DNA from: a virus
IMG/VR virus record: IMGVR_UViG_3300031974_001518
Span: 1-52,081 of that record
Length of the DNA: 52,081 nt
Strand: one strand, 5' to 3'
Shown: positions 1 through 52,081 of the stretch, in pieces
Position numbering within the stretch: position 1 is the stretch's first letter
Layout: the number at the start of each line of letters is the position of its first letter
The notes under the pieces: model-generated
What the model was told of the DNA's origin: nothing
The model's input: the letters and a program-made list of their open reading frames with translations, nothing else
Database searches by the model: none
Position numbers and translations under genes: made by a program

Positions 1-171
1 GGTCGTAATGGTAGTTGGTTTAACTCAGGCAATCCATCAACAGGCGCAAATGCACCATTTACAATCACAAGGAATGGTAGAAATTTGTACATGGTAGTTG
101 AAGGTTATAACGGGGTTATCTGGGAAGCCAATTTCGGCCAACAACCATTCAAATACGATCCACCTGCGTAG
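1..171 (+). CDS. Tail fibre C-terminal fragment (5' truncated by window edge)
   Basis: The open frame runs from the first base to a TAG at 169-171 and gives 56 residues. It ends in FGQQPFKYDPPA, the same ending as the 806-aa fibre protein at 49564-51984, where it closes a SPRY-like domain. The residues before that ending differ completely from the 806-aa protein. This is therefore the end of a different SPRY-tipped fibre, either a paralogue or a population variant of the same gene. The next gene starts 9 bases downstream. Function is inferred from the match: host-surface recognition at the tail tip. The fragment itself is certain to be coding; its missing N-terminal part cannot be judged. Confidence 0.75.
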   Translation, partial: GRNGSWFNSGNPSTGANAPFTITRNGRNLYMVVEGYNGVIWEANFGQQPFKYDPPA

Positions 172-177
172 GAACTA

Positions 178-268
178 GATATGGCATATTTACCACTCAG
201 CACAGCCAACCTACCTGATCCGGTGATTGATCCTGCACAGGGCGAGAGTCCTGAAGATTACTTTGGGA
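178..268 (+). repeat. Terminal-overlap direct repeat, left copy
   Basis: These 91 bases are identical to 51991-52081, the last bases of the window. They cover the start of the 369-aa fibre gene. Upstream of the repeat the two copies are similar for about 50 bases and then diverge. The repeat indicates a circular assembly, or a circularly permuted or terminally redundant genome, with two alternative left arms. Confidence 0.95.
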
Positions 269-1290
269 CACTGTTGTGGACAGGCGATGGCACATCAAAT
301 CAGTCGGTAACAGGTCTCGATTTCCAACCTGAGTTTTTATGGACAAAAGCAAGAAACACTTCATTTGGAGGAGCTATTTTTGATTCAGTTAGAGGCTCTA
401 ACGCTACGTTATTTTTAGACACGAACAAAGAAATAACGACTGATGCTAACTGGAACACAATGACGTTTCAGAGTGGAGGTATAAACACTGGCTCTGGTGT
501 TGGGCTTAATAATAACGCCACCAACTTTGTAGGGTGGAGTTGGCTTGCAAATGGTTCGGCTGTTAGCAACACAGATGGAACCACAACAGGCGCAGTCACG
601 GTTAGTGCAAATCAAAAAGCAGGATTTAGCATTGTCAAATACGTTGGGCAACATTCAACAGGTGGTGCTTGCACAATTGGTCACGGCCTCAATGCTGTTC
701 CTCAAATGGTTATAGCCAAAGATTTAGATGTAAATAATGACTGGGTTGTTTACCACTCAGGCTATGGCGCAGGACAATTTGGCAAATTGACAAATAATAA
801 CAATACTGGATTCACTGCAAGTACCACTGTTTGGAATAACACAGCGCCAACAGCGGATGTTTTTAGTGTTGGTACAGCAAACTTAGCCAACAATAATGGG
901 TCTGATTATGTAGCATATGCATTTGCTGACGTAGACGGATATAGTAAATTTGGAACTTTTGTCGGCAATCAATCAACTGACGGCCCTTTTGTATATTGTG
1001 GCTTTCGGCCCGCTTTCCTGATGACGTTTTTGGCTTCAAGCGGATCACTGCATCTTTGGTTTCAGTATGACAGCGCACGTGAGCCTTTTAATCCAAATGA
1101 CACTGAACTATATACAAGTGGACAGTCTGGATCAGATCAAGAAACAGCCAATAGCACCGCAGTGGCTCATGATTTTTTGTCTAATGGGTTTAAGTTAAGG
1201 ACAGACAATAGTGCTAGAAATCAGTCAGGCGGTACATATGTATTTATGGCATTTGCCGAAAACCCATTCAAGTATTCAAATGCGAGGTAA
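181..1290 (+). CDS. Putative tail fibre/receptor-binding protein (DUF7483-like)
   Basis: The 369-aa protein is rich in Gly, Asn, Ser and Thr, with the look of a beta-structured fibre. Its order of motifs (LLWTGDGTSNQSVTGLDFQPEFLW, then GWSW, then AGFSIVKYVG, then ending FMAFAENPFKYSNAR) matches the central part (about residues 230-595) of the 806-aa fibre protein at 49564, so the two are paralogues. I recognise the pattern as the DUF7483 family common in marine phage fibres. It probably forms part of the tail-tip receptor-binding apparatus. The gene lies directly downstream of a SPRY-ended fibre gene and 6 bases before a tail-chaperone-like gene. Base composition is more A+T-rich than the core genes, as is usual for exchanged fibre genes. 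The ATG at 181 is inside the 91-base terminal repeat. The family assignment is from memory of the motif pattern. Confidence 0.7.
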   Translation: MAYLPLSTANLPDPVIDPAQGESPEDYFGTLLWTGDGTSNQSVTGLDFQPEFLWTKARNTSFGGAIFDSVRGSNATLFLDTNKEITTDANWNTMTFQSGGINTGSGVGLNNNATNFVGWSWLANGSAVSNTDGTTTGAVTVSANQKAGFSIVKYVGQHSTGGACTIGHGLNAVPQMVIAKDLDVNNDWVVYHSGYGAGQFGKLTNNNNTGFTASTTVWNNTAPTADVFSVGTANLANNNGSDYVAYAFADVDGYSKFGTFVGNQSTDGPFVYCGFRPAFLMTFLASSGSLHLWFQYDSAREPFNPNDTELYTSGQSGSDQETANSTAVAHDFLSNGFKLRTDNSARNQSGGTYVFMAFAENPFKYSNAR

Positions 1291-1296
1291 CAACTA

Positions 1297-1848
1297 ATGT
1301 GGACTTACTTAGGTAGAGTCATCAAGCAAGGCAGAGGTTGGACTGATGCCGAAGGTGTTAAACATCCTGCAACGTGGAATCGTTGGACAGACGCAGAGAA
1401 GACTGCACACGGTCTAGTCTGGGATCAGTCGTTACAGCCTGTACCATTCGACAATCGTTTCTACTGGTCAGCAGGAGTCGAGAAGGCACTGGATGATGTC
1501 AATGCAGTCGACGAGAACGGCAATCCTGTACTAGATGAAGACGGTAATCAAGTGGTGACCAAAGGACTCAAGAGCAACGCCATTGCACAGACTAAGGTGA
1601 CAGCAGGGTCGCTCCTAGCTCCAACAGACTGGCATGTTGTCAAAGCGGCAGAGGTGTCTGGATACACAGTGCCATCAGAGATTACAACCTACCGTGCGGC
1701 AGTGCGTACAGCCTCTAACACCATTGAGACAGCGATCAATGGTGCGGCTGACCATGCGGCTTTCATGGCTCTGTATGACACTCCTGTGGACTCTGATGGT
1801 AATCCAACAGGGAATGCTCCTATTAACGATTGGCCGGATGAAATCTAA
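1297..1848 (+). CDS. Tail-fibre assembly chaperone-like protein
   Basis: This 183-aa soluble protein has a C-terminal half with LLAPTDWHVVKAAE, then VPSEITTYRAAVRTASN. That pattern is typical of phage tail assembly chaperone domains (Phage_tail_APC type, LLAxTDW...YRxAxR), which help fibres fold or are attached to them. The N-terminal part (WTYLGRVIKQGRGWTDAEGV) is aromatic and resembles short virion proteins of cyanophages. It follows a fibre gene by 6 bases, which fits the role. The sequence shows no membrane segment or enzymatic motif. The assignment rests on the short motif and the context, so a structural role instead of a chaperone role is possible. Confidence 0.5.
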   Translation: MWTYLGRVIKQGRGWTDAEGVKHPATWNRWTDAEKTAHGLVWDQSLQPVPFDNRFYWSAGVEKALDDVNAVDENGNPVLDEDGNQVVTKGLKSNAIAQTKVTAGSLLAPTDWHVVKAAEVSGYTVPSEITTYRAAVRTASNTIETAINGAADHAAFMALYDTPVDSDGNPTGNAPINDWPDEI

Positions 1849-1850
1849 CG

Positions 1851-2108
1851 ATGGACATGATGCTCTGGAACATTGTCTTATCCGCCCTCATCACTATCGT
1901 AGGTTGGTTCGGTGTACAGATGCACACAGAGATGCATCGCCTATCCATCCTCCTCAACAAGACCCGTGAAGAAATCGTGCAGTGCCAACTCAGTATCGCT
2001 GAGAAGTACGCACGTAAAGACGAAGTCAGGGAAGACATGGAACGTCTCATGGACCGCCTAGATGCCCTCGACGCTAAAATTGACCGTCTCATAGAAGCAC
2101 GACAATGA
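1851..2108 (+). CDS. Small membrane-anchored coiled-coil protein
   Basis: The protein has 85 aa. Residues 4-22 form one hydrophobic segment, followed by a charged helix (about residues 26-85) with heptad-like spacing of Leu/Ile and an end rich in Glu, Asp and Lys. The topology (N-in anchor plus periplasmic or cytoplasmic coil) resembles small lysis-associated or spanin-like proteins, but no lipoprotein partner is seen. It starts 2 bases after the chaperone-like gene and overlaps the next gene by 4 bases (ATGA), so it belongs to the same operon as the holin candidate. Specific function unknown. Confidence 0.65.
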   Translation: MDMMLWNIVLSALITIVGWFGVQMHTEMHRLSILLNKTREEIVQCQLSIAEKYARKDEVREDMERLMDRLDALDAKIDRLIEARQ

Positions 2109-2554
2109 TCTTTGAAGCCATAGCCGCAGTTAAAATCGCTAATGAGGCTATTGGTGCGATCAAGGAGTTTGCGGGTCACATCCAGTCTGTCGGGGAGATG
2201 GGTCCACAACTCACAAAACTCGCGGATGCCAAGGAAGTCATTGAGCAGAAAGCCAAGGAAGGTTCAATGGAACACTTCTTTGAGCTTGAGAAGATTAAGC
2301 AGAAAGAAGCTGAAATAAAACAACTATTTATCTACAGTGGTCGTCCGGGACTTTGGGAGGATTACCAGAGATTTATCACCAACCGAAAACAACTGAAAGA
2401 GAATGAACGCAAACGTATCGCACAGGCCAAGGCACGTAAGAAAAGACTCATTAAAGAATGGACTATTGGCATTGCTGTTGCCCTTGCCACCCTTTCTGCT
2501 GTTGGGATATGCGCTTACTTCCTATATTGGCTCATAACCACAAAGGGGAGCTAA
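2105..2554 (+). CDS. Hypothetical protein with C-terminal membrane helix
   Basis: A 149-aa protein. The first two thirds are helical and charged, with a Lys/Arg-rich stretch around residues 97-118. Residues about 119-143 (IGIAVALATLSAVGICAYFLY) form one clear transmembrane helix. Position in a four-gene run of small membrane proteins before the holin suggests a part in lysis or in tail/membrane interaction, but nothing in the sequence proves it. The start overlaps the previous stop in an ATGA arrangement, indicating coupled translation. Confidence 0.65.
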   Translation: MIFEAIAAVKIANEAIGAIKEFAGHIQSVGEMGPQLTKLADAKEVIEQKAKEGSMEHFFELEKIKQKEAEIKQLFIYSGRPGLWEDYQRFITNRKQLKENERKRIAQAKARKKRLIKEWTIGIAVALATLSAVGICAYFLYWLITTKGS

Positions 2555-2556
2555 CC

Positions 2557-2739
2557 ATGTGGGTTCTTTTTGCCATTCTCATACAATCAGGCGGATATGC
2601 CGTCTATCCACAGGGGCCATTCATGACAATGGCTGAGTGCTTCCAAGCTCGACAGTACTTCATTGAAACTGCACCCAAGCCCAAGATCAACTACGAGGCG
2701 GTGTGCATACAGACAGATGTAACAGGTGATCAAACATGA
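2557..2739 (+). CDS. Small protein with hydrophobic N-terminus
   Basis: The 60-aa product starts at the ATG at 2557, which has AAAGGGGAG 7-8 bases upstream. An in-frame start at 2458 lies inside the preceding gene and would add a Cys/Trp-rich shadow sequence, so it is rejected. The N-terminus MWVLFAILI is hydrophobic and short, followed by two Cys (residues 28 and 50) that could form a disulfide if exported. This is a common type of tiny phage protein with an N-terminal signal-like segment. Overlaps the holin gene by 4 bases. Function unknown. Confidence 0.6.
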   Translation: MWVLFAILIQSGGYAVYPQGPFMTMAECFQARQYFIETAPKPKINYEAVCIQTDVTGDQT

Positions 2740-3104
2740 TTGGAATCTTAAGTAAGATCCTCGGTAGTGGTGATGTCATCAAGAAGGGCATGGATCTCAT
2801 TGATGATATGCACACATCAAGTGAAGAGGAGATTGCCGCTAAGTCTAAAGCGAAGATTGACCTAATGAACGCCTACGCTCCCTTCAAACTGGCCCAGCGT
2901 TACATCGCCCTCATGTTCACAGCAGTGTTCCTCAGTATGTTCGTGTTGGTTCTCGCAATGACTCTCGCGGGTGAAGGTGACATTGATGCTGTCAAGCAAA
3001 TCATCGGTGACTTCTGGATAGGTGAGATCATGTTGATGATCGTCGGTTTCTACTTCGGTGGTGGCTTAGCAGAGTCTGTTACCTCCGCAAAGAACAAAAA
3101 GTAA
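2736..3104 (+). CDS. Holin (GTA-type 3TM-like)
   Basis: 122 aa. The N-terminal soluble stretch (1-55) is followed by hydrophobic segments at about 57-77 and 95-111 and a basic tail (SAKNKK). The arrangement, with the conserved-looking FKLAQRYIALMFTAVF entry into the first helix and a GFYFGGGLAES end, matches the GTA_holin_3TM family, which makes inner-membrane lesions that release endolysin. Only two strong membrane segments are obvious to the eye. The GH24 endolysin is not adjacent but about 11 kb upstream on the circular map (43713-44138). ATGA overlap with the preceding gene. Confidence 0.65.
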   Translation: MIGILSKILGSGDVIKKGMDLIDDMHTSSEEEIAAKSKAKIDLMNAYAPFKLAQRYIALMFTAVFLSMFVLVLAMTLAGEGDIDAVKQIIGDFWIGEIMLMIVGFYFGGGLAESVTSAKNKK

Positions 3105-3115
3105 GGTAAGTAAGA

Positions 3116-4477
3116 ATGGCAGAAACAGCTACAGATGTCGTCAAAGCAATTGGGGGGGCTGACCGACCCATTGCCGATAAGATGAAGGAGCAGGCAGGTG
3201 TAACTGGCACTGCCCCTACGCTTCCGGAAGGCACAGAGTACACTGCGGTAACACAGGAAGTACAGGAGGACGAACTCCTCGGTACTGACGTCACAACACA
3301 GCCTGTTGAAGTCACGGCCGCACAGGCGTCTACGAGTAACCTCGACGTTCCTGTACCCCAGAAAACATCAGCCGCACAATACGATGCCTACACCGTTGAA
3401 GGAACTCCCGAAGCAGTAGCCGTAAAGGGCAAGCTGTCGTCTGAGTCATTGGTGGGGGACGTCCAAGGGACAGTATCCCAGCAGTCTCTCGCTGAAGCGG
3501 CACAAGGGGAAGTCTCTGACAAGGCGACTGTCCAGTACCAACTCGGCGAGTTGTTCAAGTCTTTCGAGGAAGGTAAGCCAGCCCCTGCGTGGGCGGCCCC
3601 TGCGGTACGTAACGTCGGTGCGATGATGGCACAGCGTGGGTTGGGCTCGAGCTCAATGGCCGCGGCCGCTGTTACGCAAGCAATCATGGAATCTGGTATT
3701 CCCATTGCGGCGGCTGATGCACAAACCTACGCCACGATGGATCTCACGAACCTCAACAACCGTCAGCAGGCGGCTCTCCAGAATGCGGCAACCTACGCGG
3801 CGATGGACCGTGCCAACTTGGACGCCCGGATGCAAGCGGCAGTGGTCAACGCTCAGTCATTCCTCTCGATGGACATGGCGAATCTCAACAACGAGCAACG
3901 CTCCGTCGAACTCACGCACCAAGCTGAAGTGCAAGCGATGTTCTCAAACCAAGCGGCACAGAACGCGGCTCGCCAGTTCAATGCAACGTCACAGGCACAA
4001 CTCGACCAGTTCTACTCGGAGATGGAAGTACAGGTATCGAATGCGAATGCCAACCGTCTTGCGGCCCAAGAGCAGTTCAATGTGAACGAAGCAAACTCGA
4101 TGACCCAGTTCCAAGCGTCGATGAATGATGCCCGTGAGCGTTTCGAGACACAGCTTCGTGTGCAGATTGACCAGTCAAACGCGCAGTGGCGTCGGGAAGT
4201 TAATACGGCGAACACCGCACTCAAGAATGAAGAAAATCGCGTAAATGTGCAGAACCTACTCGAACTCACGGCAACTGCCCAGAATAACCTGTGGCAACGA
4301 TACCGTGATGAAGCGGGATGGTTGTTCCAGATGGCAGAGAATGCGACGCAACGGGAGCACGAACTCGGTATGCTCGCGATGGAAATTGCGGACAATCAAA
4401 GTATTTACGACAAGCAGGTTAAAGACGGTCTTGCCACAGAGTTGGGCAAGGCGGCAATCCGCGCGATATTTAGTTAA
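3116..4477 (+). CDS. Probable internal virion/ejection protein with 22-residue repeats
   Basis: A 453-aa, Ala/Gln/Asn-rich, almost entirely helical protein. From residue 205 onward it contains four consecutive 22-residue units starting near Tyr205, Tyr227, Phe249 and Glu271. The first three share the pattern aromatic-x-x-MD-x-x-NL. A 22-residue period equals two 11-residue turns, typical of a long right-handed coiled coil. The first 120 residues are acidic and low in structure. It heads a block of large + strand proteins (161, 200, 890, 1668 aa) that sit where T7-like phages encode gp14-gp16 ejection proteins, so a core or periplasmic conduit role is likely. No enzyme motif is visible. Confidence 0.55.
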   Translation: MAETATDVVKAIGGADRPIADKMKEQAGVTGTAPTLPEGTEYTAVTQEVQEDELLGTDVTTQPVEVTAAQASTSNLDVPVPQKTSAAQYDAYTVEGTPEAVAVKGKLSSESLVGDVQGTVSQQSLAEAAQGEVSDKATVQYQLGELFKSFEEGKPAPAWAAPAVRNVGAMMAQRGLGSSSMAAAAVTQAIMESGIPIAAADAQTYATMDLTNLNNRQQAALQNAATYAAMDRANLDARMQAAVVNAQSFLSMDMANLNNEQRSVELTHQAEVQAMFSNQAAQNAARQFNATSQAQLDQFYSEMEVQVSNANANRLAAQEQFNVNEANSMTQFQASMNDARERFETQLRVQIDQSNAQWRREVNTANTALKNEENRVNVQNLLELTATAQNNLWQRYRDEAGWLFQMAENATQREHELGMLAMEIADNQSIYDKQVKDGLATELGKAAIRAIFS

Positions 4478-4490
4478 GGTGTAAAAAGAT

Positions 4491-4976
4491 ATGAGTTGGT
4501 TTACGACAGGTTTGGCGAAGGCCACTAACTGGTTAGATACCACGGTAGGTACAGCCAATCTTTTCGGTGGCGGAAAGGGTTTAAACTACGCCGCGATGGC
4601 TGGTGTTAGTTACGCAACCGGATTTTACAACGACTACATCAAGGACAGCTTCCTCGAGGAGACGGCTATTAACTTCGCGACGGGGGCGGCAACCAATGCC
4701 CTCACGGGAGGCCAGCAACAGCAGGGGACACCGATGCCCGTCCAAAAAGGCGTGTCCGCTGGTGGGTCTTCGGTCAACACCCGTCTCGGCGGGCCGGGGC
4801 AGGTGCAAGCCTACTCGGGGACAAACAATGCCCGTGTTCAGGATGCTTACCGTAAACTCAACCAGTCGAACAACCCCTCGATACAGTCTGCCCTGAATGT
4901 TGTCCGCCCCAATATCGCACGTCGTGGTCCAACGAAGAGTTTACAAGAAGCTAAGATAGGAAGCCTCCGGTCATGA
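4491..4976 (+). CDS. Hypothetical virion-block protein
   Basis: 161 aa with an Ala/Gly-rich N-terminal half (NYAAMAGVSYATGFYNDYI; INFATGAATNALTGG) that could be membrane-seeking, then a Gln-rich linker (GGQQQQGTP) and a basic C-terminus. Ala/Gly-rich small proteins beside large ejection proteins in podoviruses are often ejected with the DNA. That role is inferred from position only. The ATG has a weak upstream ribosome site (AAGGTGTAAAAAGAT). The stop overlaps the next start by 4 bases. Confidence 0.5.
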   Translation: MSWFTTGLAKATNWLDTTVGTANLFGGGKGLNYAAMAGVSYATGFYNDYIKDSFLEETAINFATGAATNALTGGQQQQGTPMPVQKGVSAGGSSVNTRLGGPGQVQAYSGTNNARVQDAYRKLNQSNNPSIQSALNVVRPNIARRGPTKSLQEAKIGSLRS

Positions 4977-5575
4977 TGCGTAAAAAACCCGCCGCCCCGA
5001 TCAATGCCGACCCGTTCATGAAACCCGTACCGGGCTGGTCTTTGACACAGCCCCCCGGTAAGTGGGCGTGGGACAAACCCCCACAGCACGCGGATGCGGA
5101 CGAGGCTGTCGATATGATCATCGATAAGCTCGAGGTTCCGGAAACACGGGACCGCTACGTGAAGCTGATGTTGGCGGGTGTTTCTGTAGAAGAGATCGTC
5201 CACTCCATCACGATGGCTGGGTTCATGGACGGGCGGTTTAATCCCGACCTCGCAGAACTCATCAAGGCCCCCCTCGCGATTTACATGATGGGCATTGCGG
5301 AAGATGAGAATCTCCCTGTCAAGGTCTTTGCGAAAGACCCGATGCAAGACAAGAAGTCGACGATGAGTGATGCGAGCCTTCTCGAACTCATGCGTACACG
5401 TAACCCAGAATTCTATGACTACCTCATGACCTACGAACCTGAAGGGGATCGCAAGGGCCGTGAGATGAAGGCGAAGATGTCGCAAGGGTTTATGGCCGTC
5501 GAAGAAGACGAGGAATTGCTCGAAGACGAAGAGATGGTAGAAATGCCGGAAGAAGACGGAGAAGTTGAAGAATGA
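4973..5575 (+). CDS. Hypothetical acidic protein of the ejection block
   Basis: 200 aa. Residues 28-115 look like a folded helical domain (DMIIDKLEVPETRDRYVKLMLAGVS...IVHSITMAGFMDGRF...), and the last 30 residues are nearly all Glu/Asp with Met. A strongly acidic tail can mimic DNA or bind basic virion proteins. I recognise the N-terminal pattern as recurring in marine phage genomes without a known function. Overlaps both neighbours by 4 bases (ATGA), so expression is coupled to the 161- and 890-aa proteins and its product is probably a virion component or its assembly partner. Confidence 0.5.
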   Translation: MMRKKPAAPINADPFMKPVPGWSLTQPPGKWAWDKPPQHADADEAVDMIIDKLEVPETRDRYVKLMLAGVSVEEIVHSITMAGFMDGRFNPDLAELIKAPLAIYMMGIAEDENLPVKVFAKDPMQDKKSTMSDASLLELMRTRNPEFYDYLMTYEPEGDRKGREMKAKMSQGFMAVEEDEELLEDEEMVEMPEEDGEVEE

Positions 5576-8244
5576 GTTTCTTGATGTCATTCGCCCTCGG
5601 TGCGGCGAAAGAGTACAACCTCATGGGCGAGGAAGAGCGGGCCGCGCAAGCTGAAAAGAAGAAGGCTGAGAGAGCGGCGGCGGCGGAAAAAGCCGTGTTT
5701 GAGAGAGATCAAACAGCGAAGAGAGAAGAGGAACAACGCGCAGAAGAAGCTAAGGTTCGTGAAGAAGAGCGGGCACAAGCTCTGAAGGTCCAAGAAGACA
5801 CCCAGAAATTGGGGCGGGCAGGACAGAACCTCGCCCAGTACTATCAGGCAGACCCGAATCGATACCACATCCTCGACCTCAATACTTACGAGGTGAAGAG
5901 TTTCGATATGCCGGCGGAGTTCTTCACTCTTGACGATGCCCGGAATAAATCGATCAATCTCAACACCCAACTCGAAGAATTTGGCACCCAGTACTACCCC
6001 GTGCCTGTCGAAGGACAGCCGGACAAGTTTAAGATTGGTACCCGTGATTTAAAAGACTCAGATACTCTCCTGTTTACTGATGCCACCGATGCGGAGAATA
6101 AGGCAGGGGAGCTCAATACATTACGTGGGACTGATAGCAAACTCGTGTCCTTTGCCGAGAGCACCTCCGATGGCAAGGGCTTCCGTGTTGTTACGAAGCA
6201 AAAGACTGAGGTAGATCAAGGCCCTGTATACACAACAGAGGCAGAGGTTGAAGCGGCACGTCCTAAGCTAATTAAGGCGGCCGGCCTCACTGAAGATACG
6301 GCGAATGTGGAAGTACAGAATGTAACTGGCGGATTTCAGATTTCTGTTAAACCTCGGGCGGCTGAAGAAGTAGGCCCCCCAACAGATACGGAAACAGACC
6401 TCCCCCTCACCCCAAACTACTACTTCGCCCGTGATCTCGGTGCGGATGTCGCAAAGGACCCGAACAAGTTTACGGCAAAAGTTATCGACCTCACTCGAGA
6501 CGGCTCCCTACCAATGTCGGGAGAAGAGATGAAGAACATGAAGCGGGGCGAAGATTTTGTGTTCGGCCGCCAATCTACCGTGTCGGGAACCGTGCGGAAT
6601 GCCACAGAAAACCTCCGGATTCTTCTCCAAGATGAGTTTAATCCTGAGGTTATTGACCGGGCGATTGAAATTTATGACACCAATCCTCAAGCCCTCGATT
6701 ACTTTGTAGGGGCACTACCCGGTTTAATCGACACGTGGCAACTCGAGACAGCAGACCAAGTCGAGGGTAGCACCCGTAAGTTGCGTCCTGTCCTGAACTA
6801 TTTCCCTGAATTGACAGCATACGCGGAAAAACATCCGAAGATTCGTGAAGCACTTAAGAAGTCAGGTATCAGCGAGCGTGTTATCGGTATCGCAAACGCC
6901 CGAAATGGTATAGCGGTAAATGCTCCGGCGGAGCCTTTGACTAACGGGGAAGTTGAGCTCCTCGATATCCCGACGGTAACAGATGCCTTCGGTGTTGACA
7001 CGGGACAGCAGGACCAAAACAACAACGACGTCATCACACTCCCCGATGCTTTTATGCAAACAACTGCCAAGATCGGCACAGACTCCGGTATGGGACATCC
7101 TAAGGTACTCAAGCTACTCGAGAGCTCCCAAGACCCTAACACACGTCAATCATCCCCGGAAACAGCACAAAAAGCTTTCGATGCGATGAACAACAGCCGT
7201 ACCCTCCTCATGAATGAGACCTTCGTAGAGCCAACAGCGTCAGGCACGGAGCTACAGTTCCGTTTCCCCTCTCTACTCACGCAGGATCGCACAAAACTCG
7301 TACAGAACCTCGGGTACTATGAGACCCACAACGACAAGATCCTCGCACTACGTACTGCGATCCCATCAACGTCCGTCAACACTGCCCTCTCGTTCACTGA
7401 TATCGGGGGCGGTAAGGATGCGAAGGCTCGTTATGAAGACATCACGGGTAACAACAACTACGACGGTTTTGACGCAAGATACCGTAAGGCAGAGCAGGTA
7501 CTCAGTACCCATGCTCAACTTGTACAATTGCTAGCCCCAGAAGCGGCTGGTGGTGAGGGTGCCCCTGTGGGTATACCCCTCCAGATCACACGACTAAAGG
7601 CTGGTGCCCAGTACCTCCTCCAGACACTCGGGGGTATTGAAACAGCGGCCCTGTCCACTGAGGCGGGGCAAATTGTCGAGTCGACTGTCTCGAGTTCGGA
7701 TATTGTCCAGACACTCACACAGGAGCTCACAGGTCTTCAAGGGAGTGAAGAATCACAACTCGCCGCCCTCGTCAACCTCAACCTCAAGATGCAGTCCTAC
7801 GCCTACGCGGCAATGATGGACCCGAACGGACGTCTGTCTGACCAAGATAGGGAGCAAGCTGACCAAGCTATCGCGGCAAGTGGCTACACTGCAAACCCTG
7901 CCTCAGTCTTGGCGGTATCGTCCCGACTCGCTGAAAGAGCAGAGTTTACAATGGCTACGATTGAGGGGTATACTGGTGGGGATACAGCGCAAATTATTGC
8001 GACCCACTACTACACCCGTCTCGCACCCGGTGCTAAAACAAACGTACGCCGTTTCCTCGGTAGGTCAACATCCAATGTCACAACCCAAGCGGTAGTGACG
8101 CAACAAGCGGCTGATGACTCCGCAATCCTCAATATGTACAGCGGAGGAGACCAAGAAACTCCTGCAACGCCCGTACAAACCCCCGCCGAAACACGTACCG
8201 CACCTGTTGTAGAAGAGACAGAACGCCCCGGAAATCGACTTTAA
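5572..8244 (+). CDS. Large internal virion/ejection protein candidate
   Basis: 890 aa. Residues about 18-80 form a highly charged Glu/Ala/Lys/Arg helix, a predicted coiled coil. The remainder is a long mixed globular protein without membrane segments, Cys clusters or recognisable enzyme motifs, and it ends in a Thr/Pro-rich tail. Size, position before an even larger protein and placement at the end of the late operon parallel gp15-like internal proteins of T7-type podoviruses. The homology itself is not visible by eye. It starts 4 bases inside the preceding gene and is followed 14 bases later by the 1668-aa gene. Confidence 0.5.
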   Translation: MSFLMSFALGAAKEYNLMGEEERAAQAEKKKAERAAAAEKAVFERDQTAKREEEQRAEEAKVREEERAQALKVQEDTQKLGRAGQNLAQYYQADPNRYHILDLNTYEVKSFDMPAEFFTLDDARNKSINLNTQLEEFGTQYYPVPVEGQPDKFKIGTRDLKDSDTLLFTDATDAENKAGELNTLRGTDSKLVSFAESTSDGKGFRVVTKQKTEVDQGPVYTTEAEVEAARPKLIKAAGLTEDTANVEVQNVTGGFQISVKPRAAEEVGPPTDTETDLPLTPNYYFARDLGADVAKDPNKFTAKVIDLTRDGSLPMSGEEMKNMKRGEDFVFGRQSTVSGTVRNATENLRILLQDEFNPEVIDRAIEIYDTNPQALDYFVGALPGLIDTWQLETADQVEGSTRKLRPVLNYFPELTAYAEKHPKIREALKKSGISERVIGIANARNGIAVNAPAEPLTNGEVELLDIPTVTDAFGVDTGQQDQNNNDVITLPDAFMQTTAKIGTDSGMGHPKVLKLLESSQDPNTRQSSPETAQKAFDAMNNSRTLLMNETFVEPTASGTELQFRFPSLLTQDRTKLVQNLGYYETHNDKILALRTAIPSTSVNTALSFTDIGGGKDAKARYEDITGNNNYDGFDARYRKAEQVLSTHAQLVQLLAPEAAGGEGAPVGIPLQITRLKAGAQYLLQTLGGIETAALSTEAGQIVESTVSSSDIVQTLTQELTGLQGSEESQLAALVNLNLKMQSYAYAAMMDPNGRLSDQDREQADQAIAASGYTANPASVLAVSSRLAERAEFTMATIEGYTGGDTAQIIATHYYTRLAPGAKTNVRRFLGRSTSNVTTQAVVTQQAADDSAILNMYSGGDQETPATPVQTPAETRTAPVVEETERPGNRL

Positions 8245-8258
8245 GGTAGATACACTCA

Positions 8259-11200
8259 ATGGCAGAACAGCAGAACGAAGTCGTCGTAGAAGATATGGCG
8301 GCAACTCCTGTACAACCCGTGCAAGAACCCGTAGTAGCTCCGGTAGAAGAGCCGGTTGTAGCTCCGGTAGAACAACCTGTGGAAGACCAACAGATCGCTA
8401 TCCAGCCGGAACAGCCTGTTGTTGAGGAGGTTGCCCCCGAGCAACCCTCACAGGACTCTGTCAACTTGGGGCTACCAGAACCCGTAGATCCTGACCAAGT
8501 CCTCGCCGAAGCCCCGCCACAGCCCGTTGCGGAAGAGCCTGTCGGAGAAGCGGTTGCAACGGGGCCTTCTGCCCTCAAGCAATTCGGTTCGATGCAAGGA
8601 CCCCTCGTGCTACCACGCTCCGTAAAGGACCGTATTGCCGACGGCACTCTCACGAGCCAAGAAGAAATTCAATCCGCAATCAAAGAGATGGGTGGCCTCT
8701 ACTGGAATGGTGTGTTCCGTAAGGGTGATGACGAGGCGGATAATGCCCGTGAGAAAGCCATCATGAATGCTCGTGGTTTTGCTATCCCCACTATCGGGGA
8801 AGATGGCCGCGAAGTACTCAACAATGAAGAAGGTGCGGCAACAGCCTACAAGTATGTTCCCGGTACTGTCAAAACATTCCCCCCGAACTTCAGCCTCGAA
8901 CAGCGTCTCGCCTACATGGTAGAGACCTTCGACAATAAGTCTGGCATCTACCACTTCTTCGGTGAAGATGGCCCGATGAACCCCAACATCATCGACACGG
9001 GATACCGTAACATGATGAAGGAAGACCAGAATCCTGTTGTTGCATTCTTCTCCCGTATTGAGAGTGAGAAGGGTGGGATGGCTAACTACGAGGAACTCCT
9101 CAAGCTATCAGGCATGAAGGATTCCCAGCGTCGTACCTACCAGATGCGTCAGCAAGCTCTGTACGGTGCTCCCTTCGGTGCGATTGAGCGACAGCGTATC
9201 GGTTCCCAGTTCCAAGACACTGCGTCATTTGTCGGTAACCTCGTAACCCACACTCCTCCTGTAGTGGCAGACATCACTGCGTCCATCCCGATGTACTGGT
9301 TGCAAGCGATGGGCAAGATCAACAACTTGTTTGCGGAAGAGAAAGTTCCCTTCGGAGACGAGGGTGTTATTGAAAAGTCACGAGATGAACTCGCGAAGAT
9401 TATCGCCGGTGATGCCTACGACCCAATCGAATTTGAGTACGTAGCTGACTCCCTCTCGAAAGACCTCGGTCTACCCCTCGAGCAGGTAGAGCAACTCCTC
9501 ACGTACTCCCCAGATTTGTTGACGCAAGCAAGTCGCCTACTCGCTGAGACTGCCGTCACAGGTACAACAGTTCTCGGTGCAAGCCGCTACCTCGCGATGC
9601 GTCAGTCACAGAAACTCTCTGACTACATCATGGAGACGGCAACCGGCCGACTCGCAGATGACGGTTTCGCAACCCAACTCGGTAAATACGACCGTGGGTT
9701 TAAGCCGACCAAGCTCGAGGATGCAATCCAGATTCTCGAAGACACAGGGATGGACACCAACACCATCATCAAGAAGTTCGTCGATGAGCGTGGCGGTGGT
9801 AAGCTGTCGCGGGCATTCCTCGCAGACGGACTCGACTTCGACGCCCAAACACGGGCGATGCTACCGGGACCATTCCGTCAGAAACTCCTCGGACCCCAGA
9901 TCACGAAGCGTAACACCGAACTCACGGACGTAGAGGAAAAGCTCGAGCTCGCTATCCAAAACAAGCGCAAGCCAGCGTACATCGCGTCTCTCCGTACGAA
10001 GCGGGACAAGTTACGCACCCAACTGAAAGAGTTACGGGAAGATACCCTGTTCCCCCCGAAGGTCAAGCAATTCTTGAAGGACGAGGGAATCGCAACAGGG
10101 GCGTACGCAACAACGTACCAGTTACTCTACAACTACGGGCCTGAGGGCGACGACATGACATCGTCCCTCGGCGGGGCCCTCGGTGCAATCCTCACGACAC
10201 TCCCCGGAGTACGCCGCTCTGCGGGTGCTACGTTTGAAGACATCATGATTGGATTGACCTCGTCAGGTGAAGAGACCAAGACACGTAAGGCGGCGGCAAA
10301 GTTACGCCGGCACATAGAGAAAGCTCCTCCTGAGTTACAAGAACAGATCCTCGGTTTTGCGGAATACCGTGCAGAATTGAATGAGCGCATGGGTAGCTTC
10401 ATATTCCCTGAGGGTCATCCCCGTGCAGGACAGCGGGTATTCAACCCGAGTGATTTTGACGAAGCATTCTTCGCGATGTCTGGCCTACTCTCTATGGAAC
10501 ATCTCAAAAAGACACAACTCGGTGACACCATAGATATCCAGTCTGATGCGGGTAAGTTGTCGAAGGGGCTCGCCGACATTGAAGCGACCCTCGCACAACA
10601 GCAGGTCAAGCACCAGAGTATGGCGGAGATGTTTGATTCCCTGCGTTTCTACACCTACAGCGACTCGTACGACCCGAAGAATGATGCAGATCGTATGCTC
10701 GGTACACTGGTAGAGTCATACGACCGGATGGGGACTTCCCTCACGAAAGAAATGACAGAGATGAACCAGATCTTGGATGATCGGGAAAACCTCCTCATGA
10801 CATTCTTGTCCGGTAACCTCACTTCCGACGCGATGGGAGAGATCCTCATCGACGAGAAATCTCTGTACGACCTAATCGAAACAGACAAGATCCGGTACAT
10901 CCGTGCTTTCCGTACAGGTGTAGAGGCTGACGGACAACTCCGCACAGATGCTGAGATTATCCAAGAGTACTACGTAGACCTACAGCGTCGTGTCACTGAA
11001 GCGAGTGACCGGGCAGTACGATACAACTTCGACCCCGAAGGTAAGCAAGTTACGACAAACAAGAACTTCCTTAACTTTGTCAACCGTCGTGAAAAACAGG
11101 AGTACGACTCCGTATCTGCAATGTTTAACGACCTACGTGACAACCCAGAGTTTAGGGGTGCACGTATCGACATGACGGACATCTTCGACCAGATGCTCTT

Positions 11201-13265
11201 ACGTGGTGGGGAGGAAGACCAGATCTTTTTCGACGCACGTGCCCTGATCAACGTGACAGGGGTGCAAGAAGAAGGTACGCAAGCTTCTCGTTACCTCGCA
11301 AAATTAAATCTCGATGCCCGCTTGAACAAGGGTGTCGGTGCGATCTTCAACACTTCTGCACGTGAGTACATGAACCAAGTGGAAGAGGTTCTCGGTGCAG
11401 ATACCGTAGCTAAAATCTTCGAGGAGGCGGACCTACCCGAAGGTGCATCGCCTATCGACCAGTTCATCGAGCTACGCCGACACATCCAAGACAACTACAA
11501 AGGTCTCATGGACCCTGAGGACTACGCCCGTATCGAGCCACGCCTCGGCCTCGACCCCACATCTTTCATGCACCTCACGTCTGCTATCGGGGCAACAGCC
11601 GCCGAGAAGGCCGCAGGATTTAAACCGGGTGCTCGGACAGCGGCGATGCTACGGGAAGAGCTACTTGCACAAGCAGAGACGGGCTTCTTCCTCGACTTCT
11701 ACAACCCGGCGGCTAAAGAACCTCTCGACGGATGGTCAGACGCATACTCTGCGGCACGTACGGCGTACAAACAGCGGTACATCAAGCCTTTCCGTGAGAT
11801 GTCACCCCGTATCAAGGCCATTGTCCGTAGTGATGAAGACCTCCCGATGCCAGAAGCATTCAACCGTTTCCTCACGGAGATGGGTGTGAAGCCAGACGCC
11901 AATGCGGCAGACCTCCGGGAAGGTGTCAACAACGCCCTCGAGTTACTCACGGGTGGTAAGCCCCTCGACGTCACAACCCCAGAAGGCAAGGAGATCCGTA
12001 ACCTCTTCACAATGTACGTACAAGAAGAACTTGCGCGTACTGCGGGTAGCGGTAAGCTACGTGAACTATTGCTCGGGATCAGGAGAGACGGTACGAGCGT
12101 ACTTCCCTCCACGATGATTGTACCGGAGAAAGCGGAAGAAATCGAACGTGCTCTCCGCCAAGGGACTACGGCAACAACTTCCGGGCGACTCGAGCTATTC
12201 CTCAAGCCAGATGGTCGAGGCAACTTTATGTTCCGTGACGTGAACGGCCAACCCATCATTGATCCTACCGTTGTCGACTCCATCGACTTCGATGCAGGCA
12301 TGGTGGTAGACAAGCGTTTCCGGGATGCCCTGATCGAATTCAAGCGTGGCTTAGAGGAAGATGCGCGTAAACTACGTGAGGCGATGGACGACTTCACAAC
12401 AAAAGAAGGCCAAGAAATTGCTACCCGTAAGAACTTCGTAGAAAGATTCAAGGGATACAGTGGTGGTATTGGGGAAGGTATCGTCGAGGAGACTCTCAAG
12501 GAGGGTGGCCTACGTCGAATCTCCCAGATGCGTGAAGACTACGTTGCAGAGCAGGTTGCGCGGGGTGTAGACCGTCAGGTTGCGGTAGATGCCTTTGATC
12601 AAGTCAAGGAACAGGCAGTTATCGACTACCTCTTCAGCAAGGTAACGAAGGCGGGAGCCCAGCGAGCTTACCGTGAGATTGACGAGGAAACAGGTGAAGT
12701 TATATCTGTCGTACAGCAGGGTACGCAAATCGATGCGAACTCCCTACTCCAAGTCCTCGGTTTGAATGGTGACCGTGTATCTCGCACACGCCAAGAAACT
12801 CTCATCCGTGAGCTACTCGGTAACGAAACCTACGAACACCTTCAGATGATTGGTACGGACTTATTCACGGTGGATGTGAAGACAGGCGACATCAACGTGA
12901 AGGGCATCGCTCTTCCTCTGTCTGCTGAGTCTCTCCTTTCCCGTGGTACGTCCTTCATGCGTGGCGTAATCTCGATGCGGTGGCTTATCTCTGAAGCGGC
13001 TATCCGTAACGCCCGACTAAACAACCTCGAACTCACGAAGATGATGCTCTTCAACCCTAAGGTAGGTCGAGAGGTTCTCAAGATGATCAAGGCGAAGGAC
13101 TTCAAGATGGATTCTGAGGCAGAGTGGGTACGTGTACTCATCTCCCAGATGGCGAAGAACCAAGCCCTCCAGCAATACGAGGCTGACCAACAAGAGCCTC
13201 AACAGAATCAACAGCCAGCGGCGGTTGACGCACAAATGCAAAACTTAATCCCTCAAGGAGCTTAA
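8259..13265 (+). CDS. Giant internal virion protein (gp16-like position)
   Basis: At 1668 aa this is the largest product of the genome. Residues about 15-65 are a Pro/Val/Glu spacer with a repeated PVEEPVVAPVE element, then a long mostly helical body. Two weak hydrophobic stretches (around TAVTGTTVLGASRYLA and SSLGGALGAILTTL, about residues 430-450 and 632-652) could insert into membrane. The C-terminus is Gln-rich. Podoviruses carry one giant protein of this size that is ejected into the cell envelope to help DNA entry, which fits the location. I did not find the lytic transglycosylase motif seen at the N-terminus of T7 gp16, so cell-wall cleavage is not supported. Codon use is like the core genes. 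Confidence 0.55.
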   Translation: MAEQQNEVVVEDMAATPVQPVQEPVVAPVEEPVVAPVEQPVEDQQIAIQPEQPVVEEVAPEQPSQDSVNLGLPEPVDPDQVLAEAPPQPVAEEPVGEAVATGPSALKQFGSMQGPLVLPRSVKDRIADGTLTSQEEIQSAIKEMGGLYWNGVFRKGDDEADNAREKAIMNARGFAIPTIGEDGREVLNNEEGAATAYKYVPGTVKTFPPNFSLEQRLAYMVETFDNKSGIYHFFGEDGPMNPNIIDTGYRNMMKEDQNPVVAFFSRIESEKGGMANYEELLKLSGMKDSQRRTYQMRQQALYGAPFGAIERQRIGSQFQDTASFVGNLVTHTPPVVADITASIPMYWLQAMGKINNLFAEEKVPFGDEGVIEKSRDELAKIIAGDAYDPIEFEYVADSLSKDLGLPLEQVEQLLTYSPDLLTQASRLLAETAVTGTTVLGASRYLAMRQSQKLSDYIMETATGRLADDGFATQLGKYDRGFKPTKLEDAIQILEDTGMDTNTIIKKFVDERGGGKLSRAFLADGLDFDAQTRAMLPGPFRQKLLGPQITKRNTELTDVEEKLELAIQNKRKPAYIASLRTKRDKLRTQLKELREDTLFPPKVKQFLKDEGIATGAYATTYQLLYNYGPEGDDMTSSLGGALGAILTTLPGVRRSAGATFEDIMIGLTSSGEETKTRKAAAKLRRHIEKAPPELQEQILGFAEYRAELNERMGSFIFPEGHPRAGQRVFNPSDFDEAFFAMSGLLSMEHLKKTQLGDTIDIQSDAGKLSKGLADIEATLAQQQVKHQSMAEMFDSLRFYTYSDSYDPKNDADRMLGTLVESYDRMGTSLTKEMTEMNQILDDRENLLMTFLSGNLTSDAMGEILIDEKSLYDLIETDKIRYIRAFRTGVEADGQLRTDAEIIQEYYVDLQRRVTEASDRAVRYNFDPEGKQVTTNKNFLNFVNRREKQEYDSVSAMFNDLRDNPEFRGARIDMTDIFDQMLLRGGEEDQIFFDARALINVTGVQEEGTQASRYLAKLNLDARLNKGVGAIFNTSAREYMNQVEEVLGADTVAKIFEEADLPEGASPIDQFIELRRHIQDNYKGLMDPEDYARIEPRLGLDPTSFMHLTSAIGATAAEKAAGFKPGARTAAMLREELLAQAETGFFLDFYNPAAKEPLDGWSDAYSAARTAYKQRYIKPFREMSPRIKAIVRSDEDLPMPEAFNRFLTEMGVKPDANAADLREGVNNALELLTGGKPLDVTTPEGKEIRNLFTMYVQEELARTAGSGKLRELLLGIRRDGTSVLPSTMIVPEKAEEIERALRQGTTATTSGRLELFLKPDGRGNFMFRDVNGQPIIDPTVVDSIDFDAGMVVDKRFRDALIEFKRGLEEDARKLREAMDDFTTKEGQEIATRKNFVERFKGYSGGIGEGIVEETLKEGGLRRISQMREDYVAEQVARGVDRQVAVDAFDQVKEQAVIDYLFSKVTKAGAQRAYREIDEETGEVISVVQQGTQIDANSLLQVLGLNGDRVSRTRQETLIRELLGNETYEHLQMIGTDLFTVDVKTGDINVKGIALPLSAESLLSRGTSFMRGVISMRWLISEAAIRNARLNNLELTKMMLFNPKVGREVLKMIKAKDFKMDSEAEWVRVLISQMAKNQALQQYEADQQEPQQNQQPAAVDAQMQNLIPQGA

Positions 13266-13268
13266 CCC

Positions 13269-13640
13269 ATGAAAACTAAAATGTACTCAAACCAGCCGCG
13301 CAAGCCTATGATGTATGGCGGCGACTCACGTAAGAAGATGCAAAGTGGCGGCGATGCGATGGCGAATGCCGAAACACAGTCACGTGTAGCTACAGGTCAA
13401 GCCACGGCTAAAGACAAGGAAGCAATGCAACAGCAACGCCGAGAAGACTTACAACGCGAGATTAAGAAAGCAAAAGAAGATGGAGATAAGGCGGCAATCC
13501 AACGCTTTATGAAAGCTTCCAGTTCTCCAAAGGGAGATGGCCCGATAATCAAGGGAATTCTACAGGAAATGGGCATGGCGGAAAGAGCACCTGCACCACA
13601 GGAAACATCAGGAATGATGTATGGCGGGAAGGCGAAGTAA
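13269..13640 (+). CDS. Small basic protein with MMYGG ends
   Basis: 123 aa, pI clearly basic. The same motif MMYGG occurs near both ends (residues 14-18 and about 116-120), enclosing a charged helix (DLQREIKKAKEDGDKAAIQRF). Strong ribosome site AAGGAG 9 bases before the ATG. It follows the giant virion protein by 3 bases, so it is a late product. It could be a DNA-binding or packaged protein; the function is unknown. Confidence 0.55.
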   Translation: MKTKMYSNQPRKPMMYGGDSRKKMQSGGDAMANAETQSRVATGQATAKDKEAMQQQRREDLQREIKKAKEDGDKAAIQRFMKASSSPKGDGPIIKGILQEMGMAERAPAPQETSGMMYGGKAK

Positions 13641-13641
13641 G

Positions 13642-13794
13642 ATGAAAGATCTCAAGGCTGTACCGGAAGACAACAAGGGACTGGGTAAGTTACCGAAGGA
13701 CGTCCGCAATCGAATGGGTTACATGAAAAAAGGGGGGAAGGCTATGAAAGAGTATAGTACCCCCAACCGTAAGCCGGCGATGGGTAGCGACTAG
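13642..13794 (+). CDS. Tiny basic protein (50 aa)
   Basis: The ATG is 1 base after the preceding stop. The frame runs 50 codons to TAG at 13792-13794. The protein is Lys/Met/Gly-rich (NRMGYMKKGGKAMKEY), a style of short basic late protein seen repeatedly in marine phage genomes. Last gene before the terminator at 13835-13861, so it ends the late transcript. Function unknown. Confidence comes from tight spacing, lack of any competing frame and the familiar MGYMKKGG motif. Confidence 0.6.
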   Translation: MKDLKAVPEDNKGLGKLPKDVRNRMGYMKKGGKAMKEYSTPNRKPAMGSD

Positions 13795-13834
13795 GTTACA
13801 CAACAATAAAAAAGTTATAACTCTAAGAACCTTG

Positions 13835-13861
13835 CCCCGGACTAATCTCCGGGGTTTTTTT
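13835..13861 (+). terminator. Rho-independent terminator ending the late operon
   Basis: Perfect 7-bp stem CCCCGGA / TCCGGGG with a 6-base loop, followed by seven T. It lies between the last + strand gene and the convergent - strand operon. There is no T-run in the leftward direction, so it stops only rightward transcription. Confidence 0.92.
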
Positions 13862-14066
13862 ATGCCCGCTCTTCTCTGACTTTATCTTGCAATGTTCGGA
13901 AGTAGTGTCGCACAATATTGCCGATGGTATATCCGTAATTCGGGTCGCCAAGTTTACGTAATTCCCGTTCGAGGCTAGGAGTGTCAACACAGTCAAGATT
14001 AAATTCGACATTTCCGTCCCTATTCAATTCGATGTTAAAACTGAGGAGTCTTGCTTTATTTTCCAT
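13860..14066 (-). CDS. Hypothetical protein, last gene of leftward operon
   Basis: 68 aa, starting in the 3' end of the nuclease gene upstream (43-base overlap) and ending against the late terminator. It has a beta-like N-terminus (ARLLSFNIELNRDGNVEFNLD) and a helical C-terminus (YTIGNIVRHYFRTLQDKV). No family recognised. Supported by operon position and reasonable composition. A second - strand frame of similar length overlaps it but is Ser/Thr-rich and less protein-like. Confidence 0.45.
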   Translation of the reverse strand: MENKARLLSFNIELNRDGNVEFNLDCVDTPSLERELRKLGDPNYGYTIGNIVRHYFRTLQDKVREERA

Positions 14067-14524
14067 AAGTCACTTATCGGTAGGTTGTAGCAATCTGCTT
14101 TGAAAGTAAATCCGTTGCTCTCGTCCCGTTCGCCCTTCTTGTGTCGTACAGCTTTCTCGAAGTACTCATCTTTTGAAATCCTACCAAGTATCCACGCTTT
14201 ACGCAAGTTATTTAACACCCGCACGAAGATATATTCATCACATTCTTGCTTGGTACCGTGGGCGGCGATACTACACTCATAGTATTGCTTGGGAGCAGAC
14301 GTACACCGCTTGGTCTTCACATCGATTCTGGTGCCTTGACTATTGTACAAGTCATAGTGAGGGGTAGGGGCGTGTTTATAATCCAAGTAGTCTCGTATGA
14401 GGATCTCACCGAGAAAGCCGGCTGGACCGCCGGCACCCCGTGTGATACTACCTTGGAGCCCCGTCGAGCTCCCCTGTAGTCGTGCTTCTTTTATTTGTGC
14501 GTCAGTGGGCGTTATCTCGATCAT
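14024..14524 (-). CDS. PD-(D/E)XK-type nuclease candidate
   Basis: 166 aa. Candidate catalytic residues occur in the order expected for the restriction-endonuclease-like fold: Glu40 in GFLGE, Asp58 in HYDLY, then Asp68-x-Lys70 in the strand RIDVKTKR, with YYEC following. Such proteins cut DNA in a metal-dependent way, and in phages they may degrade host DNA or process phage DNA. Overlaps the small gene upstream by 23 bases. It sits at the distal end of the nucleotide-metabolism operon after nrdB. The fold assignment is from motifs only. Confidence 0.55.
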   Translation of the reverse strand: MIEITPTDAQIKEARLQGSSTGLQGSITRGAGGPAGFLGEILIRDYLDYKHAPTPHYDLYNSQGTRIDVKTKRCTSAPKQYYECSIAAHGTKQECDEYIFVRVLNNLRKAWILGRISKDEYFEKAVRHKKGERDESNGFTFKADCYNLPISDLWKIKQDSSVLTSN

Positions 14525-14678
14525 AGTCTCTCCGGAAACGTAGTTTGTTCCGTAGATCGTATATCATCTTGTGAGCATCTGCAAGGACTTGCTTGTTACC
14601 CAACGTAGGGTTTAACTCACACGCTTCCATCTGTAACTTGAGCCGGTCCAACATCTTCTGAACACGTGCGTCTGTCAT
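14502..14678 (-). CDS. Small helical protein downstream of nrdB
   Basis: 58 aa from the ATG at 14678, which overlaps the nrdB stop as ATGA and so sets the start. An in-frame ATG four codons earlier is less likely. The protein is one or two amphipathic helices with many Lys/Arg (KMLDRLKLQMEA; KMIYDLRNKLRFRRDY). No known family. Probably translationally coupled to nrdB. Confidence 0.5.
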   Translation of the reverse strand: MTDARVQKMLDRLKLQMEACELNPTLGNKQVLADAHKMIYDLRNKLRFRRDYDRDNAH

Positions 14679-15634
14679 GCGGCCTCCCAACCAAAGTCAC
14701 CTGCCATCCCATTCGCATTGTAGTCCGTCACAGTGCCCTCAAAGAAGTTCTTGTGACTCGCCCCATTGATTACCCAGTCGAGCCACTCTACGGGGTTCTC
14801 CTTGACCTTCCAGTTACCCTTCAAGCCGAGCATGATGAGACGACGGTCTGCTAGGTATCGGATGTACTGCTTAATTTCTTCCGCACTAACTCCTTCAATC
14901 TCTCCCATCTCGTACGCATTGTCGATAACTTTGTCTTCGAGAGCGACACCACCTCGGAACATTTCGTAGATATCTTTTTTAAATTCATCTGTAACAATTC
15001 GAGGATGTTCATCACAAAACTCCCTAAATAACTTGACCATACCTTCGCAGTGCATACTCTCATCTCGTATGCTCCACTCGACAATCTCACACATGCCCCG
15101 CATCTTACCAAACCGCTGGTAGTTCAGGAGCATCGCAAACGCACTGAAGAGGCTCATACCCTCATTCATGACAGAGCGAGCAATAGCCTTCGCAATCCCT
15201 GCGTGGGAGTGCATGTCAATCTCGCCCATGTAGTCTACCTTGTCTGCCATCGCTTTGTACTCGCGGAAGGCTGAGAACTCTGACTCCGGTAACCCGAGGG
15301 TGTCATTGAGCAGGGCGTAGCTACGCTGGTGGACGAATTCTCTATTGGCGAATGACGTGAGCATCGCACGAATCTCATTGTTCTTCAGTTTCGGGATGTA
15401 GTACTCGAGGTAGTTCGTTCCTACCTGTACATCTGACTGGGTAAACAACTTGAGTATCTGAGTGATGTGGTGCTTCTCCTGTGCCGAGAGCTTGCCCCCT
15501 TGCCACTGTGCCACATCCTCTTGCAGTTTTGCCTCCCATTCTCCCCAGTGGACCTTCTCATGAGAAACTGCGTACTCGACAGCCCACGGATACTTGAATG
15601 GTTTATAAACCTTTGATTCTTCTAGTAAAGACAT
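14675..15634 (-). CDS. nrdB: Ribonucleotide reductase class I, small (beta) subunit
   Basis: 319 aa. It makes the radical for reduction of ribonucleotides to deoxyribonucleotides, working with NrdA (16170-17924). All di-iron ligands are present at the canonical spacing: Asp68, Glu99, His102, Glu158, Glu192, His195 (equivalent to E. coli D84, E115, H118, E204, E238, H241). The radical tyrosine is Tyr106 (Y122 equivalent), so this is a conventional tyrosyl-radical subunit and not a Tyr-less variant. It is shorter than E. coli NrdB (376 aa), as usual for phage forms. Separated from the upstream nrdA cluster by a hairpin-T-tract (15660-15682), so its level may be set independently. Confidence 0.95.
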   Translation of the reverse strand: MSLLEESKVYKPFKYPWAVEYAVSHEKVHWGEWEAKLQEDVAQWQGGKLSAQEKHHITQILKLFTQSDVQVGTNYLEYYIPKLKNNEIRAMLTSFANREFVHQRSYALLNDTLGLPESEFSAFREYKAMADKVDYMGEIDMHSHAGIAKAIARSVMNEGMSLFSAFAMLLNYQRFGKMRGMCEIVEWSIRDESMHCEGMVKLFREFCDEHPRIVTDEFKKDIYEMFRGGVALEDKVIDNAYEMGEIEGVSAEEIKQYIRYLADRRLIMLGLKGNWKVKENPVEWLDWVINGASHKNFFEGTVTDYNANGMAGDFGWEAA

Positions 15635-15659
15635 CGTAAGTCCTTGTTTTTGTTAGTGG

Positions 15660-15682
15660 AAAAAAAGGCCCCTTTCGGGGCC
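15660..15682 (-). terminator. Terminator/attenuator hairpin just upstream of nrdB
   Basis: Read on the - strand: GGCCCC-GAAA-GGGGCC followed by seven T, a classic intrinsic terminator with a GNRA tetraloop. It lies only 25 bases before the nrdB start, so transcripts from the nrdA cluster would stop here unless antiterminated. A second hairpin (GCCGG/CCGGC, 15690-15707) stands immediately upstream. Confidence 0.88.
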
Positions 15683-15739
15683 ACAAAACGCCGGGGATCA
15701 ATCCGGCTTAGGGAGAAAACTCACATCCCAGTACCTATG

Positions 15740-15874
15740 TTAAGACTTCCCCTCGAGGTCGTCAAGCTGTTTCAATTTAATTTCGAGTTGTAATAGCTTC
15801 CAATTGAGATCATCAGCCTTGTCAAATTTTCTCTTGACCGAAGCTTTCAAGATCCGGTGGTAAAGCTTTAGCAT
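15740..15874 (-). CDS. Small Lys/Leu-rich helical protein (44 aa)
   Basis: Frame from ATG at 15874 to TAA at 15740-15742. It reads as one amphipathic helix (KADDLNWKLLQLEIKLKQLD) with regular Leu/Ile spacing, a strong sign of real coding. It overlaps the end of the 64-aa gene upstream by 53 bases in another frame and fills the otherwise empty space before the attenuator. No family recognised. Confidence 0.5.
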   Translation of the reverse strand: MLKLYHRILKASVKRKFDKADDLNWKLLQLEIKLKQLDDLEGKS

Positions 15875-16016
15875 TTTCTTCCGTAGTTTGTGCATCACCA
15901 AATATCCTTTCCCAGTTATCGTTGTACTTTTTCTTATCCATCGGGCGAAGAGCAGAGCCTTTCCCGGCGTTAGTCCTCGTCATCTCCCTGTATCTCTTGT
16001 CTGTCTTCGTTGTCAT
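15822..16016 (-). CDS. Conserved small phage protein (NWERIFG motif)
   Basis: 64 aa. The core GKGSALRPMDKKKYNDNWERIFG is a pattern I know from many phages, where it usually sits close to the ribonucleotide reductase genes. Function is unknown. It overlaps the zinc-type protein upstream by 47 bases and lies in the nrdA-nrdB interval, which agrees with the usual context. Confidence 0.7.
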   Translation of the reverse strand: MTTKTDKRYREMTRTNAGKGSALRPMDKKKYNDNWERIFGDAQTTEENAKALPPDLESFGQEKI

Positions 16017-16182
16017 CCAAGTCTCCGTTTAGTTGGTCGTACATATCCATCATACCACTGTAGCACATCGGGCAGAGGCTAAAGGGGATGATCCCGATGT
16101 AGCCTTGTACTCCGCCCTCAGACTCCATGTCAAACTCACAGTGGCAGATACTGCACTTGTTGTCAGGTTCTAGCCGTGACAT
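15970..16182 (-). CDS. Small zinc-ribbon-like protein
   Basis: 70 aa from ATG at 16182 (GGAAGAG lies about 8 bases upstream). A GTG three codons earlier is possible but too close to the ribosome site. Two Cys pairs, CSIC near the N-terminus and CPMC in the middle, are spaced like a zinc ribbon, and the C-terminus is very acidic (DDNEDRQEIQGDDED). It overlaps the end of nrdA by 13 bases. It may bind nucleic acid or a protein partner; no specific role is known. Confidence 0.6.
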   Translation of the reverse strand: MSRLEPDNKCSICHCEFDMESEGGVQGYIGIIPFSLCPMCYSGMMDMYDQLNGDLDDNEDRQEIQGDDED

Positions 16183-17924
16183 GACAAGCACTCTTCCGCG
16201 TCTTGTAGAGCCACTCTTTCAACTGCGACTCCAACTTTGTCTGCCTCGACACCCGCATCTGTGCGGAGGTAATAAAGGGATTTGAGTTTAGACTTCCATG
16301 CGCGAAGGTGTACCGAGTTAACATAAGACGCCGGCGAACCAGCAGGGAAAAATAGATTGACGGATTGTGCTTGGCAAACGTAGGGTTGTCGATCACCCGC
16401 GTGGTCAACGACGGCCCCTTGATCGATTTCATATGCAGTTTTAAAAACGTCCCTCTGTTCATCCGACAGAAACTCCAAGTGCTGAGCAGAGCCTTGAGCA
16501 TTAACGATGCTTTTCCACGTTTCTTGATCATTCTTTCCGAGAGCATCTAAGACCTCCTCGAGGTTCGGGTTCTTGACGAGGTGAGCACCCGCACGAGTAC
16601 GATGGGTATAAGCATTAGACTTAATAGGCTCAATGCTAGCACTACACCCGCAGAGAATAGAAGAATTAGCGTTTGGAGCGATAGCGAGAAGGTGAGCGTT
16701 CCTAAGTCCCGTACCAGCCATGTCAGGTGCCTCACCCTTCTCTTTGCCAAGACGCAAACTTTCCTCATGAGCCTTTGCGTGTATGTCGGCAAATATCCTT
16801 TGGTTCGCAAACTTCGCGCCGAGGCCCTCCCACGAGATACCATTCTGCTGTAAATACCCATGCCAACCCATCGCTCCTAAGCCGATTGATCTTTCCCGTT
16901 TAGCTGAGTAAACAGCTTTTGATAACTCTGGCGGTGCATTTCGGATAAAGAATTCAAGGACGTTGTCCAAGAATCGCACAAGGTCTGCAACCATTCCTGT
17001 TCCTTTCCACTCGTCGTACTTTTCGAGGTTGACTGAGGAGAGACAACAGACTGCCGTGCGTTCTTCAGATGTAGGGAGAGTGATCTCAGAGCAAAGGTTA
17101 GAGCCTCTAACTGCGAGTCCAAGTGCTTTTTGAGTATCTGGTAACTGTCGGTTGGATTCGTCGATGAAGTGGAGATAAGGAGACCCAGTTCTGAAACGAG
17201 CTTCGAGTATTCTTTGCCACAGTTCTCTAGCTGGGATTGAATCTCGGACATCTCCTTCATTAGGGTCTCGTAATTGCCATTCTGTTCCATGTTCTACTGC
17301 CTCCATAAAAGCATCTGTAATGTTTACGGCGTTAAACAGGTTAAGACACTTCCTGTTGGTATCGCCAGTGGGTACTTTAAAGTTGAGAAACTCGATGATG
17401 TCTGGGTGAGACACGTCGAGGTATGCGGCGTACGATCCCTTGCGGGTACGCCCTTGCTTCCAAGCTGTCATACCGGAGTCGACAACTTTCATGAAAGGGA
17501 TGGGTCCCGGTGCTTTATCCGAGATGCCACGTACGTCAGACCAGTGTCCCCCGACACCTCCGCCCTTCACGGAGAGCCAAGCAACCTCACTATTATGATG
17601 GATAAGGGACTCAAGATTATCGCCAACGTAAGTAAGGAAGCAACTAATGGGCAATCCTTTGGGGTCATCCCCCAGTCTCGGAGCATTACTAAGAACAGGA
17701 CTAGCAAACATAAACCAACGCTGACTTGCATAGTCGTATATACGTTGAGCAAATCCATAATCACCCTCACAATAAGCCAAAGCCGCACGAGCAAATGCCT
17801 CTTGGGGGCTCGACTCGTCAGGCAACATGTAGTAGTCCGTGAGTAACTTCAGGGCCTGTGCCGAAAAGTTCTCATCGCGGTCGTAATCAATCGCAATCTT
17901 GTTGCAGTACATGTGTTCCATCAT
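16170..17924 (-). CDS. nrdA: Ribonucleotide reductase class I, large (alpha) subunit
   Basis: 584 aa. It reduces NDPs with the radical supplied by NrdB. The redox pair is Cys95 (SCFL) and Cys293 (AVCCLSS). The active-site loop is Asn276-Cys278-Glu280 in GSNLCSE. The paired tyrosines for radical transfer are in KSLYYLRT near residue 552. The C-terminal swinging thiols are Cys579 and Cys582 in CLSCHG. The N-terminal ATP-cone of the 761-aa E. coli enzyme is missing, so inhibition by dATP through that domain is not expected, as in many phage enzymes. The start overlaps the stop of the DUF3310 gene (ATGA). Confidence 0.95.
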   Translation of the reverse strand: MMEHMYCNKIAIDYDRDENFSAQALKLLTDYYMLPDESSPQEAFARAALAYCEGDYGFAQRIYDYASQRWFMFASPVLSNAPRLGDDPKGLPISCFLTYVGDNLESLIHHNSEVAWLSVKGGGVGGHWSDVRGISDKAPGPIPFMKVVDSGMTAWKQGRTRKGSYAAYLDVSHPDIIEFLNFKVPTGDTNRKCLNLFNAVNITDAFMEAVEHGTEWQLRDPNEGDVRDSIPARELWQRILEARFRTGSPYLHFIDESNRQLPDTQKALGLAVRGSNLCSEITLPTSEERTAVCCLSSVNLEKYDEWKGTGMVADLVRFLDNVLEFFIRNAPPELSKAVYSAKRERSIGLGAMGWHGYLQQNGISWEGLGAKFANQRIFADIHAKAHEESLRLGKEKGEAPDMAGTGLRNAHLLAIAPNANSSILCGCSASIEPIKSNAYTHRTRAGAHLVKNPNLEEVLDALGKNDQETWKSIVNAQGSAQHLEFLSDEQRDVFKTAYEIDQGAVVDHAGDRQPYVCQAQSVNLFFPAGSPASYVNSVHLRAWKSKLKSLYYLRTDAGVEADKVGVAVERVALQDAEECLSCHG

Positions 17925-18136
17925 TTCTCCAGTTCTTTTTCTAAGCGGTTAGCGTACCATTCCGCTTTACTTATATTCATCTCGACGGTGTCTTTATCGT
18001 TTATCCGTAACAAATATTTTAACGAGTTTCCGATAAGATATCCAGTAAATTGTTCTTCCGTAAGAACAGATTTAATCACGTCGATAGCTTCAAAGTCTTT
18101 CTTCTGGTAATGCGCGGGGTTCTTCCAATCACTCAT
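17921..18136 (-). CDS. DUF3310 family protein
   Basis: 71 aa with the DUF3310 pattern in full: a pair of residues HY near the N-terminus (NPAHYQKKDFEAIDVI), then FTGYLIGNSLKYLLR, then KAEWYANRL. The family is widespread in phages and is sometimes labelled a nucleotide kinase, but activity is unproven. Its place directly before nrdA, coupled by ATGA overlap, supports a link to nucleotide metabolism. Confidence 0.85.
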   Translation of the reverse strand: MSDWKNPAHYQKKDFEAIDVIKSVLTEEQFTGYLIGNSLKYLLRINDKDTVEMNISKAEWYANRLEKELEK

Positions 18137-18519
18137 TGTAAGTTACCGAAGTTCGCCATGATCACATTACCCTCCATCGACTTGATGCGTTCCTTATGTT
18201 CCGGCTTCAGGTCTTCTTCTGGGACGACTTCACCGAGTGCTTCCAACGTAACCCTCTCCAATCCCATGTCGTACACGTCGTCGAAGTGCTCGTGGAGTGC
18301 CCCAAGTAATCCTTGAAGGACCACATAAGTCGGGTCCAGACCACTTTCATCATCATCTTCCATCTTAAAATCTTTAGTTGCGTATGCGCGGACAGCAAAA
18401 CCATCCTCGTCTTCATCTTCACTTTCAACTGGCTCCAATACAATGTAGTACCGCCCTTTCAGTAGGCCGGCTTGTTCGAGGGCAATCAATTTGTCTTGAT
18501 CTAGGGTTAAGTCTGTCAT
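18133..18519 (-). CDS. Hypothetical acidic protein
   Basis: 128 aa from ATG at 18519, which overlaps the endonuclease I stop as ATGA and is preferred over an ATG six codons earlier. It is acidic throughout (EPVESEDEDEDG; KMEDDDESG) with an ordered-looking C-terminal half (TYVVLQGLLGALHEHFDDVYDMG). No family recognised. An acidic protein co-expressed with a Holliday-junction nuclease could act as its partner or a DNA mimic, but that is only a guess. Confidence 0.6.
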   Translation of the reverse strand: MTDLTLDQDKLIALEQAGLLKGRYYIVLEPVESEDEDEDGFAVRAYATKDFKMEDDDESGLDPTYVVLQGLLGALHEHFDDVYDMGLERVTLEALGEVVPEEDLKPEHKERIKSMEGNVIMANFGNLQ

Positions 18520-18899
18520 GCTTTCTTCTCCAACCACTCCAGTGGTATTGTCTTGTCTGCCCAGAGGATACCATGCTTATCACACCATGATCCATAGGTC
18601 GTCTTACTAGAACGGTTCAGTTTGTTTGATGCTCGCAAGAAAAGCATCCGTATGTCGCAAAACATATTCTGCTTAATCACCAACAACATCTTCTGTCGGT
18701 CCGCAGGACTGAAGAACCCTTTGGCTTCCACGTAGATGTCTTGTTCCGGCAGGTAAAAGTCCGGGGTATAAGTCTTGAGTTTCGGTTGGTACGAGAGCTT
18801 TTCAGACTCATACTCGTACTTAACTCCTTGTTCTGCAAGGTATTTTGCTACACTCAATTCGTAATCCGAGCGGAACTTATGGCGTTGTGGTTTACTCAT
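18516..18899 (-). CDS. Endonuclease I, Holliday-junction resolvase
   Basis: 127 aa, close to T7 gp3 (149 aa). The catalytic set of T7 endonuclease I is present with nearly the same spacing: Glu14 (SDYELSVAKYL), Asp47 (YTPDFYL), Glu58 and Lys60 (YVEAKG), matching T7 E20, D55, E65, K67. The enzyme cleaves branched DNA, resolving recombination intermediates before packaging and helping break down host DNA. A Trp-containing C-terminus (SWCDKHGILWADKTIPLEWL) also fits the family. Overlaps both neighbours by 4 bases. Confidence 0.9.
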   Translation of the reverse strand: MSKPQRHKFRSDYELSVAKYLAEQGVKYEYESEKLSYQPKLKTYTPDFYLPEQDIYVEAKGFFSPADRQKMLLVIKQNMFCDIRMLFLRASNKLNRSSKTTYGSWCDKHGILWADKTIPLEWLEKKA

Positions 18900-19267
18900 A
18901 ACTTTGCAAGCCCCTGTATCGATTGAGAAATTCTATCAGCTAATTTTGGGCTAGTATTTAGCAACCTATCCAAGGCGATACTATACTCATCCCCCGGAAA
19001 GATTAAGACACGCCCCTGCCGAACCGCTTCATTAATCCTTTGATGTTCCGCACTAAACGTACGGGAGTCTCTCTCGAAGGTTTCGTGAGATAGCGAAGTC
19101 CCAAAATGGGACCACATCGTAAGTGGTAACGCTCTCTCGAAGTTCCGAGCCCATCTTACCCAAGGGTCGCCCGCACTCTTGTCTGCCGCTTCAACGTAAA
19201 CTGCGTGAGCTCCCTCATTCAGATACAGAAGCTGACGGTCCACTTTCTGTGTCATCAGAAGGGGCAT
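18896..19267 (-). CDS. Hypothetical protein
   Basis: 123 aa from the ATG at 19267. GGAGG ends 6 bases upstream (19274-19278), the best ribosome site of the candidate starts here. It has mixed composition with Trp and Arg-rich stretches (DPWVRWARNFERALPLTMW) and no membrane segment or metal motif. It lies between the 109-aa protein and endonuclease I in the replication/recombination operon. Function unknown. Confidence 0.6.
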   Translation of the reverse strand: MPLLMTQKVDRQLLYLNEGAHAVYVEAADKSAGDPWVRWARNFERALPLTMWSHFGTSLSHETFERDSRTFSAEHQRINEAVRQGRVLIFPGDEYSIALDRLLNTSPKLADRISQSIQGLAKL

Positions 19268-19544
19268 CTTTATCCTCCACAACAATTCTTCGGAGAGTCG
19301 CCAAACCCTCTGCCTTTATGCCGAGACCGTAGTCCTGACACTCGAGTTGACAAAAGAGTTTACCCCTCTTGTAGGTCATGTCCCCTACTTGATAGATTGT
19401 TGAGGGTAATACCCCCTCCAACATCGGACGTAGCTCATCAATAACCATCGTGTTGTGCCGCTCTACGTCCTTCATGATGCGGTCCTTGAGTTTTAAAATC
19501 TTACCCTGTAGCTCGACTACCTTCTTGATATCTGCTGTCTTCAT
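19215..19544 (-). CDS. Hypothetical coiled-coil protein
   Basis: 109 aa. The first 45 residues form a charged amphipathic helix (KKVVELQGKILKLKDRIMKDVERH), followed by a small beta region with two Cys (KLFCQLECQDYGLGI) and a Ser/Asp-rich tail that overlaps the next gene by 53 bases. Its start overlaps the exonuclease stop (ATGA), so it is coupled to the Cas4-like exonuclease and could be its partner. No known family. Confidence 0.55.
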   Translation of the reverse strand: MKTADIKKVVELQGKILKLKDRIMKDVERHNTMVIDELRPMLEGVLPSTIYQVGDMTYKRGKLFCQLECQDYGLGIKAEGLATLRRIVVEDKDAPSDDTESGPSASVSE

Positions 19545-20425
19545 ATTTCCTTAACCTTCAATGTGTGATACCAGACGACAGGTTTGTTCTTTGCCCGAGA
19601 GGTTACCTTCTCGTGCTGTACAGCCTTCGGCCAACAGTGCTTACGGTAACCGCAAAACGTACAGTTCTTACTCAAGAGTTTATTCCCCGTAAAAATCCTT
19701 TCACCCTGCAAGGTAAAGGCTTCATCAACGGGCTCTATCGGCGGCTTCTTGTATTTAAAGTTGGACATCAAGGCTTCAACAACTTTACCAGCTTCAGAGA
19801 TGTAATGATCCCTGTCTTCTTGCTGGTCGTCCGGGGCTTGAACAAACTGGATTTCGCCACTCGACTTATCCACAACGATCCACCCGCCGAAGTCTTTACC
19901 CTTTGACTCTGCGTACAGGTGTCCCTGCATGAGGTAGCCGAAGGGGTCGTCTTCTTTAAGATTATCGTAACCTTTACTAAACTTTTGTGCGTAGGAGTAC
20001 GGGCTAGCAGACTTAACGTCCCAGACCTTCTCTCCGTCCACAGGATCGTCGATAATTAAATCGAGGGTACCCTGTACCGTTTCACCTCCAACGTCTAACT
20101 GACACTTTCCCTGTGCCTCTACGATCTTTACACCGGCACCCTTGAGGATCGCCATCACGGCACACTCCACAAGATCCCCGATGAGAAAGCGTAGGATAGC
20201 GTTGTAAGTCATCTCCTCATCTTTACCATCACGTCCATGTATCTGTTGACAGAGAGGCCGTCCTAGCCCGCTCATACGTATCCGCCATTCCGGGTTACGG
20301 TCAAATTGTTTTTCGAGTGCCTCTCGACATTCCTGTGCAAACTCCTCAAGCACAGAAGGGGAAAGCGATGCTTCCCCCCTCGTGGCCGCTTGAAGGAAGT
20401 TCTTAACTTGAACTTCCGCCAGCAT
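19541..20425 (-). CDS. RecB/Cas4-like PD-(D/E)XK exonuclease with probable Fe-S site
   Basis: 294 aa. Nuclease motifs appear in order: Glu87 (GDLVECAV), Asp122 (GTLDLII), Asp136-x-Lys138 (VWDVKSAS) and the QxxxY motif (Gln167, Tyr171 in MQGHLY). Four Cys are placed as in Cas4/AddB iron-sulfur nucleases: one N-terminal (Cys59) and three C-terminal (Cys255, Cys258, Cys264 in CTFCGYRKHC). The family degrades or trims DNA ends. In phages it replaces T7 gp6-type exonuclease for recombination, primer removal or host-DNA recycling. The operon position after the SSB candidate agrees with that. Confidence 0.85.
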   Translation of the reverse strand: MLAEVQVKNFLQAATRGEASLSPSVLEEFAQECREALEKQFDRNPEWRIRMSGLGRPLCQQIHGRDGKDEEMTYNAILRFLIGDLVECAVMAILKGAGVKIVEAQGKCQLDVGGETVQGTLDLIIDDPVDGEKVWDVKSASPYSYAQKFSKGYDNLKEDDPFGYLMQGHLYAESKGKDFGGWIVVDKSSGEIQFVQAPDDQQEDRDHYISEAGKVVEALMSNFKYKKPPIEPVDEAFTLQGERIFTGNKLLSKNCTFCGYRKHCWPKAVQHEKVTSRAKNKPVVWYHTLKVKEI

Positions 20426-21261
20426 CAGTTAAAGTCTGCCGCTAAGTCAACTTCCTCTTCACTAACCTTACTCTTAACAGCCTCCTTGTGCTGTTCGAGG
20501 ATGTTCGCGTTAGACGCCTTTACTGTCTCGAGGAACATAGTCATCGTCTCCATCGTCGCATCGTTCATCGGGATAGTTTCTTTTTGCGTAAACACAGGAG
20601 TGAAGTAAGTTACACTGCCCATCTTGTTACGCTTAGTTGTTAGTTCAAACACAACCTCATTCATGAGAGTGTTCTTACCTAAACGCTCAATCGCCTCACG
20701 AGCAGGGCGGAAGCCGGACCGCTTGAAGTAAGTCATGACCGGATAGTTTTCGATCTTAACCTCCATACCTTCCGCTGTTTTGCCTGTCATTGTGATCAAG
20801 GCGTAAAACACCTGATTACACGTCGCAAGGCGAGAAGCCAAAGTCTTAGGGTGCTTATCCCCTAGCTCTTCCTCCTCTGACTTAGATAAGCGGCCGCACT
20901 TGTTTCCACCTGTGATGTCAGGAAACTGAAAGTCCAATGATGGTGCTTGGACAGAACGAGAAGAAAACTTACCCTCTTCCTGATCCCACACACTCCACTC
21001 ATACGTACGCAATAACGGACGGAACTCTACAGTGTCTGCGTAAACAAACTCTCCATCGTAGTAAACCTTCCACGCACCTTTCTTGAGGGTTTGACCTTCG
21101 TCAGTCTCAGTGTCGTAGTTAATGTTGAGCCGAGATAATCCCATTTTGGGAGTATCGTCTGCTGTTTGTCCAGACAGTTTCATCAGACCTTCACGGTCTC
21201 CTGACTTGACTGCCGCCAGCATTCCATCGAATGCATTATCCGTTACGCTCAATTCGCCCAT
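20425..21261 (-). CDS. Candidate single-stranded DNA-binding protein
   Basis: 278 aa from ATG at 21261, with AAGGAGAG 6-9 bases upstream. The longer in-frame start at 21357 would reach into the polymerase gene and has no ribosome site. The protein is mixed beta with many aromatic residues (KVYYDGEFVYADTVEFRPLLRTYEWSVW is the clearest part, residues about 60-90). It ends in an acidic tail with a terminal aromatic (EEEVDLAADFN), the hallmark of phage SSBs that recruit partners. Position directly after the polymerase and before a recombination exonuclease supports an SSB role. No sequence signature proves it. Confidence 0.5.
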   Translation of the reverse strand: MGELSVTDNAFDGMLAAVKSGDREGLMKLSGQTADDTPKMGLSRLNINYDTETDEGQTLKKGAWKVYYDGEFVYADTVEFRPLLRTYEWSVWDQEEGKFSSRSVQAPSLDFQFPDITGGNKCGRLSKSEEEELGDKHPKTLASRLATCNQVFYALITMTGKTAEGMEVKIENYPVMTYFKRSGFRPAREAIERLGKNTLMNEVVFELTTKRNKMGSVTYFTPVFTQKETIPMNDATMETMTMFLETVKASNANILEQHKEAVKSKVSEEEVDLAADFN

Positions 21262-21271
21262 TACGCTCTCC

Positions 21272-22816
21272 TTAGTTTGCGTAGACAACTTCGGTGTCCA
21301 ACCAATTGGACCCCATCTTACACTCGACTGAGATTGGCATATCATATTCCACACCATACCTCCGCCGACACTCTTCGGGTAGAGACATCATTGCCTCAAC
21401 CACGAGGGTAGTACAAGTATCCTCCTCTCCGGGGAATACGTCAAGTACAATACTATCATGAACCGTGTTACATATAACACTTTTTAAGTCCTTAGATTTC
21501 ATAGACTTATGCAACTTTACTAAGGCGATTGGTAGGAGATCACCTGTTGCGAAACCCTGAACAGGGTAGTTGCATATGGAGGTGCGGTTGGTTGCCGTCC
21601 CCCATTCAGTCCATGTCGTTCCGGGGAAGGCGTATTGTCTTCCTGACGGTAGCGTAATAAACCCCTTCTCGACAGCTTCACTCTGTAGCTTGTCGTGCCA
21701 ATCCGCTACCCCAGCATACTTCTCTTTAAAAGCCCGGTAGTATCGCTGTTGGTCAGGAGTACCTGTGGTACCCCCATAAAGAGGTTTAAAGGTGTGTGCC
21801 TTAGCATCTTGGCGGGAACACCCAATAATCTCAGCAGTAACAGTGTGTACATCTGTCTTGTTCTCCACGTCGTGGTATGCCTGCGGGTCGTTGGCTAGGA
21901 ATCCGGCAACTCGGAACTCGAGTTGTCCGTAGTCAGCCTCGAGGATTTTCCCTCCCTCAAAACGAGAGACCATTGCTTTTCTGATAGCAAACGTAGATCC
22001 TCGGGGCATATTTTGGAAGTTGGGGTTACGAGAACTGAGTCGTCCTGTAGCCGTGACACATTGCATGAAGTCCGGATGAACGATGTCGTTTCCATCTCGA
22101 TTGTTTTTGAGCCCTTCGACGAAAGTAGAGAGATAAGTTCGTAGTGCATTATATCGGGAGTATGACTCTGCAAACTCTCGGGCGTCTCCAGAAAGCTCAG
22201 TGAGGCGTTCTTTAAGTGTCTCGTGGTCTGTCTTGAACCCTGCGGCCGCTGTGTCCCACGCATCACGCGGGATAATTTTGAAACCGGCGATTTCTTTAGT
22301 CTTCGCATAGATTACTCCATCGCCTCCACAGGACTTACATATCCGTACGGCTTTACCTTCCGTACCATCTTTCTTCGTGACTCTCTTACGGCCGGCTCCC
22401 TTGCAGGGCACACAGCGGGTCGCCATCGTTTTGTGGAGTATCTCGCATTCGTCTTTTACGATGTGCGAGAATTCGCCTTTGCTGTACTTTGTACGCTTCT
22501 TCGGCTTACGGGTAGATCCCCGTAACTCTGATCCCAAGTTGAAGATTGATGCCCAACGCTTCTTGTCCCTGACTTTACGGGAGTAGAACAACATCGAGCG
22601 GTCGTCGGCACTGTTGAGGTTGACAGGGGTATCCCCCATCGCGGCCTCAGCCATGCGCTGTAACTTGACCTCGAGGGCGTTCATCTCATCCCGGTATTCT
22701 TTCTCAATCTCAGCGAGGACACTGGGGTCAATCTTTATCCCTGTCCGTTCCAAGCTCGATAAGACTTCTGTCATCTGTAGGGAAAGCTTTAAAGTTGATA
22801 CAAGTTTCGATGCCAT
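21272..22816 (-). CDS. polA: DNA polymerase, family A polymerase domain (stand-alone)
   Basis: 514 aa, polymerase part only. Motif A is Asp295 in EADYGQLEFRV. Motif B (O helix) has Arg335, Lys339, Phe343, Tyr347 in RQDAKAHTFKPLYGG. Motif C is His453-Asp454 in VHDS, where most PolA enzymes have HDE. TATGRLSSRNPNFQNMP is at 255-271. Phe343 corresponds to E. coli Phe762. The 3'-5' exonuclease is encoded separately at 24060-24614 with five small genes between. An insert at residues 135-163 carries two CxxCxGxG repeats (Cys135, 138, 160, 163), a DnaJ-like zinc motif, in the thumb region. It replicates the phage genome with the helicase-primase. The start at 22816 overlaps the upstream gene by 89 bases; a later start at 22774 would cut the family's N-terminal helix. 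Confidence 0.92.
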   Translation of the reverse strand: MASKLVSTLKLSLQMTEVLSSLERTGIKIDPSVLAEIEKEYRDEMNALEVKLQRMAEAAMGDTPVNLNSADDRSMLFYSRKVRDKKRWASIFNLGSELRGSTRKPKKRTKYSKGEFSHIVKDECEILHKTMATRCVPCKGAGRKRVTKKDGTEGKAVRICKSCGGDGVIYAKTKEIAGFKIIPRDAWDTAAAGFKTDHETLKERLTELSGDAREFAESYSRYNALRTYLSTFVEGLKNNRDGNDIVHPDFMQCVTATGRLSSRNPNFQNMPRGSTFAIRKAMVSRFEGGKILEADYGQLEFRVAGFLANDPQAYHDVENKTDVHTVTAEIIGCSRQDAKAHTFKPLYGGTTGTPDQQRYYRAFKEKYAGVADWHDKLQSEAVEKGFITLPSGRQYAFPGTTWTEWGTATNRTSICNYPVQGFATGDLLPIALVKLHKSMKSKDLKSVICNTVHDSIVLDVFPGEEDTCTTLVVEAMMSLPEECRRRYGVEYDMPISVECKMGSNWLDTEVVYAN

Positions 22817-23024
22817 AGGCTTTGATCTCTCTCTCGAGGGCTTCGGAGCATATCTCCCCAGCCATGTTTGCGTTTAATCCTTCGAGCATACCATTGTAGT
22901 ACTCGACTGTCGTTAGGTCGTCGTCCATGTCAGCTTCGCACTTCAGGAACTCCACCAACTTAACGGCAGATTCTAAGGTTACCCCGCCGAGTAGTCCTCG
23001 GTCAATCATCGGTTTCTTATTCAT
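22728..23024 (-). CDS. Hypothetical protein between polymerase halves
   Basis: 98 aa from ATG at 23024; an ATG two codons earlier is equally possible. It looks helical (LESAVKLVEFLKCEADMDDDL; AGEICSEALEREIKAYGIE) and has no recognisable motif. Its 3' end overlaps the polymerase start by 89 bases, so the two are tightly linked. It does not resemble any part of PolA, so it is an inserted gene and not a polymerase fragment. Function unknown. Confidence 0.5.
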   Translation of the reverse strand: MNKKPMIDRGLLGGVTLESAVKLVEFLKCEADMDDDLTTVEYYNGMLEGLNANMAGEICSEALEREIKAYGIETCINFKAFPTDDRSLIELGTDRDKD

Positions 23025-23235
23025 CCACATCTGCCTCGTCTTTCCTCAGGGAAGGGTCAAGAGAATACTCATCGTTATCCTTGTCAATGGCCTTCTCGAG
23101 TAAGGATACTAGCCCGATCTCCACGAGAAGTCGAGTCGCTTCCGGGGTTGTATCGATCTTGAATGTTGCAGAGCCATCTTCGTGCTCTACCATGTCACTC
23201 ACTCCGATGAGTGCGTCTGTTCCTAAGTCTTTCAT
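23017..23235 (-). CDS. Small acidic conserved-type protein
   Basis: 72 aa from ATG at 23235, chosen for the GAGGA ribosome site 7 bases upstream; an in-frame ATG 11 codons earlier lacks one. The core EHEDGSATFKIDTTPEATRLLVEIGLVSLLEKAI is a small beta-hairpin plus helix pattern that I recall in other marine phage replication operons, with no known function. Acidic C-terminus overlaps the next start by 8 bases. Confidence 0.6.
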   Translation of the reverse strand: MKDLGTDALIGVSDMVEHEDGSATFKIDTTPEATRLLVEIGLVSLLEKAIDKDNDEYSLDPSLRKDEADVDE

Positions 23236-23300
23236 ACTAAAGTCCTCTTCATAAATTCCACCACACACGGTTTATCTCCTACGAGTTTTGCATAGATATA

Positions 23301-23492
23301 CTATGCATCTTTTTCAAAGTCATACGGGATCACATACCCTGCCGCACGTAGGAAGTTGTGGAACTCAGCCGTCGCCTCATCCCATGTGACATCATGACCC
23401 AATGTCATGGTCACGCTCTCCACAGCAGGCGGATCAAAAGTTATACCCCAATCAGCATCAGGTGCCCGCGGTTTGTATTCAAACTTAATCAT
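23301..23492 (-). CDS. Small conserved-type phage protein
   Basis: 63 aa with AGGAG 8 bases before the ATG. The C-terminal pattern DVTWDEATAEFHNFLRAAGYVIP is a common short phage motif (WDEA...F..FL.A.GYV). The N-terminus IKFEYKPRAPDADWGITFD is beta-like. Function unknown. A 65-base gap separates it from the next gene downstream, one of the few gaps in this operon. Confidence 0.6.
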   Translation of the reverse strand: MIKFEYKPRAPDADWGITFDPPAVESVTMTLGHDVTWDEATAEFHNFLRAAGYVIPYDFEKDA

Positions 23493-23505
23493 GTCTCACT
23501 CCTAA

Positions 23506-23787
23506 TTAATAATACCCCATTGCTCTACCGAACCCAAACAGGCTAATGCAGGAAAAGTACGTAGTCAACAACATGACCCAAGCTAACCCCCTACGCCAGT
23601 TCGCATATGACTGTACGACTGCACCCACAAAAGCGATTGGGTACACGTATCTCATGTCAGGATCACTGGCATTGATCGCTAAGTACATGCTCGCAGTCAC
23701 TGCAAGAATCAGCCCTACCAACTCACACCAGAAAGATACCCTGTCATTCTTGTAGGTGTTCCTCCAGAACTCAGCGATGCTTGGCAC
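23506..23787 (-). CDS. Three-helix membrane protein
   Basis: 93 aa with hydrophobic segments at about 20-38, 47-63 and 68-88. An N-terminal WRNTYKND and the turn SYANWRRGLAWVML between helices 2 and 3 look conserved among phage proteins of this kind, ending in FGFGRAMGYY. An early inner-membrane protein in a replication operon may anchor replication or modify the host membrane (for example superinfection exclusion); neither is shown. Overlaps the HTH gene upstream by 17 bases. Confidence 0.65.
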   Translation of the reverse strand: MPSIAEFWRNTYKNDRVSFWCELVGLILAVTASMYLAINASDPDMRYVYPIAFVGAVVQSYANWRRGLAWVMLLTTYFSCISLFGFGRAMGYY

Positions 23788-24073
23788 TTGTAGTCTTACC
23801 CCACGGTTTAGTGATCATCCAATGCCCGCATGATACTGGCCCTGCCCACTGCTTGTCAAAGGACAGTAGCTTAGTTGATTTGGGTCTGCCCCCGTAGCAT
23901 AGGTGCATTCGTTTCTCGATGCCTAGTTCTTTCGCGTGTCTTGACACAAACATACTGATTGTAGATCGGTTACGGTTCAGTGTCTCCGCAATCTCTACGG
24001 AGGGGCGGTCTGCCTTCCACATAGTAACCAGAGTATCTATTTCTTTCTTAGACCACTTATCATGCTTCGCCAT
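23771..24073 (-). CDS. Helix-turn-helix DNA-binding protein
   Basis: 100 aa. Residues 6-50 read as a SANT/sigma-4-like three-helix domain: WSKKEIDTLVTMWKADRPSVEIAETLNRNRSTISMFVSRHAKELG, in which EIAETLNRNRSTISMFVSRH is the helix-turn-helix. The C-terminal part contains CGHWMITKPWGK and is basic. It could regulate transcription or be the DNA-recognition half of a mobile endonuclease, since an HNH/AP2 gene lies 550 bases upstream. Overlaps the exonuclease stop by 14 bases. Confidence 0.6.
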   Translation of the reverse strand: MAKHDKWSKKEIDTLVTMWKADRPSVEIAETLNRNRSTISMFVSRHAKELGIEKRMHLCYGGRPKSTKLLSFDKQWAGPVSCGHWMITKPWGKTTSAKHR

Positions 24074-24614
24074 ACAATTCTTCCCACGTTGTTTGATACT
24101 TCTCCCTTACCTGTTTATCAGCCACCTCCCATGTCGCCTGTACGTCCGCTATGCCGTACTCCTCTACGATCTCCCACGGTATCTGCGCGAATGTCTTGCC
24201 GCTCTTGAGATAATCCGTCGTAAGGTCTTTCTTCTTTTCAGTAACCTCATACCTTTTAGCGAGGGCATCGAGGGAGAGCGGCCACTTACGTGCTCTCGCA
24301 AGGAGGTACTCAGCCACCATAGTATCGTAGACAGGTCCATCATACTTAAATCCACACTCCTTTATCCAGTTGAGGTCGAACTTCACGTTGTGGCCGACGA
24401 TAACGTCAGCAACGCGCAAAGCCTCTCTAAACTCTTCAATCTTGTCGTAGTCTTGATCGTGTTCATCGTGGTGGACAAACGCATACTTGACAGGTTCATT
24501 GGACACCTTCCACCCGATGCTCACCAAATGATTACCAAAATAGGGAAGTGGTGTATACCCACCATTGGGTTTTGGCTTGTGGGTTGTCTCCACGTCAAAC
24601 GTGAGAATGTTCAC
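24060..24614 (-). CDS. DNA polymerase 3'-5' proofreading exonuclease domain (stand-alone)
   Basis: 184 aa, a complete DnaQ-like exonuclease of family A polymerases. Exo I: Asp7-x-Glu9 (FDVETT). Exo II: Asn76 and Asp80 (GHNVKFDLNW). Exo III: Tyr153 and Asp157 (YGIADVQATW). In most T7-like phages this domain is the N-terminal part of the polymerase. Here it stops after a short helical tail, and the polymerase domain begins 1.2 kb further along the operon. The two proteins presumably associate to give a proofreading polymerase. The start overlaps the homing endonuclease stop (ATGA). Confidence 0.9.
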   Translation of the reverse strand: MNILTFDVETTHKPKPNGGYTPLPYFGNHLVSIGWKVSNEPVKYAFVHHDEHDQDYDKIEEFREALRVADVIVGHNVKFDLNWIKECGFKYDGPVYDTMVAEYLLARARKWPLSLDALAKRYEVTEKKKDLTTDYLKSGKTFAQIPWEIVEEYGIADVQATWEVADKQVREKYQTTWEELYGEA

Positions 24615-25102
24615 TGAATCACCTCCATCTCTATTAGACGTTCGATGACCTTGTCTGCCGCCGCTCGAATCTTAATCGCTTCTTCCTCAGTTTCGGAGCA
24701 ACCTAGGTGGATATTTTTACGCCCGAGCTTAACTGAAGAGAACCACTTATCATGTGTCTTGTGGTAGTACACCCCTTTAGCGGTGTCACGAGATGTGGAG
24801 CGGTTCAACCCTTGAAGCAGGCCGGATGCCCAACGGCAATTTTCTTTGGTGTAGTTTTTAGAGCTATCGATACGGTCGAGCGTGAGTCCGTATTCTTCAC
24901 AGTACCCCATATCTTCGACAAAGTTATCGAAGGACTCGAGCCAACGATCACAGACCACAATCCCTTTCGCTTTGTAGTAGGGGTATATCACGGGCTGATC
25001 TGAAGTGCACCGGCTCTTCATGTTGTGGTACGCCTGATAGGTACGCAAACGAGGGTTCTCACTCTTTGGTATGGACCAGTCAATGTTTGTCTTGTTAGGC
25101 AT
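24611..25102 (-). mobile_element. HNH-type homing endonuclease with AP2 domain
   Basis: 163 aa from ATG at 25102, set by GAGGA 9 bases upstream and by overlap with the helicase stop. Residues 70-92 (GLTLDRIDSSKNYTKENCRWAS) are the HNH pattern of phage homing enzymes, and residues 109-150 (KGVYYHKTHDKWFSSVKLGRKN...) are an AP2 DNA-binding domain. Free-standing genes of this sort spread by cutting alleles that lack them. It lies exactly between the helicase and the first half of the split polymerase, the sort of place where such genes insert and can separate gene halves. Translation is coupled to both neighbours. Confidence 0.88.
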
Positions 25103-26405
25103 CGTAGTCTTCCTCTGTTGGTTGAGCCACAGGCTCTTGGTTCTCAGGTGGTACGACAATCACGGTATTGTTCTTTTCGTACACTGCCCGATACATGTCG
25201 AGCTCACATGGTAGGGTGCCATGCCAGCCGTTCTGTTTGTTCTTCGAGATACAGATGTACCTCTTAGTATTCTCGGGGGATCGGTCACCTGTGCGGCCGA
25301 TGCCGATAATCAAGTCAGCCTCTCCCGCCTTACCTGTCTTGGAGTTGTCGAGGTACTGGTACTCCACGTGCATCATAGACTCTGCCTCTGCCGATGCCTG
25401 TGACACACCCCACACTAAGCACTTGTTTCTCTTAGCAATTTCTCGGGCTTGCAGGTAGATCTCCTTGAGCTTCTCATCGCCACGGTTGTACTTACCTGCG
25501 ATCTTCACTTTGTCTAACTGGTCAATGAATACGATGTCCGGCTTGTTAATCGTGCACCAGTCATCAATCTCCTGAATGGTCGTTCCAACGCAGTCGAGAA
25601 CATGCAAACGGCTACCGATCTCGCTATGCCATGCTTCCGCATACTTAACACGCCCTTCGTTGAGTTCTTTCCGCGTAGCTTTAAAATGACTCTGGATGAT
25701 GCGTAGTTTAGTTCTGACAGCCGGCTCCTCGTTGCCCCAAACCGCAACGGTAAGCCCTTGCTCGAGGAACTTCTTAGCGAGAAAAGATACGAACGTAGTC
25801 TTGCCGGTTTCCGGTCGCGCAAAGATGATTCCAAAATGTCCCCGATCCAACCCCGGAATGTAGCCGGAGAGCGGTTCCCAGTCGAATGGAAAATCAGGTT
25901 CCAACGTAAGGGAGTCCAGAAGCTCTTCGAGCCCCATGTCCACCTCCGTGTACGTCGTCTTCTCGCCAATCGAATCCTCCGCTGTACTCTCAATGAGTCG
26001 CTTGAGTTCTCCAAAGTTTTTCTCCTTACCGAGGAATATGTCAACAGACAACTGCGATATCATACGAGCGCGATTACGCATCCATAAATCACGTATCACA
26101 TTCTCTTGTAAATCTGTGTTGGTACCGATCTCATCGTTGAGGCTCTCAAAAAGCTCCCAGTGCCGTAGTCGAGTACTGTCTGGCATGGCGGGGTACAAGG
26201 AGTCAAAAAAAGCTTGTAGCTCGGCTCCTGTGATGTCTGACTTATATTTTGCATGAGCAGTGACGAGGGCTTGCCAGATGGTTGCCCACTCCCCCTCAAA
26301 CATGTCCTTCGTGAGGATGTTCTTTACACGGTCATAACATTCTGTGCGTAAACAGAACGAGATGATCTTATTCTCCAAGCATTGCTGATCTAATGAGTGA
26401 TCCAC
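25095..26405 (-). CDS. Replicative DNA helicase, DnaB-like
   Basis: 436 aa RecA-fold hexameric helicase. Residues 1-120 resemble the DnaB N-terminal domain (LDQQCLENKIISFCLR...). Walker A is ARPETGKT (196-203), the catalytic Glu is in WGNEEP (226-227), Walker B is PDIVFIDQLD (about 287-296), motif H3 is CLVWGVSQAS, and a late basic segment (ICISKNKQNG) fits the arginine finger. It unwinds DNA at the fork with the separate primase upstream. Lower-strand start overlaps the primase end by 38 bases. In T7 these two functions are fused in gp4; here they are two genes. Confidence 0.92.
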   Translation of the reverse strand: MDHSLDQQCLENKIISFCLRTECYDRVKNILTKDMFEGEWATIWQALVTAHAKYKSDITGAELQAFFDSLYPAMPDSTRLRHWELFESLNDEIGTNTDLQENVIRDLWMRNRARMISQLSVDIFLGKEKNFGELKRLIESTAEDSIGEKTTYTEVDMGLEELLDSLTLEPDFPFDWEPLSGYIPGLDRGHFGIIFARPETGKTTFVSFLAKKFLEQGLTVAVWGNEEPAVRTKLRIIQSHFKATRKELNEGRVKYAEAWHSEIGSRLHVLDCVGTTIQEIDDWCTINKPDIVFIDQLDKVKIAGKYNRGDEKLKEIYLQAREIAKRNKCLVWGVSQASAEAESMMHVEYQYLDNSKTGKAGEADLIIGIGRTGDRSPENTKRYICISKNKQNGWHGTLPCELDMYRAVYEKNNTVIVVPPENQEPVAQPTEEDYDA

Positions 26406-27159
26406 GTTCAGTATCTCCTAATGACTTTAAGTCTTTATCCAGCATCAAGATGCCAGTGGGCACGAGAGTATTCAAGGCTCGCATGTATGTCAAGGCTTTG
26501 TCTGTTGCGTCTTTATCGAGAGCAACAATCACACGCTTGAACTTGGTGAGGTCTGCGATGTGTTCGTCACGTAGGCTTGTCCCTAACAAGGCGTACCCTG
26601 TACACCAGTCACTGATGCTGATGGCTGACGGTATGTCTTCTACGACGAAGACTGTGTCAGACGTGCCAATCTTGAAGCCCCCACGGTAGTTACCGTAGCG
26701 ATACCACTTGGGGCGGGCATTGATAAGGGTACGTCCTGCACCGTCCACAAGCCTACCATCATTGTCCCGTATTGCGTACACCAGTCTCTTATGTCGAACA
26801 TCGTAGTAAATGTCGTCATATCTTCCGGATGTGTTTACGCTGTCAACATACTCCAAACCCTTCTGTGAGATCTGACGTGACCACGACTTAGGCTTCTCGA
26901 AGGGGACGTTTGGACATGGGGTTGTCTTTTTATGTCCCTTATCAGTAACAATGGACAGTATGTTGTCCACATTGTTGCGGGTGACACGACGGTCAGTCCG
27001 CCCCCTCTCTGCACACTCAGCATGGAAACAATTCCACATGAGCTCACCGTTGGTGTTTGTCGCGGAGAATGTGTTCTTATGTCCACACGAGGGACAGTTC
27101 ATCCTGCGGGACTCGCCATCGAAAAGTCCGAGGGACTCGACGTATTCTCTGATGTACAT
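26368..27159 (-). CDS. DNA primase (zinc finger plus Toprim)
   Basis: 263 aa, first gene of the leftward operon. The zinc-binding module has Cys22, Cys25, Cys44 and Cys49 (CPSCGHKNT...NCFHAEC). The Toprim catalytic residues are Glu174 (VVEDIPSA) and Asp215/Asp217 (VALDKDATD). This is the size and order of the N-terminal half of T7 gp4. It makes RNA primers for lagging-strand synthesis. The 5' leader carries AGGAGGCTTTTAGCC one base before the ATG, shared exactly with the DUF932-like gene at 29719. Confidence 0.9.
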   Translation of the reverse strand: MYIREYVESLGLFDGESRRMNCPSCGHKNTFSATNTNGELMWNCFHAECAERGRTDRRVTRNNVDNILSIVTDKGHKKTTPCPNVPFEKPKSWSRQISQKGLEYVDSVNTSGRYDDIYYDVRHKRLVYAIRDNDGRLVDGAGRTLINARPKWYRYGNYRGGFKIGTSDTVFVVEDIPSAISISDWCTGYALLGTSLRDEHIADLTKFKRVIVALDKDATDKALTYMRALNTLVPTGILMLDKDLKSLGDTERGSLIRSAMLGE

Positions 27160-27160
27160 G

Positions 27161-27175
27161 GGCTAAAAGCCTCCT
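27161..27175 (-). promoter_or_regulatory. Strong shared ribosome-binding leader of primase
   Basis: AGGAGGCTTTTAGCC, identical in 15 of 15 positions to 29704-29718 before the DUF932-like gene and placed 1 base before the primase ATG. It includes a full AGGAGG Shine-Dalgarno core. Confidence 0.8.
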
Positions 27176-27193
27176 CAATGTTTTAGTGATCGG

Positions 27194-27209
27194 AAAAAAG
27201 CTTACCATC
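27194..27209 (+). repeat. A-tract/CTTACCATC repeat, copy 1
   Basis: AAAAAAGCTTACCATC. One of five same-orientation copies found only in noncoding DNA of the 27-32 kb region. Confidence 0.75.
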
Positions 27210-27236
27210 CCTTCTCCGAAAAAATCCACCCATTTC

Positions 27237-27252
27237 AAAAAATCTTACCATC
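27237..27252 (+). repeat. A-tract/CTTACCATC repeat, copy 2
   Basis: AAAAAATCTTACCATC, ending 14 bases before the -35 box of the rightward promoter candidate. Confidence 0.75.
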
Positions 27253-27266
27253 CTCCCTCCAAAAGG

Positions 27267-27295
27267 TTGCGCGTTGCTTCGATCCATGATACATT
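27267..27295 (+). promoter_or_regulatory. Sigma70-like promoter candidate, rightward early
   Basis: TTGCGC, 17-base spacer, TACATT. The match to consensus is moderate, but a 23-base element starting 6 bases after the -10 box is also found at the same distance from a better promoter at 42888, which supports both. Confidence 0.5.
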
Positions 27296-27300
27296 CCGAT

Positions 27301-27323
27301 CAACCCCTGCCGGGGGTACATCC
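27301..27323 (+). repeat. Leader hairpin element, copy A
   Basis: 23 bases matching 42922-42944 at 21 positions. The last 15 bases, GCCGGGGGTACATCC, are identical. ACCCC/GGGGT can pair across GCC. It would lie at the 5' end of the transcript. Confidence 0.8.
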
Positions 27324-27394
27324 CCTCATACCCCACCGCAACACATAAGTTTCTTACGCAACATACTTGTTTCATCTACGACCAAAGTCTAGTA

Positions 27395-27413
27395 CCCCAA
27401 TGGTAAGCCGTCG
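27395..27413 (-). repeat. 19-bp inverted repeat, left copy (CTTACCRT element)
   Basis: Read on the - strand, CGACGGCTTACCATTGGGG. It matches 31938-31956 on the + strand at 18 of 19 positions, so the right-early module lies between inverted copies. It contains the same CTTACCAT core as the A-tract repeats. Confidence 0.8.
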
Positions 27414-27453
27414 TTTATTGTGGTGGTTCATTCACGAGACGGGAGAAGTTAAC

Positions 27454-27705
27454 GTGATAAAACGCATACACATAAACCAACATAACATCAGGCATAACGC
27501 AAAAAACCCCGACGACTTGCGCCCGGTTGTTTCCGTAAAAACAAGCACCGGAAACCACAAGGGTTTTAATGCGACTGTTCATGGTGCTGTGAGTATTGTA
27601 TATTCACCAGACAAGCCGCTATCTTGTGGTGCTAAAGTTTGGATACAAACGCATGACACTGTAACGATTGAGCAAGAAGACGGATCAACCATAGGGATAT
27701 TTTGA
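27454..27705 (+). CDS. Conserved small phage protein (NQHNIRHNAK motif)
   Basis: 83 aa from a GTG at 27454 with GGGAG 8 bases upstream; an upstream in-frame ATG would add an unlikely Trp/Arg-rich stretch. The sequence KRIHINQHNIRHNAK, then PVVSVKTSTGN and VVYSPDKPLSCGAKVW-like (here IVYSPDKPLSCGAKVW), is a pattern I know from many phages and cyanobacteria. It is probably a small beta-barrel. No function is known. First gene of the right-early module. Confidence 0.75.
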   Translation: MIKRIHINQHNIRHNAKNPDDLRPVVSVKTSTGNHKGFNATVHGAVSIVYSPDKPLSCGAKVWIQTHDTVTIEQEDGSTIGIF

Positions 27706-27706
27706 A

Positions 27707-27886
27707 ATGCAGTACATTAGTGATAAAGAAATCCTTGATAGGATCGAGAGCAAGGAAGTTAGTGAATTAGTACGAGAGCGTTTTGAATTAAAAGACAAGC
27801 AACGAGAGTGGTCACAACAGAGAGTCAATGTTGCCGCAGAACATATTGGGCATAGTGTAATTAATGAACTCATGGAGGAATATTGA
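27707..27886 (+). CDS. Small charged helical protein (59 aa)
   Basis: ATG 1 base after the preceding stop, TGA at 27884-27886. The product is a charged helix (ILDRIESKEVSELVRERFEL; KQREWSQQRVNVAAEHI) with no Cys and no family match I know. Spacing on both sides (1 base each) and coding-like composition make it credible. Its last codons include GGAGG, which serves as ribosome site for the next gene. Confidence 0.6.
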   Translation: MQYISDKEILDRIESKEVSELVRERFELKDKQREWSQQRVNVAAEHIGHSVINELMEEY

Positions 27887-27887
27887 A

Positions 27888-28223
27888 ATGATTGCACAAG
27901 AATACCGAAACATAAAACCACACTTTGTACACGCGGAGCATATGCCGATGGTACGCCGGTGGTCTTGTATCCTACTCGACCAAGATACAGAGAACCCACC
28001 CTTTGAACCGGCGCGGTACTTTGTTGCCAATGTATTTGCAGAAACAAAGGAACAGGTACTGGATTGTTTAGGTGAGGAGTATCCGTGGTGCGACATTATG
28101 TATGTCGATAAAGCACTCGGCGGCCACACTGACGACGATTTCTTGGAGAGTTGGCTACATTACTTTGACGCAAACAACACACAACCATTAAGGGAAGCAC
28201 CACATGGCAACGCTAGTAATTAA
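27888..28223 (+). CDS. Hypothetical early protein
   Basis: 111 aa from ATG at 27888, with GGAGG 9 bases upstream inside the previous gene; an in-frame ATG at 27864 is less well placed. Composition is acidic and aromatic (PHFVHAEHMPMVRRW; YPWCDIMYVDKALGGHTDDDFLESWLHYF) and it has the look of a compact alpha/beta protein. No family recognised. Such small early proteins often counter host functions, but nothing here shows that. Confidence 0.55.
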   Translation: MIAQEYRNIKPHFVHAEHMPMVRRWSCILLDQDTENPPFEPARYFVANVFAETKEQVLDCLGEEYPWCDIMYVDKALGGHTDDDFLESWLHYFDANNTQPLREAPHGNASN

Positions 28224-28443
28224 GGAAGGGGAGAAACCCTACATTGAGGATATCTGGAACCTTGACGATTTCCGCAATGTCGCTGACGGATACGATACCG
28301 AGACTTTTACTGATGAGGAACTGGTTCAGGCAATGGAGAGAGTAGCGGATAACTTTGACGCAAACGAGGGGATAACGTGGGAGACCCTTGAAGCCGGTCT
28401 TGATTTCGTAGTTTGGATGCGTAAAAGGGAGGAGACGAAATGA
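28204..28443 (+). CDS. Hypothetical acidic early protein
   Basis: 79 aa, strongly acidic (YDTETFTDEELVQAMERVADNFDANEG), overlapping the previous gene by 20 bases and the next by 4 (ATGA). The pattern of alternating acidic and hydrophobic residues suggests a helical bundle. Size and charge are like DNA-mimic or inhibitor proteins of phages, but no homology is seen. Confidence 0.55.
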   Translation: MATLVIKEGEKPYIEDIWNLDDFRNVADGYDTETFTDEELVQAMERVADNFDANEGITWETLEAGLDFVVWMRKREETK

Positions 28444-28646
28444 TTATGACAAGCAGGAACGAGAACAAAACCCGCGTAGATTATCTTGTATACAAACAAG
28501 TAAGCGAAGCACTCGACCACCTAAAGAAGGCCGCGACCTTGATACATGACACCGGAGAGACCGAATCCGACCGGTTGGACAAGGCCGTTTGTTTTACGCA
28601 AGATGCGGTTGATCAACTGGATTACTTCCTGAAGGAGAACGCATGA
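28440..28646 (+). CDS. Hypothetical small helical early protein
   Basis: 68 aa, ATGA-coupled to both neighbours. Two helices are apparent (DYLVYKQVSEALDHLKKAATLIHD and DRLDKAVCFTQDAVDQLDYFLKE), a helical hairpin. No known family. Confidence 0.55.
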   Translation: MIMTSRNENKTRVDYLVYKQVSEALDHLKKAATLIHDTGETESDRLDKAVCFTQDAVDQLDYFLKENA

Positions 28647-28909
28647 GACCACGTACAATTTGTCATCCTGAAGCACTCGCAGACTGGAGAGCAAATGATG
28701 AGGATGCACACAGTTATTTATCAACAATACAAGAACAAATCAATATCGGGAGAACACAAGATGCAAGTACACGTGAACATAGTACGTACGACAACAAAGT
28801 ACAAAAAGAGCAAGAGAAGTTTGAAGGACTACTCGCACGACGTATTGAAGAAGCCATCGAGCGCGAAAATCGGAAGCGCGGGACGATACGTAAAGAAGGG
28901 GAAGCTTAA
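28643..28909 (+). CDS. Hypothetical protein overlapping the GP88-like gene
   Basis: 88 aa, ATGA-coupled to the preceding gene. The N-terminus ALADWRANDEDAHSYLSTIQEQ and a charged C-terminal helix (EGLLARRIEEAIERENRKRG) are protein-like. Its last 149 bases are read in another frame as the start of the next gene. Either this is a true overlapping pair or the downstream gene starts later. Function unknown. Confidence 0.45.
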   Translation: MRPRTICHPEALADWRANDEDAHSYLSTIQEQINIGRTQDASTREHSTYDNKVQKEQEKFEGLLARRIEEAIERENRKRGTIRKEGEA

Positions 28910-29447
28910 AGGTGCTGAAGTTTATACGTTAACACTGACCGAGCGGGAGACTTGTCCGCAGTCTTGTGGACACTGGGACGATTGTTACGGAAACAATATG
29001 CCATTCGCGCACCGGCTTGAGCATGGCAAGGAGCTTGAGGATCGATTGATCGAGGAGGTAGGGGAGAAGTGTCGGAAGGCCGCTAGTAAAGACCGTAAGG
29101 TATTGGTTCGCTTGCATGTACTGGGAGACTTTTACAGTGTTGCTTATGTACAACTATGGCGGAAGCTTATGGTCTTGCACAAGAATCTCTATGTCTGGGG
29201 ATACACCCACGTCACGCCATCCGATAACTTGCAAATCTACCACGAACTCACACTGGCTCGGGACGGGTTTCCGGAGAGGTGGCACGTACGATGGAGCGAT
29301 ACCGGCGGGAAGTTTAGTGCGAACAGTGAGGAACTCGGGACGACTGGTATTGTGTGTCCAGAGCAGGAAGGGAAAACGGCGGCGTGTACGACTTGCAGTC
29401 TGTGTTGGGATGCACCAGACAAGAACATCATATTTAAGACACACTGA
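28761..29447 (+). CDS. Cys-rich conserved phage protein (GP88-like)
   Basis: 228 aa from ATG at 28761, with GGGAG 8 bases upstream. The diagnostic part is TCPQSCGHWDDCYGNNMPFAHR, then VRLHVLGDFYSVAYVQLW and LYVWGYTH. A second Cys cluster near the C-terminus (CTTCSLCW, plus Cys at IVCPEQ) suggests metal or Fe-S binding by seven or so cysteines. The pattern matches the gene product 88-type family found in phages and prophages, whose function is not known. It is the last gene before a 271-base noncoding stretch. Confidence 0.7.
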   Translation: MQVHVNIVRTTTKYKKSKRSLKDYSHDVLKKPSSAKIGSAGRYVKKGKLKGAEVYTLTLTERETCPQSCGHWDDCYGNNMPFAHRLEHGKELEDRLIEEVGEKCRKAASKDRKVLVRLHVLGDFYSVAYVQLWRKLMVLHKNLYVWGYTHVTPSDNLQIYHELTLARDGFPERWHVRWSDTGGKFSANSEELGTTGIVCPEQEGKTAACTTCSLCWDAPDKNIIFKTH

Positions 29448-29461
29448 AAAACCTTACCATC
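29447..29461 (+). repeat. A-tract/CTTACCATC repeat, copy 3
   Basis: AAAAACCTTACCATC, starting at the stop codon of the GP88-like gene. The following bases ACCAATC are shared in part with copy 4 (ACCAATT). Confidence 0.75.
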
Positions 29462-29497
29462 ACCAATCAAAACAGGACGGGAACTTTCGACCACATG

Positions 29498-29513
29498 AAA
29501 AAATCTTACCATC
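29498..29513 (+). repeat. A-tract/CTTACCATC repeat, copy 4
   Basis: AAAAAATCTTACCATC, identical to copy 2 over 16 bases. Confidence 0.75.
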
Positions 29514-29529
29514 ACCAATTCGATATTGC

Positions 29530-29556
29530 GCGGGGCTTGCACCCCGCTAGTTTCCC
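29530..29556 (+). terminator. Possible weak terminator hairpin
   Basis: GCGGGG/CCCCGC stem with 6-base loop, followed by only a short T-rich stretch (TAGTTTCCC). It could end the GP88-like transcript or simply be a structured leader. Confidence 0.4.
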
Positions 29557-29644
29557 AAAAATAGAACTTGGGGAGGGATTCAGCTTGATCGCTCAAGTTT
29601 CGTTTCTTTTCGCGATACTTTATTTACTTTAAAAAAGTGTTGCG

Positions 29645-29665
29645 GTATGTCTTTTTTTGACATAC
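29645..29665. promoter_or_regulatory. Inverted repeat GTATGTC/GACATAC, operator-like
   Basis: Perfect 7-bp arms separated by seven T. A dyad of this size overlapping a TTGACA box is a plausible repressor site for the DUF932-like operon. Confidence 0.5.
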
Positions 29666-29703
29666 AACATGCTTACCGGATCGGACAGGCCGACCGGATC
29701 TAA

Positions 29704-29718
29704 AGGAGGCTTTTAGCC
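29704..29718 (+). promoter_or_regulatory. Shared strong ribosome-binding leader of DUF932-like gene
   Basis: AGGAGGCTTTTAGCC immediately before the ATG at 29719, identical to the primase leader on the other strand (27161-27175). Confidence 0.8.
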
Positions 29719-30726
29719 ATGAACGCAATAGTAAACAACCCAGAGCGCACCGCTCAGCGTATCCAAGATGGCTTGGAATTTACGCACAGCAATCCGCTTG
29801 ACGTTGACTTCTTCCGTGAACTCGGAAGCGTCCAAAAAGAGGCGATGTATGACCGCGACCGAAACTTGATCGACGGTTACTACGCACTACGCAACAGCAA
29901 CACCCAGAAACTCTTGGGATCGCCGCCGGTCACCAAGTCGTACAAACTGGTTGATCACGCATTGGCATTCAAAGAACAGGCCGAAAGTATTCTACGGAAT
30001 CCCTCGTTGCCGCATGAAAATCTGACAGTCGTTGATCGGATCTTTGACGAAGGCCGCCGCGCAACCCGCGCTGTTTACTTCAACGACCTCACTTTCGACA
30101 TTGACGGGAAGGGGCAGGGGATTACAGCCCGCGCCGACATTATCAACAGCGTCGATATGTCTTGGGCGTTTCAGGTCTTCTCTGGTGCCTATCGGGATTA
30201 CTGCCGTAATACCTGCGTCTTTGGCGGCCAGAAAGCCTACCACCAAAAGCGAAAGCATACGTCAAATCTCAGCGTCGCCGCGATGATCGAGAAGAGCACT
30301 CTCGGTCTCGGGATGTTTACGTCCCACCGCGACCAAATGGACAAATGGCGGACAATCGATCTCGACCGCTCGCAATGGGTTGAGATTCTCGAGAATACGA
30401 TCTGCAAGAAGGGAGGGGAGGCCGCCCAGCTTTCGGTTGATCCTACCGCTCGGGTCAATGGCCGCTTATTGGATTACATGAACCACCGGTTTAACGAGGA
30501 ACAGCGCGAGTTGGGCTCGACTATGTGGGGGGCATACAATGCGCTCACCCATTGGGCAACCCACGTCGACGAAACATGGGAACGCCAGAACGACGATGGC
30601 TCAGTGTCCGAACTGACCACGGGGCGCGAGAAGTCGAACCCGTACCGCATCAGACTGCAACGGGAAGCGAAGGTGCGGAATGTACTCGAGTCGCCGCACT
30701 GGCTCGCATTGGAACAGGCCGCATGA
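29719..30726 (+). CDS. DUF932-like phage/plasmid protein
   Basis: 335 aa. The layout fits DUF932 (phage/plasmid-like protein family): an N-terminal segment of substrate-like turns, then a central ITARADIINSVDMSWAFQVFSGAYRDYCRNTCVFGG, then KHTSNLS, and near the end AYNALTHWATH. Proteins of this family are abundant in phages and plasmids and are thought to act in DNA metabolism or early takeover, but no activity is proven. G+C and codon use are higher than the neighbouring small early genes, as in the following four genes. It has the strongest ribosome site of the genome and its own control region, so it is probably made in quantity. Confidence 0.65.
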   Translation: MNAIVNNPERTAQRIQDGLEFTHSNPLDVDFFRELGSVQKEAMYDRDRNLIDGYYALRNSNTQKLLGSPPVTKSYKLVDHALAFKEQAESILRNPSLPHENLTVVDRIFDEGRRATRAVYFNDLTFDIDGKGQGITARADIINSVDMSWAFQVFSGAYRDYCRNTCVFGGQKAYHQKRKHTSNLSVAAMIEKSTLGLGMFTSHRDQMDKWRTIDLDRSQWVEILENTICKKGGEAAQLSVDPTARVNGRLLDYMNHRFNEEQRELGSTMWGAYNALTHWATHVDETWERQNDDGSVSELTTGREKSNPYRIRLQREAKVRNVLESPHWLALEQAA

Positions 30727-30812
30727 TCGACATACTCGGCCTACTCATCAAGGGGGGCGCGTTATTCGCGCTCACCGTTTTACTACTCATCATTTTGAAA
30801 GCAATTGCTTAG
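30723..30812 (+). CDS. 29-aa single-span membrane protein
   Basis: ATGA overlap with the DUF932-like stop sets the start. The whole protein is one hydrophobic helix (IKGGALFALTVLLLIILKAI) with a Lys at the end. Longer in-frame starts lie inside the DUF932-like gene and are Arg/Gly-rich shadows. Tiny membrane peptides of this type can modulate host membrane proteins; the target is unknown. Confidence 0.5.
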   Translation: MIDILGLLIKGGALFALTVLLLIILKAIA

Positions 30813-30826
30813 AGGATTAAGAAACC

Positions 30827-31261
30827 ATGAAAACATTTGACGAATTCAAGACCGACCTCGGCACACTACGCACCGACCTAAACGCGACAACCTACCGCGT
30901 CGAAAAGGTGCAGGAGCTTCTCAGCGACCTAGTTGAGAAACTGGACGGGATCTATGACCAGTCAGTATCGAACAAGGATCAGGCCGTTGACCTTGTCCGC
31001 GCTGTCGATACAGTCAAACCACGTCAACAGGATCGCCGCCTGTTTGCGAGCCATTACCGGATGCTCGCCATTCTGAACGAATATGGCGCGATGCATCGTG
31101 AGCACGTTGCCGCATTGCTTGGGGTCAAGGATCTCACCGTCCAACAAATGCTCCACGTTTGCCGGCATCACGGACTCGCCCAGTTGAAAACGCGGCGCGG
31201 TGTTGTTAGTCTTCAATCACTGGCCGATGGGGTCAGCAATAACTCAAACTTCAAAATCTAA
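30827..31261 (+). CDS. Coiled-coil plus winged-helix-like protein
   Basis: 144 aa. Residues 1-45 form a helix with heptad pattern (LRTDLNATTYRVEKVQELLSDLVEKLDG), a probable dimerisation coil. Residues about 75-130 look like a winged helix: HYRMLAILNEYGAMHREHVAALLGVKDLTVQQMLHVCRHHGL, then KTRRGVVSL as the wing. This is a good candidate for the regulator that binds the CTTACCRT repeats flanking its module. The regulatory role is inferred, not shown. Confidence 0.6.
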   Translation: MKTFDEFKTDLGTLRTDLNATTYRVEKVQELLSDLVEKLDGIYDQSVSNKDQAVDLVRAVDTVKPRQQDRRLFASHYRMLAILNEYGAMHREHVAALLGVKDLTVQQMLHVCRHHGLAQLKTRRGVVSLQSLADGVSNNSNFKI

Positions 31262-31271
31262 GGGGAACCCT

Positions 31272-31484
31272 ATGAAAACCGAAACAACCTTGAACTTCAC
31301 AGCCGAGCAACTCAACGAACTGAAGCGCATTGTCGATACCGTTGGATGGTCAACGCGCGACGAAAAGACCGGCCATATTGATACTTATGTGTCAGAGAAC
31401 CGCGTCAAATTCGCGAAGGATCTTGCCGGTGTTCTTGGCCGTATGGATACAGCCGCAATCGTTGGGACATCCGAAGGTCTTTAG
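31272..31484 (+). CDS. Small hypothetical protein, end of right-early module
   Basis: 70 aa from ATG at 31272 (AGGGGA upstream). An in-frame ATG 24 codons earlier lies inside the previous gene. Helical (TAEQLNELKRIVDTVGWSTRD; RVKFAKDLAGVLGRMD). A strong terminator begins 23 bases after the stop. Function unknown. Confidence 0.6.
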   Translation: MKTETTLNFTAEQLNELKRIVDTVGWSTRDEKTGHIDTYVSENRVKFAKDLAGVLGRMDTAAIVGTSEGL

Positions 31485-31506
31485 GCCTACCTTTCCCTCA
31501 TCTTTG

Positions 31507-31531
31507 CCCCGCTCAATGCGGGGTTTTTTTT
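31507..31531 (+). terminator. Rho-independent terminator of the right-early module
   Basis: CCCCGC-TCAAT-GCGGGG followed by eight T. It closes the DUF932 to 70-aa gene transcript and separates it from the late genes. Confidence 0.92.
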
Positions 31532-31622
31532 GTCCCCACGACAGCCTACCTTTGGGGCTTCCCCCGTACTCCCGCCGGTACACCCAGAAAAATACCTAAG
31601 GTCTTGATTCTACTGGCCGTGG

Positions 31623-31681
31623 GGATATTTCGGGGTGTCGGGGGATTTCTAGGGAACCGCCCCGACATTTCGCCGAAATCC
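31623..31681. repeat. Long imperfect hairpin
   Basis: Left arm 31623-31643 pairs with right arm 31660-31681. The outer stem is GGATATTTCGG with CCGAAATCC (one bulged base) and the inner stem is GTGTCGGGG with CCCCGACAT, giving about 18 pairs around a 16-base loop. Repeat copy 5 starts one base after it. Confidence 0.75.
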
Positions 31682-31682
31682 T

Positions 31683-31696
31683 AAATTCTTACCATC
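31683..31696 (+). repeat. A-tract/CTTACCATC repeat, copy 5
   Basis: AAATTCTTACCATC, a shorter A-tract than the other copies, directly after the long hairpin. Confidence 0.65.
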
Positions 31697-31937
31697 GGTG
31701 TTAAACAGACGGGTGCGCCGGACGCGATAAGGGAGGGGAAACCGGCACGGTAAACCTACGGATAGGCCGGCGGGAGTTTCGACAGGCTCGGTGAGGTTTA
31801 CTATCTGGATGATAAGAAGAAAAAAATCAATAACTTAGGGGTAGGCAAGGGTCACTGGGGGTACCCGTACTAGTGCTAGCAATCTCCCCATATTTTTTAT
31901 GGTTTTAGAAAGGGGTGTTTCACGCCAATGTTTCACA

Positions 31938-31956
31938 CGACGGCTTACCGTTGGGG
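31938..31956 (+). repeat. 19-bp inverted repeat, right copy (CTTACCRT element)
   Basis: CGACGGCTTACCGTTGGGG, 18 of 19 positions identical to the - strand at 27395-27413. A partial, internally rearranged copy follows at 31979-32000. Confidence 0.8.
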
Positions 31957-32016
31957 GCCCCAGTAGCCCCAGAGGCCCCGACGGCTTGCCCAATGGTAAC
32001 CAGACAGGCAAAAAGA

Positions 32017-32048
32017 AGCCCCGACAGCAAGGGGATACTGTCAGGGCT
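32017..32048. repeat. Hairpin AGCCCCGACAG / CTGTCAGGGCT
   Basis: Two 11-base arms with one mismatch around a 10-base loop, not followed by a T-run, so it is not a terminator. Confidence 0.7.
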
Positions 32049-32183
32049 ATGGGGCGGGTGGTAAGCGGGGGTAGTGTGAGGGGTTTACCCCGGTGGGCTT
32101 ACAATCCCATTGTACTGCTCAGATTCGCATCCGTCAATACCTACGGAAAATATATTTTTTTTCTCTTAAATTACATGTTCTTG

Positions 32184-32213
32184 TTGACAGAATTAACTAA
32201 CGGTATCCATAAT
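32184..32213 (+). promoter_or_regulatory. Sigma70-like promoter for the packaging/head operon
   Basis: TTGACA (perfect), 18-base spacer, CATAAT (5 of 6), about 170 bases upstream of the small terminase gene, with A+T-rich sequence upstream. It would give a long 5' leader. It is the best promoter match of the window. Confidence 0.7.
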
Positions 32214-32383
32214 GAACCTGTACCGGGGCCGAAATGGCAGGGGAAATCAACTTTTATAGTCCAAGTGAACCAAAGTTCCGAGACCACGGGCCCCCATGTA
32301 CACCCTTTATTCCCTTTTATGCGCGTAAAAAGATACGATAATTACTTTTTTCGTACATATCTAGCACATATGCGTGGTAATCC

Positions 32384-32788
32384 ATGAACCTCCTCCCCCA
32401 GCAACGGAAGAAACGTGAACTCTCCGACCAACAGCAAGCTTTCCTCACCGCACTCTTCGAGAACGGCGGTAACTTCTCGAGAGCTTGCGAGGTGTCGGGT
32501 TACGCGCAAGGTTCCATCGGCCACCTCAAAGAGTCTTTGGCTGACGAGATTATCGAAGGAGCACGGAATATTCTTGCAGGTGGAGCTCTCAAGGCCGCGA
32601 ACAAGCTTGTACGGACCATCGACGCGCCGGAAATCGAGCGTGGAGATAACATACGGCTCCAAGCCGCCGAGTCTCTCCTCAATCGAGTGGGTCTCGGGAA
32701 GCAAGAAACTCATAATGTCAACGTCCAAGCTGTACATGGGGTGGTACTACTCCCCCCGAAGAAAGAGATGGTTGTAGACACCCAGTAG
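32384..32788 (+). CDS. terS: Terminase small subunit
   Basis: 134 aa. The N-terminal half contains a helix-turn-helix (LSDQQQAFLTALFENGGNFSRACEVSGYAQGSIGHL) typical of small terminases, which recognise phage DNA to start packaging. The central helix (KAANKLVRTIDAPEIERGDNIRLQAAESLLNRVGL) is the usual oligomerisation segment, ending with the LLNRVGL signature often seen in this family. It lies 3 bases before the large subunit and just after the structured noncoding region that could be its binding site. Confidence 0.85.
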   Translation: MNLLPQQRKKRELSDQQQAFLTALFENGGNFSRACEVSGYAQGSIGHLKESLADEIIEGARNILAGGALKAANKLVRTIDAPEIERGDNIRLQAAESLLNRVGLGKQETHNVNVQAVHGVVLLPPKKEMVVDTQ

Positions 32789-32791
32789 TTT

Positions 32792-34495
32792 ATGTCGGAT
32801 ACACCCGAAGAGACAGTCCCGAAGAAACGTGGACGCCCAAAAAAAGACCCGAATGCACCCAAAAGCCGTTATAACCTCTCGACGGCTGAAAAAGCCCGTC
32901 GGGCAACACAGGCGAGTATCCGACGGTCCAAAAAAGAGGCGGAAAGGAAGAAAGCGGCCGCCGAGAAGCAAAATCAGAGAGCAAATCAACGAATTAGAGC
33001 CGCCTCGAAGGTAGAAACAGCCCTCCAAGGCGAAAAGTCACGTGTAATCGACCAAGGAGACGTGAATGCACTACCTAAAGCTGTTCAAGATCTCGTTGGC
33101 GAATCTGAGGTTGTCTTTAAAGCGAACGAAGGACCTCAGGAAGACTTTCTCAGTGCCCCTGAACAGGATGTTCTATACGGTGGGGCGGCCGGAGGCGGAA
33201 AGAGTTTCGCTCTTCTTGCTGATCCTCTCCGCTATTGTCATAACCCAAATCACCGCGGGCTTCTTTTACGCCGTACTCTCGATGAATTGACTGAACTCAT
33301 ATCGAAGTCGAGACAATTGTATCCCAAAGCGTTTCCCGGTGCCGTATTCCGTGAAAGTAAGTCGACGTGGGTCTTCCCCTCTGGGGCTACTATATGGTTT
33401 TCCTACCTCGATAAAGATAAAGACGTAACACGATACCAAGGGCAAGCATTTAACTGGATCGCCATCGATGAAATTACCCAGTACCCCACCTCCTATGTCT
33501 GGGACTATCTACGGTCACGTCTTCGTTCAACAGACCCCGAGCTCTCTCAAAATCTCTCCATGCGTTGTACGGCAAACCCCGGCGGAGTTGGAGGATGGTG
33601 GGTCAAAAAGATGTACATCGATCAGGGAGACCCCGGTAAGCCTTTCGTTCCCACCGATCTGGAGTCAGGAAAGGCATACGTATACCCTGAGGGACATGAG
33701 AAGGCAGGCAAGCCGCTCTATTGGCGAAAATTTGTACCGGCCCGCCTCACCGACAATCCATACCTCATGCGGGACGGACAGTACGAAGCAATGCTCCTTT
33801 CCTTACCAGAGGTGGAGCGTAAACGCTTGCTCGAAGGAGATTGGGATGTCGCCGAAGGTTGTGCATTCCCCGAGTTCCATAAGTCCAAGCACGTTGTCGA
33901 TCCTTACGATTTACCCACCAACTGGCCGAGAATCAGAGCGGCCGACTACGGCTACGCAAGCCCTTCGTGCATACTCTGGGGTGCAATCGATTGGGACAAC
34001 AACATATGGGTCTATCGAGAACTTTACGTAAAACACTTTACAGCGGAGCAATTGGCCGCTAAAATATTGGAGTTAGAGGAGTATGATCCCCAGATGCACT
34101 ACGCAGTGCTGGACTCCTCCTGCTGGAACCGTGTAGGTTACGGCCCTTCCATCGCTGAGACGATGATACGGATGGGATGTCGTTGGACACCCTCAGATCG
34201 TAACAGAATATCAGGCAAGATGGAAATCCACCGACGACTCGGGGATAACGAGTTCACCGGAGAGCCTACAGTTAAGTTCTTCAACACGTGCACAAATATA
34301 ATAAAACAACTCGCTGGAATCCCACTATCTAAAACAAATTCTGAGGACGTAGACACGAAGGCTGAAGACCACGCCTATGACGCGCTACGTTATATGTTGA
34401 TGACACGAACCTCAGGTTACGTCTCTATCCACAAAACACTCAACGACATCAAGAATAGCACGTTCCAGCCACAGGATTCAACCTTCGGATATTAA
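32792..34495 (+). CDS. terL: Terminase large subunit (packaging ATPase/nuclease)
   Basis: 567 aa. An unusual basic, charged extension (about residues 8-75, KKRGRPKKDP then Arg/Lys/Ala-rich) precedes the motor. Walker A is GGAAGGGKS (130-138), Walker B with catalytic Glu is WIAIDEIT (Asp226, Glu227). RNase H-like nuclease acidic residues are Asp385 (AADYGY), Asp441 (VLDSSCWN) and Asp530 (HAYDALRY). It drives DNA into the prohead and cuts concatemers. The KKRGRPKK motif looks like an AT-hook and may bind DNA. Classic order terS-terL. Confidence 0.95.
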   Translation: MSDTPEETVPKKRGRPKKDPNAPKSRYNLSTAEKARRATQASIRRSKKEAERKKAAAEKQNQRANQRIRAASKVETALQGEKSRVIDQGDVNALPKAVQDLVGESEVVFKANEGPQEDFLSAPEQDVLYGGAAGGGKSFALLADPLRYCHNPNHRGLLLRRTLDELTELISKSRQLYPKAFPGAVFRESKSTWVFPSGATIWFSYLDKDKDVTRYQGQAFNWIAIDEITQYPTSYVWDYLRSRLRSTDPELSQNLSMRCTANPGGVGGWWVKKMYIDQGDPGKPFVPTDLESGKAYVYPEGHEKAGKPLYWRKFVPARLTDNPYLMRDGQYEAMLLSLPEVERKRLLEGDWDVAEGCAFPEFHKSKHVVDPYDLPTNWPRIRAADYGYASPSCILWGAIDWDNNIWVYRELYVKHFTAEQLAAKILELEEYDPQMHYAVLDSSCWNRVGYGPSIAETMIRMGCRWTPSDRNRISGKMEIHRRLGDNEFTGEPTVKFFNTCTNIIKQLAGIPLSKTNSEDVDTKAEDHAYDALRYMLMTRTSGYVSIHKTLNDIKNSTFQPQDSTFGY

Positions 34496-34497
34496 GA

Positions 34498-36111
34498 ATG
34501 GCAGAATTTGACCCGAATACAGTCACAGTAGGCGAACTAGCGAAGATCTACTCGGAAGAGCAGGAGCTTGTTAACCCATTAAACTTGGGCACTATCCTGA
34601 AAGAGTACAAAGATCAGCCTGCTTTGGCTTTTTTTGCAGAAGAAGAAGGTCAGCTTTCTCTAGCTCGTCAGGCGATAAAAGACGCTCAAGGGACTGCTAC
34701 TGAAAACGCCGTAAAGGGTGCGCTAAAGAACATGCGCTACCTGAGTAATCGTCTGTACAATGCATATGATAGAAATCCTCCACCTTTCCTTATCTCCAAC
34801 GAAAAGAACACACCGAAGATAGCTCAAGAGTTTTTTGGTGTCAAAGAGCCGCCAAAAGCTGTTTCGACGTTACAAGTAAACACAGATCCTGAAGTTCGTA
34901 AGCAGTACGTACAAGAACTCATGGACTACGCGGCGAATAACCCAGACAAGAAGCCCCACGTACGGGCGATTTTATTTGGACTAAATACCGGGTTCCGTCC
35001 TAATGCCAATATCGGTGTTACAACAGGACAATATATCCCTTCTAAAGGTGCGCTCTACATTCGTCCTGAAGTAACGGGAGCCAAAGGTAGACCTATCTCT
35101 GTTCCGCTTAATGATATTGCGGATTCGATGTTGCAACAACAACTCGCAGATTACAAGGACGCGATTTCATCTACTGGTAAAATTTGGGTAGATGCAGAAG
35201 GTAAGCCTTTAAAAACTTCCGATATTAACGCTGTTCTTGAAGAGATTAAAGTACCTAACCTAATTTACGATGAAAAGACAGGTGAATACTTCGACTCTTT
35301 TAAACCAAAGGATACTGATGGTACTAAATTCGGAATGTCTTTGTTCCGTAACTATCACACCGCGGTAGGTCGTAAGATCGGAATGAACGATCTCATTCTC
35401 GCCAAGCTACAAGGGCGGAGTACGAAAAGCTACGGTAAAGGCTCTACAGGTGAGTTGTCGACATATGACTCCAACTTCCCCGGTGATGTATCAGACTACG
35501 AGCGTGAGCAAGCCAACATGCTGACCGAAGAGTATGGTCCTGCTATTGAAACAGCAAAGAAGAATACCCGTAGCCTAGTCGACCCTACTTTCGACTTCGA
35601 CTGGGGTGGAGACTACGACACAGTCAAGACACGCATCACAGAGCGCACAGAAGGCTTTGGGAGCGACTATTTCAAACGAGAGGTAGTAGCCCCTTCCGAA
35701 ACGGCTACATCCGCTCCTAAGGCTCCTAAGGGGCTCACAGAGGAAGAGAAGGCCGGCGTTCTCAAAAGATTGACGGACTGGTCGAAGGGAGCTCTCGATA
35801 GCCCCACGACAAAAGCCATCGCTGGTATCGGTCTCACCGGTATGGGGATATCCGCCGCGCAAAGACTCGAAGCGGCAGAAGAACGTGTTTCGGCTGGTGA
35901 AGGCGAGATGCCTGCCTACCTCAAGGAAGGTGCACGGTTTGTTGCAGAAGAATTTACTCCTGCGGGGTTCGTTGAACCTGCGAAGGAAGTAATCGGTGCC
36001 GGTCTCAAAGCGGGGGCTGAAGCGGCACAGAAAGAAGCGGAAGAGAAGGGCATCTCCGGAGATATTGAAGCCCAGATCAGAAGCGTACTCGGAGTTCCCC
36101 CGCAGTTCTAA
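34498..36111 (+). CDS. Tyrosine-recombinase-like protein with degenerate active site
   Basis: 537 aa. Residues about 155-325 follow the tyrosine recombinase catalytic domain: LNTGFRPNANIGV with Arg167 (first Arg), a beta-hairpin with Lys196 (TGAKGRPISVPL), then SLFRNYHTAVGRKIG with Arg284 (second Arg) and LQGRS (box corresponding to LGHS). The His of HxxR is Ser281, and the LGH His is Arg307. Tyr312 or Tyr323 could be the nucleophile. The N-terminal 150 residues may be the core-binding domain. About 200 extra residues follow, with an Ala/Gly hydrophobic patch (IAGIGLTGMGISA) and charged helices. It sits 2 bases after terL and before the portal gene, in a head/packaging operon, not near an att site or repressor. 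It may act in concatemer processing, or be a repurposed structural protein. Confidence 0.6.
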   Translation: MAEFDPNTVTVGELAKIYSEEQELVNPLNLGTILKEYKDQPALAFFAEEEGQLSLARQAIKDAQGTATENAVKGALKNMRYLSNRLYNAYDRNPPPFLISNEKNTPKIAQEFFGVKEPPKAVSTLQVNTDPEVRKQYVQELMDYAANNPDKKPHVRAILFGLNTGFRPNANIGVTTGQYIPSKGALYIRPEVTGAKGRPISVPLNDIADSMLQQQLADYKDAISSTGKIWVDAEGKPLKTSDINAVLEEIKVPNLIYDEKTGEYFDSFKPKDTDGTKFGMSLFRNYHTAVGRKIGMNDLILAKLQGRSTKSYGKGSTGELSTYDSNFPGDVSDYEREQANMLTEEYGPAIETAKKNTRSLVDPTFDFDWGGDYDTVKTRITERTEGFGSDYFKREVVAPSETATSAPKAPKGLTEEEKAGVLKRLTDWSKGALDSPTTKAIAGIGLTGMGISAAQRLEAAEERVSAGEGEMPAYLKEGARFVAEEFTPAGFVEPAKEVIGAGLKAGAEAAQKEAEEKGISGDIEAQIRSVLGVPPQF

Positions 36112-36134
36112 AAACTTAGCTAAGGAATAATAAA

Positions 36135-36335
36135 ATGAAATACTCAGAAGCAGACATCATGAATGCTGATAAAAAAGGCATCGACTACAATTGTGGCGAA
36201 AACAACCTGTACCGTGAAAGTGCAGACTTCGACACAGTAGCAAAGACAGACGTATTGATCGAAAACGCACCTAAGTCAGGTAAGAGCGCACCTCTCGACT
36301 CTATGATCTTAAACTCAGATAAGCAACCTGTATAA
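36135..36335 (+). CDS. Small hypothetical protein before portal
   Basis: 66 aa with AAGGA before the ATG. Asp/Asn/Lys-rich and probably little structured (IMNADKKGIDYNCGENNLYRES), ending in SAPLDSMILNSDKQPV. No family recognised. The gene has tidy spacing (23 bases after, 12 before neighbours) in the head operon, so a virion or assembly role is possible. Confidence 0.55.
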   Translation: MKYSEADIMNADKKGIDYNCGENNLYRESADFDTVAKTDVLIENAPKSGKSAPLDSMILNSDKQPV

Positions 36336-36347
36336 AGGTAATTAAAT

Positions 36348-38432
36348 ATGTCTGACGGGTTTATCCAACCTGCGGATGATGGACAGGTACAAGTCCAGAA
36401 CGCCGCGGAGCAAATGCCGGGATTAGCTGGATTTATCCAGAACCGGTTCGAGGATTCTGAAAATGGACGCCGCACGTTCGAGCAACGGTGGCTCCAAGCA
36501 TACAAGAATTTCCGCGGCATTTATGATTCATCTACACAGTATCGTGATTCCGAACGCTCCAAAGTGTTTATTAAGATCACGAAAACTAAGGTCTTGGCGG
36601 CTTACGGCCAGATCATCGACATTCTCTTCGCGAATAAAAAGTTCCCGATTGTGGTGGAGTCTACTCCCGTACCTGAAGGAATCGCAGAGTTTGCAAAGAT
36701 GCCGAGTCCTGTGGATCAAGTGTTGGAAGACCCGTACGGATATCCGGGGGATGGGCGTGAGCTCGAACCCGGTGCTACCCGTCTCGGTCCCTACTCCGCC
36801 AGTGGTGCGGTAGAGGGCAAAGCCCGTATCGGCGAGCCACAGGTAGAGCCAGCGGCTGAGGCGGCCCGCATACTCGAGAAGGTCATCCATGACCAGTTGC
36901 TCGACACCAACGCAGTGAACGTATTGCGTAACTCTGTTTTTGAAGCGTCACTTCTCGGTACGGGTATCGTGAAAGGGCCTTTCAACTTCTACAAGCGTGT
37001 CCACAAGTGGGAGCGTGATGAGGAAGGAAGCAGGATGTACACCCCGGATGAGAAGGTGACTCCACGTATCGAGCACGTCTCTTGTTGGGATTTCCACCCT
37101 GACCCCTCCGCAACGAGTATCGATGACTGTGAGTACGCTATCCAGCGTCACCGCATGAATCGCCAGCAGTTGCGTAACCTAATGAGTTTACCGTACTTCG
37201 ACTCCGTCGCGATTGAGAATGCGATTGTGAAGGGGCCGAACTACGAAGACAAGTACTACGAAGACACTATCCGTGAGGATGATACCGAGCCGTACTACCA
37301 AGAGAATCGGTATGAGGTTCTCGAGTACTGGGGAATGCTCGACGCGAAGCTAGCCCGCGAGGTTGGCCTTGAGCTCCCTGAGAATATTAACGAATTAGAT
37401 CAGGTGCAGATCAATGCGTGGGTGTGTGGCACGGAAGTTCTCCGTTGTGTACTCAACCCATTCACACCTGCACGTATTCCATTCCACGCTTTCCCTTACG
37501 AAGTTAACCCTTACCAATTGTGGGGCGTCGGAGTTGCAGAAAACATGGAAGATGCACAGATGCTCATGAACGGGCACGTGCGTATGGCAATCGACAACTT
37601 GGCCCTCGCAGGCAATCTCGTATTCGACGTGGATGAGGCAAGCCTCGTTCCCGGCCAGAACTTCGATATATTCCCCGGTAAGGTTTTCCGGAGACAGTCT
37701 GGCGTCACAGGTACAGCGATCAACGGGCTCAAGTTCCCGAACACTGCCCCTGAGAATATCCAGATGTACCAGATTGCTCGCCAGTTGTCGGATGAAGAGA
37801 CAGGTATCCCGAGCATCATGCACGGACAGACCGGTGTATCAGGCACAGGCCGCACCTCCTCCGGTCTATCAATGTTGATGAATGCAGGAGCGCAGTCAGT
37901 CAAGACAGTGATTAAGAACATCGATGACTACATGTTGAAGCCCCTCGGGGAAGCGTACTTCCAGTGGAATATGCAATACAACGATGAGTCGCCGGATGTT
38001 GTTGGGGACCTCGAGATCAAGCCACGGGGCACTTCGGCTGTTATGCAGAAAGAAGTTCGCTCACAGCGTCTCACAACTCTTCTCCAGACTGTTGCAAATC
38101 CGATGCTCGCTCCGTTTGTCAAGTTACCAAACTTGGTTCGCGAGCTCGCTATCGCACAGGACATCGACCCCGACCAACTCGTGAATGATGTCAATGAAGC
38201 CCAGCTATACGCTGAAGTACTAAAAGGTATGCAGAATGTTCAACAAGGAACAGGCCCAGAAGGTGGCCCCGCTGGTCAACAACCCGCAGGCATGGGAAGC
38301 CCTGACGGCTTATCTGGCGGATCTCCACCAGTTGACGCTTCGGGGGTTGGTAACAGCACAATCGGAACGGGAAATGTTCCAGTTGCAGGGGAAGATGGCT
38401 TTACTGGACAGCCTCCAGAGCCTCAAGGATAA
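36348..38432 (+). CDS. Portal protein (head-tail connector)
   Basis: 694 aa, the right size for podovirus portals. It has a long helical and beta body with QIIDILFANKKFPIVV near residue 85, a YEVLEYWGMLDAKLA wing strand, and a central conserved-looking GVAENMEDAQMLMNGHVRMAIDNLALAGN that fits portal families. After about residue 615 it is a low-complexity Gly/Pro/Gln tail. The portal forms the dodecameric ring through which DNA is packaged and ejected. The 3' end is overlapped for 197 bases by a second gene in another frame, which explains the odd tail composition. Confidence 0.85.
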   Translation: MSDGFIQPADDGQVQVQNAAEQMPGLAGFIQNRFEDSENGRRTFEQRWLQAYKNFRGIYDSSTQYRDSERSKVFIKITKTKVLAAYGQIIDILFANKKFPIVVESTPVPEGIAEFAKMPSPVDQVLEDPYGYPGDGRELEPGATRLGPYSASGAVEGKARIGEPQVEPAAEAARILEKVIHDQLLDTNAVNVLRNSVFEASLLGTGIVKGPFNFYKRVHKWERDEEGSRMYTPDEKVTPRIEHVSCWDFHPDPSATSIDDCEYAIQRHRMNRQQLRNLMSLPYFDSVAIENAIVKGPNYEDKYYEDTIREDDTEPYYQENRYEVLEYWGMLDAKLAREVGLELPENINELDQVQINAWVCGTEVLRCVLNPFTPARIPFHAFPYEVNPYQLWGVGVAENMEDAQMLMNGHVRMAIDNLALAGNLVFDVDEASLVPGQNFDIFPGKVFRRQSGVTGTAINGLKFPNTAPENIQMYQIARQLSDEETGIPSIMHGQTGVSGTGRTSSGLSMLMNAGAQSVKTVIKNIDDYMLKPLGEAYFQWNMQYNDESPDVVGDLEIKPRGTSAVMQKEVRSQRLTTLLQTVANPMLAPFVKLPNLVRELAIAQDIDPDQLVNDVNEAQLYAEVLKGMQNVQQGTGPEGGPAGQQPAGMGSPDGLSGGSPPVDASGVGNSTIGTGNVPVAGEDGFTGQPPEPQG

Positions 38433-38463
38433 CCATAGGGCGGTGATCGACAATGGCGGTTAA
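38236..38463 (+). CDS. Out-of-frame gene overlapping the portal 3' end
   Basis: 75 aa, read +1 relative to the portal. The protein is well formed: QAWEALTAYLADLHQLTLRGLVTAQSEREMFQLQGKMALLDSLQSLKD is an amphipathic helical pair. It resembles the small helical proteins commonly encoded right after phage portal genes (AWexLxxYL...QGxxxxLxxLxxL pattern). It overlaps the portal by 197 bases and the next gene by 11. The portal's sequence in the overlap is only low-complexity Gly/Pro, so this frame is likely the older or the constrained one. Confidence 0.7.
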   Translation: MFNKEQAQKVAPLVNNPQAWEALTAYLADLHQLTLRGLVTAQSEREMFQLQGKMALLDSLQSLKDNHRAVIDNGG

Positions 38464-40435
38464 CTACGGTAGCGGCTACAACATCTACTCCTCGATTCGG
38501 AACAAGATCCGGTCGAAGAAGGCGTACAAGAAGTATTACGGTGAGATGTCCGCTCTCTACGGTGAGCAACAGGCGGCGGAGCAGGCCGAGGCTGGAATGG
38601 GGGAAGACCCTACTCCGGGTCCTATCAGTAGGTCTACGCTCGGTGACGAAATACCCGGACAGGGTGCTGTTTCTGGAGCAGGTCCAGCAGGACCGGGACT
38701 CCCCGGACAGTTTTCGAGTATGATCGGAGGGACGTTTGCCAGTGGCCCCGGTGGCGCGATGCAAATATCGGCCGACCAGATTGGAAACATAAGTAGTAGT
38801 GCAGAGCAAATGACGTCGGGCGAGTACGCTATTTCTCAGGCGACCCCCTACGGTATTGGCGCGGATATCGCCAAAGCAACAGGTTTTGAAACTGCCGGTA
38901 TACTCGCTGAGAACCTCGTCTCTTTAATGGACGTTTCTCCCTTCGGTATGATCAGCGGCTTCATGGCTGGTACAACAGTTAAGGGACCCTACGGAAAAGA
39001 CATGGCAGTACCGGGCGGAATCCTCGGTGCCGTTGCCGAAATGAACATCAAGAACCAGTTCGAGGTTGCGGAAAAAATCAAGGCCGGCGAACTCGGCTAC
39101 CACCAGATGCGGGTCAACGGGTCACTGGTTTCCATTGTTCCCCAAACACTATTCGGCAAGCAACTCGGGTACGCTGTTCTCGGTACGTACAATGGAACAA
39201 GTCAGCAAGCGATCAACCAATATGCTTCGATGCAAGGGCTCGACCCCCGCACCGTAGATCTCGGGGCGAGTTCCGGACGAGTGGAGGGGCAACCCCTCGA
39301 TGGTTTTATTCAAGGGGTTGGCGGATTTACGAATGACGGAATGTTTGCGTCCCCCCTTACGGGTGAAGTGACGAGTGTTGCGGACTTTGATATGGGGGGA
39401 ATCCGCTCCCAAGTCGGTCTCGTGAATTCAGTATACGGTCCCGAGAAAGCAATGAACGTCGTGAATGGTCTTACGGGGTTGAGCGACAGCACTCGGGGAA
39501 GCCTTGCGGAGGGTATCGCGAGCGGTTCGTTGACTGCAAACCAAGTCGTTGACAATGATGGTAATGTAGTCGGCTTCTCTACAATGACTGGTAATGTTGT
39601 CCGCTCTGCGGATGGTATCGTGACCAGTGCGGGAGGTCGCCCTGTTACATCAGGCACAGGCATTATTAGTATTGAACAGGTGGAGAGAGCACAGGAACAG
39701 GCAGAGGCGGATGCATCGGGTAGTGGCTTAGGAATGGGAGTCGGTAGATTGCCCGGATACTCAACAATTTCTGGAAGAACTGGCATGACCACAACGGGTG
39801 CCGGGGAAGGAGCTTCTGTTTCATCCGGTAGAGGTACCGATGCGGCTAACGTGGATTCAGGTAGAGGGGGCATGGGTCCTTCTTCATCAGGCCCGAGTTC
39901 TGCGTCTGCTAGCCCAAGCGACGCTCCGGGTACTCCATTCGCTGAAGGCGGTGTAGTAAATCCTGCTGAGCAAGTCCCTCCCGGCGAAGCACCCATTGCT
40001 ACAGAAGCAGGCTTTGTTAAGACAGAACCCGAGAACGTATCTCCAGCAGAAACTATCGCTGACGATCAAGCGTTAGAGGTTCCGGAAGGTACATTCGTGC
40101 TCAATGCGGCCGCTGTCGAGTTCATGGGATCGGCTGATGTTAAGAAGATGATCTTGGATGCGATGCAAGAGGCTGAGAAGCAAGGTATTGACATCAAGCA
40201 GGATAACGCTAAAATAGCTAAGGAGGACCTTGTATCTTTGGTAGTATCCAAGGGTGAAGTGATTATTCCTCCCCAGCTTGCCGAAATCATCGGTTATGAC
40301 CGCCTAAATAAGATTAACAATCGTGGTAAAGCTGAAGTTCAAAGACGTTCAGACGAAAAGGAGCAGATGAAAGAAGCCGCTCCTACACCCCCAATTTTAG
40401 CAAAATCAGGTGGATTTATCTCCAAGCCCTCCTGA
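38453..40435 (+). CDS. Large Gly/Ser-rich virion protein
   Basis: 660 aa. The N-terminus is basic (IRNKIRSKKAYKKYYG), then a Gly/Pro-rich linker, a structured middle (about 120-330) and a long Gly/Ser/Thr-rich region (about 400-510). The C-terminal part (about 535-625) has a domain seen in marine phage structural proteins: EVPEGTFVLNAAAVEFMGSADVKKMILDA, then VSLVVSKGEVIIPPQLAEIIGYDRLNKIN. Position between portal and scaffold suggests a head or internal protein. The precise role is unknown. Confidence 0.6.
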   Translation: MAVNYGSGYNIYSSIRNKIRSKKAYKKYYGEMSALYGEQQAAEQAEAGMGEDPTPGPISRSTLGDEIPGQGAVSGAGPAGPGLPGQFSSMIGGTFASGPGGAMQISADQIGNISSSAEQMTSGEYAISQATPYGIGADIAKATGFETAGILAENLVSLMDVSPFGMISGFMAGTTVKGPYGKDMAVPGGILGAVAEMNIKNQFEVAEKIKAGELGYHQMRVNGSLVSIVPQTLFGKQLGYAVLGTYNGTSQQAINQYASMQGLDPRTVDLGASSGRVEGQPLDGFIQGVGGFTNDGMFASPLTGEVTSVADFDMGGIRSQVGLVNSVYGPEKAMNVVNGLTGLSDSTRGSLAEGIASGSLTANQVVDNDGNVVGFSTMTGNVVRSADGIVTSAGGRPVTSGTGIISIEQVERAQEQAEADASGSGLGMGVGRLPGYSTISGRTGMTTTGAGEGASVSSGRGTDAANVDSGRGGMGPSSSGPSSASASPSDAPGTPFAEGGVVNPAEQVPPGEAPIATEAGFVKTEPENVSPAETIADDQALEVPEGTFVLNAAAVEFMGSADVKKMILDAMQEAEKQGIDIKQDNAKIAKEDLVSLVVSKGEVIIPPQLAEIIGYDRLNKINNRGKAEVQRRSDEKEQMKEAAPTPPILAKSGGFISKPS

Positions 40436-40448
40436 GATACATATTCCG

Positions 40449-40514
40449 CGGCTACCCTGCAATCCCGCAGGCCCCGCTAATACGACTACGGCTACCCTCA
40501 GCCATGAGGCCCCG
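40449..40514 (+). repeat. Tandem hairpin repeat before the scaffold gene
   Basis: Two units (40449-40476 and 40489-40514) share CGGCTACCCT at the start and AGGCCCCG at the end. Each has a 5-bp stem: CCTGC/GCAGG in the first and CCTCA/TGAGG in the second. The middle bases differ but pairing is kept, which points to selection for RNA or DNA structure. Confidence 0.75.
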
Positions 40515-40531
40515 TGAGATAGGAGAATAAA

Positions 40532-41419
40532 ATGGCAAAACCAAAAGGGCATCGCGCCAATAAAGCAAATGATAGCTTCGGTACAATCAACGACAACAAC
40601 CTATATCGTGGAAAGTATCGTGAAGAAGTCTATCAGGATGAAGACGAAGTAGCAACAGTTGAGGACCCCTCTCAAGAAGAGGCCACTCCCGAGACACAAG
40701 AAGATGTTAGCTTCGCAAAGCCCAGAGAAGAGTCAGATACTGACTATAAGAAGCGTTACGACGACTTAAAGCGTCACTACGATTCTAAACTTGAAGAGTG
40801 GAAAAAGGAACGCGAGGAAATCTCGAGTGCTCAACAAGTTGGCCGTGAACAAGGATTGAGTAATGCACAGCTTCCGAAGACTCCCGAGGAGTTGGACGAG
40901 TTCAAGCAGAAATATCCGGATGTCTACGCCATCGTTGAAACCGTATCTTCTCTCCAAGCGGAGAACAAAGTAAAGACACTAAAAGAAGAAGTCGAAACAC
41001 TCAAGGGTCGTGAGAAAGACCTGAAAGTGCAGGGAGCGTACAAAGAGTTGCTCAGTGCACATCCAGACTTTCCTCAGATCAAAGCGGATGAGAAGTTTTT
41101 GATGTGGTTGGATGAACAACCTCAGTCCATCGCAGATGGAATCTACAAGAACAACACAGACGCTAAATGGGCAATCCGCGTCCTCGATCTGTACAAAGCA
41201 GATAGTGGAATTGGCAAAAAGACTAAAAAGTCTCGAGATGTCGACCCAGCCGCAGTAGTCACAAGAACGGCTACGAAAGATGTGACTGGAGAAGCTCAGA
41301 CAGATAAGAAAATCTGGAAGGCTTCAGAAATTGGCCGACTCAAGCCGTGGGAATTCGAGAAGATTGAAAAAGAAATCGATGCCGCACGTGCAGAAGGCCG
41401 AATCGACTATTCACAATAA
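40532..41419 (+). CDS. Scaffolding/capsid assembly protein
   Basis: 295 aa, acidic N-terminus, a long charged coiled coil (residues about 70-175, DLKRHYDSKLEEWKKEREEI and LKEEVETLKGREKDLK), and a C-terminal basic/helical end (LKPWEFEKIEKEIDAARAEGRI) of the type that binds capsid protein. Directly before the major capsid gene, as expected for a scaffold that shapes the procapsid and is then removed. AGGAG lies 7 bases before the ATG. The product is likely made in quantity. Confidence 0.85.
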   Translation: MAKPKGHRANKANDSFGTINDNNLYRGKYREEVYQDEDEVATVEDPSQEEATPETQEDVSFAKPREESDTDYKKRYDDLKRHYDSKLEEWKKEREEISSAQQVGREQGLSNAQLPKTPEELDEFKQKYPDVYAIVETVSSLQAENKVKTLKEEVETLKGREKDLKVQGAYKELLSAHPDFPQIKADEKFLMWLDEQPQSIADGIYKNNTDAKWAIRVLDLYKADSGIGKKTKKSRDVDPAAVVTRTATKDVTGEAQTDKKIWKASEIGRLKPWEFEKIEKEIDAARAEGRIDYSQ

Positions 41420-41455
41420 CACTAACCTAACTATCTCATAAGGAAGGGTAATAAC

Positions 41456-42394
41456 ATGGCTTTTGATAGCGCATCAGGTTATAACAACCTGCCTTCAGGT
41501 AACTTTACTCCTGAGATCTTTTCTCAGAAAGTCCTGAAGTTTTTCCGTCGTGCCTCTGTTGTAGAGGATATCACAAACACTGATTATGCTGGTGAAATCG
41601 AAAACTTCGGTGACACAGTACGCATCATCAAAGAACCTACAATCACTGTATCTTCTTACTCACGTGGTGCTGTGGTAAATCCACAAGACCTCGCTGACGA
41701 CCAGATCACAATGGTTGTTGACCAAGCGAATGCTTTCGCGTTCAAGATCGACGACATCGAAGAGCGTCAGTCACACGTTAACTTTGAAGCGTTGGCTACA
41801 TCTTCAGGTGCGTTCTCTCTGAAGCGTAAGTACGATGCAAACGTCCTCCAAGCGATGGCTGACGGTGCAGGCAACACAGGTACCACTTTCGGTACAGCGG
41901 CCGCTCCTATCGACATCACTGGTACAGGCAACGAAGACGCTGGTGTTAACTTGATGTTAGCAATGGCACGTGCAATGGACGACGAGTCGATCCCTGAAGA
42001 AAACCGTTTCTTCGTAGCACCTCCTATCTTCTGGGAGAACCTGTTCAAGGCGGGATCTAAGTTTGCAGAAGTACAGGTAACTGGCGACGCAACTTCACCT
42101 CTCCGTAACGGTCTCGTTATGCAGGGCAACATTGCTGGCATGAACTGCTACAAGACAACTGCACTGAACAACTCTGGCACAGACGTCGTGACAATCACTT
42201 CACAGGATACTACAAATGACTTCGTAGTTATCGCTGGTCACATGTCTTCTACGGCGACTGCATCGCACATCGCTAAGACAGAAGTTGTCCGTTCAACAGA
42301 AACATTCAGCGACATTGTTCGTGGTCTTCACGTATTCGGCCGTAAGGTCTTGCGTCCAGAAGCCCTCGTACAGGGTGTCGTTAAGACTGACTAA
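41456..42394 (+). CDS. Major capsid protein
   Basis: 312 aa, the size of HK97-fold capsids of marine podoviruses. Features: an N-terminal arm, FTPEIFSQKVLKFFRRASVVEDITNTDYAG, a P-domain-like helix with MVVDQANAFAFKIDDIEERQS, and YDANVLQAMADGAGN. The fold is inferred from size and position. Strong ribosome site (AAGGAAGG) and highly regular codon use (for instance frequent GGT, GCT, TCT) fit high expression. It follows scaffold by 36 bases. Confidence 0.88.
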   Translation: MAFDSASGYNNLPSGNFTPEIFSQKVLKFFRRASVVEDITNTDYAGEIENFGDTVRIIKEPTITVSSYSRGAVVNPQDLADDQITMVVDQANAFAFKIDDIEERQSHVNFEALATSSGAFSLKRKYDANVLQAMADGAGNTGTTFGTAAAPIDITGTGNEDAGVNLMLAMARAMDDESIPEENRFFVAPPIFWENLFKAGSKFAEVQVTGDATSPLRNGLVMQGNIAGMNCYKTTALNNSGTDVVTITSQDTTNDFVVIAGHMSSTATASHIAKTEVVRSTETFSDIVRGLHVFGRKVLRPEALVQGVVKTD

Positions 42395-42409
42395 GGGAGA
42401 CTTTGAATA

Positions 42410-42835
42410 ATGGCAACTTATCAATCATCTGCTGTTACCGGGCAGGCAACTAACATTCCTGCTGGTGGCGGTGCACACGTAGCTAAAGTCGTTCTTGACT
42501 TCTCTACAACTAACTTGGGCACTTCTGAGTCTATCGACGTTTTGGAAGTTCCTGCGGATACTGCTGTAGTTGGAGCTTGGTTAGAAGTTCTTACTGCGGG
42601 CGCAGGCGACCTTGACTTGGGTGACGACACAGACCCTAACCGCTACGTAGCGGCCTACGACGGTTCTGGCGCGGGTGTTGCACCTGCCGCTGGTACTGCT
42701 GGAGGTTTCCTCTACAATGCTGACGATCACATCGTGGTAACTAATGGCGCAACTGACGCTTTCACTGGAAAGATTAAAGTTGTAGTTGTTATGACACCAA
42801 TCGGTGGCGATCCTACTGCGGCGACATTCGCCTAA
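42410..42835 (+). CDS. Head decoration/fibre-type protein
   Basis: 141 aa, all-beta, Ala/Gly/Thr/Val-rich and acidic (TSESIDVLEVPADTAVVGAWLEVLTAGAGDLDLGDD). No Cys, low Lys. It follows the capsid gene by 15 bases with similar codon use, so it is probably abundant and could decorate the capsid. No specific family is recognised. Confidence 0.55.
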   Translation: MATYQSSAVTGQATNIPAGGGAHVAKVVLDFSTTNLGTSESIDVLEVPADTAVVGAWLEVLTAGAGDLDLGDDTDPNRYVAAYDGSGAGVAPAAGTAGGFLYNADDHIVVTNGATDAFTGKIKVVVVMTPIGGDPTAATFA

Positions 42836-42844
42836 GTATGAGTT

Positions 42845-42867
42845 GGGGCCTTCGGGCCCCTTCTTTA
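42845..42867 (+). terminator. Terminator after the head genes
   Basis: GGGGCC-TTCG-GGCCCC, a 6-bp GC stem with the very stable UUCG tetraloop, followed by TTCTTTA. It ends the head operon and is followed 20 bases later by a new promoter. Confidence 0.82.
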
Positions 42868-42887
42868 CGTCAGCATCTCACGGGGTG

Positions 42888-42916
42888 TTGACATAAAGAA
42901 ATTTAGACTATAGACT
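42888..42916 (+). promoter_or_regulatory. Sigma70-like promoter for the lysis/tail operon
   Basis: TTGACA, 17-base spacer, TAGACT (4 of 6). The predicted start site falls at the first base or two of the shared 23-base leader element (42922-42944). Confidence 0.65.
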
Positions 42917-42921
42917 CAAGA

Positions 42922-42944
42922 CAACACCCGCCGGGGGTACATCC
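42922..42944 (+). repeat. Leader hairpin element, copy B
   Basis: Matches 27301-27323 at 21 of 23 positions. Ends 2 bases before the ATG at 42947, so its G-run may also serve as the ribosome site. It can pair as a short hairpin across GCC. Confidence 0.8.
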
Positions 42945-42946
42945 AC

Positions 42947-43180
42947 ATGGAATCAAAAGGGTATACCGAACGATTTGCGGAAGCTAGACAGTTAGCCGCA
43001 AAGGGCGGTAAGAAGACTAAGAAGAAAAAGAGTAACAAGATCTGCCCCGAAGGTATTGCGTGGGCAAAGCGCACTTTTGACACCTACCCCTCAGCGTATG
43101 CAAACCTAGCCGCATCCAAGTATTGCAAAGATCCTAACTACGCAAAGAAAGCCAAGGGCGGGAAACGTAAGGGTAAGTAA
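42947..43180 (+). CDS. Conserved small basic protein (CPEGIAWAKR motif)
   Basis: 77 aa, very basic (Lys/Arg at both ends). The core ICPEGIAWAKRTFDTYPSAYANLAASKYCKDPNY is a pattern frequent in marine phages. Two Cys flank it and could bind a metal. The function is unknown; a nucleic-acid-binding role fits the charge. The stop and next start overlap by 1 base (TAATG). Confidence 0.75.
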   Translation: MESKGYTERFAEARQLAAKGGKKTKKKKSNKICPEGIAWAKRTFDTYPSAYANLAASKYCKDPNYAKKAKGGKRKGK

Positions 43181-43470
43181 TGGGCGAGCTAGCTAAGTGG
43201 GTCAAAGACGATTGGGTACGCATCGATAGCGAAGGAAACATCGCTGGTCCGTGTGGAACATCCAAAGACAAGAAAAACCCAGACCGTTGTCTACCCCGTG
43301 CAAAGGCAGAGTCCTTGACCAAAGCAGAGCGCAAGGCTACTGCGGCTCGTAAGAAACGAGAAGGCGCGAAGGGTAAGACGGTTGTCGCAAACACCGACAA
43401 AGCAAAGGTGAGACAGAAAGCGGCAAAGGGTGGTTACACAGAAAGATGGAGTAAATCACGTGGCGGTTGA
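43180..43470 (+). CDS. DUF5872-like small basic protein
   Basis: 96 aa, basic. The pattern WVKDDWVRIDSEGNIAGPCGTSKDKKNPDRCLPRAKA and an Arg/Lys/Ala-rich C-terminus match a small family often found in marine phages and algal viruses. It forms a conserved trio with the genes on both sides. Unknown function. Confidence 0.75.
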   Translation: MGELAKWVKDDWVRIDSEGNIAGPCGTSKDKKNPDRCLPRAKAESLTKAERKATAARKKREGAKGKTVVANTDKAKVRQKAAKGGYTERWSKSRGG

Positions 43471-43708
43471 ATATCGTGGTGAGAAGTTCTCCGGGTACAA
43501 CAAACCGAAGAGAACTCCCAATGGTCCGAAAAAGTTTGCAGTATTAGCGAAGGTAGGCGACAAGGTTCGCCTTATTCGTTTCGGGGACCCCAATATGACG
43601 ATCAAGAAGTCTGACCCAGAACGTCGTAAGTCATTCCGTGCAAGACACAAGTGTGATACCGCAAAAGATAAACTGACCGCAAGATACTGGTCGTGTAAAA
43701 ACTGGTGA
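43460..43708 (+). CDS. DUF5754-like small basic protein
   Basis: 82 aa from a GTG at 43460 (GGAG 8 bases upstream); an ATG at 43430 would reach into the previous gene without a ribosome site. Pattern: GYNKPKRTPNGPKKFAVLAK, then VRLIRFGDPN, then SFRARHKCDTAKDKLTARYWSCKNW. It is a common phage family of unknown function with conserved Cys near the C-terminus. Overlaps the gene upstream by 11 bases. Confidence 0.75.
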   Translation: MAVEYRGEKFSGYNKPKRTPNGPKKFAVLAKVGDKVRLIRFGDPNMTIKKSDPERRKSFRARHKCDTAKDKLTARYWSCKNW

Positions 43709-43712
43709 TCCA

Positions 43713-44138
43713 ATGGACTACAATACCCAAGACTTAATTACACAACTCATTGACCACGAAGGCTTAAAGCTCTTCCCCTACCACTGTACTGCCGACAAGT
43801 TAACCATCGGCGTTGGACGTAACCTCGAGGATCGCGGTATCTCAAACGATGAAGCGGCATATCTTCTCAAGAACGATATCGAAATCGTTGAGCGTGAGCT
43901 ATTGGAGGCACAACCTCTGGTATCTATGCTCGACTCAGTTCGACAACGTGTATTGGTTGATATGGGTTTCAACCTCGGTACTCCGACACTTATGAAGTTC
44001 TCAAACATGTGGGACGCTATCGAAGATGAGGATTGGGAAGAGGCGGCTGATCAAATGCTTGATAGTCGGTGGGCAAAGCAGGTAGGTCGTCGTGCCCATC
44101 GTCTTGCTGATGCAATGCGTACAGGCGAGTGGGTCTAA
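43713..44138 (+). CDS. Endolysin, T4-lysozyme-like (GH24)
   Basis: 141 aa muramidase cutting the N-acetylmuramic acid to N-acetylglucosamine bond of peptidoglycan. Catalytic triad positions of T4 lysozyme (E11, D20, T26) map to Glu16, Cys25 and Thr31 in DHEGLKLFPYHCTADKLTIGVG. The Asp is replaced by Cys, a variant seen in other phage lysozymes of this family that can stay active. No signal peptide or membrane anchor is visible, so it needs a holin for release; the holin candidate is on the far side of the tail genes (2736-3104). RNLEDRG is also typical. Confidence 0.92.
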   Translation: MDYNTQDLITQLIDHEGLKLFPYHCTADKLTIGVGRNLEDRGISNDEAAYLLKNDIEIVERELLEAQPLVSMLDSVRQRVLVDMGFNLGTPTLMKFSNMWDAIEDEDWEEAADQMLDSRWAKQVGRRAHRLADAMRTGEWV

Positions 44139-44525
44139 GTGTCTGTAAGTAATAACGTAACAACGAAAAGCCGTTTCAAGACGGTTAACGTACGTTGTGA
44201 TACTGACGAGGCGGTGGAGACACTCTACACGTGTCCTGCCAACTGCCGTTCCCATATGTCGATGCTACATCTCGTGAACGCTGGGGGTACCGTGACTGTT
44301 GACGTAGAGTTTAATCGATCTGCCGCAAGTCAGGCGGCTCTCGGTGTTGACGCGAGTGTGCACATTCTTGGTGGCAAGAACATGAGTACCGGCGACTACA
44401 TCCAGTTTCTCGGTGCCGTTATGGTAATGGAGCCGGGGGATACTGTCACAGTCACTGCTGATGGTACTACCCCCACTGTCGACGTAATCGCTACCCTCGA
44501 AGAATTTTTTGTAACCCCCGGATAA
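44139..44525 (+). CDS. Putative virion protein (beta-rich)
   Basis: 128 aa starting with GTG directly after the endolysin stop. All-beta appearance (TVNVRCDTDEAVETLYTCP; GTVTVDVEFNRSAA; EPGDTVTVTADGTT). The first half looks like a short tail or head-completion protein of marine podoviruses. No enzymatic residues stand out. Role inferred from position before tail proteins. Confidence 0.55.
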   Translation: MSVSNNVTTKSRFKTVNVRCDTDEAVETLYTCPANCRSHMSMLHLVNAGGTVTVDVEFNRSAASQAALGVDASVHILGGKNMSTGDYIQFLGAVMVMEPGDTVTVTADGTTPTVDVIATLEEFFVTPG

Positions 44526-44543
44526 ATATAACAGAGGTAAATA

Positions 44544-44981
44544 ATGGCAATCACCACTGCAATGTGCACGAGTTTCAAGCAAGAAATTCTTGGCGGTGTA
44601 CACGACCTAGACACAGATTCAATCAAGCTTGCCCTCATCAAGCAGTCCCCTTCTGGGACCTACGGTGCGGCAACAACCAACTACTCAGACGTGACAGGAA
44701 ACTCAGATGAGGCTTCTGGTACAGGGTACAGTTCGGGCGGTAATGTACTTGCCAGTGCGAGCATTACTGCGGATGGTACTACAGCAATTGTAGACTTCGC
44801 AGATACGACCTTCTCGAACGCAACTGTTGCGGCAGACGGGTGTATCATCTACAACGCGGATCAGGGGAACAAGGCCATCGCCGTAATTGATTTCGGTGGC
44901 ACGATCCTATCCTCTGCGGGTGACTTCACCATCACATTCCCAGCGGCGGCTTCGTCTACTGCAATCATCCGGATTGCTTAA
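44544..44981 (+). CDS. Putative virion structural protein
   Basis: 145 aa. N-terminus AITTAMCTSFKQEILGGVHDLDTDSIKLALIKQSPSGTYG is a common start of phage structural proteins of this size, with beta repeats after it. AGAGG lies upstream of the ATG. Function probably tail or neck related; no specific match. Confidence 0.6.
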   Translation: MAITTAMCTSFKQEILGGVHDLDTDSIKLALIKQSPSGTYGAATTNYSDVTGNSDEASGTGYSSGGNVLASASITADGTTAIVDFADTTFSNATVAADGCIIYNADQGNKAIAVIDFGGTILSSAGDFTITFPAAASSTAIIRIA

Positions 44982-44985
44982 CTAG

Positions 44986-45396
44986 ATGGCTTTCTACGAC
45001 GGGGCTGATGCGTTCTACGGGACAGGGACCTACAGTTCTGCCCGATACGGTGTAGTAATACCAAGCCTCACTGTCACGGGCGTTGCAGGTACATCTGCTG
45101 TCGGACGATACTTCCGGGGTGTACAGGGCACAGGTTCCGTAGACTTTGTTGACTCGGCCTTGACGGAGCCTACCGAAGTCACCCCAGCAATGACTGGGGC
45201 TGTCGGTTCCGTAACCTTCATTGCTTCCGTACGTATCACTCTAGCTAGCGCACTCGGTACAGGTCAGATTGCTCGCCCCACAGTGACAGGCGATGAGTTC
45301 AATTTCGAGGCTACAAAAACCCTCTATGATCGTAAGCGACTCATCTATGTGCCAGCACGACCTTCCTCTGCACAGCGAACTATTAAGGTAATATAA
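44986..45396 (+). CDS. Hypothetical structural protein
   Basis: 136 aa, Ala/Thr/Val/Gly-rich and beta-like, ending in KRLIYVPARPSSAQRTIKVI. No known motif. Spacing of 4 bases after the previous stop and 1 base before the next gene places it in the tail operon. Confidence 0.55.
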   Translation: MAFYDGADAFYGTGTYSSARYGVVIPSLTVTGVAGTSAVGRYFRGVQGTGSVDFVDSALTEPTEVTPAMTGAVGSVTFIASVRITLASALGTGQIARPTVTGDEFNFEATKTLYDRKRLIYVPARPSSAQRTIKVI

Positions 45397-45397
45397 G

Positions 45398-45745
45398 ATG
45401 GCATATCAGTGGCCCTTCAAAGACCCCGATGAAACTCTCGACTACAGCATCGACTGGTCACGGTATCTCGACACTGCGACACTGTCTACCGTAGTTTGGT
45501 CCGTCAAGACGCCAGTGTACACCACGGACACAACCTTGGCGGCGGGGGAAGATTTGACGACAGCAACTTCTGGGGCGACTACAGACAGCATCCAGAACGT
45601 ATCCCAAACAAACACGGATACCGTAGCGACAATTAATATCGCTGGGGGCGAAGCTAACCGCGAATACACTTTCACTTGCACGGTAACGGACAGCACTGCT
45701 ACTGTTAGTCAGCGAGTTGTTAAATTAAAGATTAAGGAGCGATAG
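45398..45745 (+). CDS. Ig-like small virion protein
   Basis: 115 aa. YQWPFKDPDETLDYSIDWSRYLD, then SVVW-like (STVVWSVKT) and a C-terminal beta sandwich (REYTFTCTVTDSTATVSQRVVKLKI). The pattern DPDExLDYxIDW is frequent in phage proteins encoded before the tail adaptor. Likely a head-completion or tail-associated Ig-fold protein. Confidence 0.6.
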   Translation: MAYQWPFKDPDETLDYSIDWSRYLDTATLSTVVWSVKTPVYTTDTTLAAGEDLTTATSGATTDSIQNVSQTNTDTVATINIAGGEANREYTFTCTVTDSTATVSQRVVKLKIKER

Positions 45746-45750
45746 TCGAG

Positions 45751-46431
45751 ATGGCGTACAACTACTTAGGTCTCACGAATGATGTCGCTCTACGCTTGAA
45801 TGAGACGCAACTGACGTCTAGCAACTTTGCCACCTCAACAGGTTTTTACGCTTCTATCAAAGAAGCCGTCAACTCATCGATACGTCACGTCAATCAAGCC
45901 CATTTCTTCTGGCCCTACAACCACGCAGACCAGACAGATACCCTCACCGGGGGTGTCTCTCGGTACGCCCTACCGGAAGATGCCAAGTACATCGACTTCG
46001 GTTCTTTCCGAGTTCGTCGAAATACGAGCCTCAATATCGGGGAAGGACGTCGCTTAAACCAACTAACCTATTCCGAGTACCTCAGTACGTATGTCGATCA
46101 GGAGTATGAGACGGATGCAACTAGGGGGGCGGTCCCCCGCAATGTTGTTCGCACACCAGATCAGGAGTATATTATTGTACCGATGCCGAATGCGGCGTAT
46201 GAGATTGACTACGAGTACTATGTAACCCCGGTTGATCTTGAACTTTATGATGATGTACCGACGATACCAGAGCAGTTTAGACACGTGATTGTGGATGGGG
46301 CGATGTACTATGCGTATATGTTCCGGGATAACCTCGAAATGGCAAACTTGTCCCAATCAAAATTCGAGAACGGGATAAAGAACATGAGGACACTCCTCGT
46401 CAACGAAAACGTCTACTTCCGGAGCTTTTAA
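45751..46431 (+). CDS. Tail adaptor/tubular protein A (gp11-like)
   Basis: 226 aa, similar in size to T7 gp11 (196 aa). Pattern: AYNYLGLTNDVALRLNE at the start, a helical middle and a sequence FRHVIVDGAMYYAYMFRDNLEMANL near the end. It is followed 3 bases later by the nozzle protein, the usual gp11-gp12 order. It would sit between portal and nozzle. Confidence 0.75.
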   Translation: MAYNYLGLTNDVALRLNETQLTSSNFATSTGFYASIKEAVNSSIRHVNQAHFFWPYNHADQTDTLTGGVSRYALPEDAKYIDFGSFRVRRNTSLNIGEGRRLNQLTYSEYLSTYVDQEYETDATRGAVPRNVVRTPDQEYIIVPMPNAAYEIDYEYYVTPVDLELYDDVPTIPEQFRHVIVDGAMYYAYMFRDNLEMANLSQSKFENGIKNMRTLLVNENVYFRSF

Positions 46432-46434
46432 CCG

Positions 46435-47964
46435 ATGCCAGATCGTTGGCTTACCTTCCCTGTCGAGTTCTCTGGTGGCTTAATAACTAATCTGTCACCC
46501 CTGCAACAGGGACTCAACTATCCGGGCTCCGCAACGGTAATGCGGAACTTTGAACCGTCAGTAGATGGTGGATATCGTCGTATTGAAGGATACTCAAAGT
46601 GGGACGACACAGTCCTGCCCGGTAGTGGATTCGTACGGGGTGTTGTGGAGTTTGAGCAGGCGGTGTATGCGGCACGGGGTTCACACCTGTACCAGTCAGG
46701 CGGAAGTGGTTGGACACAACTCACGGACAACGCAACCTATAGCTCCTCCGGGGTTAGTCTAGCCGGTAGCGGCTTCGTACGGTTTGCGAAGCACAAGTTT
46801 GCCGGCACAGACGTTCTCATTATTACCGATGGTCAGGGGAAACCTTTCAAGTGGGATGGTTCGACATTTGCTCAGATTACGACGGCAACGACGGAAGTCA
46901 ACGGGGCTGACTTCGTAACCAACCACAAGAACCACCTCTTCTTCTCCGAAGACAATATTGTAACTTTTACAGCACCTTTTAGTGATACGGACTTTACACC
47001 CGCGTCAGGTGCGGGTACAATAGTATTTGATAATGCAGTCACGGATATGATCTCGTTCCGCGAACAGTTGGTCATATTCACCGAGCAGTCAATACATTTA
47101 TTGGTGGGTTCCACGGTTGCTGACTTCACCCTCGAGCCCATCACGCGGGACATCGGTGCAGTAAAGCCTGACACCGCTCAAGAGATCGGCGGCGACATCA
47201 TGTTCTTGGGACCTGACGGGTTACGCCTTCTCAGTGCCACCGAAAGAAACAACGATTTCGGATTGGGTGTTGTGTCTAAAAACATCCAACCCACGATGAC
47301 ACAGTTTATTGGGCAGTCGTCACACTTCGCTAGTGTCGTCATCCGCTCCAAATCACAGTACCGTCTCTTCGGCTTTAACTCGAGCTACACAGACAACGCG
47401 GCTCGCGGTATACTCGGAACACAGTTTGCCGAGCAGGGCGGGGAAGGAATGCAGTGGGCTGAAACACGGGGAATCAATGCCTACGTTTCGTCGAGCTCCT
47501 TGAACGATACTGAAGAGTATCTCCTGTTTGCCAACGACGATGGTTATGTGTATCGTATGGAAGACGGGAACAGCTTTGACGGGACCAACATTGTAGCGTC
47601 ATTCAAAACGCCAGAGCTCCCCATACAAGATCCCTCCACACGAAAGAGTATGTACAAGATGCAACTCTTCGTAGATCCTCAAGGGGGATTCAGTGCAGAA
47701 ATGTCAACGGAGTACGACTACAACCAAGCAAATGTCGTACAGCCCGAAGTCATCACGATTTCAAACACGGCATCTCCAGCGGCATTTTACGGTGTAGCAA
47801 CCTACGGAACATCAGGATTCGGCGGAAACTTGCAATACATTTTTGACATACAACTCACAGGTTCAGGAAACGTAGTGGCGTTCAACTTCGAGAGTGACTC
47901 GAGCGATCCGCCATTCTCTCTCGACTCAATGATCATCCAGTACGGTCAATACGGCCGGAGGTAA
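46435..47964 (+). CDS. Tail nozzle/tubular protein B (gp12-like)
   Basis: 509 aa. It starts WLTFPVEFSGGLITNLSPLQQGLNYPGSATVMRNFEPSVDGGYRRIEGY, the conserved start of nozzle proteins. The rest is a beta-propeller-like series (LIITDGQGKPFKWDG; LFFSEDN; MISFREQLVIFTEQSIHLL). It forms the hexameric tube that ends the short tail. T7 gp12 is larger (794 aa); marine relatives are often this short. Confidence 0.8.
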   Translation: MPDRWLTFPVEFSGGLITNLSPLQQGLNYPGSATVMRNFEPSVDGGYRRIEGYSKWDDTVLPGSGFVRGVVEFEQAVYAARGSHLYQSGGSGWTQLTDNATYSSSGVSLAGSGFVRFAKHKFAGTDVLIITDGQGKPFKWDGSTFAQITTATTEVNGADFVTNHKNHLFFSEDNIVTFTAPFSDTDFTPASGAGTIVFDNAVTDMISFREQLVIFTEQSIHLLVGSTVADFTLEPITRDIGAVKPDTAQEIGGDIMFLGPDGLRLLSATERNNDFGLGVVSKNIQPTMTQFIGQSSHFASVVIRSKSQYRLFGFNSSYTDNAARGILGTQFAEQGGEGMQWAETRGINAYVSSSSLNDTEEYLLFANDDGYVYRMEDGNSFDGTNIVASFKTPELPIQDPSTRKSMYKMQLFVDPQGGFSAEMSTEYDYNQANVVQPEVITISNTASPAAFYGVATYGTSGFGGNLQYIFDIQLTGSGNVVAFNFESDSSDPPFSLDSMIIQYGQYGRR

Positions 47965-47971
47965 AATAATA

Positions 47972-49564
47972 ATGGGACAAGGATATACTCGTAACGATAC
48001 GGCCAACAACATTGCTGATGGAAACATCATCAACGCATCGGATCTCGACGGAGAGTTTGATGCCATTCAGGCCGCGTTTAACGCATCAAACGGACACTCA
48101 CACGACGGCTCATCTGGGGAAGGCCCCGAGATCACCACAGCCGGTTTAGCAGATGATGCTGTTACTGCCGCAAAACTAGATGATACAGCCAGTTTCACGA
48201 TGGCAGGACTCACCGTATCTGGGGCGGTGTCTCTCAACGGTAGTACAACCATCGGTAACGCCGATACGGATACTGTCACAGTCACCGCAGATGTTGCCTC
48301 GAGTTTGATCCCGTCTGCTGATGCGACCCACGATCTCGGTGCGACAGGTTCGGAGTGGAACGACCTCTACATCACAGGTACTGCTAACATCGATGCCCTC
48401 GTTGCTGATACAGCGGACATCAACGCCGGATCTATCGATGGGGTAACCATCGGTACAAACTCCGCAGTTACGGATCTCCGCGTCGACAACCTCCAAATTG
48501 ACGGTAACACCATCTCGTCCACAGACACTGCTGGGGATATCACCCTCACACCTGATGGTACTGGTAATGTTAACCTCGATGCGGACACGGTCCGTGTAGG
48601 GGATTCAGGGGTTGACGCGACGGTTACGACAAATGGTGCCGGGGACATCATTATCAATACCAACGCAGGCTCTTCTTCAGGTTCGATTCGTATCTACGAC
48701 GGAGCAGATGGGGATATCAACCTCACCCCCAACGGCACAGGTTCCGTGGTTATCTCGAAGGCAGATATCAACGGTGGGGCTATCGATGCAACCAATATCG
48801 GTGCCGCGACTGCTGGTACGGGTAATTTCTCGACGCTGTCCATCGATGGTACTGCGATTACCTCCACAGCCACCGAACTCAACATCCTTGACGGTGCTAC
48901 TCTAGACGTAAACGAACTCAACATCCTTGACGGGGTAACTTCCACAACTGCGGAGTTAAACCTCGTTGATGGCTCAACTGCCGGTACCATCGTCAACAGC
49001 AAAGCGGTGGTTTACGGTGCGTCTGGTGAAGTCAATGCAACCACCCTTCAGGTTGGCGGTACAGCTATCACGGCAACTCCCGCAGAGATCAACCTCCTTG
49101 ATGGGGTTACGGCTACAACAGCAGAACTGAACTACGTCGATGGCGTTACTTCAGCGATCCAGACTCAGTTAGACGCAAAGGAAACGGCTGACGCTGATAT
49201 CGTCAAGAAGGACGAGAACAACACATTCACAGCCGCACAACGTGGATCAACCGACACAGATACAACCAACACTGGTGACATTACACTTGACTTTGATGCC
49301 AACCAGAACTTTGTCCTCACACTCACTGGCAATATCACGCTAAAAAATCCTTCTACTGAATCAGTCGGGCAGTCTGGATTCATCGTGTTTATTCAAGATG
49401 CTACTGGCAATCGCACAGTCTCGCTTGAGTCGGAGTACAAAACTGCGGGAGGCGTGGACTCAATCACCTTATCCACAGCGGCAAGTACAACTGATCTTGT
49501 TCCATATATCGTATCAGCGTCCGGTAGTATCTTACTTGGCGCACCACAACTGGCGTTTTCATAA
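47972..49564 (+). CDS. Tail fibre/spike protein with ELNILDG repeats
   Basis: 530 aa. The N-terminus (ADGNIINASDLDGEFDAIQAAFNASNGHSHDGSSGEG) matches the attachment domain of marine phage fibres. The long middle (residues about 60-300) has beta-helical TGTANIDALVADTADINAGSIDG-like repeats, and residues about 305-395 hold five short repeats of the type TAxELNxLDGVT. The C-terminus is beta-rich. It is likely a trimeric fibre bridging the nozzle to distal fibre tips, which are encoded next. Confidence 0.8.
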   Translation: MGQGYTRNDTANNIADGNIINASDLDGEFDAIQAAFNASNGHSHDGSSGEGPEITTAGLADDAVTAAKLDDTASFTMAGLTVSGAVSLNGSTTIGNADTDTVTVTADVASSLIPSADATHDLGATGSEWNDLYITGTANIDALVADTADINAGSIDGVTIGTNSAVTDLRVDNLQIDGNTISSTDTAGDITLTPDGTGNVNLDADTVRVGDSGVDATVTTNGAGDIIINTNAGSSSGSIRIYDGADGDINLTPNGTGSVVISKADINGGAIDATNIGAATAGTGNFSTLSIDGTAITSTATELNILDGATLDVNELNILDGVTSTTAELNLVDGSTAGTIVNSKAVVYGASGEVNATTLQVGGTAITATPAEINLLDGVTATTAELNYVDGVTSAIQTQLDAKETADADIVKKDENNTFTAAQRGSTDTDTTNTGDITLDFDANQNFVLTLTGNITLKNPSTESVGQSGFIVFIQDATGNRTVSLESEYKTAGGVDSITLSTAASTTDLVPYIVSASGSILLGAPQLAFS

Positions 49565-51984
49565 TGTTTGATAATAGTCAATTTTTCTCAGGCGGTGCGG
49601 CGGGCTTCTACGACTTCCCGCTAGAGCAGAGTCTACGGTTCAATGATGATGACAGTGCGTACCTAGAGTGGACTCCTGATAGCAATCCAACAACTGCGGG
49701 AGTATTTACGTTTAGTTTTTGGTTTAAGTTATCCAATCCGTCTAGTCCTGCGACAATTTTATACCCGTATACGGACAGCAATAATTTTGGGCAAGTAGCA
49801 CTTTCCTCAAACCAGTTAAGTGTTTACTCCGCTATTGGCGGAAGTGCAAAAGTCAATGTAAAAACAACTGCGGTACTGCGTGACTATTCGGCTTGGTATC
49901 ATGCAGTAATAAAATTCAATTCAACTTCAGGCAATGAAGAAATAAAGATATACCTAAACGGAGTAAATCAATCATTAACTACTACCACGGCAATGACAGC
50001 GCATACTCCAAAATATGCCGCCAACGGTGTGGATCATTATTTCGGAAGTAACTTTAATCAATCAGGACTATTCGACGGCTACCTAGCCGAAGTCAACTTC
50101 ATCGACGGCACAGCCCTAGACGCTGACTCATTCGGTGAACTCAAGAACGGTGTGTGGATTCCTAAAGACCCATCAGGACTGGCCTACGGTACGAATGGCT
50201 TTCGATTGAGTTTTGCAGACGATGCAGAGGTGGAGGCGTTTAATACTGTCTTGTATGAAGGCAACGGAGCTACAACAACAAGTACGCAAAGTGTTACTGG
50301 CGTTGGCTTTTCACCAGATTTAGTCTGGATTAAAAACAGAGATAACACTACGAGCAATTCTTTGTACGATACGATTCGTGGTGCAGACGTTACTTTAAGA
50401 ACCAACACAACTGATAAAGATTTTGATTACGGGAATACCTTATTGTCTTTTGACTCTGATGGTTTTACTGTTGGTAATTATTCACACGTTAATGGCAATG
50501 GATTAAGCCACGTTGCTTGGTGTTGGAAAGCAGGAGGCGCACCTACCGTTGACAACTCAGCAGGGGCGGGGAGTGTCCCAACAGCAGGTAGCGTCAAGAT
50601 TGATGGCGTTAACTCTACGTCTGCACTAGCGGGGACTATTTCTGCTACAAGACTTTCTGCTAGCACTACTTATGGTTTCTCTATCGTGAAGTGGTCAGGA
50701 AACCAAACTTCAGGCGCAACCGTTGGTCATGAGCTTGGGGCTTCTCCGTCTTTAATTATTACCAAATGTACTAGCCATGCGACAAGTTGGGTAGTTGGCA
50801 TAGGCGGTCTTTCTGGCTTTGGAGTTAATGATTATCTAACGCTTCAGACAACAGGTGCTAAAAATTCATCATCTACGTTTTATCAAGCATATGGTACAGA
50901 TACGTTTACCGTTGGAGTTTCTTCCGCTGATGAAATGAATAAGACAAGCAGAGATTATATTTCTTATGTCTGGGCTGAGAAGTCGGGGTATTCTAAGTTT
51001 GATAGCTATTCTGGAGCAACAGGCGAAATAACTGTTTACACAACAGATGATGGTACATCTAGCGGAACCAATCCATTTAAGCCCGCTTTTGTTCTACTCA
51101 AGCGTACTGACAGCGATCCGGGCGATGCGTACTGGGTTATATTTGATAACACTCGTGATGTTGAAGGCGATAATGGTAGGCATCTTTTTGCTAATTTAAC
51201 TGCCACCGAATCTGATAGCTCATCTCGTAAAATAACTTTTAATGATAATGGATTTACCATTCCTGCTTCTGCGTCAGCAGATGCTTCAGTTAACGCAGGA
51301 TCAGGCACATACATCTACGCCGCCTTTGCAGACACACGGGAAGCGGCCTTCTGGCTAGATCAGACAAGTAATGACAACGATTGGCAACCTGTCAACCTAG
51401 ACCATAACGATACGTTGGCTGATAGTCCGACGAATAACTTCTGCACCATGAATCCAATTGCTAAGTTTGGCACACCTAGTGCGTTTACGCTCGCTGACGG
51501 AAACCTAGACTTAACTTTTACATCTACTTCTGGCAACGATAGCGCAGTCGGAACAATGGGTCTTACATCTGGCAAGTGGTATCACGAAGTCACTCTTGTT
51601 TCTCATGCAGACGATTCAAATGCAGGGTTTACAACTGCCGAAGCACTAGCAACTGAAACAAACACAGATGGTGCGGCTTACTTTAAGTCAGTCGGATATC
51701 ATCGTGGAGATAGAGCAATTATCTGGGGTACGGAACCTAGCCCTACGCAACGCTTTACTACATTATCTGATGGTAGTGTTCTTGGCTTTGCTTTAGACCT
51801 TGATTCGACACCGCAAACTTTAAAGATTTATCTGAATGGCGGAGCAAGCCCCATCGTAGATGTAGAGCTACCAACAGACAAAGGAGATACTTGGATTCCC
51901 TGTTGTGGCGATGATGGTGGTGATGCAGGGCGATTTATATTCAATTTCGGCCAACAACCATTCAAGTACGATCCACCGGCATAA
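49564..51984 (+). CDS. Distal tail fibre with LamG, DUF7483-like and SPRY-like domains
   Basis: 806 aa. Residues about 20-215 are concanavalin-like (LamG type), ending VNFIDGTALDADSFGEL. Residues about 230-595 are paralogous to the 369-aa protein (VLYEGNGATTTSTQSVTGVGF... and YGFSIVKWSGN, ISYVWAEKSGYSKF). Residues about 600-806 are a SPRY-like end (ASGN...KWYHEVTL, VGYHRGDRAIIWG, VLGFALDLD, FNFGQQPFKYDPPA). All are sugar-binding-type folds. It starts on the fibre stop (TAATG). The gene is a patchwork: a more G+C-rich stretch (about 50080-50200) is set in A+T-rich flanks. Likely the host-range determinant. Confidence 0.8.
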   Translation: MFDNSQFFSGGAAGFYDFPLEQSLRFNDDDSAYLEWTPDSNPTTAGVFTFSFWFKLSNPSSPATILYPYTDSNNFGQVALSSNQLSVYSAIGGSAKVNVKTTAVLRDYSAWYHAVIKFNSTSGNEEIKIYLNGVNQSLTTTTAMTAHTPKYAANGVDHYFGSNFNQSGLFDGYLAEVNFIDGTALDADSFGELKNGVWIPKDPSGLAYGTNGFRLSFADDAEVEAFNTVLYEGNGATTTSTQSVTGVGFSPDLVWIKNRDNTTSNSLYDTIRGADVTLRTNTTDKDFDYGNTLLSFDSDGFTVGNYSHVNGNGLSHVAWCWKAGGAPTVDNSAGAGSVPTAGSVKIDGVNSTSALAGTISATRLSASTTYGFSIVKWSGNQTSGATVGHELGASPSLIITKCTSHATSWVVGIGGLSGFGVNDYLTLQTTGAKNSSSTFYQAYGTDTFTVGVSSADEMNKTSRDYISYVWAEKSGYSKFDSYSGATGEITVYTTDDGTSSGTNPFKPAFVLLKRTDSDPGDAYWVIFDNTRDVEGDNGRHLFANLTATESDSSSRKITFNDNGFTIPASASADASVNAGSGTYIYAAFADTREAAFWLDQTSNDNDWQPVNLDHNDTLADSPTNNFCTMNPIAKFGTPSAFTLADGNLDLTFTSTSGNDSAVGTMGLTSGKWYHEVTLVSHADDSNAGFTTAEALATETNTDGAAYFKSVGYHRGDRAIIWGTEPSPTQRFTTLSDGSVLGFALDLDSTPQTLKIYLNGGASPIVDVELPTDKGDTWIPCCGDDGGDAGRFIFNFGQQPFKYDPPA

Positions 51985-51990
51985 GGAACT

Positions 51991-52081
51991 GATATGGCAT
52001 ATTTACCACTCAGCACAGCCAACCTACCTGATCCGGTGATTGATCCTGCACAGGGCGAGAGTCCTGAAGATTACTTTGGGA
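51991..52081 (+). repeat. Terminal-overlap direct repeat, right copy
   Basis: Identical to 178-268. From 51994 it encodes the first 29 codons of the 369-aa fibre gene, showing that the window closes on itself. Confidence 0.95.
51994..52081 (+). CDS. Start of the DUF7483-like fibre gene (3' truncated by window edge)
   Basis: First 88 bases of the same gene as at 181-1290, identical base for base. It follows the 806-aa gene by 9 bases, the same spacing as after the fragment at 1-171. Confidence 0.9.
   Translation, partial: MAYLPLSTANLPDPVIDPAQGESPEDYFG

Follow-up and report, generated by a model that had tools for sequence, protein, structure and literature searches.

Tyrosine recombinases of the phage integrase superfamily (PF00589) include lambda Int, XerH, XerD, Tn1549 Int and Cre. 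The Cre/lox system of phage P1 is able to circularise incoming terminally redundant DNA, although to our knowledge Cre is not an ejected protein, and in temperate phages an integrase is known to be exchanged together with its attachment site. Ejected phage proteins include the internal proteins of T4, which are polymorphic and carry a capsid-targeting sequence. Among the HMO-2011-type phages, which are described as dominant and widespread in the ocean, some are temperate and encode a tyrosine integrase, as does CRP-3, which integrates, and integrases have been reported only upstream of the replication module (PMC9038755).

Here we describe a locus from the same phage group. The window, by which we mean the whole 52,081-nt stretch analysed, encodes a large terminase subunit (TerL) and a portal whose nearest cultured matches are those of HMO-2011-type podoviruses of Roseobacter, Pelagibacter and SAR116 hosts, and we therefore assign it to the HMO-2011 group. 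Between these two genes lies a third, the slot gene (Table 1), whose product belongs to the same superfamily as the integrases of temperate HMO-2011-type phages, whereas its position is not upstream of the replication module. The slot family further departs from the superfamily in being extended C-terminally by about 200 to 800 aa and in showing extreme allelic variation. Our searches found no virion proteome from this clade and no literature on virion-carried tyrosine recombinases or on a recombinase locus between TerL and portal, and we know of no phage system in which the whole recombinase is replaced between near-identical phages; the location, extension and hypervariability of the slot recombinase are thus new with respect to the literature found.

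Table 1. Positions of the slot gene, its parts and its neighbours in the window (aa numbering is that of the slot protein; counts refer to 46 family members)
Feature	Position	Strand	Basis or conservation
Putative sigma-70-like promoter, TTGACA-18 bp-CATAAT, upstream of TerS/TerL/slot/portal genes	32184–32213	+	Function predicted
TerL, left flank of slot	32792–34495	+	PHROG 979, E 2e-59
Slot gene, tyrosine-recombinase-domain protein, 537 aa	34498–36111	+	ORF; PF00589, E 1.8e-5; PHROG 216, E 2e-6; fold match
N-terminal helical part, aa 1–125	34498–34872	+	Helices 11–22, 31–37, 42–46, 55–63, 69–88, 106–113
Catalytic domain, aa 134–325	34897–35472	+	PF00589 match, model, 46-relative alignment
Arg167, catalytic Arg I (TGFR box)	34996–34998	+	46/46
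Lys196, catalytic Lys (beta2-beta3)	35083–35085	+	44/46
Ser281, His-II position	35338–35340	+	His in only 3/46
Arg284, catalytic Arg II	35347–35349	+	46/46
Arg307, His-III/Trp position (LQGRS)	35416–35418	+	Arg 23, His 22, Lys 1 of 46
Tyr323, likely nucleophile	35464–35466	+	46/46
C-terminal extension, aa 326–537, Ala/Gly-rich helical, low-confidence	35473–36108	+	pLDDT; modules common to unlike alleles
Small ORF, 66 aa, between slot gene and portal	36135–36335	+	DNA kept across differing alleles
Portal, right flank of slot	36348–38432	+	PF23899 SU10_portal, E 3e-28; PHROG 332, E 1e-80

Sequence and predicted fold of the slot protein

By sequence and predicted fold, the slot protein is a divergent tyrosine recombinase. 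Searched against Pfam, it matches PF00589 over residues 134–251 (E 1.8e-5) at 25.0 bits, the curated cut-off being 27.1, while a profile search of the genome places the same domain at the same position with 27.3 bits, above that cut-off. PHROG integrase families are matched at E 2e-6 and 1.5e-4. A PDB search with the slot protein as a single sequence gave no meaningful match; a profile of 16 relatives retrieved the Int protein 6en0 (E 0.0012), which we take to be Tn1549 Int. The AlphaFold2 model has pLDDT values mostly of 70–96 over residues 1–330 and below 50 across most of 396–537. Its best 19 matches among PDB folds are all tyrosine recombinases, including lambda Int (E 7.7e-4, probability 1.00), archaeal Xer, XerD and XerH, with nothing else convincing. 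The fold of the L024 allele, which has no Pfam match, resembles XerH, lambda Int and Cre, and topoisomerases are absent among the PDB fold matches listed for either protein. The lambda Int match covers 345 alignment columns and reaches into the N-terminal part; from this span and the helices of the model, residues 1–125 are probably a core-DNA-binding domain, and the slot protein thus resembles the superfamily in its core-binding and catalytic layout as well as in its fold. The first-pass annotation had called this ORF tyrosine-recombinase-like, a claim that survived a search for the two things that would speak against it, namely lack of a fold match and loss of Arg and Tyr in relatives.

Active site and selection

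The slot protein carries the Arg I, Lys, Arg II and Tyr signatures of the superfamily and lacks two others, having serine in place of the His-II of HxxR and arginine at the His-III/Trp position. We examined these positions in an alignment of 46 family members, with domain ends trimmed using an earlier alignment. The set excludes L117, near-duplicates and any slot protein that has no such domain, so the counts in Table 1 describe domain-bearing members only. The median pairwise identity of the catalytic domain in this set is 17%. All 46 members have a basic residue at the His-III position, and the canonical RII-HIII spacing of 23 is found in the window protein and in 31/46 members overall. The family thus differs from the superfamily in that His-II is mostly lost and His-III is often Arg, although L047 and L062 retain His at both positions. 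L117 has apparently lost the Tyr and looks degenerate.

Most of the residues picked out by the first-pass annotation fall where it placed them: Arg167, Lys196 and Arg284 are conserved in relatives, Ser281 does occupy the His-II position, and the LQGRS segment that it aligned with the LGHS box puts Arg307 at His-III/Trp. Of its two candidate nucleophiles, Tyr323 is invariant, while Tyr312 is not conserved. The loop around residues 311–323 of the active site is of low confidence in the model, and the assignment there therefore rests on the alignment.

Among accepted strand transferases, too, the His-II residue is variable, as in the type IB topoisomerases. Its loss could mean that activity is lowered or limited to nicking and rejoining. 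Because the catalytic residues are kept, the slot protein is probably a catalytically intact, working enzyme. For the recombinase part we obtained dN/dS values of 0.05 (window/L002), 0.04 (L016/L091) and 0.07 (L091/L049); TerL gave 0.10 (window/L002) and the C-terminal part 0.46 (L016/L091), all being rough values as synonymous sites are near saturation. With such low values, the recombinase part is under strong purifying selection rather than decaying.

Distribution of the slot family

Scanning IMG/VR by portal and TerL yielded about 150 loci in total. Among those with both flanks, the slot family is present in 40/40 (about 35 distinct after removal of duplicates) where TerL is at least 70% identical to that of the window. 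At 55–70% TerL identity, 13 loci have the slot family, 10 have another ORF and 7 have none, and below 55% no locus has it. The carriers are mostly marine phages. A set of 59 slot proteins forms a single BLAST-linked family; when the aligned slot proteins are searched individually, 17/60 match PF00589 and 26/60 match a PHROG integrase. A search of 21 relative records, several of them fragments, turned up no second tyrosine recombinase.

In cultured relatives, we found no tyrosine recombinase gene in the TerL-portal slot, which bears out the earlier remark that a packaging operon is an unusual place for one: the gap is without an annotated gene in HMO-2011 and contains small ORFs in HTVC115P (three) and HTVC033P (four). 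By tblastn, the window protein, L028 and L024 have no relatives in cultured phages, and the canonical-looking domain of L062 matches only generic phage integrases there, at 21–27%. The slot holds an SGNH hydrolase in Sinorhizobium phage phiM6 (L006:5222-6829) and an 849-aa unannotated protein in Rhizobium phage RHph_N3_19 (L007:3935-6484), from which we take the gap to be an accessory-gene site. Slot proteins of a second family, unrelated to the first and devoid of a recombinase domain, are encoded at L054:3720-5885, L126:11620-13035 and L129:8631-10358, and the first two of these proteins end in GGFVTL.

Hypervariability and allele exchange

Comparison with relatives, through which alone it becomes visible, reveals a hypervariable, modular slot locus, a new finding. 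Of the pairs with TerL at least 80% identical, 184/213 have catalytic domains less than 30% identical, with portals above 60%. Catalytic domains are 23% identical in L032/L099 (TerL 98%, portal 100%), 32% in L052/L062 (TerL 99%, portal 99%) and 24% in L043/L107 (TerL 99%, portal 96%), where some portal comparisons cover only the portion of the gene present on the contig. DNA homology ends within a few bases of the slot start codon and returns near the stop codon or within the C-terminal part. L042 and L117, for example, share 98% identity across the 5.8 kb that lead to the start codon and are unlike beyond it. C-terminal modules are swapped independently of the catalytic domain. L029 and L099 share 72% identity over 153 C-terminal residues, while their catalytic domains have no detectable similarity; with C-terminal modules common to different alleles, breakpoints must also lie inside the gene.

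These exchange borders, together with purifying selection, indicate that variation arises when one allele is replaced entirely by another, each allele being itself strongly constrained. Homologous recombination in the conserved flanks suffices to explain the borders, and a special mechanism of mobility is not needed. Assembly chimeras are unlikely as a general cause, as several pairs match at 96–100% in both flanks.

C-terminal extension

The extra fused residues noted in the first-pass annotation, about 200 by its count, correspond to approximately 210 residues beyond the catalytic Tyr. Tails of the form GF[IVLM] end 14/65 slot proteins, 7/71 portal-downstream proteins and 4/343 other ORFs, counts that include related sequences; the window's own slot protein has no such tail. 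From the gene position and these recurring tails, the slot recombinase may be located in the virion.

The portal-downstream protein (38453–40435 in the window) varies in length from 248 to more than 1100 aa among relatives, and in L115 it bears a cell-wall hydrolase domain. Portal-downstream and slot proteins have GGF[IV] tails in common.

Operon setting and upstream region

The slot gene starts 2 nt past the TerL stop codon, with the portal gene downstream. Both hexamers of the promoter upstream of TerS are invariant or nearly so across 5 relatives, and this conservation and the operon suggest that the slot recombinase is expressed late.

Upstream of TerS, positions 31480–32384 comprise about 900 bp without a convincing gene, parts of which are highly conserved among relatives; this stretch is a candidate for a role in packaging or regulation. 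TGTTTCAC occurs there as two direct copies (31916–31923 and 31929–31936), each matching one half of the bacterial parS palindrome; they are nearly invariant in five relatives and may be a regulator or packaging site. A hairpin, GCCCCGACAG/CTGTCAGGGC (32018–32047), preceded by an A-tract, is terminator-like on the − strand, with no − strand gene evident nearby; both of its arms are altered together in L010. Elsewhere, DUF7483 domains lie at both ends of the window (181–1290 and 49564–51984), possibly reflecting a duplication or related tail-fibre-like genes adjacent on a circular map.

Searches for a DNA target and for integration

The first-pass annotation had suggested that the protein might act on nearby inverted repeats. 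In our search of 31000–38500 and of non-coding stretches, no inverted repeat was found beside the slot gene, and the repeats in 31000–38500 resemble chance matches scattered over coding DNA, leaving this suggestion unsupported. In a search for attP beside the slot gene, where there is almost no non-coding DNA, neither inverted repeats nor tRNA signals exceeded chance expectation. In the window as a whole, the tRNA-end motif has 6 matches versus 7.4 expected, with no tRNA or tRNA-end signal above chance, and no lox-like site was found. Among the window's relatives, the stretch preceding TerS stays conserved even where the alleles differ. We also considered an upstream site that co-varies with the allele and rejected it for the 5.8 kb shared by L042 and L117, since this DNA is 98% identical though the slot genes differ (L117 being possibly degenerate). 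The target possibly lies outside the 5.8 kb upstream of the slot, in host or competitor DNA, or elsewhere on the phage genome.

A scan of 84,980 genomes, a sample of species searched with narrow portal patterns, returned no provirus with a slot recombinase. It gave two portal-bearing contigs. The slot protein on one of them has no recombinase domain, and the other contig has no slot protein. In 385 genomes of one class, a single further, distant portal was found (G073, a 6.5 Mb genome), with no slot relative nearby.

Discussion

The reading that best fits these observations, which we hold tentatively and at somewhat less than even confidence, is that of an active, late-expressed recombinase, probably delivered by the virion, with exchangeable specificity. 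The N-terminal two thirds would comprise the core-binding and catalytic domains that cut and rejoin DNA, using Tyr323 with Arg167, Lys196, Arg284 and the basic Arg307, while the C-terminal extension would probably place the protein in or at the virion, beside the portal. The recombinase would then enter the new cell with the DNA, its substrate being either the incoming genome or DNA that the cell already contains. As the recombinase module is swapped wholesale among phages, its DNA specificity presumably differs from phage to phage. Catalysis, virion location, delivery and change of specificity are all steps that we infer. Against this reading stand the loss of His-II, the failure of our searches to find a recombination site, the apparent loss of the Tyr in L117, and the phages with TerL at 55–70% identity, some of which are without the gene or have another protein in its place. 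A more specific version, possible but rather doubtful, is a polymorphic, virion-injected recombinase payload with a C-terminal targeting part that would act on host, competitor or own DNA, many specificities being kept by frequency-dependent selection. The T4 internal proteins offer an analogy only, in pairing a variable payload with a common terminal targeting part; their folds are different, and the targeting part of the putatively packaged slot protein would be C-terminal. P1 Cre is likewise a phage tyrosine recombinase, but it has no such extension or polymorphism.

The most serious rival, which we nonetheless consider unlikely, is that the phage's integrase has been relocated to the late region and that the alleles correspond to different host attachment sites. 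The slot recombinase is the sole tyrosine recombinase found in the records, and exchange of integrase with attachment site has precedent in temperate phages. Some HMO-2011-type phages are indeed temperate with a tyrosine integrase, but theirs is encoded upstream of the replication genes and not in a late operon (PMC9038755). Moreover, neither genome scan returned a provirus with the slot recombinase, the window has no tRNA or tRNA-end signal above chance, and nearly each phage has its own allele. A role in the producing cell during packaging, either in resolving concatemers or in relaxation by a type IB topoisomerase-like activity, would suit a gene encoded between TerL and portal, and an active site that keeps Arg, Lys, Arg, a basic residue and Tyr but has lost His-II is similar to that of type IB topoisomerases. 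We regard this role as quite unlikely, however, in that housekeeping on the phage's own DNA needs no different enzyme in phages 98% identical around the slot, the DNA upstream stays 98% identical in L042/L117 while the slot gene changes, sister groups package without a slot recombinase, and no topoisomerase is among the PDB fold matches listed.

Sharp exchange borders at the start and stop codons, and the occupation of the slot by unrelated genes in other phages, could also point to a selfish cassette whose recombinase uses its own activity to enter the slot. Homologous exchange in near-identical flanks accounts for the borders equally well, however, the shared C-terminal modules place breakpoints inside the gene too, and we identified no repeated border site, leaving such a cassette improbable. 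Least credible is that catalysis has been lost and that the protein now serves in a structural or DNA-binding capacity, a structural role having been among the suggestions of the first-pass annotation. The missing His-II, the Arg at His-III in the window protein and the degenerate look of L117 would agree with such a loss, yet Arg, Arg and Tyr are invariant at 17% identity, dN/dS in the recombinase part is 0.04–0.07, and both His residues are present in L047 and L062, making it very improbable.

When nearly identical phages keep the catalytic residues at a conserved locus yet exchange the entire enzyme, strong selection for a shifting DNA specificity is indicated, and the question of whether site-specific recombinases are delivered together with phage DNA becomes open to experiment. 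Genomes judged to be without lysogeny genes (PMC9038755) could still carry a divergent slot recombinase. With the slot family, a phage group that has been classed as lytic or temperate by whether recognisable integrases are present gains a recombinase.
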